Source: Anaeroplasmataceae bacterium
GTDB taxonomy: Bacteria > Bacillota_I > Bacilli_A > Acholeplasmatales > Anaeroplasmataceae
Direction of reading: 5' to 3'
Assembly (NCBI GenBank): GCA_029051735.1
Contig: JAIDKZ010000043.1
Location: 1-36,707, forward strand
Length of the DNA stretch: 36,707 nucleotides
Position numbers and translations under genes: made by a program. Shown here piece by piece: positions 1-36,707 of this stretch; positions within the stretch are counted from its first letter, which is position 1, and each line of letters starts with the position of its first letter. The notes beneath the pieces were generated by a model. The model did not search any database and was not told where the DNA came from. It saw nothing but the letters and a program-made list of their open reading frames with translations.

Positions 1-1119
1 TCCATAAGAATCAATTATTCTTTTTAATTTACAATGAAAAGAATCTTTTTCATTTTTAAAATATATAGTGATTAGATTTTCTTGTTCTTCTATTGTTATA
101 TCAAAGAAACTTGCATTTGTTTTTAAAGAAGGCAATATTAAATTCTTATCCAGTAATCCAAGATAGGAAACTGATAAAATACGCCCTCTAATGTCTCTTT
201 CAATATCAGAAAAAGTATGAATTTGATCCAAATAGACATTTTCAATATTTGCCTCAACATATAATACTCTCTTCGCACAATCTAAAAGTTTTTCATCTAA
301 GGATAGGAAACCACCTGGTATACAATATCGATTCATAAAAGGCGGGGTAGTTCTTTTTACTAAAAGAATACTAAAACTTTTTGTATTCTTTTTTCGATAG
401 TTTTCCTGCTTGATATCACTGATACTGAATAAAGCAATATCAGTTGTGATACTCATTTTTTCATAATCATCACTACTATAGTTTTTTAAAAAATCTTCAT
501 CTGATTCAAATTGTAGTGGTTCTTCTACATACCATTTAGAATATAATTTTTTCTTTTTTATATATTCTAATACGCATTCATCTAATAACGAGATAACAGA
601 TTCATAGTTTTCTTCATATAATAGCGTTCTTATTTGATTGGACTGAATATCTAATAAGTCTAAATCTAAAAGTAAAATCTCTCCTTTATAATTAGAATAT
701 TTTTCTAAAGTATCTGCAATATCAATACCTTTTCTTTGAATGATAAGAAGATTATAGGTATCTAAGATATATTCATATCTTTTCCACTTATCAAAACTTA
801 AAATGTTATCACTTCCCATAATAAAGTAAAGTGTATCTCCCTTATACATATTTTGAAGATAATCTAAGCTTCGATAAGTACAAATTAAATTATTTTTAAA
901 TTCATAATCACAGATGATAACTCTTGGCTGATTTTGAAACATCAGTTCAAGCATTTTTTTACGCTCTTCCCCTTTTAAGAGATTTTTTTTATTGTAAAAA
1001 TTACCTGTAGGCAATACAATGATTCGGTCAAATATGTTTTTTTCTAATAGTGATAGTACAATTTGCTTATGCATTAAATGGCAGGGATTAAAGGATCCTC
1101 CATAAACTCCAATTTTCAT
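1..1119 (-). CDS. nadD: NadD fused to NrtR-like Nudix domain (C-terminus cut by window)
   Basis: Nicotinate-nucleotide adenylyltransferase, which turns nicotinate mononucleotide and ATP into deamido-NAD. I translated this directly: 373 residues are visible and the frame runs off the window start. Residues 1-195 are NadD: GGSFNPCH with H14 and H17 (family HxGH, here HLMH), a MGSD-W stretch at 101-112, and QSNQIR at 159-164 where the family has SSTxIR. Residues about 205-373 match the NrtR/COG4111 Nudix type: FLKNYSSDDYE lead-in, KRTTPPF, IPGGF at 267-271, and LDQIHTFSDIERDIRGR at 297-313. The Nudix box is degenerate: G270, E276, R284 and E289 are kept, but the usual E at 285 and 288 is V and the G at 291 is N, so hydrolase activity is doubtful. 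In NrtR a winged helix would follow, which lies outside the window. The ATG overlaps the nadE TGA (ATGA), so the two are translationally coupled. NadD part is near certain; the function of the Nudix part is inferred. Confidence 0.9.
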   Translation of the reverse strand, partial: MKIGVYGGSFNPCHLMHKQIVLSLLEKNIFDRIIVLPTGNFYNKKNLLKGEERKKMLELMFQNQPRVIICDYEFKNNLICTYRSLDYLQNMYKGDTLYFIMGSDNILSFDKWKRYEYILDTYNLLIIQRKGIDIADTLEKYSNYKGEILLLDLDLLDIQSNQIRTLLYEENYESVISLLDECVLEYIKKKKLYSKWYVEEPLQFESDEDFLKNYSSDDYEKMSITTDIALFSISDIKQENYRKKNTKSFSILLVKRTTPPFMNRYCIPGGFLSLDEKLLDCAKRVLYVEANIENVYLDQIHTFSDIERDIRGRILSVSYLGLLDKNLILPSLKTNASFFDITIEEQENLITIYFKNEKDSFHCKLKRIIDSYG

Positions 1120-3026
1120 AGTTCTTCTAATTCCTTTAGATACATTTGATAGCTTACATCTGAACTCATTCTAAAATCTCCACGTGGAGATAAAGAAATC
1201 GAACCAACTTTTACACCATCTGGCATACAGCTCCGCTTAAATGCTTGTGTGAAAAATCGTTTAATAAAGATAGTCAAATATTTTTTTATATCTTCTTTGT
1301 TTATAGAAAACGTCTGTGTTGCTAAAAAATACAGTTTTTTAACAGAGGCTCCATACCGAATAAAATGATAAAGAAAGAAATCATGTAAGATATAAGGTCC
1401 AACACTTACCTCACTTTTTTGGGCAATATTCCCCTTCTCATCTAATGGTAAAAGTTCTGGTGAAATTGGAGTATCTAAAATATCTGATAAGGTTTCTTTA
1501 AAAATACCTTGTTTGGCATCATCTTTTATTTTTCGGATAAGTCTTGTAACTAAAGTTTTAGGGATGGATGCATTTACACTATAATTAGACATATGATCAC
1601 CGTTATAGGTAGCCCATCCTAAAGCAATCTCAGATAAATCTCCAGTACCTATTACAATACCTGATACCTGATTTGCAATATCAAAAAGAATCTGTGTTCT
1701 TTCTCTAGCCTGTGAATTTTCATAAGTAATATCATATGTATTTAAATCATGTCCAATATCTTTATAATGCTGTAAGCAAGCTTCCTTAATTGAGATTTCT
1801 TTTAAAGTTGCACCACTAGATTGAATTAACTGAATTGCATTTTGATAGGTTCTATTTGAGGTTCCAAAGCCTGGCATAGTTACTGCAATTAAAGATTTCA
1901 CATCCATGTTTAACACCTTAATTACACGTAATGCAATTAAAAACGCAAGCGTAGAATCTGCTCCACCACTAATTCCAATTACCATTTTTGTGAAATTTAA
2001 ATATTTAACTCGCTTTGCTAAAGCATAGGTTTGAATGTTTAAGATTTCTTCTAAAGTCTTATCATCTTCTGTTAAAAATGGAGTTTGACTATATGTCCGA
2101 CATAATGTATTTGATTTTAATGGTAAATTAAAGAACGTCGTTTGATACTCTATTTCTATTTTTCTTTGTTCATAACATCGATTTTTAATTCGATCTTGAT
2201 TAATTCTAAAAATATCAATATCTTGATAAATCATATCAGAATTGAATTGAAATCTTTCATTTTCTTTCACAACTCCGCTTGGTTCTGCAATCATTAAATG
2301 TCCAGAGAATACTAAATCTGTAGTAGATTCTGATAAACCAGCAGAGGCATAAACATAACCACAGATATTTGTGGCTGCTTGAACCTTTACTAAGTTTTTA
2401 CGATATTCATATTTTCCAACGATTTCATTTGAGCAACTCAAATTAAAAATCAAATTTGCACCTTTTAAGCATGCCAAATTAGATGGAGGGGTATTGACCC
2501 ATAAATCCTCACATAGCTCAATGGCATAACATAAATCATATCCATTTGCTTGATAAAGGAGTCGGTTTGAGATGGGCACCATTTCATTTAAAAAGAAGAT
2601 TTCATTTACCATTAACTGATCTGCACTTGAAAAGTAACGATACTCATAGAATTCTGAATAATTGGGTATAAAGGTTTTAGGAGTGATTCCTAATATCTTC
2701 CCATTTGAAAAACTGAATGCACAATTATATAAAGCTCCTTTGATTTTTAGTGGTGCTCCCACAATAAAAACAATCTCCTTATTTTGACTAAATTCCTTTA
2801 AATTTGCTAGTGCTTTTATTGTGTTTTCTAATAAATCTTTATTTAAAAACAAATCTTGACAAGTGTAACCGGTTAAGGATAGTTCTGGAAAACATAGGAT
2901 TTCTATTCCCTTTTCTATTGCCAATTCTACATTTTTTTTGATTTCTTCTACATTGTAAAAAACATCTGTGATTCTTAACTCATTTACGCATGCTCCCATA
3001 CGAACATAACCATATTTTTTTAACAT
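1116..3026 (-). CDS. nadE: Glutamine-dependent NAD+ synthetase
   Basis: Last step of NAD synthesis: amidates deamido-NAD with ammonia released from glutamine, using ATP. The 636-residue protein has the two-domain glutamine-dependent layout. The N-terminal nitrilase-type amidotransferase domain (about 10-290) shows FPELSLTGY (Glu) and YAIELCEDLW (nucleophile Cys). The C-terminal synthetase domain (about 330-630) shows the ATP-binding loop GISGGADS and GTGDLSEIALGW. Length is normal for this class. The start has a GGGTGA ribosome site 5 bases upstream and its own near-consensus promoter. The next gene, nadD, overlaps its stop codon, so both NAD steps are made from one message. Confidence 0.97.
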   Translation of the reverse strand: MLKKYGYVRMGACVNELRITDVFYNVEEIKKNVELAIEKGIEILCFPELSLTGYTCQDLFLNKDLLENTIKALANLKEFSQNKEIVFIVGAPLKIKGALYNCAFSFSNGKILGITPKTFIPNYSEFYEYRYFSSADQLMVNEIFFLNEMVPISNRLLYQANGYDLCYAIELCEDLWVNTPPSNLACLKGANLIFNLSCSNEIVGKYEYRKNLVKVQAATNICGYVYASAGLSESTTDLVFSGHLMIAEPSGVVKENERFQFNSDMIYQDIDIFRINQDRIKNRCYEQRKIEIEYQTTFFNLPLKSNTLCRTYSQTPFLTEDDKTLEEILNIQTYALAKRVKYLNFTKMVIGISGGADSTLAFLIALRVIKVLNMDVKSLIAVTMPGFGTSNRTYQNAIQLIQSSGATLKEISIKEACLQHYKDIGHDLNTYDITYENSQARERTQILFDIANQVSGIVIGTGDLSEIALGWATYNGDHMSNYSVNASIPKTLVTRLIRKIKDDAKQGIFKETLSDILDTPISPELLPLDEKGNIAQKSEVSVGPYILHDFFLYHFIRYGASVKKLYFLATQTFSINKEDIKKYLTIFIKRFFTQAFKRSCMPDGVKVGSISLSPRGDFRMSSDVSYQMYLKELEEL

Positions 3027-3050
3027 AAGTTCACCCTCTATTCTATTTTC

Positions 3051-3078
3051 ATTATATCTCTTTTTTATTATTTGTCAA
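3051..3078 (-). promoter_or_regulatory. Promoter of nadE-nadD
   Basis: Minus-strand TTGACA (3078-3073), 16-base spacer, TATAAT (3056-3051). Both boxes are perfect sigma-A consensus. The leader to the nadE ATG is only about 20 bases, leaving no room for a riboswitch; an NrtR-type repressor would have to bind at the promoter itself. I see no clear long palindrome there. Confidence 0.85.
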
Positions 3079-3100
3079 TTTGTTATTATCATTCTGCTAA

Positions 3101-3124
3101 AAAGAAAAAAGCTGGAATCCAGCT
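3101..3124 (-). terminator. Terminator after rluD
   Basis: Minus strand reads AGCTGG-ATT-CCAGCT followed by TTTTTTCTTTTT. The hairpin begins inside the rluD stop codon and closes the T-box-led operon just before the nadE promoter. Confidence 0.85.
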
Positions 3125-4022
3125 AAATTTCTTCTAATGTTTTTAAAAAATCTTCAAAGTAATCTGGAAGTTTAGAATCAAACTCTAACCATTTTTTAGT
3201 AGAAGGAGATGAAAAGCCAATCACTTTGGCATGTAAAAATTGCCCACTATCTCCAATTACTTTTCTTCTTCCATAAACCTTATCTCCTACTAAGGGATGA
3301 TCAATATAAGAAAGATGAACACGAATCTGATGTGTTCTTCCAGTTTCTAATTCACATTCTAAAAGTGTAAAGCCTTTATATCGCTTTAAAACTTTAAAAT
3401 GCGTAATGGCATCCTTTCCATTTTTAACAACAGCCATCTTTTTTCTATCGCTTGGATCACGAGCAATTGGAGCATGAATTTTCCCTTTGTTCTCTTCAAT
3501 TGTTCCATACACTAAAGCAATGTATTTTCTCTTACAACTGTGGTTTTTCAACTGTTCTGTTAAAGATAGACTTGCCTTATCATTTTTAGCAATCATCAGT
3601 AATCCAGAAGTATCCTTATCAATGCGGTGGACAATGCCTGGGCGTATGGTGCCATTAATTGTTGAAAGATCATCTAATTCATAAAGTAAACCATGGACTA
3701 ATGTATTCTCATAGTTTCCACATGCTGGATGAACTACAAGTCCCTTAGGCTTATTCACAACTGCCACATCTTCATCTTCATAAACAATTTCTAATCCTAA
3801 ATCCTTCGCCTCTATTTCTAAAGATTTTTCAGGTAAAAACTCATATTCAATTAAATCACCTTGTTTCAAACTATAAGATGCTTTTTCTAGTTTTTCATTC
3901 ACAAAGACCTTTTTATCTTCAATCATCTTTAAACAATAACTTCTAGATTTATCCTTAAGAAGTAAGCTTAGCGCCTTATCTAATCGAATACCTATATACT
4001 CTTTTTCTACTACAAATTTCAT
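3123..4022 (-). CDS. rluD: RluD-type 23S rRNA pseudouridine synthase
   Basis: Converts uridines in large-subunit rRNA to pseudouridine. The 299-residue protein has an N-terminal S4 RNA-binding domain (about 12-75) and the RluA-family catalytic motif HRIDKDTSG, with the catalytic Asp, plus a GRTHQIRVH motif. The chosen start is the ATG at 4022, overlapping the lspA stop as TAATG; longer in-frame readings would run far into lspA. The order lspA then rluD is common in Bacillota. A second RluA-family gene lies at 23801; by order, this one is the better match to RluD. Exact target uridines cannot be read from sequence. Confidence 0.9.
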   Translation of the reverse strand: MKFVVEKEYIGIRLDKALSLLLKDKSRSYCLKMIEDKKVFVNEKLEKASYSLKQGDLIEYEFLPEKSLEIEAKDLGLEIVYEDEDVAVVNKPKGLVVHPACGNYENTLVHGLLYELDDLSTINGTIRPGIVHRIDKDTSGLLMIAKNDKASLSLTEQLKNHSCKRKYIALVYGTIEENKGKIHAPIARDPSDRKKMAVVKNGKDAITHFKVLKRYKGFTLLECELETGRTHQIRVHLSYIDHPLVGDKVYGRRKVIGDSGQFLHAKVIGFSSPSTKKWLEFDSKLPDYFEDFLKTLEEI

Positions 4023-4528
4023 TACTTCACAGCTCTCTTCTCTTGAAAAAATAAAACATCTACCATTAAAAATACAATACCAAAAACCAAACACATGTCA
4101 GCTACATTAAATATTGGAAAACCTGAATTTGTAATTTTTTCCCATAATCGATCCAATGGAACAAAGATAATCATATCAACGACTCCATCTCTAACATGGA
4201 ATAGTGCAAGTACTCGGTCTATAAAATTTCCAAAAGTGCCTGCAAGCATTAATGTAAGTGCAATGGAATAACATTTCTTTTTTTTCCAGTTATTTTTTGA
4301 AATAAAATAAATCATAACTCCAGAGGCAATTAAACTTACCAATGCCAAAAGCCATGTTGCATCATCTAACATTGACCAAGCAGCTCCAGTATTGTAAGTT
4401 AGTGTAGTATCTAGAACATGAGGAATTAATGTCTTTACATGTTGTTCTTGAATAAAAGATTCAGCAAGCCATTTTGTAAGCTGATCTCCAACTAAGAAAA
4501 AAGCAAGCAATGCAAGTGTTATCCACAT
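4022..4528 (-). CDS. lspA: Lipoprotein signal peptidase (signal peptidase II)
   Basis: Membrane aspartic protease that removes the signal peptide from diacylglyceryl-modified prolipoproteins. At 168 residues it has the normal size and four membrane segments (about 3-20, 58-76, 87-104, 138-158). Family blocks are present: NTGAAWSML, GNFIDRV and FNVADMCLVFG, the last two carrying the catalytic Asp pair. A strong AAAGGAGGA ribosome site precedes the ATG. It overlaps rluD downstream and lies 14 bases after the small membrane protein gene. Confidence 0.96.
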   Translation of the reverse strand: MWITLALLAFFLVGDQLTKWLAESFIQEQHVKTLIPHVLDTTLTYNTGAAWSMLDDATWLLALVSLIASGVMIYFISKNNWKKKKCYSIALTLMLAGTFGNFIDRVLALFHVRDGVVDMIIFVPLDRLWEKITNSGFPIFNVADMCLVFGIVFLMVDVLFFQEKRAVK

Positions 4529-4542
4529 AGATATTCCTCCTT

Positions 4543-4902
4543 TTAAAATATATATAAGAATATAATTACTGCAATAAAACCAACCAAGTACATCATAAAG
4601 TTTGCTAGATGGTAAATACCCATTCCTTGAACTTTTTTATCAGCAATAAAATTGCTATTAAACACAACGGTTAAATATATAATTCCAAAAATACAAAAAT
4701 CTAATGCATATGAAATCAAAAACCTAAAATCATTGAAAATTAAACAATTTACTAAAATAACAATTGGCCCTGAAAATATAAGTAAAGCCAATAAAAAACT
4801 AAATAATGCAATGATAAATGGATTCTTAACTTCCTTACGTAATTCCCTAAGTTCAGCTCTAATTTTTGCTTGTTGTTCCCAAATACTAACTTTATTACGC
4901 AT
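4543..4902 (-). CDS. Small four-helix membrane protein, unknown
   Basis: I do not recognise this family. The 119-residue protein has a charged, helical N-terminus (about 8-26, rich in E, K and R) and then about four hydrophobic segments (28-52, 60-82, 84-90 weak, 96-118). It has no catalytic motif or cysteine pattern. It starts with a GGAGGA site and overlaps the end of the PDZ-Lon protease gene by 8 bases, so the two are translationally coupled. Being between a membrane protease and lspA suggests an envelope role, but that is only context. Confidence 0.75.
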   Translation of the reverse strand: MRNKVSIWEQQAKIRAELRELRKEVKNPFIIALFSFLLALLIFSGPIVILVNCLIFNDFRFLISYALDFCIFGIIYLTVVFNSNFIADKKVQGMGIYHLANFMMYLVGFIAVIIFLYIF

Positions 4903-5884
4903 TTTTTAGTTCCTCCAATGCTTCTTTAAATGTAGCAACACGAATCAACTTCATTTTTTTATTTGGAAGTTTGTTATACGCTATAAGTGCTTCCTCATAA
5001 TTTTCAGCTGGACATAAGAAAACATCCATCTTATCATCAAATGCAGTATAGATTTTTTGTTGGATTCCTCCAATAGGTCCTACTGTTCCATCTGGCTCAA
5101 TTGTACCAGTTCCTGCGATTTTAAGTCCTTTCGTAATATCTTCTTCGATTAATGCATTATATAAGGCAAGTGTTTGAAGAAGTCCACCAGAAGGACCTCC
5201 AACATTGGTAGCTTTAATTGTAAATTTTGGTGAAGTTTTTGAAGAATCAATATCATATATTGCATATCCATAAGGTCGGTTCAAACTAGAATAAGCAATA
5301 TTTAAAATTTCATTCCCTCTTTTCACCTGATAGATATCGCCTTCTTTTGCAGCATTAAAAGCTTCAATAAATTGGTTGAGATTTTCTTTTATTGTATAGT
5401 CATTTATACCAATGATATCATCTCCAATTCTAAATTCAGAACCTGCGCGATAAAATTCAATTTTAAACGATACCAACTGATAAGAAATGGTTATACTTGG
5501 ATCAACGATATGGGCTTCATTATAAGAATGGATTAAAGCATAAGTTATGCTAGAACTATGCTGAATTCTACCCATTAGAGATAATTCAGAATCAGTCAAA
5601 TGTAAATAGCTTTCAGGCAAATCAGAAAGTTCAGATGTTTTACTTAGTTTTACCATTAGATTTTGTAGTATAGTAGAATGATCCATAGAGATAACATAAA
5701 TGGTAGATAAAGTTCCCTTTTGCTGGTGAGCTCCTTCAATTTCCACAAAGTCTTCTACTAAAGTAGTATCTCCTTTTAAAGTCACAGTCTTATCTGTTCG
5801 CCAAGCACCAATAACAATAATTGGAAGATTTATCACTATGGCTATAATTATAATAAGTAAATATTTTTTTAAAAATTTTTTCAT
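4895..5884 (-). CDS. Membrane-anchored PDZ-Lon (S16) serine protease, YlbL-like
   Basis: A single N-terminal membrane helix (about 8-27) is followed by a PDZ domain (about 145-210; GSEFRIGDDIIGING-like stretch) and a Lon-type S16 protease domain. The Ser-Lys dyad is visible as S232 in GGPSGG and K277 in GGIQQK, with the usual 45-residue spacing. There is no ATPase domain, as in the YlbL/SdrC family of envelope proteases. The 329-residue length is typical. Its start overlaps the comEB stop (ATGA). Substrates are unknown. Confidence 0.92.
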   Translation of the reverse strand: MKKFLKKYLLIIIIAIVINLPIIVIGAWRTDKTVTLKGDTTLVEDFVEIEGAHQQKGTLSTIYVISMDHSTILQNLMVKLSKTSELSDLPESYLHLTDSELSLMGRIQHSSSITYALIHSYNEAHIVDPSITISYQLVSFKIEFYRAGSEFRIGDDIIGINDYTIKENLNQFIEAFNAAKEGDIYQVKRGNEILNIAYSSLNRPYGYAIYDIDSSKTSPKFTIKATNVGGPSGGLLQTLALYNALIEEDITKGLKIAGTGTIEPDGTVGPIGGIQQKIYTAFDDKMDVFLCPAENYEEALIAYNKLPNKKMKLIRVATFKEALEELKNA

Positions 5885-6360
5885 ATTTCTTTGTCCTCTT
5901 GCTTTAATATTACGTCTATTGCAGGCATTTTTTCATATATCACACCTGCAGCATCAAACATTTTTCTTGAAGCAACAGCAGACTCTCCATCATGATATTT
6001 ATCTGAACCATAAACAACTTTCTTAATTCCTGATTGAATAATAAGCTTTGCACACTCATTACAAGGAAATAGTGTTACATACAATGTAGCATCCTTTAAT
6101 GAAGATGTACAATTTAATATTGCATTAGGTTCTGCGTGAACGACATAGGGATATTTGGTTGCCAAATAATTTGCATCTTCTTTCCCCCATGGAAATACTT
6201 GATCATCACAACCTGTTGGAAAACCATTATATCCAATCCCTATAATCCGTTTATCTAAATTAACAACACAAGCTCCCACCTTCGTATTGGGATCTTTGCT
6301 TCGTTTTGCTGAAAGGGCAGCAACTCCCATAAAATATTCATTCCAACTAATATGACTCAT
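5881..6360 (-). CDS. comEB: dCMP/CMP deaminase family protein (ComEB-like)
   Basis: Zinc-dependent deoxycytidylate deaminase family, which makes dUMP from dCMP to feed dTMP synthesis. The 159-residue sequence has the zinc and proton-shuttle motif HAEPNAI and the second zinc motif PCNECAK. The N-terminal SKDPNTKVGACVV block is typical. A GAAGGAG site lies before the ATG. ComEB is the Bacillus name; its role in competence is not supported there, and no competence gene is nearby here. Confidence 0.93.
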   Translation of the reverse strand: MSHISWNEYFMGVAALSAKRSKDPNTKVGACVVNLDKRIIGIGYNGFPTGCDDQVFPWGKEDANYLATKYPYVVHAEPNAILNCTSSLKDATLYVTLFPCNECAKLIIQSGIKKVVYGSDKYHDGESAVASRKMFDAAGVIYEKMPAIDVILKQEDKEI

Positions 6361-6372
6361 ATTTTGCTCCTT

Positions 6373-7674
6373 CTATGGATTTAAACGGTCAGGTCCACGG
6401 AAGATAAACATCGCATCTTTAATACCTTGATTAAAAATCAACATTGTAATACGATCTACACCAATTCCAAAACCACCATGTGGAGGACAACCATATTTAA
6501 AGAAATCTAAATAAAATTCAACATCTTTATCTAAGCCCTTTTCCATTGCTTGTTTCTTTAAAATATCATATCGATGCTCTCTTTGGGCACCAGTTGTAAT
6601 TTCACAGCCTTTCCAAATTAAATCATATCCACATGGAACACCATGTTCATCACGCATATGATAAAAAGCTCTAGTTTCTTTAGAATATCCTGTAACAAAT
6701 AAAAATTCATGACCATATTTTTCTAAAGAGAATTTTTGACATAATCTTTCTCCTTCTGTGGTTAAATCTCCTTTTTCACTTTCAGGAACTGTATATCCGT
6801 ATCTTTCTTCTAACTCTTTATATAAATCATGCAAATCAATTCTAGGGAAAGGAAGTGTAGGAACAATAAGATCAATATCATACACTGCTTTAATCTCATC
6901 CTTATATTGTTCATAAACTTTTGATAAAGCATAGGTAAGCATTTCCTCTTCCATTTTCATGACATCCTCAAAAGATTCAATATATGAAAATTCTAAATCA
7001 AATCCTGTAAACTCTGTTGCATGCTTACGAGAAGCAAACTTTTCAGCACGGAATACAGGACCAGACTCAAAAATTCTTTCAAATCCTGCAGCCATTGCCA
7101 TTTGCTTATAAAATTGAGGAGATTGTGCTAAATATGCATTACGATCAAAATACTCTACTTTAAATACCCCTGCTCCTGATTCTGATTCAGCACCAATAAG
7201 TTTAGGAGTATGAATTTCAATAAAATTGCGCTCTAATAAAAATTCTCTGCATTTACCTACAAAATAGGATTGCACCTTAAACATCAAGGTATTCTTGTCC
7301 GTTCTTAAATCAATCCAACGATAATCTAATCTTAAATCAATATTTGTTTCTTCTCCCTTAGGAGCAACAATTGGAGATGGAGATGCAATACTATCTATTT
7401 GAATTGTATCAGGATACATTTCCATATGGTTTAACTTTACATATTCACTTTCTATAATCAATCCTTTAGCTTCAATAATCGAATCTACTGTGATTTGATC
7501 TAATATCTCATTTAACTCAGGATGCTTTTCTTTTTCAATCGTCAATTGAAGCTTACCACTAACATCCTTTAAAACAATAAAACACATCGTTTTTTTATTT
7601 CTAATATTTTCAACAAATCCTGCAACATGATTTGTATTTCCCAATTGAATATCCTTTATTAAAACTCTACTCAT
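6373..7674 (-). CDS. aspS: Archaeal-type aspartyl-tRNA synthetase (AspS2-like)
   Basis: Class IIb aminoacyl-tRNA synthetase. At 433 residues it lacks the roughly 120-residue GAD insertion of the standard bacterial AspRS (about 590 residues). It has an OB-fold anticodon-binding domain (1-105), motif 2 region FRAEKFASRKHATEFTGFD and motif 3 GGFGIGVDRITML near the C-terminus. The GPVFRAEKFASRKH-EFTGFDLE block is AspRS-like rather than AsnRS-like (AsnRS usually has EFWMVE there). Archaeal-type AspRS in bacteria is often non-discriminating, charging tRNA-Asn with Asp for GatCAB; that is family knowledge, not proved here. ATG overlaps the hisS stop by 8 bases. An AsnRS-like activity is the alternative. 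Confidence 0.85.
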   Translation of the reverse strand: MSRVLIKDIQLGNTNHVAGFVENIRNKKTMCFIVLKDVSGKLQLTIEKEKHPELNEILDQITVDSIIEAKGLIIESEYVKLNHMEMYPDTIQIDSIASPSPIVAPKGEETNIDLRLDYRWIDLRTDKNTLMFKVQSYFVGKCREFLLERNFIEIHTPKLIGAESESGAGVFKVEYFDRNAYLAQSPQFYKQMAMAAGFERIFESGPVFRAEKFASRKHATEFTGFDLEFSYIESFEDVMKMEEEMLTYALSKVYEQYKDEIKAVYDIDLIVPTLPFPRIDLHDLYKELEERYGYTVPESEKGDLTTEGERLCQKFSLEKYGHEFLFVTGYSKETRAFYHMRDEHGVPCGYDLIWKGCEITTGAQREHRYDILKKQAMEKGLDKDVEFYLDFFKYGCPPHGGFGIGVDRITMLIFNQGIKDAMFIFRGPDRLNP

Positions 7675-8983
7675 CTTTTTTTACCTCTTTTTCTTTACAG
7701 CTTGTACACGCTGATTTGTTATTTAAATGGTTTAAAACATAAGGGTAAACCTCATATAAAGAAATGGTTTCTTGTACATCTGTTTCATTATTTTTAATAT
7801 TAATTTTAAAGTCCTTAAGCTCATTTTCTCCTAAAATACAAGTAAACATTGCTCGATGTTCATCAGCTGCCTTAAATTGAGCCTTAAGTCCTCGATCTAA
7901 ATAATCCATATCACAAAATAATCCACCCAAACGACAAATATTCATTTGAGCAAGAGCGGCTTTCTTTGCTTCTTGTCCTAAAACAATAAAATAAACATGT
8001 AAATAATCTAAAGTAGATAAAACTTTCCCACCATACTCACACGCTAATAATAATCGTTCCATTCCAAAAGCCATACCAACACCAGGTGTGTCAGGACCTT
8101 GCATGTCACGAACCAAGGAGTCATATCTTCCTCCAGCACCAATGACATTTTGAGCACCAAATTCTAAAATATCTACTTCTAATTCAAAAACAGTATGAGA
8201 ATAATAATCCAATCCACGAACTAAATTATCATCTATCTCATAAGATATTTTCATCTCCTTTAAAGCATTTAAAACGGCTTCAAAATGCTTTAAAGAAGAC
8301 TCATTTAAATAATCTTTTATTTTTGGTGCATTTTTAAAGAAGTCTTTATCTCTATCCACCTTACAATCTAAAATTCTTAAAGGATTCTTTTCTAAGCGAA
8401 TTAAGCAGTCTGAACATAAATCCTCTTTGTAAGCATTAAAATACTTCACACAAGCTTCTCTATATTTATCTCTTGATTCTTTATCACCTATACTATTTAT
8501 TTTCACCTTTACATTTTTAAGTCCAAGTGCCTTTATCAAACTTGCTCCTAAAGCAATTACTTCTGCATCAAGTAAAGGATCATTAGAGCCTAAAGCCTCA
8601 ACCCCAAATTGGCTGAACTGGCGATTTCTTCCTTTTTGAGGACGTTCATATCGAAACATTGGGCCAATATAAAACAACTTATTCATTTTACTTGTTGCAT
8701 AAAGTTTATTTTCAATAAATGCCCGAACCACTCCAGCTGTCCCTTCAGGTCGTAAGGTTATATCTCGATTGGAACGATCCTTAAAATCGTAGGTTTCTTT
8801 ATTGACCATATCTGATGTATCATTTACATCACGATGAAAAACAGAACCAGATTCAAAAATTGGTGTCCGAATTTCTTGATAATTATAAATCTGACATACT
8901 TTTCTTATTGTGGATTCTAACTTAGTCCATGCCTTAACCTCATTTGGCAAAACATCATAAGTTCCTTTTGGACGACTAATCAT
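7667..8983 (-). CDS. hisS: Histidyl-tRNA synthetase
   Basis: Charges tRNA-His. The 438-residue class II synthetase shows PKGTYDVLP at the N-terminus, motif 2 GPMFRYERPQKGRNRQF, the HisRS signature VRGLDYYSHTVFE and motif 3 GVGMAFGMERLLL. The tail after about 425 carries a SACTSCKEK stretch with a Cys pair not expected in HisRS; whether it binds metal is unknown. It is the second gene behind the T-box leader and overlaps aspS. Confidence 0.97.
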   Translation of the reverse strand: MISRPKGTYDVLPNEVKAWTKLESTIRKVCQIYNYQEIRTPIFESGSVFHRDVNDTSDMVNKETYDFKDRSNRDITLRPEGTAGVVRAFIENKLYATSKMNKLFYIGPMFRYERPQKGRNRQFSQFGVEALGSNDPLLDAEVIALGASLIKALGLKNVKVKINSIGDKESRDKYREACVKYFNAYKEDLCSDCLIRLEKNPLRILDCKVDRDKDFFKNAPKIKDYLNESSLKHFEAVLNALKEMKISYEIDDNLVRGLDYYSHTVFELEVDILEFGAQNVIGAGGRYDSLVRDMQGPDTPGVGMAFGMERLLLACEYGGKVLSTLDYLHVYFIVLGQEAKKAALAQMNICRLGGLFCDMDYLDRGLKAQFKAADEHRAMFTCILGENELKDFKINIKNNETDVQETISLYEVYPYVLNHLNNKSACTSCKEKEVKKDE

Positions 8984-8988
8984 ACTTT

Positions 8989-9540
8989 CTACTTCCCTTC
9001 ATATTCATATCGATATAAACTATAATACATTGCGATTCTTTCATGATTCTTAATTTGAATTAAAGATTGATATTCATAGTGATATCCACACTGTAATATC
9101 ACCTGCTTAGAGGACTGATTTCCTAAGGTATGCCCTACAAGAATTTTATCATAATTACAAATTCTAAAACCTATTTTAGTCATTTCCCTTAAGCACATCG
9201 TCATAATTCCTTGATTCCAATAATCCCTATGTAAAATATACCCAATTTCAGCTGTATTAATTCCTTCATAATAAGTATGAAAATCAATCATACCAATCAT
9301 TTTAAAGTCATTTTCCTTATCTACTATGGCATATCCAACTGGAAGATTAGATAAAGGACGTTTTAAAAAAACTTCTTCAATACACCAAAGAGCTTCTTTA
9401 GGCCTTTGAAATGGTCCCCAATTCAAATGCTTACAGGTCTCCTCATCTTTCCCAATATCAAAATAATCTAAGTAATCTTCTCTTTGAATATCTCTTAATA
9501 GAAATCTTCCAAGATTTACTACTGGTAAGCTTGTAACCAT
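8989..9540 (-). CDS. GNAT acetyltransferase, RimJ/RimL-like
   Basis: About 183 residues of the Acetyltransf_3 type. Strands and the acetyl-CoA region are recognisable: GYILHRDYWNQGIMTMCLRE (the R/Q-x-x-G-x-x/A loop in a GYWGKG-like context) and NQSSKQVILQCGYHYE, the usual N-x-x-S-x-x-x-x-x-x-x-G-F ending. The substrate (protein N-terminus or small molecule) cannot be told. Start: an in-frame TTG at 9543 precedes the ATG at 9540; both fit the AGGAAGG site and ATG is preferred. It is the first gene after the T-box terminator, 5 bases before hisS. Confidence 0.85.
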   Translation of the reverse strand: MVTSLPVVNLGRFLLRDIQREDYLDYFDIGKDEETCKHLNWGPFQRPKEALWCIEEVFLKRPLSNLPVGYAIVDKENDFKMIGMIDFHTYYEGINTAEIGYILHRDYWNQGIMTMCLREMTKIGFRICNYDKILVGHTLGNQSSKQVILQCGYHYEYQSLIQIKNHERIAMYYSLYRYEYEGK

Positions 9541-9562
9541 CAATTCTTTCCTTCCTAATGAT

Positions 9563-9594
9563 AAAAAAAGTCCTTAAAAAAACTTTTTAAGGAC
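9563..9594 (-). terminator. T-box attenuator terminator
   Basis: Minus strand GTCCTTAAAAA (9594-9584), 3-base loop, TTTTTAAGGAC (9580-9570), then seven T (9569-9563). The 11-bp stem shares its 5' side with the antiterminator partner of the T-box sequence, so the two structures exclude each other. Confidence 0.92.
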
Positions 9595-9784
9595 GTATTT
9601 CTCGCGGTGCCACCTTACTTCTAGTATCATACTAGCACTTTTATCCGTTAACGCCTGGTACGTCTTTCTTTTAAAAAGCTCTCAAAAGTGTCCTTCATTT
9701 CAATTCTTGTGAATGCTTTCACCAACCATTCTCGCTTCTTTACAGGAAAAGAAATTACTCCTCTTCATCATCAATTTATCATAC
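9563..9784 (-). ncRNA. T-box leader upstream of GNAT-hisS-aspS
   Basis: tRNA-sensing transcription attenuator. The T-box sequence AAGGTGGCACCGCG is at 9616-9603. The Stem I AGGAGTA element is near 9762-9756. The specifier region ATGAAGGACACTTTTGAG lies at 9697-9681; within GGACAC, GAC (Asp, 9692-9690) and CAC (His, 9690-9688) overlap. The bulge is TGGC (9612-9609), whose last base would pair with a G discriminator. Bacterial tRNA-Asp has G73, while tRNA-His has C73, so the bulge favours Asp. The antiterminator can form by pairing AAGG-GCG with CG-CCTT at 9595-9589. The terminator is listed separately. This leader fills the otherwise gene-free 9541-9870 region. Leader identity is near certain; amino acid specificity is inferred. 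Confidence 0.95.
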
Positions 9785-9790
9785 GTAAAC

Positions 9791-9819
9791 ATTTTATCAT
9801 TTATGATATATTTTTGCAA
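9791..9819 (-). promoter_or_regulatory. Promoter of the T-box operon
   Basis: Minus strand TTGCAA (9819-9814), 17-base spacer, TAAAAT (9796-9791), placing the transcript start about 9784, directly before Stem I. No convincing terminator separates the end of recO (9871) from this promoter, so some read-through from recO into the leader is possible. Confidence 0.8.
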
Positions 9820-9870
9820 GTTTTTTTATTGATATAAAAATGAATTGCACTGTGAATAATAAAACATATT

Positions 9871-10536
9871 TTATAACTTATAACTCTTAAGTTTTAAATT
9901 TGCATGAAGCGCATAATAACTATAAATTGCTTCTAGTAAATCCTTATAGCTAATATCTAAAATAGGTTCATCACCATACTCTTTTTTATGATATAACATT
10001 TGAAAAGCATGATGTAGTTTTTGATTGGAAAAATTCTCATTAGAGCAAAAATTACAAAGAGCTCCACCATCCTTGATGGAAAAATTGACTATTGAAGTTC
10101 TTCCACAAAAAACACAATTTGCCAGCCTTGGCTTTACTCCAAAAACGCTAAGCATCTTAATCAAAAATAAAGATAAAATATATAACGGATTATGATCATC
10201 AATTAAATCTAAACATTCTAAAAAGAAAGGATAGATTCTATAATGAGGTGCTTCTTCTTCTAAATGCTTAACAACATCTATCATAGGTACGATTACACTC
10301 ATCTTATCTAAGTGTGTATAATAAGAATAGTAGCTTTTCTTTAAAGAATACTCCATCACTGTAGGAAGTTTGGAATTTGTTTTTTCATATTCTACTACAT
10401 TGAGAGTAGTGATAAAGCCAAGCTTACTTTTAGAGGCATCTAATGCTTTGATACTCTCCATACCAAAAGGAGTATATAAATAAACTAACTTTGATTTTTC
10501 TTTATAATCAATTGTTTGAAGAACGATTCCTTCCAT
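9871..10536 (-). CDS. recO: DNA repair protein RecO
   Basis: Recombination mediator that loads RecA on SSB-coated DNA together with RecR. The 221-residue protein has an N-terminal OB fold (1-80; EGIVLQTIDYKEKSKLV start) and a helical C-terminal part with the four-Cys zinc site CVFC and CNFC at about 139-142 and 159-162. It is slightly shorter than the usual 240-255 residues. It starts 2 bases after era, as in many Bacillota. Confidence 0.92.
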   Translation of the reverse strand: MEGIVLQTIDYKEKSKLVYLYTPFGMESIKALDASKSKLGFITTLNVVEYEKTNSKLPTVMEYSLKKSYYSYYTHLDKMSVIVPMIDVVKHLEEEAPHYRIYPFFLECLDLIDDHNPLYILSLFLIKMLSVFGVKPRLANCVFCGRTSIVNFSIKDGGALCNFCSNENFSNQKLHHAFQMLYHKKEYGDEPILDISYKDLLEAIYSYYALHANLKLKSYKL

Positions 10537-10538
10537 AT

Positions 10539-11453
10539 TTATAAACTATCTTCGCTATATCCTAAAGACTTTAAATCATTAGGGCGGTCCTTCCAGTCTT
10601 TTTTCACCTTTACCCACAAATCCAAATGAACTTTGCTGTTTAAAAGTTTTCGAATGTCTACTATACTTTTTTCCTTTATTGCTTTAATCATATCCCCATT
10701 TTTACCAATAATAATCTTTTTTTGACTATCTCGTTCAACATATATTGTGGCATATACATCTTTATATCCAGCCACTTCTAAACTATCCTTTATTTCTTCA
10801 ACCACACAGGCAATACTATGAGGAATTTCTTCTTTGGTCAAATTTAAAATTTTTTCTCTTATTGACTCACCAATCAAAAATGAAACAGAATGGTCAGAAG
10901 CCATAGTATCTGGATAATATTTAGGTCCAAACGGAAGAACGGTTTGTATACCTTCTAATAAATGATTCACATTTTTATCTTCCAAAACAGAGATTGGATA
11001 AACTCCTGCAAAAGGATATAAATCTTTGTAAAGAGCGATAGTTAAATCAATATCATTAAATCTTTTCAATTGATCTACTTTATTGATAACTAAAAAAACA
11101 GGCAAACGATTCTTCTTTAAATTAGAAAGAATGATTTCATCGCCCTTTAATACTTGCTTAACTGGTGTTGTCATAAATAAAATACAATCTACTCCATGCG
11201 TTGCTTCGTATGAAGCACTAACCATTCTTCTTCCAAGTTCTGTTTGTGCTTTATGAATTCCAGGAGTATCTGTAAAGGCTATTTGATATTGTTCTGTTGT
11301 AACTATACCTAAAATTCGGTTTCTTGTTGTTTGCGGCTTATTTGAGATAATCGCAACTTTTTTTCCAACAAGTTTATTGATTAAAGTTGATTTCCCAACA
11401 TTCGGTCTGCCTATGACTGCAACAAAGCCAGATTTATAAGTATCAATTTGCAT
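10539..11453 (-). CDS. era: GTPase Era
   Basis: Ribosome-associated GTPase needed for maturation of 16S rRNA and the 30S subunit. The N-terminal GTPase domain shows GRPNVGKST (G1), TTRNRI (G2), DTPG (G3) and NKVD (G4). The C-terminal KH domain binds the 16S 3' end and shows KKIIIGKNGDMIK. The chosen start is the ATG at 11453 (protein begins MQIDTYKSG), 304 residues; a longer in-frame start would lie further inside cdd. It overlaps cdd by 11 bases and its SD (GAGGAAATTGAG) is in the cdd end. Confidence 0.97.
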   Translation of the reverse strand: MQIDTYKSGFVAVIGRPNVGKSTLINKLVGKKVAIISNKPQTTRNRILGIVTTEQYQIAFTDTPGIHKAQTELGRRMVSASYEATHGVDCILFMTTPVKQVLKGDEIILSNLKKNRLPVFLVINKVDQLKRFNDIDLTIALYKDLYPFAGVYPISVLEDKNVNHLLEGIQTVLPFGPKYYPDTMASDHSVSFLIGESIREKILNLTKEEIPHSIACVVEEIKDSLEVAGYKDVYATIYVERDSQKKIIIGKNGDMIKAIKEKSIVDIRKLLNSKVHLDLWVKVKKDWKDRPNDLKSLGYSEDSL

Positions 11454-11847
11454 TCTCAATTTCCTCAAAACCATAAGGCAAAAGTTCTTTTACATTTGTC
11501 TGTTTATATTTTTTAGCTAGATTAGCTAAAAAAATAGGAGTATCAGGATTTAAAAACTCTGCCATGACTTGCCTACATGCACCACATGGACTAACAGGGT
11601 CTTTTGTATCTGCTACAACAGCCATAGCAACTATATCATCTTTTGTATACCCATCAGAAATCACTTTAAAAAGTGTAGTTCTTTCTGCACAATTGCTTAA
11701 ACCATAGCTGATGTTTTCTATATTACATCCTGAAACATAGGTCCCATTCTTTAACAAAATAGATGCCCCTACCTTAAAACGAGAATAAGGGGAATAGGAT
11801 TTTTCTCTGCCCTTTATTGCATGTTCAATTAATTCCAAAACGTTCAT
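11443..11847 (-). CDS. cdd: Cytidine deaminase
   Basis: Pyrimidine salvage enzyme that deaminates cytidine and deoxycytidine. The 134-residue homotetrameric-type enzyme has the zinc motifs NCAERTTLF and PCGACRQVM and the substrate motif NIENISYGLSNCAE. A GAAAGGAAG site precedes the ATG. It stands between ybeY and era, the usual Bacillota order. Confidence 0.96.
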   Translation of the reverse strand: MNVLELIEHAIKGREKSYSPYSRFKVGASILLKNGTYVSGCNIENISYGLSNCAERTTLFKVISDGYTKDDIVAMAVVADTKDPVSPCGACRQVMAEFLNPDTPIFLANLAKKYKQTNVKELLPYGFEEIENAN

Positions 11848-11850
11848 AGT

Positions 11851-12285
11851 TTACTTCCTTTCTATTTTAGCTTGCATCAAAATCTCTTCTTGTTTAGCAA
11901 ACATTATTTCTTCTTCTTCCTTTGTCATATGATCATATCCACATAAATGGAGATAACCATGGACTGCAAGAAAAGCAATTTCTCTTGTGATACTATGTCC
12001 ATATTCTTCTGCCTGGCGAACAGCTTGAGGAATACAAATAAAAACATCACCAAGTTCATTTTTCAATTCCTCTTCAACTGCATCATCATCACATAATGCA
12101 AAAGAAATAACATCAGTCACACGATCTACTTTTCGATAAGTGCGATTTAATTCATGGATTTTACTATCCTCAACAAATATCAAATTAAAAGTTTTCTTGT
12201 CTTTTATTTTTTTAAATACAGCTTTTATCCATTTTTTATATTCTTTTGTATTCTCATTTGTTTCATTGAAAAAATTAATTTTCAT
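11851..12285 (-). CDS. ybeY: Endoribonuclease YbeY
   Basis: Zinc-dependent RNase involved in 16S rRNA 3' end maturation and ribosome quality control. The 144-residue protein carries the three-histidine zinc motif in HGYLHLCGYDH (HxxxHxxxxxH) and the upstream RKVDRVTDVISFAL block. It overlaps the HAD gene by 11 bases and is followed 3 bases later by cdd. Confidence 0.96.
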   Translation of the reverse strand: MKINFFNETNENTKEYKKWIKAVFKKIKDKKTFNLIFVEDSKIHELNRTYRKVDRVTDVISFALCDDDAVEEELKNELGDVFICIPQAVRQAEEYGHSITREIAFLAVHGYLHLCGYDHMTKEEEEIMFAKQEEILMQAKIERK

Positions 12286-13147
12286 TTTTTTCTACCATCA
12301 TCTTTGCAAAACTCTGAAGTTGCTTTTCTTCTCTCATTTTCAAATTCTCTATCATTGCCATATTTTCCATCATTAATTTTACAGTTTTTTCTAAATTTGA
12401 ATTTGTAGAATAATCAGCAGCACAAACATAGTTTACTCTTCCATCATCTACTAATGGTAATACCTTGTTCATATATTGTGGCTGATATAAAGCAATTGAT
12501 TTCCCACCTTTATCCTTTAAAAGCTGCATACAAGGAATATCAGTTAATCCATCCCCTATATATATCATATTTCGATACTGAATTGCTCTAGCAACATCTT
12601 TCATTTCCATATTTAGTTTTTCCTCATCAACCTCATCTAATGCACCCTTACTAATTCTAAAAATATATTGTGTTTTTTGCGTATAATTAATTGCCATTGC
12701 AGGCCAAATTGCTTCCTTCGTTTTAGAATCATATAAGAATTTACAACCATAGATTTTTTTAAAATATTTTGCAATTGAACTACCTTCTATAATCTCTTTT
12801 GTACCTGAGGAGATAATATAGTGTTCAACATTTACACCTAATTCTGCACCAAATTGATTAATGCGGTCAAACCAAGTTTGTACTCCACGAAAATATTCAA
12901 TAGAGCTGCCTAGGGATTTCAAATATTCCTCTGTAAGTGGTATGCCTTTTGCTTTACATTCTCTTACCATTACATACATATAGGATAGAATTTTATCCAT
13001 AGAATTTTTCTTTGTATTGATCGAAGCTAGTTCCCAAAACTCATCAGGTTCCATACCTAATAACTTAATAAATGCATAGTTTTGCATATCTGTCGTGCAT
13101 AATGTTTTATCAAAATCATACATTATACCAATTGTAGTTTTTGCCAT
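12275..13147 (-). CDS. HAD-superfamily phosphatase
   Basis: Haloacid dehalogenase-fold hydrolase of about 290 residues. The catalytic DFDKT motif (nucleophile and acid Asp) is at about residues 11-15, ISSGT is motif II, and IGDGLTDIP is the metal-binding motif IV. The region 20-110 is a helical cap (C1 type), as in phosphoserine phosphatase-like members. Substrate unknown. The start chosen is the ATG at 13147, with GGTGAT in front; GTG 13156 and ATG 13153 are also in frame. It heads the ybeY-cdd-era-recO operon. Confidence 0.85.
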   Translation of the reverse strand: MAKTTIGIMYDFDKTLCTTDMQNYAFIKLLGMEPDEFWELASINTKKNSMDKILSYMYVMVRECKAKGIPLTEEYLKSLGSSIEYFRGVQTWFDRINQFGAELGVNVEHYIISSGTKEIIEGSSIAKYFKKIYGCKFLYDSKTKEAIWPAMAINYTQKTQYIFRISKGALDEVDEEKLNMEMKDVARAIQYRNMIYIGDGLTDIPCMQLLKDKGGKSIALYQPQYMNKVLPLVDDGRVNYVCAADYSTNSNLEKTVKLMMENMAMIENLKMREEKQLQSFAKMMVEKNEN

Positions 13148-13174
13148 TTTCATCACCCATTTCTAGTAAAGAAT

Positions 13175-13203
13175 ATTATATCATATTTTTAAAAAAAATA
13201 CAA
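13175..13203 (-). promoter_or_regulatory. Promoter of HAD-ybeY-cdd-era-recO
   Basis: Minus strand TTGTAT (13203-13198), 17-base spacer made of T and A runs, TATAAT (13180-13175). The transcript would start about 20 bases before the HAD start codon. Confidence 0.75.
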
Positions 13204-13263
13204 ATCTTATCATTTACACTATATTATAAAAGTATAATCATACCATTTGGATTGTCTCATATA

Positions 13264-13294
13264 AAAAAAGACAATGTTTTTCATTGTCTTTTTA
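13264..13294 (-). terminator. Terminator of the marR-ABC operon
   Basis: Stem AAAAAGACAATG / CATTGTCTTTTT with a 5-base loop, followed on the minus strand by a T run. It is symmetric enough to act in both directions but only the minus-strand operon needs it. Confidence 0.88.
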
Positions 13295-13324
13295 AAATAT
13301 TTAAAGTTAAGAATCATTTTAGAT

Positions 13325-15115
13325 TTATTCATCAAATTGACTAGCAAACTGACTATTATATAAATCTGCATAAAAACCATTTTTAGCAATTAAAGCATCA
13401 TGATTTCCTTGTTCTATAATATTGCCATCCTTTAAAACTAATATAATATCTGCATTTTTAATTGTTGATAGACGATGGGCAATAACAAAAGAAGTTCTTC
13501 CTTTCATTAAATTATCCATAGCTTTTTGGATGAGTTCCTCTGTTCTTGTATCAACACTAGAGGTTGCTTCATCTAAAATAAGCATAGGAGAGTCCTCAAC
13601 CATAGCTCTTGTAATTGTTAAGAGTTGTTTTTGTCCAGCAGATATATTAGCTGATTCATCAAAAACATAATCTAATCCACCTGGTAAAGATTTGACATAA
13701 TGATCCATATGACAGGCTTCTAAAGCATGTAATATCTCTTCATCAGTTGCTTCCTTATTTCCATATTTTAAATTATCTCTTAATGTTCCTTCAAATAGCC
13801 ATGTATCTTGTAAAACCATTCCAAATAAACTTGCAACATTTCCTCTTGTTAGATCCTTTGTAGAGATTCCATCAATGCTTATGCTTCCTTGATTAATCTC
13901 ATAGAATCGCATTAACAAGTTTACTAAAGTAGTCTTACCTGCGCCTGTTGGTCCAACAATCGCAATTTTCATTCCTGGTTCTACTTTGCAATTAAAATCA
14001 AAAATAATTTGCTTTTCTTTATTGTATCCAAAATCAACATGCTCAAATTCAACATATCCAGCAACCTCATTCTTATCTAAGACTTTAGTTGCTGTTTCTT
14101 TAGAAAGTTCCTCTTCTTCTAAAAATTCAAAGACTCTCTCACTTGCAGCAGCACAGGATTGCAATACATTAGCAATTTGTCCAATTGTCTGTAAAGGTTG
14201 ATTTGCCATTCTTGAATATTGAATGAACATTTGTATGAACTCTACTCCTGCAGCGCCACTTACAACTAAGATTCCTCCCAAAAAACAAATACTGATATAA
14301 GATAAGTTTCCAATAAACATCATAATTGGCATCATTAAGCCTGATACAAACTGACTTTTCCAAGCGCTAGATTTCATTGCTTGATTACAATGATCAAAAG
14401 CCTTATATGTCATTTCTTCTTGATGATATGCAATGATGACCTGATGTCCTGAGTATGCTTCTTCAATATGAGCATTCAAATCTCCTAAGCTTCTTTGTTG
14501 TGCTTTAAAGAATTTTTGTGAATGCTTAATGATAATAATCAAACAAATTAAAGATAACGGAATAGAAACTACACATATTAAAGCCATTTGCCATGCAATG
14601 GTAAACATCATGACAAACACACCAATCAGTAAGATGACTGAAGAAAATGTATTGACCATACTTTGATTAAGATTTTGGCTAATACTATCTACATCATTAG
14701 TTACTCTTGATAATAAATCTCCATAACTTGTAGAATCAAAGTATTTTAATGGAACACGATTGATTTTTTTAGAAATGTCCTCTCTTAGCTTAAAAGATAT
14801 CTTTTGTGTAACTCCTGTAAGCAAAAAGGAAGCTATATATGCACCAAAAGCTGCAAGGCAATAGATACACACTAAAGTTATACCTATCTTGAAAATATAA
14901 TCAAAGCGGATAGCATCACCACGAACAACTCTTTGACACTCCTTCGTAATTTCACCTAATAATTTAGGTCCAAATAAAGATCCAAATGCACCAACAATAG
15001 AAAATAATATAGCAATGATTATATATCCCATGTATGGCTTAATATAAGGGATTAGTTTTCCTAAACCCTTTTTTATACTTTTGGGTTTCTGACTTATTGT
15101 CATAGGTCTAGGCAT
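13325..15115 (-). CDS. ABC multidrug-type exporter half, catalytic subunit
   Basis: Fused membrane and ATPase half-transporter of 596 residues: six membrane helices (about 25-320) and an ATPase domain (about 355-590). Walker A is GPTGAGKTT and Walker B is MLILDEATSS with the catalytic Glu intact, but the signature motif is SAGQK rather than SGGQ. This pairs with the upstream half, which has the opposite defect, so the two should form an asymmetric heterodimer of the BmrCD/LmrCD kind. The start is the ATG at 15115, behind AAAGGAGGAG at the end of the upstream gene; it overlaps that gene by 8 bases. Transported substrate unknown. Confidence 0.93.
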   Translation of the reverse strand: MPRPMTISQKPKSIKKGLGKLIPYIKPYMGYIIIAILFSIVGAFGSLFGPKLLGEITKECQRVVRGDAIRFDYIFKIGITLVCIYCLAAFGAYIASFLLTGVTQKISFKLREDISKKINRVPLKYFDSTSYGDLLSRVTNDVDSISQNLNQSMVNTFSSVILLIGVFVMMFTIAWQMALICVVSIPLSLICLIIIIKHSQKFFKAQQRSLGDLNAHIEEAYSGHQVIIAYHQEEMTYKAFDHCNQAMKSSAWKSQFVSGLMMPIMMFIGNLSYISICFLGGILVVSGAAGVEFIQMFIQYSRMANQPLQTIGQIANVLQSCAAASERVFEFLEEEELSKETATKVLDKNEVAGYVEFEHVDFGYNKEKQIIFDFNCKVEPGMKIAIVGPTGAGKTTLVNLLMRFYEINQGSISIDGISTKDLTRGNVASLFGMVLQDTWLFEGTLRDNLKYGNKEATDEEILHALEACHMDHYVKSLPGGLDYVFDESANISAGQKQLLTITRAMVEDSPMLILDEATSSVDTRTEELIQKAMDNLMKGRTSFVIAHRLSTIKNADIILVLKDGNIIEQGNHDALIAKNGFYADLYNSQFASQFDE

Positions 15116-16898
15116 TTTCAATCTCCTCCTTTGAAAGTTGAGAATAGGCAATTTCTTGGTATACTGTACAATTCTTTATTAATTCTTCATGTGTACCCGC
15201 ACCTACGATTTTACCTTTTTCTAAAACAAGTATTAAATCTGCATCTAAAATGGTTCCTATTCTTTGTGCTACGATAATCTTTGTAGGTTGATAATCTAGT
15301 TTTTTCAAATTTTCTCTTAAAACCTTATCCGTTTTAAAATCTAGCGCTGAGAAGGAATCATCAAATACAATTATTTCTGGTTTCTTAATTAAAGCTCTTG
15401 CAATAGAAAGTCTTTGCTTCTGCCCACCAGAAAAGTTAGAACCCCCTTGAGAAACATCCTGGTCCAAGCCAGCAGGGCTATCCATAACAAAATCATAAGC
15501 CATTGCCATTTTTAAAGCATCCATCATTTCTTCTTCTGTTGCATCGTTCTTACCATATAAAAGATTAGAGCGAATGGTTCCTTTAAACAAAAGAGCTTTT
15601 TGAGCGATAAAAGCAATCTTATCTCTTAAAACTTCTAAATCATAATCCTTTGTGTTAACCCCATCTACATAGACTTCCCCTTCTGTAGCATCAAAGAACC
15701 TTGGAAGAAGGCCAATTAAAGAACTTTTACCAGATCCTGTAGAACCAATAATAGCCACTGTATCTCCTTGCTTTGCAGAAAAATTAATATGATCCAAAAC
15801 ATTTTCTTTAGAATTTGGATAACTAAAACATACATTATTATACTCAATTTTGCCAACTGCATCACTTTCAGGTGTTTGGATGTTTATAGGATTACGAATG
15901 GATGGAACAACCTCCAAAACATCACGAACACGCCTTGCAGACACCAATCCTCTTGGCACCATAATAAATATCATAATCAACTGCATAAATGCCATAACAA
16001 TCATCATTGTAATTTGCTGAAAACCAAAAACACTTCCTAAGAATAAAGGATTCTCATTAATCAAATATGCACCAATCCACAAAATTGCTAAGCTAGTACC
16101 ATTCATAATGATGTTCATCCCTGGCATCATTAAATTCATCATTCGATTGACAAAAATATTTGTCTTAGTTACCTTTTGATTTACATTACAAAATTTTTCT
16201 TCTTGATATTCTTGCGCATTATTTGCACGCACAACACGAATACCTGTTAAATTTTCTCTAGTTACTAAATTTAATCGATCTGTATATTCTTGAATCCGCT
16301 TAAATCTTGGAAGTACAATTAAAAAAATGGAAACTACTAAGGTTACTAACGCAAGAACAGCAATAACCACAACCCAGCTTAGTTCTGCTGCCTGCTCTAT
16401 TCTCCCAGCTTTTAATATACCTAAAATTGCTGTTGTTGGAGCTGCAATTCCCATCCGAAGTGTCATAATGACAACCATTTGAACTTGTGTAATATCGTTG
16501 GTTGTTCTTGTGATTAATGAAGCAGTAGAACACTGATCAATCTCATTTGTAGAAAAACTCTGAATATGAGAATATACTTCTTTTCTTAAATTATAAGAGA
16601 AGCTAGATGCTATTTTACTTGCAAAAAAACAAACTAAAATTGAACTTAGCATTGACAAACTTGCAAATCCTAGCATCTCTAATCCATTTTGTAATATCTT
16701 TTTTTGATATTCTTTTTTTAATGCTTCTGTCAATAATCCTTGAGATAATAACCCCTCAGATGTAGAGGCCGTTGTTAAAATATTTGTTAGTCTTGTTGGT
16801 AACTCCAAATCCGAATATACCTGTAATATAATGAGCCCAATCACTAAAACGATTAACAGATATGCCCACTTATTTAAGTGTTTTAATAACTTTATCAT
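15108..16898 (-). CDS. ABC multidrug-type exporter half, degenerate-site subunit
   Basis: The 596-residue partner half-transporter has six membrane helices (about 12-310) and an ATPase domain (about 345-585). Walker A is GSTGSGKSS and the signature SGGQKQR is canonical, but Walker B is IIVFDDSFS, with Asp where the catalytic Glu should be. The canonical signature here would complete the one intact ATP site with its partner. It overlaps marR by 4 bases (ATGA) and has GGAGGATG in front. Confidence 0.93.
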   Translation of the reverse strand: MIKLLKHLNKWAYLLIVLVIGLIILQVYSDLELPTRLTNILTTASTSEGLLSQGLLTEALKKEYQKKILQNGLEMLGFASLSMLSSILVCFFASKIASSFSYNLRKEVYSHIQSFSTNEIDQCSTASLITRTTNDITQVQMVVIMTLRMGIAAPTTAILGILKAGRIEQAAELSWVVVIAVLALVTLVVSIFLIVLPRFKRIQEYTDRLNLVTRENLTGIRVVRANNAQEYQEEKFCNVNQKVTKTNIFVNRMMNLMMPGMNIIMNGTSLAILWIGAYLINENPLFLGSVFGFQQITMMIVMAFMQLIMIFIMVPRGLVSARRVRDVLEVVPSIRNPINIQTPESDAVGKIEYNNVCFSYPNSKENVLDHINFSAKQGDTVAIIGSTGSGKSSLIGLLPRFFDATEGEVYVDGVNTKDYDLEVLRDKIAFIAQKALLFKGTIRSNLLYGKNDATEEEMMDALKMAMAYDFVMDSPAGLDQDVSQGGSNFSGGQKQRLSIARALIKKPEIIVFDDSFSALDFKTDKVLRENLKKLDYQPTKIIVAQRIGTILDADLILVLEKGKIVGAGTHEELIKNCTVYQEIAYSQLSKEEIENA

Positions 16899-17329
16899 TT
16901 TTCATCCTCCATAAATTGAATTGTCAAATCTAGAATTCGAATTAAGTGCTCTTTTTCTTCTCCCAAAGATTTGAAATAATCTTCCATTTTTTTATTATAC
17001 TCCTGATATAAATTTTCATAATTTTTTGAAGTAATATCTGTAAGATCATAATACTTTATTCTTTTATCCTGTTCATCTACTCTTCGAAATACATAGTTCT
17101 TCTGCTCTAATATATCTAATTTATGAAGAATTGCAGGAAGTGATACATGAAAATCATTAGCTAAGTCTGTTGCTCTTACTAAGATATTTTTCTGACTTAA
17201 AAGAAAAATATGATTTAGTATTTCAAACTCAATTTTTGTCAAATTTGCTTTTTGAAGTGGAACAATCATTTTTTCAAAGAACTTATTCTTTATTATTCTA
17301 AATTTTACAGCGATTTCTTCATTTAACAT
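16895..17329 (-). CDS. MarR-family transcriptional regulator
   Basis: A 144-residue winged-helix regulator, most likely the local repressor of the two ABC genes it overlaps. The helix-turn-helix lies about 55-85 (ATDLANDFHVSLPAILHKLDILEQKNYVFRR), followed by the wing VDEQDKRIKYYDLT, typical of MarR. Helical ends would form the dimer. It has an AAGGAGA site and sits behind a promoter that overlaps a perfect palindrome, suggesting autoregulation. The inducer is presumably a substrate of the exporter, which is inference. Confidence 0.9.
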   Translation of the reverse strand: MLNEEIAVKFRIIKNKFFEKMIVPLQKANLTKIEFEILNHIFLLSQKNILVRATDLANDFHVSLPAILHKLDILEQKNYVFRRVDEQDKRIKYYDLTDITSKNYENLYQEYNKKMEDYFKSLGEEKEHLIRILDLTIQFMEDEK

Positions 17330-17353
17330 ACAATCTCCTTTATTTTGTTTACC

Positions 17354-17363
17354 TAGTTAACTA
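17354..17363. promoter_or_regulatory. Probable MarR operator palindrome
   Basis: Perfect 10-bp palindrome TAGTTAACTA that begins at the last base of the -10 box and covers the likely transcript start of the marR operon. Position and symmetry fit autorepression. Outside the 10 bp the symmetry is imperfect. Confidence 0.6.
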
Positions 17364-17391
17364 TTTTAATCACTGAAATATATTTTTTCAA
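17363..17391 (-). promoter_or_regulatory. Promoter of marR-ABC-ABC
   Basis: Minus strand TTGAAA (17391-17386), 17-base spacer, TAAAAT (17368-17363). Confidence 0.8.
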
Positions 17392-17430
17392 TACATTTTC
17401 TTATTTTTTCATAATTTCACATATTTAAAA

Positions 17431-17455
17431 TAAAAAACAGCCTTTACAGCTGTTT
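17431..17455 (-). terminator. Terminator after the YbhN-like gene
   Basis: Minus strand AAACAGC, 7-base loop, GCTGTTT, then TTTTATTTTA. It separates the flippase gene from the marR promoter. Confidence 0.8.
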
Positions 17456-17466
17456 AATCTATAGAC

Positions 17467-18540
17467 TCATCTAAATAGGTTTTCTTGCTCATGATGCATC
17501 TTTTTGTGCCTTCTAGCAATAACTTGTTCAAACACGATATAGCATATTAAACTAATCAACATTAAAAAATAATAAGTTATCATGCGCCATAAAAGCATTC
17601 CTGAAGCAGCAACTGAAGATGTCATTGCAGGAATGACAGTGACAAAAAGAGACTGAAAGGCAAATTCAATTCCTCCAGATGCACCTGGGGTAGGAATATA
17701 GCATGTCATAGCAATCGCAAATGTTGTCATGGAAACAATTAAAGCTATATCCTTAGGTTGAACTTCTATTCCTAAAGATAGTAAAATAAAATAAGGAATC
17801 ATATAATAACATATTAATCCTGTTAGTTTAGCAAGAATACTAATGAAAAATTTAAATTTCATTCCTAATAAACTTTTAAAAGTACTTTGTGCTCCTGCAC
17901 AATATTGTTCAAACACAGCAATATATTTTTCCAATTTATTTTTAAAAATTTTTCTAGTCAAAATAAAACGAACCAAACGATTCAATAAATTTCTTATTGT
18001 TTTAGAAAGTCCAACAGAACAAAAAATTGTTAATATAAAAATATTAATAACTAAACCAATAACAATCATTATAATTAAATGCGGAACTCCCTGTGTTAGA
18101 GTCTGAAAGAAAAATAAGGAAGACACACATAAAATCACAATTGCAATTTGGTTTATAACAAAATTCATTAATATTAATCCAGAACCTCTAGATAGACTAA
18201 CACCTATCTTGCTATAAGAATAAATTTGAAATGGTTGTCCTCCAGAAGAAAAAGGAGTTAAGCCATTAAAAAAATATTCCATTGTCCCAATCATATATGA
18301 ATCTATTGTAGAAATACTTTCATGGGTCTTAGAATGCCCTAAAAGAACAATAGGGATTGGATTAAGTAAAATATAAATTAATAAAAATAAAAAACAAAAT
18401 AAAAGCCAACGCCAACTTGCCTTTTGAATCACTGCTCCAATTTCTTGCATATCATGTAATGAAAATAATACAATCAGTACAACTGCAGAAATTACAATAA
18501 AAAAGATAAGCTTGGGAAGTATTTTTTTTAAGTTTTTCAT
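17467..18540 (-). CDS. YbhN/MprF-type flippase domain membrane protein
   Basis: Integral membrane protein of 357 residues with about eight hydrophobic segments, of the family that includes the lysylphosphatidylglycerol flippase half of MprF (UPF0104/YbhN). Diagnostic blocks are FFNGLTPFSSGGQPFQIY near residue 90 and PTPGASGGIEFAF near residue 285. There is no C-terminal aminoacyl-transferase domain, so it would not make lysyl-PG itself. Possible roles are lipid or glycolipid translocation. AAGGAG site before the ATG. It follows degV after a hairpin with no clear promoter of its own. Confidence 0.85.
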   Translation of the reverse strand: MKNLKKILPKLIFFIVISAVVLIVLFSLHDMQEIGAVIQKASWRWLLFCFLFLLIYILLNPIPIVLLGHSKTHESISTIDSYMIGTMEYFFNGLTPFSSGGQPFQIYSYSKIGVSLSRGSGLILMNFVINQIAIVILCVSSLFFFQTLTQGVPHLIIMIVIGLVINIFILTIFCSVGLSKTIRNLLNRLVRFILTRKIFKNKLEKYIAVFEQYCAGAQSTFKSLLGMKFKFFISILAKLTGLICYYMIPYFILLSLGIEVQPKDIALIVSMTTFAIAMTCYIPTPGASGGIEFAFQSLFVTVIPAMTSSVAASGMLLWRMITYYFLMLISLICYIVFEQVIARRHKKMHHEQENLFR

Positions 18541-18556
18541 CTTCTCAACTCCTTAT

Positions 18557-18585
18557 CAAAAATTAGGCTTCTAAGAAGAAGCCTA
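18557..18585 (-). terminator. Hairpin between degV and the YbhN-like gene
   Basis: Minus strand TAGGCTTCT-TCTT-AGAAGCCTA, a perfect 9-bp stem with a 4-base loop, followed by ATTTTTG. The T run is short, so it may be a leaky terminator or attenuator that lets some transcription into the flippase gene. Confidence 0.7.
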
Positions 18586-19470
18586 CTATGCATCGTATTT
18601 TTTGATAAAAGCAATTCCCAGTGGATATGGGCCTGTATGAACAGAAATAGTTGCACCAATTTGTTCTATCATTTCTATTTTCTTATGAAATATTTCTTCA
18701 AATTTAGCAGCTAAATCTTTACCTTCTTCTAAAGAGTATCCATATCCAACTTCAATAAGATAATCATCTAAATTCAAATTGTATTTTTTTACAATTCCAG
18801 CAAATTTATCAAAAATCTTCATGATTGCTCGTTTTCTAGATAAAGCAATTCCTCCAGAATGAATTTCTCCATCCTTAGCAATAATCAGTGGTGCCACCTT
18901 GAAAATATTTCCAACAATTGAAGTCAATTTTCCTATTCTTCCACCGTGCTGTAAATAAGATAAACCATTAATTGTAAAATAACAACGACCAGTATCTTTT
19001 AATTCATTTGCTTTCTTTATAGTATCATCCAAGGTTAATCCATTCTTCTTCATTCTTGCCATTTCACGAACCAATAGTCCTTGTGGACAAGATAGTAAAG
19101 TTGAATCTATAATTTCAACTCTAGCATCAGAATGCTCTTCAATAAACATATCTCTTGCCATTAACGCAGAATTCAATGAACCACTGAATTTTTTAGAAAT
19201 TGTTACACAAACCACATCATATCCCTCTTGATATGCTTTGTCAAATTCATTCATATAGTCATTTGCGGTTGGCATAGATGTTTTAGGAAATACAGAAGGG
19301 TTATCGACTAACTGCTGATAAAAATCCTGTACAGCCACATCTACTTTTTCTTTTAAATATTTATCTTGTTCAAAAGCAACATAAAATGGTACAACTCTAA
19401 CCCCTAGTTCTTTTACGACTTCATCAGATAGATCACATGCTCCATCTGAAATAATAACAAAATCTTTCAT
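18586..19470 (-). CDS. DegV family fatty-acid-binding protein
   Basis: A 294-residue DegV protein. In Gram-positive bacteria members bind fatty acids and present them to the FakA kinase for phospholipid synthesis (FakB role). Landmarks are SDGACDLS at the N-terminus, the TSMPTANDY block near 62, ISKKFSGSLNSA near 95-107, the HGGRIGK loop near 175 and HTGPYPLGI at the C-terminus, all typical. No fakA is in this window. The start chosen is the ATG at 19470, 7 bases after AGGAGG; an out-of-frame ATG sits 4 bases upstream. Confidence 0.94.
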   Translation of the reverse strand: MKDFVIISDGACDLSDEVVKELGVRVVPFYVAFEQDKYLKEKVDVAVQDFYQQLVDNPSVFPKTSMPTANDYMNEFDKAYQEGYDVVCVTISKKFSGSLNSALMARDMFIEEHSDARVEIIDSTLLSCPQGLLVREMARMKKNGLTLDDTIKKANELKDTGRCYFTINGLSYLQHGGRIGKLTSIVGNIFKVAPLIIAKDGEIHSGGIALSRKRAIMKIFDKFAGIVKKYNLNLDDYLIEVGYGYSLEEGKDLAAKFEEIFHKKIEMIEQIGATISVHTGPYPLGIAFIKKYDA

Positions 19471-19494
19471 TCATATTCCTCCTAGGATATTTAT

Positions 19495-19523
19495 ATTATA
19501 GCACAGACGATAACCAGTTTAAA
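19495..19523 (-). promoter_or_regulatory. Promoter of degV
   Basis: Minus strand TTTAAA (19523-19518), 17-base spacer, TATAAT (19500-19495). The -35 box is weak. It lies directly after the LRR gene stop codon. Confidence 0.6.
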
Positions 19524-19525
19524 GT

Positions 19526-20176
19526 CTACTCCACAAATTCTATATTTTCAAAAGTATTTAAATATGCATTATTTTTCAAATGAGGAGAGTGAACAACAAT
19601 TTTTTTTAAATTATCACATGCATAAAATGCATCTACTCCTAATGTATGACATGTTGATGGAATAACAATTTCTTCTATGTTTGTATAGGCAAATGCATAA
19701 GAACCTATAATAGATGTCCTTTTTAAAAGAACAGAGGACAAATGATGGCATTCCATAAAAGCAGCTCCATCAATATATCTAGCCTGCAGTTCTATTTGTT
19801 CTAAACTAACACAATTTTGAAAAGCATTTCTTCCAATCTTTTCTACATTGTTTAAGTTAACTTCTTTTAATCTCTTACATCCCTTAAAACTCATTCTTTC
19901 AACTTCTACTATGGTCTCACTTAATATCACTTTTTGCATCTTTGTTTTATTCATAAAAGCTCGAGCACGAATTTTCGTTACTGGTTTAGAATGAACATAA
20001 GATGCAATTGTATAGCTCTTAGCATTCCCATAAACTTTATCAACATAATAGCTTTCTGTTTCTTTATCATAGGCATAAGTGATACGTGGAATTAAGTAAT
20101 AGCAAAGTAAGCTTGCACATATTGCAATAAAACATATAAGCAAAGTGCATAAATAAATAATTTGCTTCTTCTTCAC
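19526..20176 (-). CDS. Membrane-anchored BspA-like leucine-rich repeat protein
   Basis: The 216-residue protein begins with KKKQ and a membrane helix (about 6-30), so it is anchored with the rest outside. From about 65 it carries roughly six BspA/LRR_5 repeats of about 22 residues, each centred on a phrase such as IRARAF, VERMSF, IGRNAF, IDGAAF, IGSYAF or LGVDAF. Such repeats usually mediate binding to proteins or surfaces. The start is a GTG at 20176 behind GGAGGAGT, 3 bases after the ABC stop, so it is made with the exporter pair. The role is unknown. Confidence 0.85.
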   Translation of the reverse strand: MKKKQIIYLCTLLICFIAICASLLCYYLIPRITYAYDKETESYYVDKVYGNAKSYTIASYVHSKPVTKIRARAFMNKTKMQKVILSETIVEVERMSFKGCKRLKEVNLNNVEKIGRNAFQNCVSLEQIELQARYIDGAAFMECHHLSSVLLKRTSIIGSYAFAYTNIEEIVIPSTCHTLGVDAFYACDNLKKIVVHSPHLKNNAYLNTFENIEFVE

Positions 20177-20179
20177 AGG

Positions 20180-21970
20180 TTACTCCTCCATATTCTTATA
20201 TTGAATTTCATATAAACTATAATACAATCCTTTTTTAGCTAATAAATCCTGGTGTGTACCCATTTCCATAATCTTCCCCTTATGTAGTACAATAATATTA
20301 TCAGCATGCTGAACTGTAGATAAACGATGAGCTACAATGAGCATTGTTCCCACATTCATCATTTTCTCTAAGGAATCTTGAATCAAAACTTCTGTTTCTG
20401 TATCAATATTTGCAGTCGCTTCATCTAAAATCATAATATTAGGTTTATGCAAAATAGTTCTAGCAAAACTCAAAAGTTGGCGTTGCCCAGAGGAGAAATT
20501 ATTTCCTCTTTCTAAAACCTCATACTCATATCCTTTATCAAGTTTTTCAATAAAATGAGAGGCATTGACATATTTACATGCATTTACAATTTCTTCATTG
20601 GTAAATTGATCATCTCTCATGGTAATATTAGATTTGATTGTACCACTAAATAAAAATACATCCTGTAGCATTTGACCAATATGTCGTCTTAAACTTTCCA
20701 ACCTAATTTTTTTAACATTGATACCATCAATTCGGATTTCTCCTTTTTGAATTTCATAGTTTCTTACAATTAAAGCAAGAATTGTTGTTTTTCCAGCTCC
20801 TGTTGCTCCAACAAAAGCAACGGTTTGCTTTGGTTCTATTGTAAAGGTAACATCTTGTAATATCCACTTTCCTTCATTATAAGCAAACCAAACATGATCA
20901 AATTCAATCTTACCCTCAATATGATCTAAATCAATTGCATCCTCATCATCTAAAATATCTATTTTTGTATCCAAAATTTCAAAAATTCTTTCTGAAGAAG
21001 CAAAGGCGGATTGTAACTGATTAAACTGATCTGCCAGTTGCTGAATTGGATTAAAAAATTGACCATTATACTGATAAAATTTAACTAAATTTTTTGCTGC
21101 AAGTTTTTCAGCAATCACCATAGAAAATCCATTCCACAAAATAATAATTTGACACAAAACAAATAAAACATAAATTGCTGGGCGGAACACGCCAAATATT
21201 AATACTTCCTTTATACTGTTTTTCTTAAGCTCTGTATTTCTTTGTCGGAATTCCATCATTTTTTTAGGCTCTTGATTGAAAATCTGAGTGATTTTCATTC
21301 CACTTAAATTTTCTGATAAAAATGCATTCACATTAGAAACAGAACCTCGAACTTTACGATATTGCTTTCTAGAAACTTTATTAAAAATAATTGTAATACC
21401 AATTAAAAAAGGAATAACACATAAGATATACGCTGTTATTAGTGGAGAAAGTATCATCATCATGATAAAAACAAATAGAATTGTCAAAATATAACGAATT
21501 AAATTTACTATGACATTCGTATACAATTCATTAACCATATTTACATCTGATGTCACTCGAGTTACAAGTTTCCCTACAGGAGTTGCATTAATTTGAGATA
21601 TAGCAAGACCTTCTATTTTAACAAATACCTCTCTTCTGATAGTCATTACAATCTTCTGCCCTGCCTTTTGAAGCATCATGGTATTAAAATAATTTAAAAA
21701 GGCTGCTCCAACAATGATAATGGCATATAAAGAAACTAAAAGAATTGTAAAATGAATCTTTTCTTTATTTGTTGCTGAATTTGAGGATAAGACACCAACA
21801 AGTTCACCTTCTAAAAATGCAGGAAGCAAATCTACGATAACTAACAAAATCGTGAAACATAAAGAAAGAAACAAAAACAAGCGAACAGGTTTTGCATAAT
21901 GCAATAACCGTTTTAAGATTGCTTTATCTTTATAGGTTTTAATATTTTTATTATCATCAAAACGTTCCAT
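20180..21970 (-). CDS. ABC exporter half, catalytic subunit (second pair)
   Basis: A 596-residue half-transporter with six membrane helices (about 30-320) and an ATPase domain (about 350-590). Walker A is GATGAGKTT and Walker B is IMILDEATAN with the catalytic Glu. The signature is SSGQRQL instead of SGGQ, the mirror image of its partner. Together they should be an asymmetric heterodimer, as in the marR-linked pair. The start overlaps the upstream stop as TAATG. Substrate unknown; the co-transcribed LRR protein may be a clue. Confidence 0.93.
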   Translation of the reverse strand: MERFDDNKNIKTYKDKAILKRLLHYAKPVRLFLFLSLCFTILLVIVDLLPAFLEGELVGVLSSNSATNKEKIHFTILLVSLYAIIIVGAAFLNYFNTMMLQKAGQKIVMTIRREVFVKIEGLAISQINATPVGKLVTRVTSDVNMVNELYTNVIVNLIRYILTILFVFIMMMILSPLITAYILCVIPFLIGITIIFNKVSRKQYRKVRGSVSNVNAFLSENLSGMKITQIFNQEPKKMMEFRQRNTELKKNSIKEVLIFGVFRPAIYVLFVLCQIIILWNGFSMVIAEKLAAKNLVKFYQYNGQFFNPIQQLADQFNQLQSAFASSERIFEILDTKIDILDDEDAIDLDHIEGKIEFDHVWFAYNEGKWILQDVTFTIEPKQTVAFVGATGAGKTTILALIVRNYEIQKGEIRIDGINVKKIRLESLRRHIGQMLQDVFLFSGTIKSNITMRDDQFTNEEIVNACKYVNASHFIEKLDKGYEYEVLERGNNFSSGQRQLLSFARTILHKPNIMILDEATANIDTETEVLIQDSLEKMMNVGTMLIVAHRLSTVQHADNIIVLHKGKIMEMGTHQDLLAKKGLYYSLYEIQYKNMEE

Positions 21971-23754
21971 TATTTTTCACCTCCATGAATAGCTTCTTCT
22001 AAGGACTGAAGGCGAACCATCTCTTGATACTCTATACAAGATTCTAATAATGCTTCATGTGTTCCTTGACCAACAATTTTACCATCATCCATAACAACAA
22101 TTAAATCTAAAGTCTGCACAGTTGAAATTCGATGAGCAATCATAATTGTCGTTTTTCCTTTACGCAATTGACGTAAATTTGTCAAAATTGTTTCTTCTGT
22201 TTTTGTATCAACAGCAGATACAGAGTCATCAAAAATAAGAATTGAAGGATCCTTTACAAGAGCTCTGGCAATGGAAACTCGCTGTTTTTGACCACCAGAC
22301 AAGGTCACACCTCGTTCTCCTAATATTGTATTATACTTTTCTTGAAATTCTACAATATTGTTATGTACATCTGCTAACTTTGCAGCAGAAACAACACATT
22401 CCTCATCTATTGTTTCATATGCAAAAGCAATATTATTAGATATTGTGTCACTGAATAAAAAATTATCTTGAGGTACATATCCAATGCTATCTCTTACTTT
22501 TTTATAAGGAATATGCATAATATCTTTATCATCAATGAATATTTGACCATCATCTAAATTGTAGGTTCGAAGCAATAAATCTACTATTGTTGTTTTCCCA
22601 CAGCCTGTTCTTCCTATGATTCCAACCATGGTTCCTTTTGGGATTACAAAAGAAATATTTTTTAATACTTGTTCTTTACCATCTGGATAATTAAAAGTTA
22701 AATTTCTAAATTCAATCTTTCCATCAATTTGATCTATTTCTTCTACATTCTCATCTAAAATATCAACCTTCTCATCTAAAAATTCATCAATTCTAGACAA
22801 AGAAGCCTTTGCCTGAGCTCGCATATTAATTAATTGTGCGACTGCCATAAAAGGCCATATCACAGCATCAAAATAACCAATAAATTCTAGCATTTGGCCT
22901 GTTGTGAATGGTTTTCCCATATATCCATGAATTACAAAATAAGCACCACCTGCAAACAATACCACAAATATGGAAGAAATGATTGCAGTCAACAATACAT
23001 TAAGTAAAGTAGCAAATTTAACAAAGTTGATATTTTTTACTCGATTTTCTTCATTTATTTTATCAAAATGCCGGATCTCATGAATCTCCTTGACAAAGGC
23101 CTTCACAACAGCAATACCGCTGAAATTCTCTTGAGTAAAATCAGAAAGATTCTCATAAGCTTCTTGTCGCTCTTTGAATTTTTGTTTCATTATTCTTCCA
23201 ACTAAGACAGACACTACTGCAATTAAAGTCATTGGTACAATACTAAAGCAAGCCAAAATCCAATTTGATATAAACATCTTAACTAAAGCCATACTTCCTA
23301 AAAATACAGCATCAATTGTCATAACCGTTCCACTAGCAAAAGATTGTCGGATGACTTGCAAGTCATTGGTAAATAAAGCCATTAAAGCACCTGTTTTATG
23401 ATGCTTATAATATGCATTAGATAAAAGTAGAGAATGGCTAAACATATCATCTCTTATATCAGATTCTACTCTTGCAGCAACACCAAAAATACAATACCGC
23501 CAAGTAAATCTTCCTATAAACATAATCAAAGCTATGATTCCAAGTTCAAGCATGAGAATTTTTATTCCTTCAGGATTATGAAATAAAGAATCTGGCTTTC
23601 CTTGTGCTTCTTCACTCACTCCATCAATAATTTGGCCATAAATCTTAGGAATTTCTAATTGTACCCAGTTGACCGCAAGCAATGCCAAAATACCAAAAAG
23701 AAAAAACAAAAAATATTTATAATAGTATTTATTTATATGTCTTCCAAATATCAT
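21970..23754 (-). CDS. ABC exporter half, degenerate-site subunit (second pair)
   Basis: A 594-residue half-transporter. Membrane region about 10-310; ATPase domain about 345-585 with Walker A GRTGCGKTT, a canonical signature LSGGQKQR, and Walker B ILIFDDSVSA, which has Asp for the catalytic Glu. It has a strong GGAGGGG site. The 46-base gap after the RluA-family gene shows no convincing terminator or promoter, so it may be the fourth gene of the queH operon. Confidence 0.93.
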   Translation of the reverse strand: MIFGRHINKYYYKYFLFFLFGILALLAVNWVQLEIPKIYGQIIDGVSEEAQGKPDSLFHNPEGIKILMLELGIIALIMFIGRFTWRYCIFGVAARVESDIRDDMFSHSLLLSNAYYKHHKTGALMALFTNDLQVIRQSFASGTVMTIDAVFLGSMALVKMFISNWILACFSIVPMTLIAVVSVLVGRIMKQKFKERQEAYENLSDFTQENFSGIAVVKAFVKEIHEIRHFDKINEENRVKNINFVKFATLLNVLLTAIISSIFVVLFAGGAYFVIHGYMGKPFTTGQMLEFIGYFDAVIWPFMAVAQLINMRAQAKASLSRIDEFLDEKVDILDENVEEIDQIDGKIEFRNLTFNYPDGKEQVLKNISFVIPKGTMVGIIGRTGCGKTTIVDLLLRTYNLDDGQIFIDDKDIMHIPYKKVRDSIGYVPQDNFLFSDTISNNIAFAYETIDEECVVSAAKLADVHNNIVEFQEKYNTILGERGVTLSGGQKQRVSIARALVKDPSILIFDDSVSAVDTKTEETILTNLRQLRKGKTTIMIAHRISTVQTLDLIVVMDDGKIVGQGTHEALLESCIEYQEMVRLQSLEEAIHGGEK

Positions 23755-23800
23755 AAATTCCCCTCCACTATATTGAAAATATTAAAAATATTTATACATC

Positions 23801-24673
23801 TCATTTAGCTTGTTTTTTGATAAATTCCTTCATATCAAAAGGCATATCCTTAAGAAGATGAATTTGTAAATGTGTCACTGGATGAAAAAATGTAACTTCA
23901 TAAGAATGAAGCATAGGACGTTTAGCCTCATCCCCACCATATAATTTATCCCCAGCAATAGCATGTCCAATATGAGCCATATGCACTCGAATTTGGTGGG
24001 TTCGTCCTGTTTTTAGTTTCACCTTAACTAAACTATACTTTTCAAATTCCTCAAGAACAGCATATTGTGTAATTGCAGATTTCCCTGTTTTAGAAACTCT
24101 TTTTCTTTGCTGGTGATGACGATCCTCACCAATTGGCAAATCAATTGTTCCTGTTTTTTCTTTAAAATGTCCTTTTACAATACACAAGTAAACTCTTGCA
24201 AGTTCATGCGTTTTGATCATATCATCTAACTTGGCTAGCGTTAAACTATCTTTTGCAAAAATTAAAATTCCTGTTGTATCTATGTCTAATCGATGCGCAT
24301 ATTTTATAGATAAATCTAGATTCTTGTTTTGATAATAATAGCTGACAATATTACACATCGTTCCACTTTTTGATTTATCATCAGGATGAACTAAAATATT
24401 TTTAGGCTTATTTACAATTAAAAGATAATCATCCTCATAAACGATGTCTAACTTCTTTTTATCAGGTAAAAAATCTCGTGTTTCTCTATAATCAATTTGA
24501 ACAATGTCATTTTCTTTTAAATAATAATTTCTTCCTTCACATTTTTCATTTACTTTAATTCTTTTTTCCTCAAATAAATGATGGATTTTAGATTTTCCAA
24601 GTGCATATCCTTCTATATATTGTAATAATGTCTTACCAGCATCTACAATGCCTATTTTATAATTGATCTTCAT
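23801..24673 (-). CDS. RluA-family pseudouridine synthase
   Basis: RNA pseudouridine synthase, about 290 residues: S4-like N-terminal region (about 10-65), catalytic HRLDIDTTG with the Asp, and the GRTHQIRVH motif. Paralogue of the rluD-like protein at 3123. Target is not predictable; RluA-family members act on rRNA or tRNA. The ATG at 24673 is chosen over an in-frame TTG at 24691. It overlaps the metallophosphoesterase gene by 17 bases. The neighbour queH is also an RNA-modification gene, which fits a tRNA/rRNA modification theme. Confidence 0.88.
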   Translation of the reverse strand: MKINYKIGIVDAGKTLLQYIEGYALGKSKIHHLFEEKRIKVNEKCEGRNYYLKENDIVQIDYRETRDFLPDKKKLDIVYEDDYLLIVNKPKNILVHPDDKSKSGTMCNIVSYYYQNKNLDLSIKYAHRLDIDTTGILIFAKDSLTLAKLDDMIKTHELARVYLCIVKGHFKEKTGTIDLPIGEDRHHQQRKRVSKTGKSAITQYAVLEEFEKYSLVKVKLKTGRTHQIRVHMAHIGHAIAGDKLYGGDEAKRPMLHSYEVTFFHPVTHLQIHLLKDMPFDMKEFIKKQAK

Positions 24674-25781
24674 GGATATACTTACTTTCAATTAAACCAA
24701 TCACTCCCTCATGTTTAATCAAACTATAAGGTTTTGCTTTCTTGATTATTGAAATTTGATCTCCTTTTTTTAAACTTAAAAATGTATTTGATCCATCATA
24801 GCAATAAAATTTATGATCTACCTTAAAAATAAATTCCTCATTTACCCATAATAAATCCTCACTATCTATAGGTTGGATAAGATAAAAATCTAAATCCTTT
24901 GTTAATACCTTTACTTCATTTTTACCATATCGCATACTATAAAAGTTTTTAGGATGCTCATAATAAATATCTTCTTCTATTTGATATTTTGGATAATGGT
25001 CTAAGCAAACAAAGGAATACCTCATTGTTTCTAAACTATCTAAAATAACAACGTTTAGCTGCCCACCTTTAACAACATTATTTCCACCATCTATAGAAAT
25101 AATATTTTTCCTACTATCAAAAATAGGATTCACACATGCGATATCTGAACGATAGTTTCTTGTAGGATAATGCCCCACAATCATAGTTTTTGGTTGTGGC
25201 TTGCTGAGTTCTAAAAAACGATCAAATTTTAAAACATCAATAGAATTTTTTGGAATATTATGGATATCTTCTATTCCTCCATGAACTAAGACTAACAGAT
25301 CATTTATAAAAATAACATCTGGAAGTTCTTCAATAAAGGAATAATATTGTGGAAATGATTTTTGGATTAAGGCAATAAAATCTTCTATATCCATTGATTG
25401 ATGTAAAGAATAATTCAAACGATTTGCCAAATCATTAATGATAGATTTTTGTTTATCTAAAGCATAATATAAGAACTTCTCTTTATCTAGTGGAGGTAAA
25501 ATAAAACGAAAAACCTCATCACAATTTCCAGACATGAAATAAACATTTGGTTTTTGATTCAGTTCTATTATATAATCTAGCATTGAAATATTATCTAAAA
25601 AGTCTCCTTTTTCAATCATATCACCAATAACAAATAAATAATCATCATCTGAAAAATTTACATCATGTAATGCCTGTTTAAAAAGTTTTATATCTCCATG
25701 GATATCACTCATAAATAAAAATCGTTTATTTGTAGGTAAATTTAAATTGAGTACTTTAGTTGATTTTGTTTTATTCATCAT
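24657..25781 (-). CDS. Metallophosphoesterase with C-terminal SH3-like tail
   Basis: Calcineurin-like phosphoesterase, 374 residues. Metal-binding motifs in order: MSDIHGD (about 24-30), IGDMIEKG, SGNCDE, VHGGIED and VGHYPTRN. The GHYPTR motif is PPP-like while GNCD resembles the YfcE/MJ0936 phosphodiesterases. After about residue 260 the protein leaves the catalytic domain; the last 40 residues (KKGDQISIIKKAKPYSLIKH, then GVIGLIESKYI) look like a bacterial SH3 fold. Substrate unknown: protein phosphate or nucleotide are both possible. It overlaps queH by 11 bases, with an AAAGGAG site. Confidence 0.82.
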   Translation of the reverse strand: MMNKTKSTKVLNLNLPTNKRFLFMSDIHGDIKLFKQALHDVNFSDDDYLFVIGDMIEKGDFLDNISMLDYIIELNQKPNVYFMSGNCDEVFRFILPPLDKEKFLYYALDKQKSIINDLANRLNYSLHQSMDIEDFIALIQKSFPQYYSFIEELPDVIFINDLLVLVHGGIEDIHNIPKNSIDVLKFDRFLELSKPQPKTMIVGHYPTRNYRSDIACVNPIFDSRKNIISIDGGNNVVKGGQLNVVILDSLETMRYSFVCLDHYPKYQIEEDIYYEHPKNFYSMRYGKNEVKVLTKDLDFYLIQPIDSEDLLWVNEEFIFKVDHKFYCYDGSNTFLSLKKGDQISIIKKAKPYSLIKHEGVIGLIESKYIHEDQL

Positions 25782-26379
25782 GCATGCTCCTTTCTTTTAA
25801 GGAGTATATACAACCACAATAATCCTGCCTATATAGCCCATATTCTTTAGAAAGGGTAATAGAATGCTTATAACCTTCATCCTTTTTAAAATCAGAATAT
25901 AAAAATGGAATTTGATATTTTTGTTCTAATTGAAGTCCAATTTCATTAATCCAAGATGTAACTTTATATGGTGATATAGAAAGGGTTGTTGTAAAAAAAT
26001 CAAAAGAAAGTTCTTTGGCTTTTTTGGCTGTTTTTTCTAATCGAAGTTTATAGCAGTTATAGCATCTTTGGCTACGTTCTCCAAGCTGTTCAAGACCTTC
26101 AATTTGCTGATTAAAATCATTTGGAAGATATGGATCTGCAACAACTTGAATGTTATAATCTATGTTTTTACAGAATCGAATTTGTTCTAAAAGTCTAGCT
26201 TGATACTCACTTTCTGGATAAATATTATCATTTGTATAATAAATTGTAATGTCAAAGTATGGTTTAAGAAGCATAAGCACATGCGAAGAACATGGTGCAC
26301 AACAACTATGAAGAAGTAATTTATATTTTTGATTTGCCTTACTCAATGCTTCTTTTAATTCTTTGTAGCTATTATACAT
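25771..26379 (-). CDS. queH: Epoxyqueuosine reductase QueH
   Basis: Last step of queuosine synthesis in tRNA: reduces epoxyqueuosine to queuosine, replacing the unrelated QueG. The ~202-residue DUF208 protein shows the Cys motifs that hold the Fe-S cluster and metal: SCCAPC near the N-terminus, RCYNCYKLRL in the middle and DYCGC near the C-terminus. The start is the ATG at 26379, 8 bases after AAGGAAG; an in-frame GTG (26388) lies inside that ribosome site and is rejected. No other queuosine gene is in the window. Confidence 0.93.
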   Translation of the reverse strand: MYNSYKELKEALSKANQKYKLLLHSCCAPCSSHVLMLLKPYFDITIYYTNDNIYPESEYQARLLEQIRFCKNIDYNIQVVADPYLPNDFNQQIEGLEQLGERSQRCYNCYKLRLEKTAKKAKELSFDFFTTTLSISPYKVTSWINEIGLQLEQKYQIPFLYSDFKKDEGYKHSITLSKEYGLYRQDYCGCIYSLKERSMHDE

Positions 26380-26395
26380 ATCCTTCACTTCCTTT

Positions 26396-26423
26396 TTGAC
26401 AAAATTCTTTATTATTATATAAT
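26396..26423 (+). promoter_or_regulatory. Near-consensus plus-strand promoter with no gene behind it
   Basis: TTGACA (26396-26401), 16-base spacer, TATAAT (26418-26423). It overlaps the minus-strand queH promoter and points into the GH4 hairpin and then antisense to the GH4 gene. It may be fortuitous in A+T-rich DNA or make a short RNA. Confidence 0.4.
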
Positions 26424-26442
26424 AAAAGAATGATTTTCACAA
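26414..26442 (-). promoter_or_regulatory. Promoter of queH operon
   Basis: Minus strand TTGTGA (26442-26437), 17-base spacer, TATAAT (26419-26414). The leader to the queH ATG is about 28 bases. Confidence 0.75.
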
Positions 26443-26443
26443 T

Positions 26444-26484
26444 AAAGAATCAAAATATCCTCTAATTTCTAGAGGATATTTTGA
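26444..26484 (-). terminator. Terminator after the GH4 gene
   Basis: Perfect 14-bp stem TCAAAATATCCTCT / AGAGGATATTTTGA with a 7-base loop, then TTCTTT on the minus strand. The stem is almost symmetric, so it could also stop plus-strand transcripts. Confidence 0.85.
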
Positions 26485-26494
26485 TAACATAATT

Positions 26495-27898
26495 TTAATT
26501 GTTTAAAAATTGTTTTAAGTCAGGATAATAGTCTTGTAAATAGGTCTCTGTGTTTTTAACCATTTCCTTAAAAAGTTTACTACCATCTTCTACTGATAAA
26601 TTACTGCACAAAGATTGATTCATAAAGCAAGCAAAAATCTTTTTAAAATCTCTAAGTTTTATCCCCTCATACAACGCATCAATATTATTTGCTGCACGAT
26701 AGACCATATTTGCTACAGCAAGTGGGAGGGGGTTAGAAACAATAGGTTTTACCTGATCATGAGCAAAAATGCAATTTGTTTCAACAATGCTTCCCAGTGG
26801 CATTTGAGGACACTGTCCTGTGTTGGGAAGGTTCACATTTGAGATAATATTTTGATGACCTAATATTGCCTTCATCAAATCTGTTGCTTCTTCATTTGAA
26901 GGAACAAGTTCAATTTCTTTTTTCCCTTCAGCAAGCAATATAGAATCTTCAATTCGCTCTTTCATTTGATTGATACGAAAATCTACTGTAGTCAAATTAA
27001 ACTTCCATTTTTTCACCCATCCAGGACTCTTTAAATACCAGTTAGAGGGAACAAATTCTGCCAAATGACGATCACCAGCAGCTGCTAAAGCACCATACCT
27101 TTGATATAGATCCATTTTTACTTTATTTCCATAAGCAAAACAATCCTTCTTAAACTGAAATCTAGATATATACTCATAATACCCATCCTTATAGTATTTA
27201 TCCATAAAACTAGGAAGCAAGGATAAAATATCAATGTTTTTGTATTTTGCTTCTGTAATCCAAGTAAAATGATTCACCCCACACGCGTCTGTGTAAATAT
27301 CATGTCGATGTGCTGATATTCCTTTTTCTTTATTCAAAACAAGACACAAAAATTCTTGAGCATGAAATACTTCATGACAACATCCAAATGCTTTAATTTG
27401 TGGAAAAACATCATATAAAGTCTTTACACAAATGCTCATAGGATTTGTAAAATTGATCACCCAAGCATTTGGGCAAATATCTTTAATTTTTCTTGCAAAT
27501 TCTTCATAAATTGGTACAGTACGCATAGCTCTAAGAACTCCCCCTGGACCAGCTGTATCGCCAACAGACTGATATATTCCATATGCCTCAGGAGCATGGA
27601 CATCACTTCTCATTTCCTCAAATGTTCCAGGTAAAATGGAGATGACAACAAAAGTTGCATCTTTTAAAACATCTTCTAATTTTTCATAAACTTTATATAA
27701 AAACTTAGATAACGCCTTGGGATTATCATTAATTCTATTTCCGATTTTTTGATTTCTTTTGGCTGCTTCTATATCAATATCATATAAACCAATTTCTCCA
27801 GATAATCCTTCTGATAAAGCCAAATCTGTCATAAAGGTTCTTGCCCATTGTTTAGAACCACCACCAAGATAAGCAATTTTAAAGTTTTCCATTTTCAT
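26495..27898 (-). CDS. Family 4 glycoside hydrolase (LplD/MelA-like)
   Basis: NAD- and metal-dependent glycosidase of about 467 residues that cleaves by oxidation-elimination. Nucleotide-binding start IAYLGGGSKQWAR, then SVGDTAGPGG, NFTNPM (metal and sugar binding) and the metal-binding GCCHEVFHAQ. The CHEV form resembles the LplD-type alpha-galacturonidases more than phospho-glucosidases (CN motif), so an unphosphorylated uronide or alpha-galactoside is the better guess; exact specificity is uncertain. ATG 27898 and ATG 27892 are both possible after GAAGAAGG. It overlaps the GNAT gene and is the last gene before a strong hairpin. No sugar transporter is adjacent. Confidence 0.88.
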   Translation of the reverse strand: MKMENFKIAYLGGGSKQWARTFMTDLALSEGLSGEIGLYDIDIEAAKRNQKIGNRINDNPKALSKFLYKVYEKLEDVLKDATFVVISILPGTFEEMRSDVHAPEAYGIYQSVGDTAGPGGVLRAMRTVPIYEEFARKIKDICPNAWVINFTNPMSICVKTLYDVFPQIKAFGCCHEVFHAQEFLCLVLNKEKGISAHRHDIYTDACGVNHFTWITEAKYKNIDILSLLPSFMDKYYKDGYYEYISRFQFKKDCFAYGNKVKMDLYQRYGALAAAGDRHLAEFVPSNWYLKSPGWVKKWKFNLTTVDFRINQMKERIEDSILLAEGKKEIELVPSNEEATDLMKAILGHQNIISNVNLPNTGQCPQMPLGSIVETNCIFAHDQVKPIVSNPLPLAVANMVYRAANNIDALYEGIKLRDFKKIFACFMNQSLCSNLSVEDGSKLFKEMVKNTETYLQDYYPDLKQFLNN

Positions 27899-28448
27899 AA
27901 TCCTTCTTCCATAATATATTTAGATGAATATCCTTTTTCCCAACAGCAGATTCATAAGTCATTTGCTTATAAAATTGAAACCCACATTTTTCTTGAACTC
28001 TTTTACTTTGATAATTATCATTAAAATATGAGCAAACTAAGAAATCCACTTTGACTTTTTCAAAAAGATACTGAATAACAGCTTCTAAAGCCTCAGGAAT
28101 CAATCCTTTGCCCCAATACATCTTAGAAAGTACATATCCAATTTCTCTTCCTTTCCAAGAATCAAATTCATTTAATTTCTTTTCATCATAAGCTTCAATT
28201 CCTAAAGAACCTATGACCTTTTGGTTTTCTTTTAAAACAACCGCAAATACCTTTTTATGCTTTATAAAAAGATCTAAAATCGTTTTGGTTTGTTCTAAAC
28301 TAGTATGATGAATCCATCCAGCCATTTCACCAACACCTTCAACAGAGGCATATTCAAAAAAATCATTTAAATCCTCTAATTCAAAAGGTCTCAACAAAAC
28401 TCTTTTTGTCTCAATTTTTACATTAGAAATATCAATTTCACAGTTCAT
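27879..28448 (-). CDS. GNAT acetyltransferase, RimJ/RimL-like
   Basis: About 189 residues of the Acetyltransf_3 type. Motifs include the beginning TKRVLLRPFELEDLNDFFEY, the acetyl-CoA loop region GYVLSKMYWGKGLIPEALEA and NYQSKRVQEKCGFQF. It is a different subgroup from the GNAT protein before hisS, which it resembles only in family pattern. The ATG at 28448 has AGGTGATT in front; a TTG at 28463 is in frame but lies within the previous gene. Acceptor unknown. Confidence 0.87.
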   Translation of the reverse strand: MNCEIDISNVKIETKRVLLRPFELEDLNDFFEYASVEGVGEMAGWIHHTSLEQTKTILDLFIKHKKVFAVVLKENQKVIGSLGIEAYDEKKLNEFDSWKGREIGYVLSKMYWGKGLIPEALEAVIQYLFEKVKVDFLVCSYFNDNYQSKRVQEKCGFQFYKQMTYESAVGKKDIHLNILWKKDYENGKL

Positions 28449-28449
28449 T

Positions 28450-29985
28450 TCAATCACCTGCAATCTTTCTTGCTGTTAAGAGCCCATCTAAACTAGCACT
28501 AATGATTCCTCCAGCATAGCCTGCTCCTTCTCCCATTGGATAAATACCAGAGAAATTCGATTCTCTATTTTCATCTCTTAAAATTCGTACAGGAGATGAG
28601 CTTCTAGATTCAATTCCAATAAGTATAGCATCTGGATGATAAAATCCATTCAATTTGTGATCAAATTCAATGATACCTTCCTTAATACCATCAACAACAA
28701 ATTTAGGTAAACATCGATTGAGATCACATAACAAAACTCCATGAGGATACGTCGTCTTTATACTTCTCAAAGAGGAAGCAATTGTTCCTTCCATAAATTC
28801 TTTCATTAAATTTGCTGGGGCCTTATAGTCTTTAGACTGCAAATAAGCTAGTTGCTCATAATGCTTTTGAAATTCTATTCCATCAAGAACGCCATATCCA
28901 TAATCCTCTGGTCTTACATCTACTAAGATTGCACTATTGGAATTTTTTCCTTCTCTTTTTTGATTACTCATTCCATTTGTAACTATTGTGCATTCATCTG
29001 ATGTTGATGCCATAACATATCCTCCAGGACACATACAAAATGTGTATATTCCCCTACCATTTTTATGGCAGCTAAGCTTATAATAGGCTTTTGGCAAAGC
29101 ATATGCAAATTTATCATATTGGCATTGATTGATGTATTCAGCACAATGCTCTACGCGAACACCCATAGAAAATGCCTTTGGTTCCATTTGAAGTTTCATA
29201 TTTTGATAAAGATGTGTAATGGTATCTCTTGCTGAATGACCAATTCCTAATAATAAATGCTGTGTTTGAAATGAAATCTTTTGATCTGTTTCAATGATTA
29301 AAACATTATCTTTTCTTTGTGCATTCATAAATTTGGTATTAAAATAAAATGTTCCACCAAGAGAAATAATTTCTTCTCTTATATTTTTAATCACTTTCCT
29401 CAATACATCTGTTCCAACATGAGGCATAGCATCATATAAAATATCTTCATTTGCCCCATGAAGATAGAGTTCTTTAAAAATAAATTGTATTAAAGGATTT
29501 TTCACATTTGTTGTAAGCTTACCATCTGAAAAAGTTCCAGCTCCACCTTCACCAAATTGAATGTTACTATTTATATTTAATTCCTTCTTTTGAATAAAGT
29601 TCTCAACATCCTTGACTCGTTCATCAATTTTTGAGCCTCGTTCTATAATAATAGGTTTTGCACCACATCTAGCCAAATAAAGACTTGCAAAAATTCCTGC
29701 TGGACCAAATCCTACCACAACAGGGGAAACCTTTCCTTTCCAATTTGGATATTCCATCTTAAATTCAGTTTTATGATAGATAGAAACCATTTTATTCTTT
29801 ATTTTTTCGTTTGTTTCTATTAATAAATGATATACATAAAATATAGCATTTTTATTTCTTGCATCAATAGATCTAGATAAAATTTTATATGTAAAATGTT
29901 TTATTTTTAACTTAGTTTTTATCAATTCTTCTAAATTTTTTAAAGAACCAACCAATACTTTAAACTGATTTATTTGATACTGCAT
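28450..29985 (-). CDS. FAD-dependent dehydrogenase, COG2509 family
   Basis: Flavoprotein of about 511 residues. The N-terminal ~80 residues form the family's extra domain (TYKILSRSIDARNKNAIFYV block). The dinucleotide fold is VVVGFGPAGIFASLYLARCG, with the family block GEGGAGTFSDGKLTT and a C-terminal GEGAGYAGGIISASLDGL that closes on FAD. The reaction is not known for this family. The start is the ATG at 29985 with AGGAGAT 6 bases upstream, which lies within the end of the previous flavoprotein gene (16-base overlap), so the two are translated together. Confidence 0.88.
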   Translation of the reverse strand: MQYQINQFKVLVGSLKNLEELIKTKLKIKHFTYKILSRSIDARNKNAIFYVYHLLIETNEKIKNKMVSIYHKTEFKMEYPNWKGKVSPVVVGFGPAGIFASLYLARCGAKPIIIERGSKIDERVKDVENFIQKKELNINSNIQFGEGGAGTFSDGKLTTNVKNPLIQFIFKELYLHGANEDILYDAMPHVGTDVLRKVIKNIREEIISLGGTFYFNTKFMNAQRKDNVLIIETDQKISFQTQHLLLGIGHSARDTITHLYQNMKLQMEPKAFSMGVRVEHCAEYINQCQYDKFAYALPKAYYKLSCHKNGRGIYTFCMCPGGYVMASTSDECTIVTNGMSNQKREGKNSNSAILVDVRPEDYGYGVLDGIEFQKHYEQLAYLQSKDYKAPANLMKEFMEGTIASSLRSIKTTYPHGVLLCDLNRCLPKFVVDGIKEGIIEFDHKLNGFYHPDAILIGIESRSSSPVRILRDENRESNFSGIYPMGEGAGYAGGIISASLDGLLTARKIAGD

Positions 29986-31049
29986 AGATAATCTCCTATC
30001 TTTAAACCACAACAAAAAGCAAACATCAAATTATAACCACCACATATTCCATCTACATCTAAAAGCTCTCCACCAATCAAAATGTGTGGGTTTCCCTTTA
30101 ACGTAAGATTTTCATTTACCTCTTCTATAGGTACTCCACCAGATACTACTTGTGCAAATTCAAAATCATATACATTTTTGATTTTAAATTTGAAGTTGTG
30201 AATCTTTTCTAAAACATCAGTTTCATTTTTAAAATATTCAACTAATTTAGGATGAAGAATTCCACCTAAATCTTCTACATTTTCAATTTTTAAATTGGGA
30301 ACTAAATCTAAAGAAATAAAACAATTCGTTTTATCCTTTAGTCTTGCATACATACTTGATAAATTCAAAATACAGATTCCTGAAATGCCATCTGCTTTTA
30401 AAATGACCTCTCCAGATTCCTGATACATGACCTCATCTTGCTGCATTAACGTTGCCATACATTTTACTCGTACGCCAGATAATCTTTTAAAATCACAATC
30501 CAATTGGAATCCAACTAAACTTGGGATGGGTTTTTGAACTGGTAAATGCATAGAATCTAAATAAGAATAAAATCCTTCTTGCTTTTTTGGAATAAAAGAA
30601 GCCATTGAACCTGTAGCTAAAACAATATAATCAAATGGTCCCCTTACATTGTTAATATAATACTTGTGATTTACCACTGTTATAGATTGGACAGGAAAAT
30701 TTTCTACAATTTTTAATTGCTTCTTTAAAAGACAATTTAAGACAGTTAATGAAGATTCACTATAAGGATATATTCTTCCTTCTTCGTCATGTTTTGTAAG
30801 TAAATGAATAGATTTAAAAAAATCAAATAATCGAGTTTGGTAGTTCTTTACAAGCTTATATCCAAATAAAGTATTGTAAGCAGATGGAAAAATATTTAGA
30901 TTTGCAAGATTTGCCTTACCATTCCCACTAGCAAGAATCTTTCTACCAACAAGACTTTTTTCAAATATTTCATATTCAATTTGATTATCTTGTAATACAT
31001 TTGCTAGTACAAGTCCACAGGCTCCACCACCTATAATTGCAACCTTCAT
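29970..31049 (-). CDS. HI0933-like flavoprotein (BaiN/YhiN family)
   Basis: A 359-residue FAD protein of the HI0933 family. It has the N-terminal FAD fold VAIIGGGACGLVLANVL, the family loop GRKILASGNGKANLANLN (family GRKxxxSGxGRCNxTN, here with A for C) and a C-terminal GGELLDVDGICGGYNLMFAF block. It is a little shorter than the usual 400 residues. Some relatives in gut Clostridia (BaiN) act on bile acid intermediates, but the family is wide and I would not transfer that. It has an AGGTGG site; no clear promoter is seen between the hairpin at 31089 and the ATG beyond TAAAAT-like boxes. Confidence 0.87.
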   Translation of the reverse strand: MKVAIIGGGACGLVLANVLQDNQIEYEIFEKSLVGRKILASGNGKANLANLNIFPSAYNTLFGYKLVKNYQTRLFDFFKSIHLLTKHDEEGRIYPYSESSLTVLNCLLKKQLKIVENFPVQSITVVNHKYYINNVRGPFDYIVLATGSMASFIPKKQEGFYSYLDSMHLPVQKPIPSLVGFQLDCDFKRLSGVRVKCMATLMQQDEVMYQESGEVILKADGISGICILNLSSMYARLKDKTNCFISLDLVPNLKIENVEDLGGILHPKLVEYFKNETDVLEKIHNFKFKIKNVYDFEFAQVVSGGVPIEEVNENLTLKGNPHILIGGELLDVDGICGGYNLMFAFCCGLKIGDYLCSIK

Positions 31050-31088
31050 ACGACCACCTACTTTTTTACTATTTTACCATTTTATTTT

Positions 31089-31120
31089 AAAAAAAGAAAG
31101 AAGATGTATCGTCTTCTTTC
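31089..31120 (-). terminator. Terminator after the coiled-coil membrane protein
   Basis: Minus strand GAAAGAAGA, 7-base loop, TCTTCTTTC, then TTTTTTT. Closes the glycosyltransferase operon. Confidence 0.88.
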
Positions 31121-31131
31121 CTTTATAAATC

Positions 31132-31578
31132 TTAGTTTCTTTTTCTATATTCTTCTAATCTAGATTCTAATTGTTCTATCTTGTGATTTAACATCATATT
31201 TTGTTCTTCTAATAATTCTACCTTAACATCAAGTTCAAAAATATTATAAGCATAATAAAAATTAGAATAATATTTTCCTTTTCTTTTTAAATAATCTTCA
31301 TATTTAAATGTTTTAGGTAAAAATAAATAAAATAATATCGCAATCAGTAAAAAAACACCACCAAAAATGATAAACATGATTCCAAATTCGTTTTCAGCTG
31401 ATTCTGTTGAAGTCAATAGAAATATTACTCCTAATAACAAAAATAACAAGCCAATAGGTAAAAAAATAGCAAGTATTATTTTTTTACTTAAATTAAATTG
31501 TTTTTTTACTCGATCTTCAAATCTTGTTTTTATTTGTTCTAATTTATCATCTTTTTCATTATTATCTAAAAATTCCAT
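31132..31578 (-). CDS. Small membrane protein with C-terminal coiled coil
   Basis: Unrecognised protein of about 148 residues. A charged cytosolic N-terminus (1-33) is followed by two membrane helices (about 34-56 and 67-88) and then a C-terminal helix rich in L, E and K (about 112-147) with heptad-like spacing, a likely coiled coil. The ATG at 31578 has GGAGTG 6 bases upstream; ATG 31584 and GTG 31587 are alternatives. It lies 15 bases after a GT4 glycosyltransferase and shares its promoter, so an envelope role is plausible but unproven. Confidence 0.75.
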   Translation of the reverse strand: MEFLDNNEKDDKLEQIKTRFEDRVKKQFNLSKKIILAIFLPIGLLFLLLGVIFLLTSTESAENEFGIMFIIFGGVFLLIAILFYLFLPKTFKYEDYLKRKGKYYSNFYYAYNIFELDVKVELLEEQNMMLNHKIEQLESRLEEYRKRN

Positions 31579-31593
31579 TTTCATCACTCCATT

Positions 31594-32733
31594 TTATTGC
31601 TTATTCTTCATTTCTTCTATTGCTAGTTCAAAAACATCTTCTAATTTTTTTACACAATTATCAATGGAATATTGCTTCGCATATTCAATATATTCTTCAC
31701 TTCTTTTATTCTTTTCTAAAGGATTTTCAATATAATATTCAATTTTTTCTTTTAAAGAAGTATGATTTCCATGCTCAAATAAATTGTGTTCATCTAAAGC
31801 AAACTGATTGGTAGCAGAAATTTTACTATCAGAAATAATTGGCACTAATCCACAAGTGAAAGCCTCCATACAACTGATTGCTTCTATTTCAGCATCAGAA
31901 GCATGAACATATAGATCACTATAGTTAATGACATCAAGCAATTCTTTTTCATTATAGAATCCAAAAATAGGTGGATTGGTAAGTTCAGACCCCAATGCCT
32001 CTAAGTGAGATTTCCATGGTCCTTTACCTGCCAAAATCAATTGAATTTTGGATTCATATTTGGATTCTTTTATAGCATGAATGATAAGATCTTGTCTTTT
32101 TTCTACACTGTATCTACCTACCATAAGAATAATAAATTTATCCTTGAGGTTTTCTGGCTTTGCCACTTCTTGTTTTTTAAATACTTCACTTACCCCATTT
32201 GAAATTACATGCAAATTTGAACGATACCCATGGTCTTTTAATTGCCCTGCAATCATATCAGAAGGACAATGCACATGGTTAAATTTATTGTAAAATCTTT
32301 TAAATTTTCTATAAATATAATTATTGACAAATTTCACTTTGTTCATATGAATTGTTGAGGTTATATTTTCTGGCTGAAGATGAAATGCTGCTGTAGATGC
32401 AACATGCATCTTATCACATATTTTCTTACCATATCTTTGACATCCAAAAGGCAGAAGAAAATGAACAACATCGCTTCCTTTAATTGCTTCTTTTATAACC
32501 TTCTTATTTTTCTTTGCAAAAATAAATCCCTGAGATTTAGATACCTGATATAAAACTGGTATTTTAGAAATCCCCAATTCAAATGCGTTTTCTGGTTCTA
32601 TATTATCAACCGTAGAGGCTGCTATTCTCACTGTGTGCCCATGCTTCATCAAAACTTCAGCAAAGCGTCTAGTTGTCATTGTTGTTCCGTTGGATGCTGA
32701 AGCATATGAATCAACAATCAATGTTATAATCAT
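31594..32733 (-). CDS. GT4 family glycosyltransferase
   Basis: GT-B fold retaining glycosyltransferase of about 379 residues. N-terminal acceptor domain DSYASASNGTTMTTRRFAE with the NG loop; C-terminal donor domain with ILMVGRYSVEKRQD and the E-x7-E motif in the stretch EIEAISCMEAFTCGLVP. The group includes bacterial glycolipid synthases and polysaccharide glycosyltransferases; which sugar or acceptor is used cannot be read. The ATG at 32733 with GGGTGAG in front is preferred to the in-frame GTG 9 bases upstream. Own promoter. Confidence 0.9.
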   Translation of the reverse strand: MIITLIVDSYASASNGTTMTTRRFAEVLMKHGHTVRIAASTVDNIEPENAFELGISKIPVLYQVSKSQGFIFAKKNKKVIKEAIKGSDVVHFLLPFGCQRYGKKICDKMHVASTAAFHLQPENITSTIHMNKVKFVNNYIYRKFKRFYNKFNHVHCPSDMIAGQLKDHGYRSNLHVISNGVSEVFKKQEVAKPENLKDKFIILMVGRYSVEKRQDLIIHAIKESKYESKIQLILAGKGPWKSHLEALGSELTNPPIFGFYNEKELLDVINYSDLYVHASDAEIEAISCMEAFTCGLVPIISDSKISATNQFALDEHNLFEHGNHTSLKEKIEYYIENPLEKNKRSEEYIEYAKQYSIDNCVKKLEDVFELAIEEMKNKQ

Positions 32734-32759
32734 AAAACTCACCCTTTTCAGTTACCATC

Positions 32760-32788
32760 ATTATACTATATCTATAAAAAATAGACAA
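32760..32788 (-). promoter_or_regulatory. Promoter of the glycosyltransferase operon
   Basis: Minus strand TTGTCT (32788-32783), 17-base spacer, TATAAT (32765-32760). Confidence 0.75.
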
Positions 32789-32799
32789 GATTTTTTTAA

Positions 32800-32838
32800 A
32801 ATACAAAGGGAAATGCAATATATAATTCACATTTCCCT
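32800..32838 (-). terminator. Terminator after the SGNH-like gene
   Basis: Minus strand AGGGAAATG (32838-32830), 14-base loop, CATTTCCCT (32815-32807), then a T-rich tail TTGTATTTT. The loop is long and the T run is interrupted. Confidence 0.65.
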
Positions 32839-32846
32839 ATATTCTA

Positions 32847-33338
32847 TTAACATAACTCCAATATAGCGTTACTCATATCCTCATCATCTAAAACAACATA
32901 GGACACCATCTTATCTGTATTTCCTTCATATATATAATCAATATTCATATCTACTGCCACTCGATCAATTGCATCTTGAATCATATATGCTGCTTCACTT
33001 GATAGGATTTCTTTTGGTAAGCTTACCAATAATGGTCGAACATTATTTTTTAAAAGTTCATTTATAATCTCTTTTAAAACTCCTTCAAACGCAAGAGGAT
33101 GATTTAGATCATTTTCTCCTAATGCTATTATACAATCATTATATAATTCTTTAATTGGAATTGAGCGAATTAAGTGTAATGCTCTATATGCAGTTAATCC
33201 TTGAACTGAATAATTTTCTATATCATAATTTTTAGATAACTTAATTGATACTTGATTTTTTGTTGTAATATACTTTTTATTTTCAATTTTAATGTCTTGA
33301 AATAAACTACCACCAAAAATAGCAATTCTTTTTCTCAT
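32847..33338 (-). CDS. SGNH-hydrolase-like protein, catalytic His missing
   Basis: A 163-residue protein whose fold pattern suggests the SGNH/GDSL family. It has block I FGGSLFQD near residue 8 (GDS is GGS), a Gly block VQGLTAYR and block III ALGENDLNHP (G-x-N-D). The region where the family has DxxH reads LDDEDMSN, with no His, so hydrolase activity is doubtful. It is shorter than the usual 180-210 residues. An AGGAGG site and its own promoter are clear. It could instead be an inactive binding protein. Family assignment is moderate. Confidence 0.65.
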   Translation of the reverse strand: MRKRIAIFGGSLFQDIKIENKKYITTKNQVSIKLSKNYDIENYSVQGLTAYRALHLIRSIPIKELYNDCIIALGENDLNHPLAFEGVLKEIINELLKNNVRPLLVSLPKEILSSEAAYMIQDAIDRVAVDMNIDYIYEGNTDKMVSYVVLDDEDMSNAILELC

Positions 33339-33360
33339 GTTCTTTTTCCTCCTGTTATCT

Positions 33361-33380
33361 AGTTTACAATACCAGTTTAC
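33361..33380. repeat. Direct repeat at the SGNH-like promoter
   Basis: Two copies of AGTTTAC 13 bases apart (33361-33367 and 33374-33380, plus strand). The second copy covers the -10 box of the minus-strand promoter. The spacing (about one helical turn and a quarter) would suit a regulator, but the repeat is short. Confidence 0.4.
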
Positions 33381-33402
33381 ATCAACTTTTCAAACTTGTC
33401 AA
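33374..33402 (-). promoter_or_regulatory. Promoter of the SGNH-like gene
   Basis: Minus strand TTGACA (33402-33397), 17-base spacer, TAAACT (33379-33374). It is back-to-back with the plus-strand DUF1836 promoter. Confidence 0.65.
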
Positions 33403-33420
33403 CCTTTTTTTATAAAATAA

Positions 33421-33449
33421 TTGTAATTTTAAATAATTTGTGATAAAAT
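33421..33449 (+). promoter_or_regulatory. Promoter of the DUF1836 gene
   Basis: TTGTAA (33421-33426), 17-base spacer, TAAAAT (33444-33449), ending about 20 bases before the start codon. Confidence 0.65.
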
Positions 33450-33469
33450 ATCAAATGTGGGGTGGTATG

Positions 33470-34060
33470 ATGGAATCAATTAATACAGTTTTAAACAACT
33501 GGCTTAAAGAATTAGATAATTTTTCATATAAAGATTATAAAGAACTACCAGATATAGATTTATACATGGATCAAGTAGTTACTTTTTTAGAAAAGCAGTT
33601 AGCAATTTTTCAAACTTCTTCTTTAGATAAGCAAATTACATCTTCTATGATTAACAACTATGTGAAGGGTGAGGTCATTTCTGCACCTATCACAAAAAAG
33701 TATAATCGTAAACATTTAGCATTAATTGAAGAGGTATGTACATTAAAACAAGTATTGACAATTGCTGAAATCAAACAGATCATTGATGAACTATATCAAA
33801 AAGATAATATTTCTATGGATGAAGCATTTAATTCTTTTAAGGATTTGGTTACTGAAAAAAATAAACAAGCAATTCAAAATACAACAGAAATGCTGAATCA
33901 TATTGAGGATAATGATTTAACTGGATTAACAAATTTGGCAGTAGATTTAGCACTTACTGCAAGTACATGTATTTCTATTAGTAAACGTATATTGTTTTTA
34001 AATAAATTATTTTTAGAACAACAAAACAACAAAAAGAAAGATAAACCAGAGGAAGAATAA
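33470..34060 (+). CDS. DUF1836 domain protein, possible MerR-like regulator
   Basis: The only plus-strand gene. About 196 residues. The DUF1836 pattern is clear: LPDIDLYMDQVVTFLE, then TSSMINNYVKG followed by ITKKYNRKHLALI and VLTIAEIKQII. This segment (about 50-110) resembles a MerR-type winged helix, so a DNA-binding role is probable, though the family has no established function. The rest is helical with a charged tail KKKDKPEEE. The start at ATG 33470 follows GGGGTGG; ATG 33467 is in frame too. It is divergent from the SGNH-like gene and could regulate the shared intergenic region; that is inference. Confidence 0.85.
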   Translation: MESINTVLNNWLKELDNFSYKDYKELPDIDLYMDQVVTFLEKQLAIFQTSSLDKQITSSMINNYVKGEVISAPITKKYNRKHLALIEEVCTLKQVLTIAEIKQIIDELYQKDNISMDEAFNSFKDLVTEKNKQAIQNTTEMLNHIEDNDLTGLTNLAVDLALTASTCISISKRILFLNKLFLEQQNNKKKDKPEEE

Positions 34061-34079
34061 AATTCTTGCTAAAAGAAAT

Positions 34080-34106
34080 AAAATGGGTTGAAAAACCCAT
34101 TTTTTT
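34080..34106. terminator. Bidirectional terminator between convergent genes
   Basis: Stem AAATGGGTT-GAAA-AACCCATTT with a T run on the plus strand (34100-34106) and TTTTATTTC on the minus strand. It serves the DUF1836 gene and the convergent SpoIIIAH-like gene, whose stop codon lies just beyond it. Confidence 0.88.
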
Positions 34107-34593
34107 ATTCTGTACTAGAGGTGGTTGTTAGTTTCACTGTATATGCACTAGAAAACTTTTCATTCGCTAAACGTGATATACTTATAAATGTTGCTTTCGT
34201 TAGTTCTTTATCTGTATATAAATCAATAACAAGAACATCATCTTCTAATAAAACCAATACATCCTCAAAGCTTAAAGAAGCCATAATCATTTCTTCTAAA
34301 GCAATTTCATTAACTTTTGTTTGTCTTAAACTTGTTATCTTGGCATTTTCAGCTTCTACTTCTGCAACTGTTAATCCACCTGCTGCAATTTTAGCTTCTG
34401 CCTCTTCAATCAAAGCATTTACTTCTTCAATACTTTTCATTCTGGCTTCTGAAAAGTCTGGATTTGTTGTAGATGTATCTAGTCCTGGTGATGTAACTGG
34501 AGTTGATGGCTTATTGGCTTCATGGATATAGAAGATTGACATCATTACTACAACAGCCAAAAGTAATATTGGTAATCTCAATTTCTTTTTCAT
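34105..34593 (-). CDS. SpoIIIAH-like membrane protein
   Basis: The 162-residue protein has an N-terminal membrane helix (about 6-25), a Ser/Thr/Pro-rich linker (28-45), a charged helical stretch (48-95, RMKSIEEVNALIEEAEAKI) and an alpha-beta tail ALEEMIMASLSFEDVLVLLEDD, then VLVIDLYTDKELTKATF. This order matches SpoIIIAH, the mother-cell ring protein of the sporulation channel (YscJ/FliF-like fold). The other spoIIIA genes, which normally precede it, are absent here. A GAGAGGG site precedes the ATG. It follows the GGDEF/EAL-like gene by 46 bases. Family call moderate; function outside sporulation possible. Confidence 0.62.
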   Translation of the reverse strand: MKKKLRLPILLLAVVVMMSIFYIHEANKPSTPVTSPGLDTSTTNPDFSEARMKSIEEVNALIEEAEAKIAAGGLTVAEVEAENAKITSLRQTKVNEIALEEMIMASLSFEDVLVLLEDDVLVIDLYTDKELTKATFISISRLANEKFSSAYTVKLTTTSSTE

Positions 34594-34639
34594 ATAATTT
34601 CCCTCTCTTATAGTAAATTATATGAAGCAGATTATAGGA

Positions 34640-36707
34640 TTATGCTAACTTTTCAATTACTTTCTTCATACGTATGGTTTTCTTATAGTAAGGACCATAA
34701 ATATATTTTACTCCTAATTCTTTTAATTGTTCTACTTCCTCTTTTACTTTAACATTACTAGCAATAAAACATACTTTTTTCTCATCACAAAGTTTTAACA
34801 AATCCTTAAGCACTATAAACCCTTTGGATATATCATAAAGAAAATAGGAAATGGTTCCCATATAAATATCTAAAACATTCTCACTAGCAAATTGATACCC
34901 TAATAAATTAGCTGCCACAACCTGCTTTACTGTTGCATCTTTAATATGAAAAATCAAATTTCTTTTTGTGGTCTTATAAAAAGAATTTTGGGCTTCTAAA
35001 AAAGAAACAAAATTTTGATCAATCGTTTTCAAATCCACTTCAATTAAAATAGAGATTTCTCCTTTTACAGATGTTTTCAGCATTTTTAAATCTTTTGAAG
35101 CACTTGAAATTAAATATTTATTCAATACTTCCTCTAATCCCCTGCGAGCAATGACTTGTTTCACATAGGAAGAATCTATATCATAATTATCTAAAGATAA
35201 ATATGCATCAAATGCAAATACTTCTCCTTCTGTTATATCCACAATTTGTTTATAACAAACTCCAATACGATTATGGTCAATTGCTTCACTAATATGCGTA
35301 ATTAAGGAATTTTCATTAAATTTTATTTTAGCTTCCTCACTATCATAATGACGAATTTGATTGGCTTGATTTTTCATATCCTTTGCTAAAGATAAAGCTT
35401 CATAAGCATATTGAATGATTTTATTGTAATCAATCTGATTAATACTTTTTGATAAACGATAAACACCACATCGGAAAAATAATTTCACTCGATAGTTCTT
35501 ATCATAAATCAAACTAGAAATTTTTTGAAATGCATTTTCTAGTAGATGATCTATTGTACGCCTGTCATTACAATCTAAAATTAACGCTGCGAAACGATCT
35601 GCTTCTAAATGATATAAGGATATATTAAAATGACTAGCAAACACTTCCTTTAATGACTTAGCAATGGCATAGACCAATTGATTGGAAAAATTTATTCCAT
35701 AAAGTTCCTCATATAATTTAAAATCATAAACATCAAAAACAGCAAGACTGAGTTTTCGATGATTGGCATATTCCTTTAAATCAATGGATAACTTTAAATC
35801 CGTTGATAGCTTTGTCGTTGGGCTTTCATATGCTAAATTCTTCAATTCATCTCTTATTTTTATTTCATAACTAATATTATCAAGTAAGGAATATATTAAA
35901 ATCATACCATTTTCAAAAGAAGGGAATAGACTTTCTTTAATGTAAACATATTCCAACCCTTTTTTAAATCGATAAGTTATCGTTTTGGGGTTTAAGGACT
36001 TATAAACCTCATCTAAAGTTTGCATATAGCCTGGTAAATCTTCTGCATGAATATGAGTGCTATATTCATGCAAGGTAGTATCTTCTAAGCTGCCTAACAT
36101 CTCTTTTGCTTGATAAGATAAATGAATATTTTCATCTAAAAGTTCCTTGATTCCAGAACTTATATTTTCATATAAAAAGAACATTTTTTTATTTGAAGCA
36201 CGAACAAGATTCTGTTCCATCTCTAGTATTAAAGAACGATTTAACATTTGACTAATCAATCGTAAAGTTTCATAAGCCATGGGTTCTTGTAGGAAAGATT
36301 CTGTTCCAAAAAAAGCTAGAGATCCATATACATTATCTTCTTTCCATAATGGAAAAGCAATACCAAAGGGAATAACAGAATAAACATTACCATCTACAAT
36401 ATTATAATTATTCTCAGTTGAGTCTTGATCTAAATATACTTCCTGTTCTTGAGATATAGCATATTGATTGATTGTATTCATTATATTCTCAAAGTTTAAC
36501 TTTTTATCATACACTCTTTCTTTTTTGTAATGAAATCCAAGATACTGAGTATCATAATAAAGTAAATAACTTTCCTCAAAAGAAATCAACTTAGAAAGTT
36601 CAATTAAAGTAAGTCGTAATATTTCTCTAAATTTGGTAGTTCCTTCTAGTTGATTAATTACAGAATAAATTTTTTCTAATTTCAAATAATTGGTTGAAAC
36701 ATAAGCC
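34640..36707 (-). CDS. GAF-PAS-GGDEF-EAL-type protein, degenerate (N-terminus cut)
   Basis: 688 residues are visible and the frame stays open to the window edge, so the start probably lies outside; a TTG at 36685 is in frame but has no ribosome site. Counting from that TTG: GAF-like domain (about 15-155), PAS-like region (about 165-275), GGDEF-like domain (about 285-440, FDVYDFKLYEELYG then YHLEADRF where the active enzyme has GGDEF) and EAL-like domain (about 455-681, VFAFDAYLSL where the active enzyme has EAL, and KYIYGPYY near the end). Both catalytic motifs are lost, so it probably neither makes nor breaks cyclic-di-GMP and may act as a sensor or scaffold. No signal peptide or membrane helix in the visible part. 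Confidence 0.75.
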   Translation of the reverse strand, partial: AYVSTNYLKLEKIYSVINQLEGTTKFREILRLTLIELSKLISFEESYLLYYDTQYLGFHYKKERVYDKKLNFENIMNTINQYAISQEQEVYLDQDSTENNYNIVDGNVYSVIPFGIAFPLWKEDNVYGSLAFFGTESFLQEPMAYETLRLISQMLNRSLILEMEQNLVRASNKKMFFLYENISSGIKELLDENIHLSYQAKEMLGSLEDTTLHEYSTHIHAEDLPGYMQTLDEVYKSLNPKTITYRFKKGLEYVYIKESLFPSFENGMILIYSLLDNISYEIKIRDELKNLAYESPTTKLSTDLKLSIDLKEYANHRKLSLAVFDVYDFKLYEELYGINFSNQLVYAIAKSLKEVFASHFNISLYHLEADRFAALILDCNDRRTIDHLLENAFQKISSLIYDKNYRVKLFFRCGVYRLSKSINQIDYNKIIQYAYEALSLAKDMKNQANQIRHYDSEEAKIKFNENSLITHISEAIDHNRIGVCYKQIVDITEGEVFAFDAYLSLDNYDIDSSYVKQVIARRGLEEVLNKYLISSASKDLKMLKTSVKGEISILIEVDLKTIDQNFVSFLEAQNSFYKTTKRNLIFHIKDATVKQVVAANLLGYQFASENVLDIYMGTISYFLYDISKGFIVLKDLLKLCDEKKVCFIASNVKVKEEVEQLKELGVKYIYGPYYKKTIRMKKVIEKLA

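Follow-up and report, generated by a model that had tools for sequence, protein, structure and literature searches.

Regulators of the NrtR family (SoNrtR, 3gz5/3gz6, and the streptococcal and mycobacterial proteins) have a Nudix domain with a broken box, a C-terminal winged helix (PF21906), a context of NAD genes and an autoregulatory placement. Their effectors differ and include ADP-ribose, NAD and L-arabinose. The Nudix-wHTH regulators BtAraR, which responds to L-arabinose, and NadQ, which was solved with ATP (7q92), have no enzyme fused to them. Enterobacterial NadR is both a repressor of NAD genes and a pyridine-nucleotide adenylyltransferase (PMC12735969). Its HTH is N-terminal, and its other two domains are an NMN adenylyltransferase and a ribosylnicotinamide kinase. 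The NadM-Nudix proteins (NMN adenylyltransferase/ADP-ribose pyrophosphatase; 2qjo and 2r5w) have an adenylyltransferase followed by an active Nudix domain, with no winged helix.

The locus described here lies in a window of 36,707 bases, the whole stretch of DNA analysed, from an Anaeroplasmataceae bacterium. Its nadD::nrtR open reading frame (1..1119, minus strand) starts with an ATG at 1119–1117 and has no stop before base 1, the end of the contig (G000:C113), and it is cut there only. The start overlaps by 4 bases the stop of nadE (1116..3026, minus strand), the first gene of the operon, which encodes a glutamine-dependent NAD synthetase with a nitrilase and a synthetase part (PRK02628 at 792.8 bits, PF02540 and PF00795). 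Solved structures matching the window protein are NadD over residues 1–194 and AraR/NrtR-type Nudix proteins over residues ≈207–343. The original prediction of a NadD-NrtR fusion beside NadE is supported by the profile matches and by the relatives of the protein.

The fusion has the family features of NrtR listed above, and differs in that here the regulator is placed behind a NadD in one chain. It resembles NadR in outline, but has none of the three NadR domains (only NadD, Nudix and NrtR_WHD), and is a convergent analogue of NadR whose architecture is not homologous. With NadM-Nudix it shares the order of adenylyltransferase and Nudix domain, but that identity is ruled out by an adenylyltransferase of NadD type, a Nudix box that is broken and the presence of a winged helix. 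The C-terminal half shares its fold with BtAraR and NadQ. The original prediction knew of no NadD-NrtR fusion and we likewise found none in the literature searched, the founding NrtR papers (Rodionov 2008; Huang 2009), which might mention one, aside. With that reservation, the parts are known and the combination appears to be new.

The NadD (nicotinate mononucleotide adenylyltransferase) domain spans residues 1–195 (535..1119, minus strand). It had been read as complete, which is borne out by a TIGR00482 score of 123.7 bits against an equivalog cut-off of 112.45, and the relatives L063 and L073 reach 123.1 and 132.3 bits. PF01467 also matches this half. The nucleotidyltransferase motifs GGxFxPxHxxH and SSxxIR are kept (GGSFNPCHLMH with H17, and S160..I163-R164) and are largely invariant among the fused proteins, with slight departures: the first His is Asn in the protein of one genome (G008), and the window reads QSNQIR. 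An AlphaFold model of L063 gives a TM score (target) of about 0.8 against solved NadD. The full-length equivalog match and the motifs assign the N-terminal half to the NadD family, with a predicted activity.

The NrtR-type Nudix effector domain covers residues 206–373 (1..504, minus strand; PF00293, NF050029) and is cut by the contig end. PF00293 scores 27.6 bits over residues 247–329 (cut-off 21.1) and is above its cut-off in the relatives too. Residues 204–331 resemble the NrtR model NF050029, an equivalog for the ADPR-responsive repressor with a cut-off of 400. The scores of 64.6 bits for the window, 113.6 and 139.4 for fused proteins and 161.6 for the unfused L077 are all well below this value, and we therefore claim the NrtR family and not that equivalog. 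At the domain level the C-terminal half is assigned to the NrtR family by its profile matches.

The original prediction had left it to be checked whether residue 373 is followed by a winged helix. The window's own winged helix (about 100 further residues) falls past the contig end, and the missing C-terminus was not found on any other contig of the window's genome. It is present in each full-length relative whose C-terminus was read, and NrtR_WHD (PF21906) scores 60.6–66.4 bits against a cut-off of 27 in all four full-length relatives scanned. NadD, Nudix and PF21906 occur together in these four, so that all three suggested profiles are found above their cut-offs, the first two in the window itself and the third in the relatives. 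The AlphaFold model of L063 (mean pLDDT 80.8, pTM 0.59) matches AraR, the SoNrtR-DNA complex 3gz6 and NadD structures, and its placement of the two halves relative to each other is unreliable.

We give a probability of about two in three to the reading in which the fused NadD also acts as a repressor of its own operon, nadE-nadD::nrtR, and ADP-ribose is the signal that releases it. It would then be a 'trigger enzyme' made by gene fusion. The NadD half would convert nicotinate mononucleotide to deamido-NAD, the substrate of the NadE encoded just before it, and the C-terminal half would be a complete NrtR, a Nudix effector domain without catalytic residues followed by a winged helix. The protein would dimerise as NrtR does, bind a conserved block upstream of the nadE promoter and repress the operon, hence itself. 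With NAD breakdown, ADP-ribose would accumulate, fill the Nudix pocket and cause release of the DNA, and NadE and NadD would be made when NAD turnover is high.

The choice of effector is based on residues known from SoNrtR, in which Tyr10, Phe15, Arg41 and Arg98 contact ADP-ribose (PMC4666351). The corresponding positions hold Tyr, Tyr, Arg and Arg in every fused row of the alignment and are kept in the unfused rows too (Phe15 as Tyr or Phe). From these contacts we infer ADP-ribose as the effector, with NAD or ATP as serious alternatives. A different effector for the same fused repressor, be it NAD, ATP or a compound that NadD uses or makes, is a possibility that we take seriously while considering it unlikely. 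The Nudix-wHTH regulator NdnR responds to NAD, according to a citation in PMC4666351, and NadQ and AraR bind yet other ligands. The position of Lys76, an ADP contact in SoNrtR, is Glu or Asp in the fused rows, and that of Asn43 is variable. Against this stand the four kept contacts, of which Arg98 is the residue that is specifically missing in the arabinose-sensing AraR (PMC4666351).

The reading as an ADP-ribose-released repressor also needs a site on the DNA. The operon has a sigma-70-type promoter (3051..3078, minus strand) with TTGACA at 3073–3078, a 16-base spacer and TATAAT at 3051–3056, and this TTGACA-16-TATAAT arrangement is conserved across seven species. The promoter had been correctly recognised in the original prediction, which suggested a gel shift with it; the likely operator is the block just upstream and not the promoter itself. 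This candidate NrtR operator, CTTTTTAGCAGAATGATAATAA (3083..3104, minus strand), is a 22-bp block 4 bases upstream of the -35 box, with the core TTAGCA-N3-TGATAA at 3086–3100. It is followed further upstream by a sequence resembling the terminator hairpin of the upstream gene (AGCTGGATTCCAGCTTTTTT; 3105..3124, minus strand).

The block is identical in all seven species of the genus g1 that have sequence there, with flanks that are not alignable, while the fourfold-degenerate sites of nadE are only 27–42% identical (saturated) in the same seven species. In the sister genus a related block, TTATCA-N3-TGATAA, is found in the same position. The loose motif TTANCA-N3-TGATAA occurs at 8 places in the window's genome, and only 3083–3104 is intergenic. 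The seven other matches are all inside open reading frames, and a regulon beyond nadE based on this motif was discarded. The palindromic symmetry of the block in the window's genome is not better than that of shuffled sequence (197 of 200 shuffles were as good). A significant palindrome was therefore dropped as an argument, and the designation as a likely operator of the fusion is based on conservation and position. The block differs from the published streptococcal and mycobacterial NrtR motifs. NiaR (3H domain), considered as an alternative regulator, was absent from the 20 genomes searched. A protein bound at the block, upstream of the -35 box, could occlude the upstream part of the promoter, with activation the less likely outcome; repression is assumed because of the behaviour of the NrtR family.

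These observations also bear on the idea that the winged helix is no longer regulatory, and that the Nudix part only controls NadD allosterically or tethers NadD to NadE. The fusion does set a nucleotide-binding domain beside an enzyme, but the residues of the winged helix are strongly conserved among all full-length members and the promoter-proximal block is kept in both genera, and we regard this idea as improbable.

The Nudix box itself (residues 270–292; 244..312, minus strand) is degenerate compared with SoNrtR and with fused and unfused relatives, with RE changed to RV, EE to VE and G to N. Against the consensus GX5EX7REUXEEXGU the window reads G270..E276..R284-V285-L-Y-V288-E289-A-N291-I, and the substitutions V285, V288 and N291 had thus all been read correctly. 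Among the 17 fused proteins compared, Ile or Val always replaces the Glu of RE. The first Glu of EE has in each of them given way to Thr, Ser, Phe, Leu, Gln or Val, and all but one have Asn at the Gly of the box. As the catalytic Glu is gone in all fused rows, hydrolysis is unlikely. A bifunctional enzyme, with NadD and an active ADP-ribose pyrophosphatase in one chain as in NadM-Nudix, would fit the Nudix fold, the partly kept box and the presence of NadM-Nudix structures among the fold matches. We nevertheless consider it very improbable with both Glu residues lost in 17/17, the Gly replaced and a winged helix following. The operon of L080 moreover has a separate gene for a NudE-like hydrolase of ADP compounds, and a similar gene precedes nadE in L073. 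The outcome that the original prediction had weighed against its own reading, an active pyrophosphatase without a DNA-binding part, is thus not what the family shows.

The two halves are joined by a short linker (residues 196–205; 505..534, minus strand) that has no ATG, GTG or TTG start. A second product made from an internal start was considered and rejected, since residues 181 to 221 of the window gene include no start codon; an AGGA-like site, itself weak, is seen in one member only (L065). A single polypeptide is therefore expected and a separate NrtR is unlikely. The window frame stops at a contig edge, but the suspicion of an assembly or frameshift artefact that joined two genes is refuted by 15 separately assembled genomes in which the full-length frame runs through the same junction without interruption.

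The same junction is present in 18 further genomes of the order, which argues against an assembly accident, and the NadD-NrtR fusion is real and lineage-restricted. It is present in 19 of 160 genomes of the order, all from two genera (g1 and g6) of the Anaeroplasmataceae, namely 9 of the 11 g1 genomes and 10 g6 genomes. Fifteen of the 19 fusions are full length (470–477 residues) and stop-free, and four, including the one in the window, are cut by contig ends. One further fusion, L073, comes from a collection of named genomes; according to the named records the fusion group belongs to the Anaeroplasmataceae, Mollicutes/Bacilli of gut and rumen. Beyond this family the fusion did not turn up among 395 genomes sampled evenly from the class or 392 from the phylum, and unfused NrtR-like proteins are frequent there.

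In one g1 genome (G010) the contig ends inside the promoter, and in another (G003) the joint absence of the fusion, nadE and nadC suggests that the pathway was lost. The latter genome is 96% complete and has no match for NadD-NrtR, NadE, NadC, PncB or a NadM-type enzyme. In some g6 genomes without the fusion a NadM/NadR-type adenylyltransferase gene adjoins nadE or its neighbours (L193:3415-3939 in G025, L196:2172-2741 in G031 and L223:2677-3201 in G015). Such a gene in place of NadD-NrtR is a non-orthologous exchange.

In the trees of both halves the fused rows group together (NrtR, 100/100; NadD, 100/99), and the fusion is taken to have arisen once. More distant Bacilli and Clostridia have nadD and nrtR as separate genes within one NAD operon. 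The order is nadE-nadD-nrtR in L076, with 13 bases from nadD to nrtR, nadE-nadD-pncC-nrtR in L077 and L078, and nadE-nadD-nrtR-nadK in L080–L083; such unfused operons often include pncB, a PRPP synthase and a NudE-like hydrolase. As unfused relatives keep the two genes side by side, the fusion joined neighbouring genes. In the NadD tree the fused proteins fall with the operon-borne NadDs, whose genomes were sampled for their similarity to the fusion, and are separated (100/99) from NadDs in other genera of their own family and order. From this placement the family may have acquired the NAD module by transfer, a view we hold lightly.

No second NadD or NrtR and no nicotinate phosphoribosyltransferase was found in the window's genome, and nadB-nadC-nadA is present. 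De novo synthesis of NAD must therefore pass through the NadD of the fusion. In g6, nadA and nadB::nadC come after the fusion in the same operon. The latter gene is itself a fusion, of NadB (L-aspartate oxidase) to NadC, of 779–783 aa (L065:10348-12687 and equivalents).

The nadB-nadC-nadA promoter has a perfect palindrome, TTAATAGT-TTT-ACTATTAA, over its -35 region in six g1 species, upstream of nadB in L214, L216–L219 and L222 (G000:C127 and relatives). It is altered in G004 (L215) and was not found in G025 and G031, both without the fusion. NiaR is absent, and the NadD-NrtR fusion could be the regulator at this palindrome. Matches near nadB-nadC-nadA that resemble TTANCA-N3-TGATAA were set aside as noise at 3–4 mismatches, and the palindrome of that operon differs from the motif. 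A more speculative extension, which we consider doubtful, is that the two halves of the fusion interact. NaMN, NaAD or ATP in the NadD site might alter DNA binding, or ADP-ribose in the Nudix domain might alter NadD activity, and one chain would then adjust both flux and expression. In g1 the protein might possibly also repress nadB-nadC-nadA through the promoter palindrome and act as a master switch for de novo synthesis as a whole.

An NAD-precursor enzyme and a repressor of NAD genes thus appear to have been built into one protein twice from unrelated parts, as NadR and as NadD-NrtR. The fusion holds enzyme and repressor at a ratio of one, and would offer a clean test of how the level of a cofactor is set when an enzyme represses its own synthesis; to our knowledge few repressors have their ratio to an enzyme locked in this way. 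NadD, an essential enzyme, serves as a drug target in other bacteria, and here its gene is inseparable from its own regulator. The unfused side-by-side genes of the relatives offer a ready comparison.

Other arrangements of these genes were seen as well. In g5, a genus of the same family, a single frame of about 813 aa has NadD joined ahead of a glutamine-dependent NadE (L014:1-2061 and L015:1-2052, from G014 and G024), which is a different fusion. In L154 (G138:C18) a stand-alone NrtR ends a pncA-pncB-prs-nadK-nrtR operon, and a contig-edge fragment of the same genome (C67) matches the C-terminus of the fusion, so that this genome may carry two NrtRs. Finally, the fused operon at L073:4624-9413 contains pncB, a Nudix hydrolase gene, nadE, a PRPP-synthase-like gene and nadD::nrtR, a gene content consistent with recycling of ADP-ribose to PRPP.
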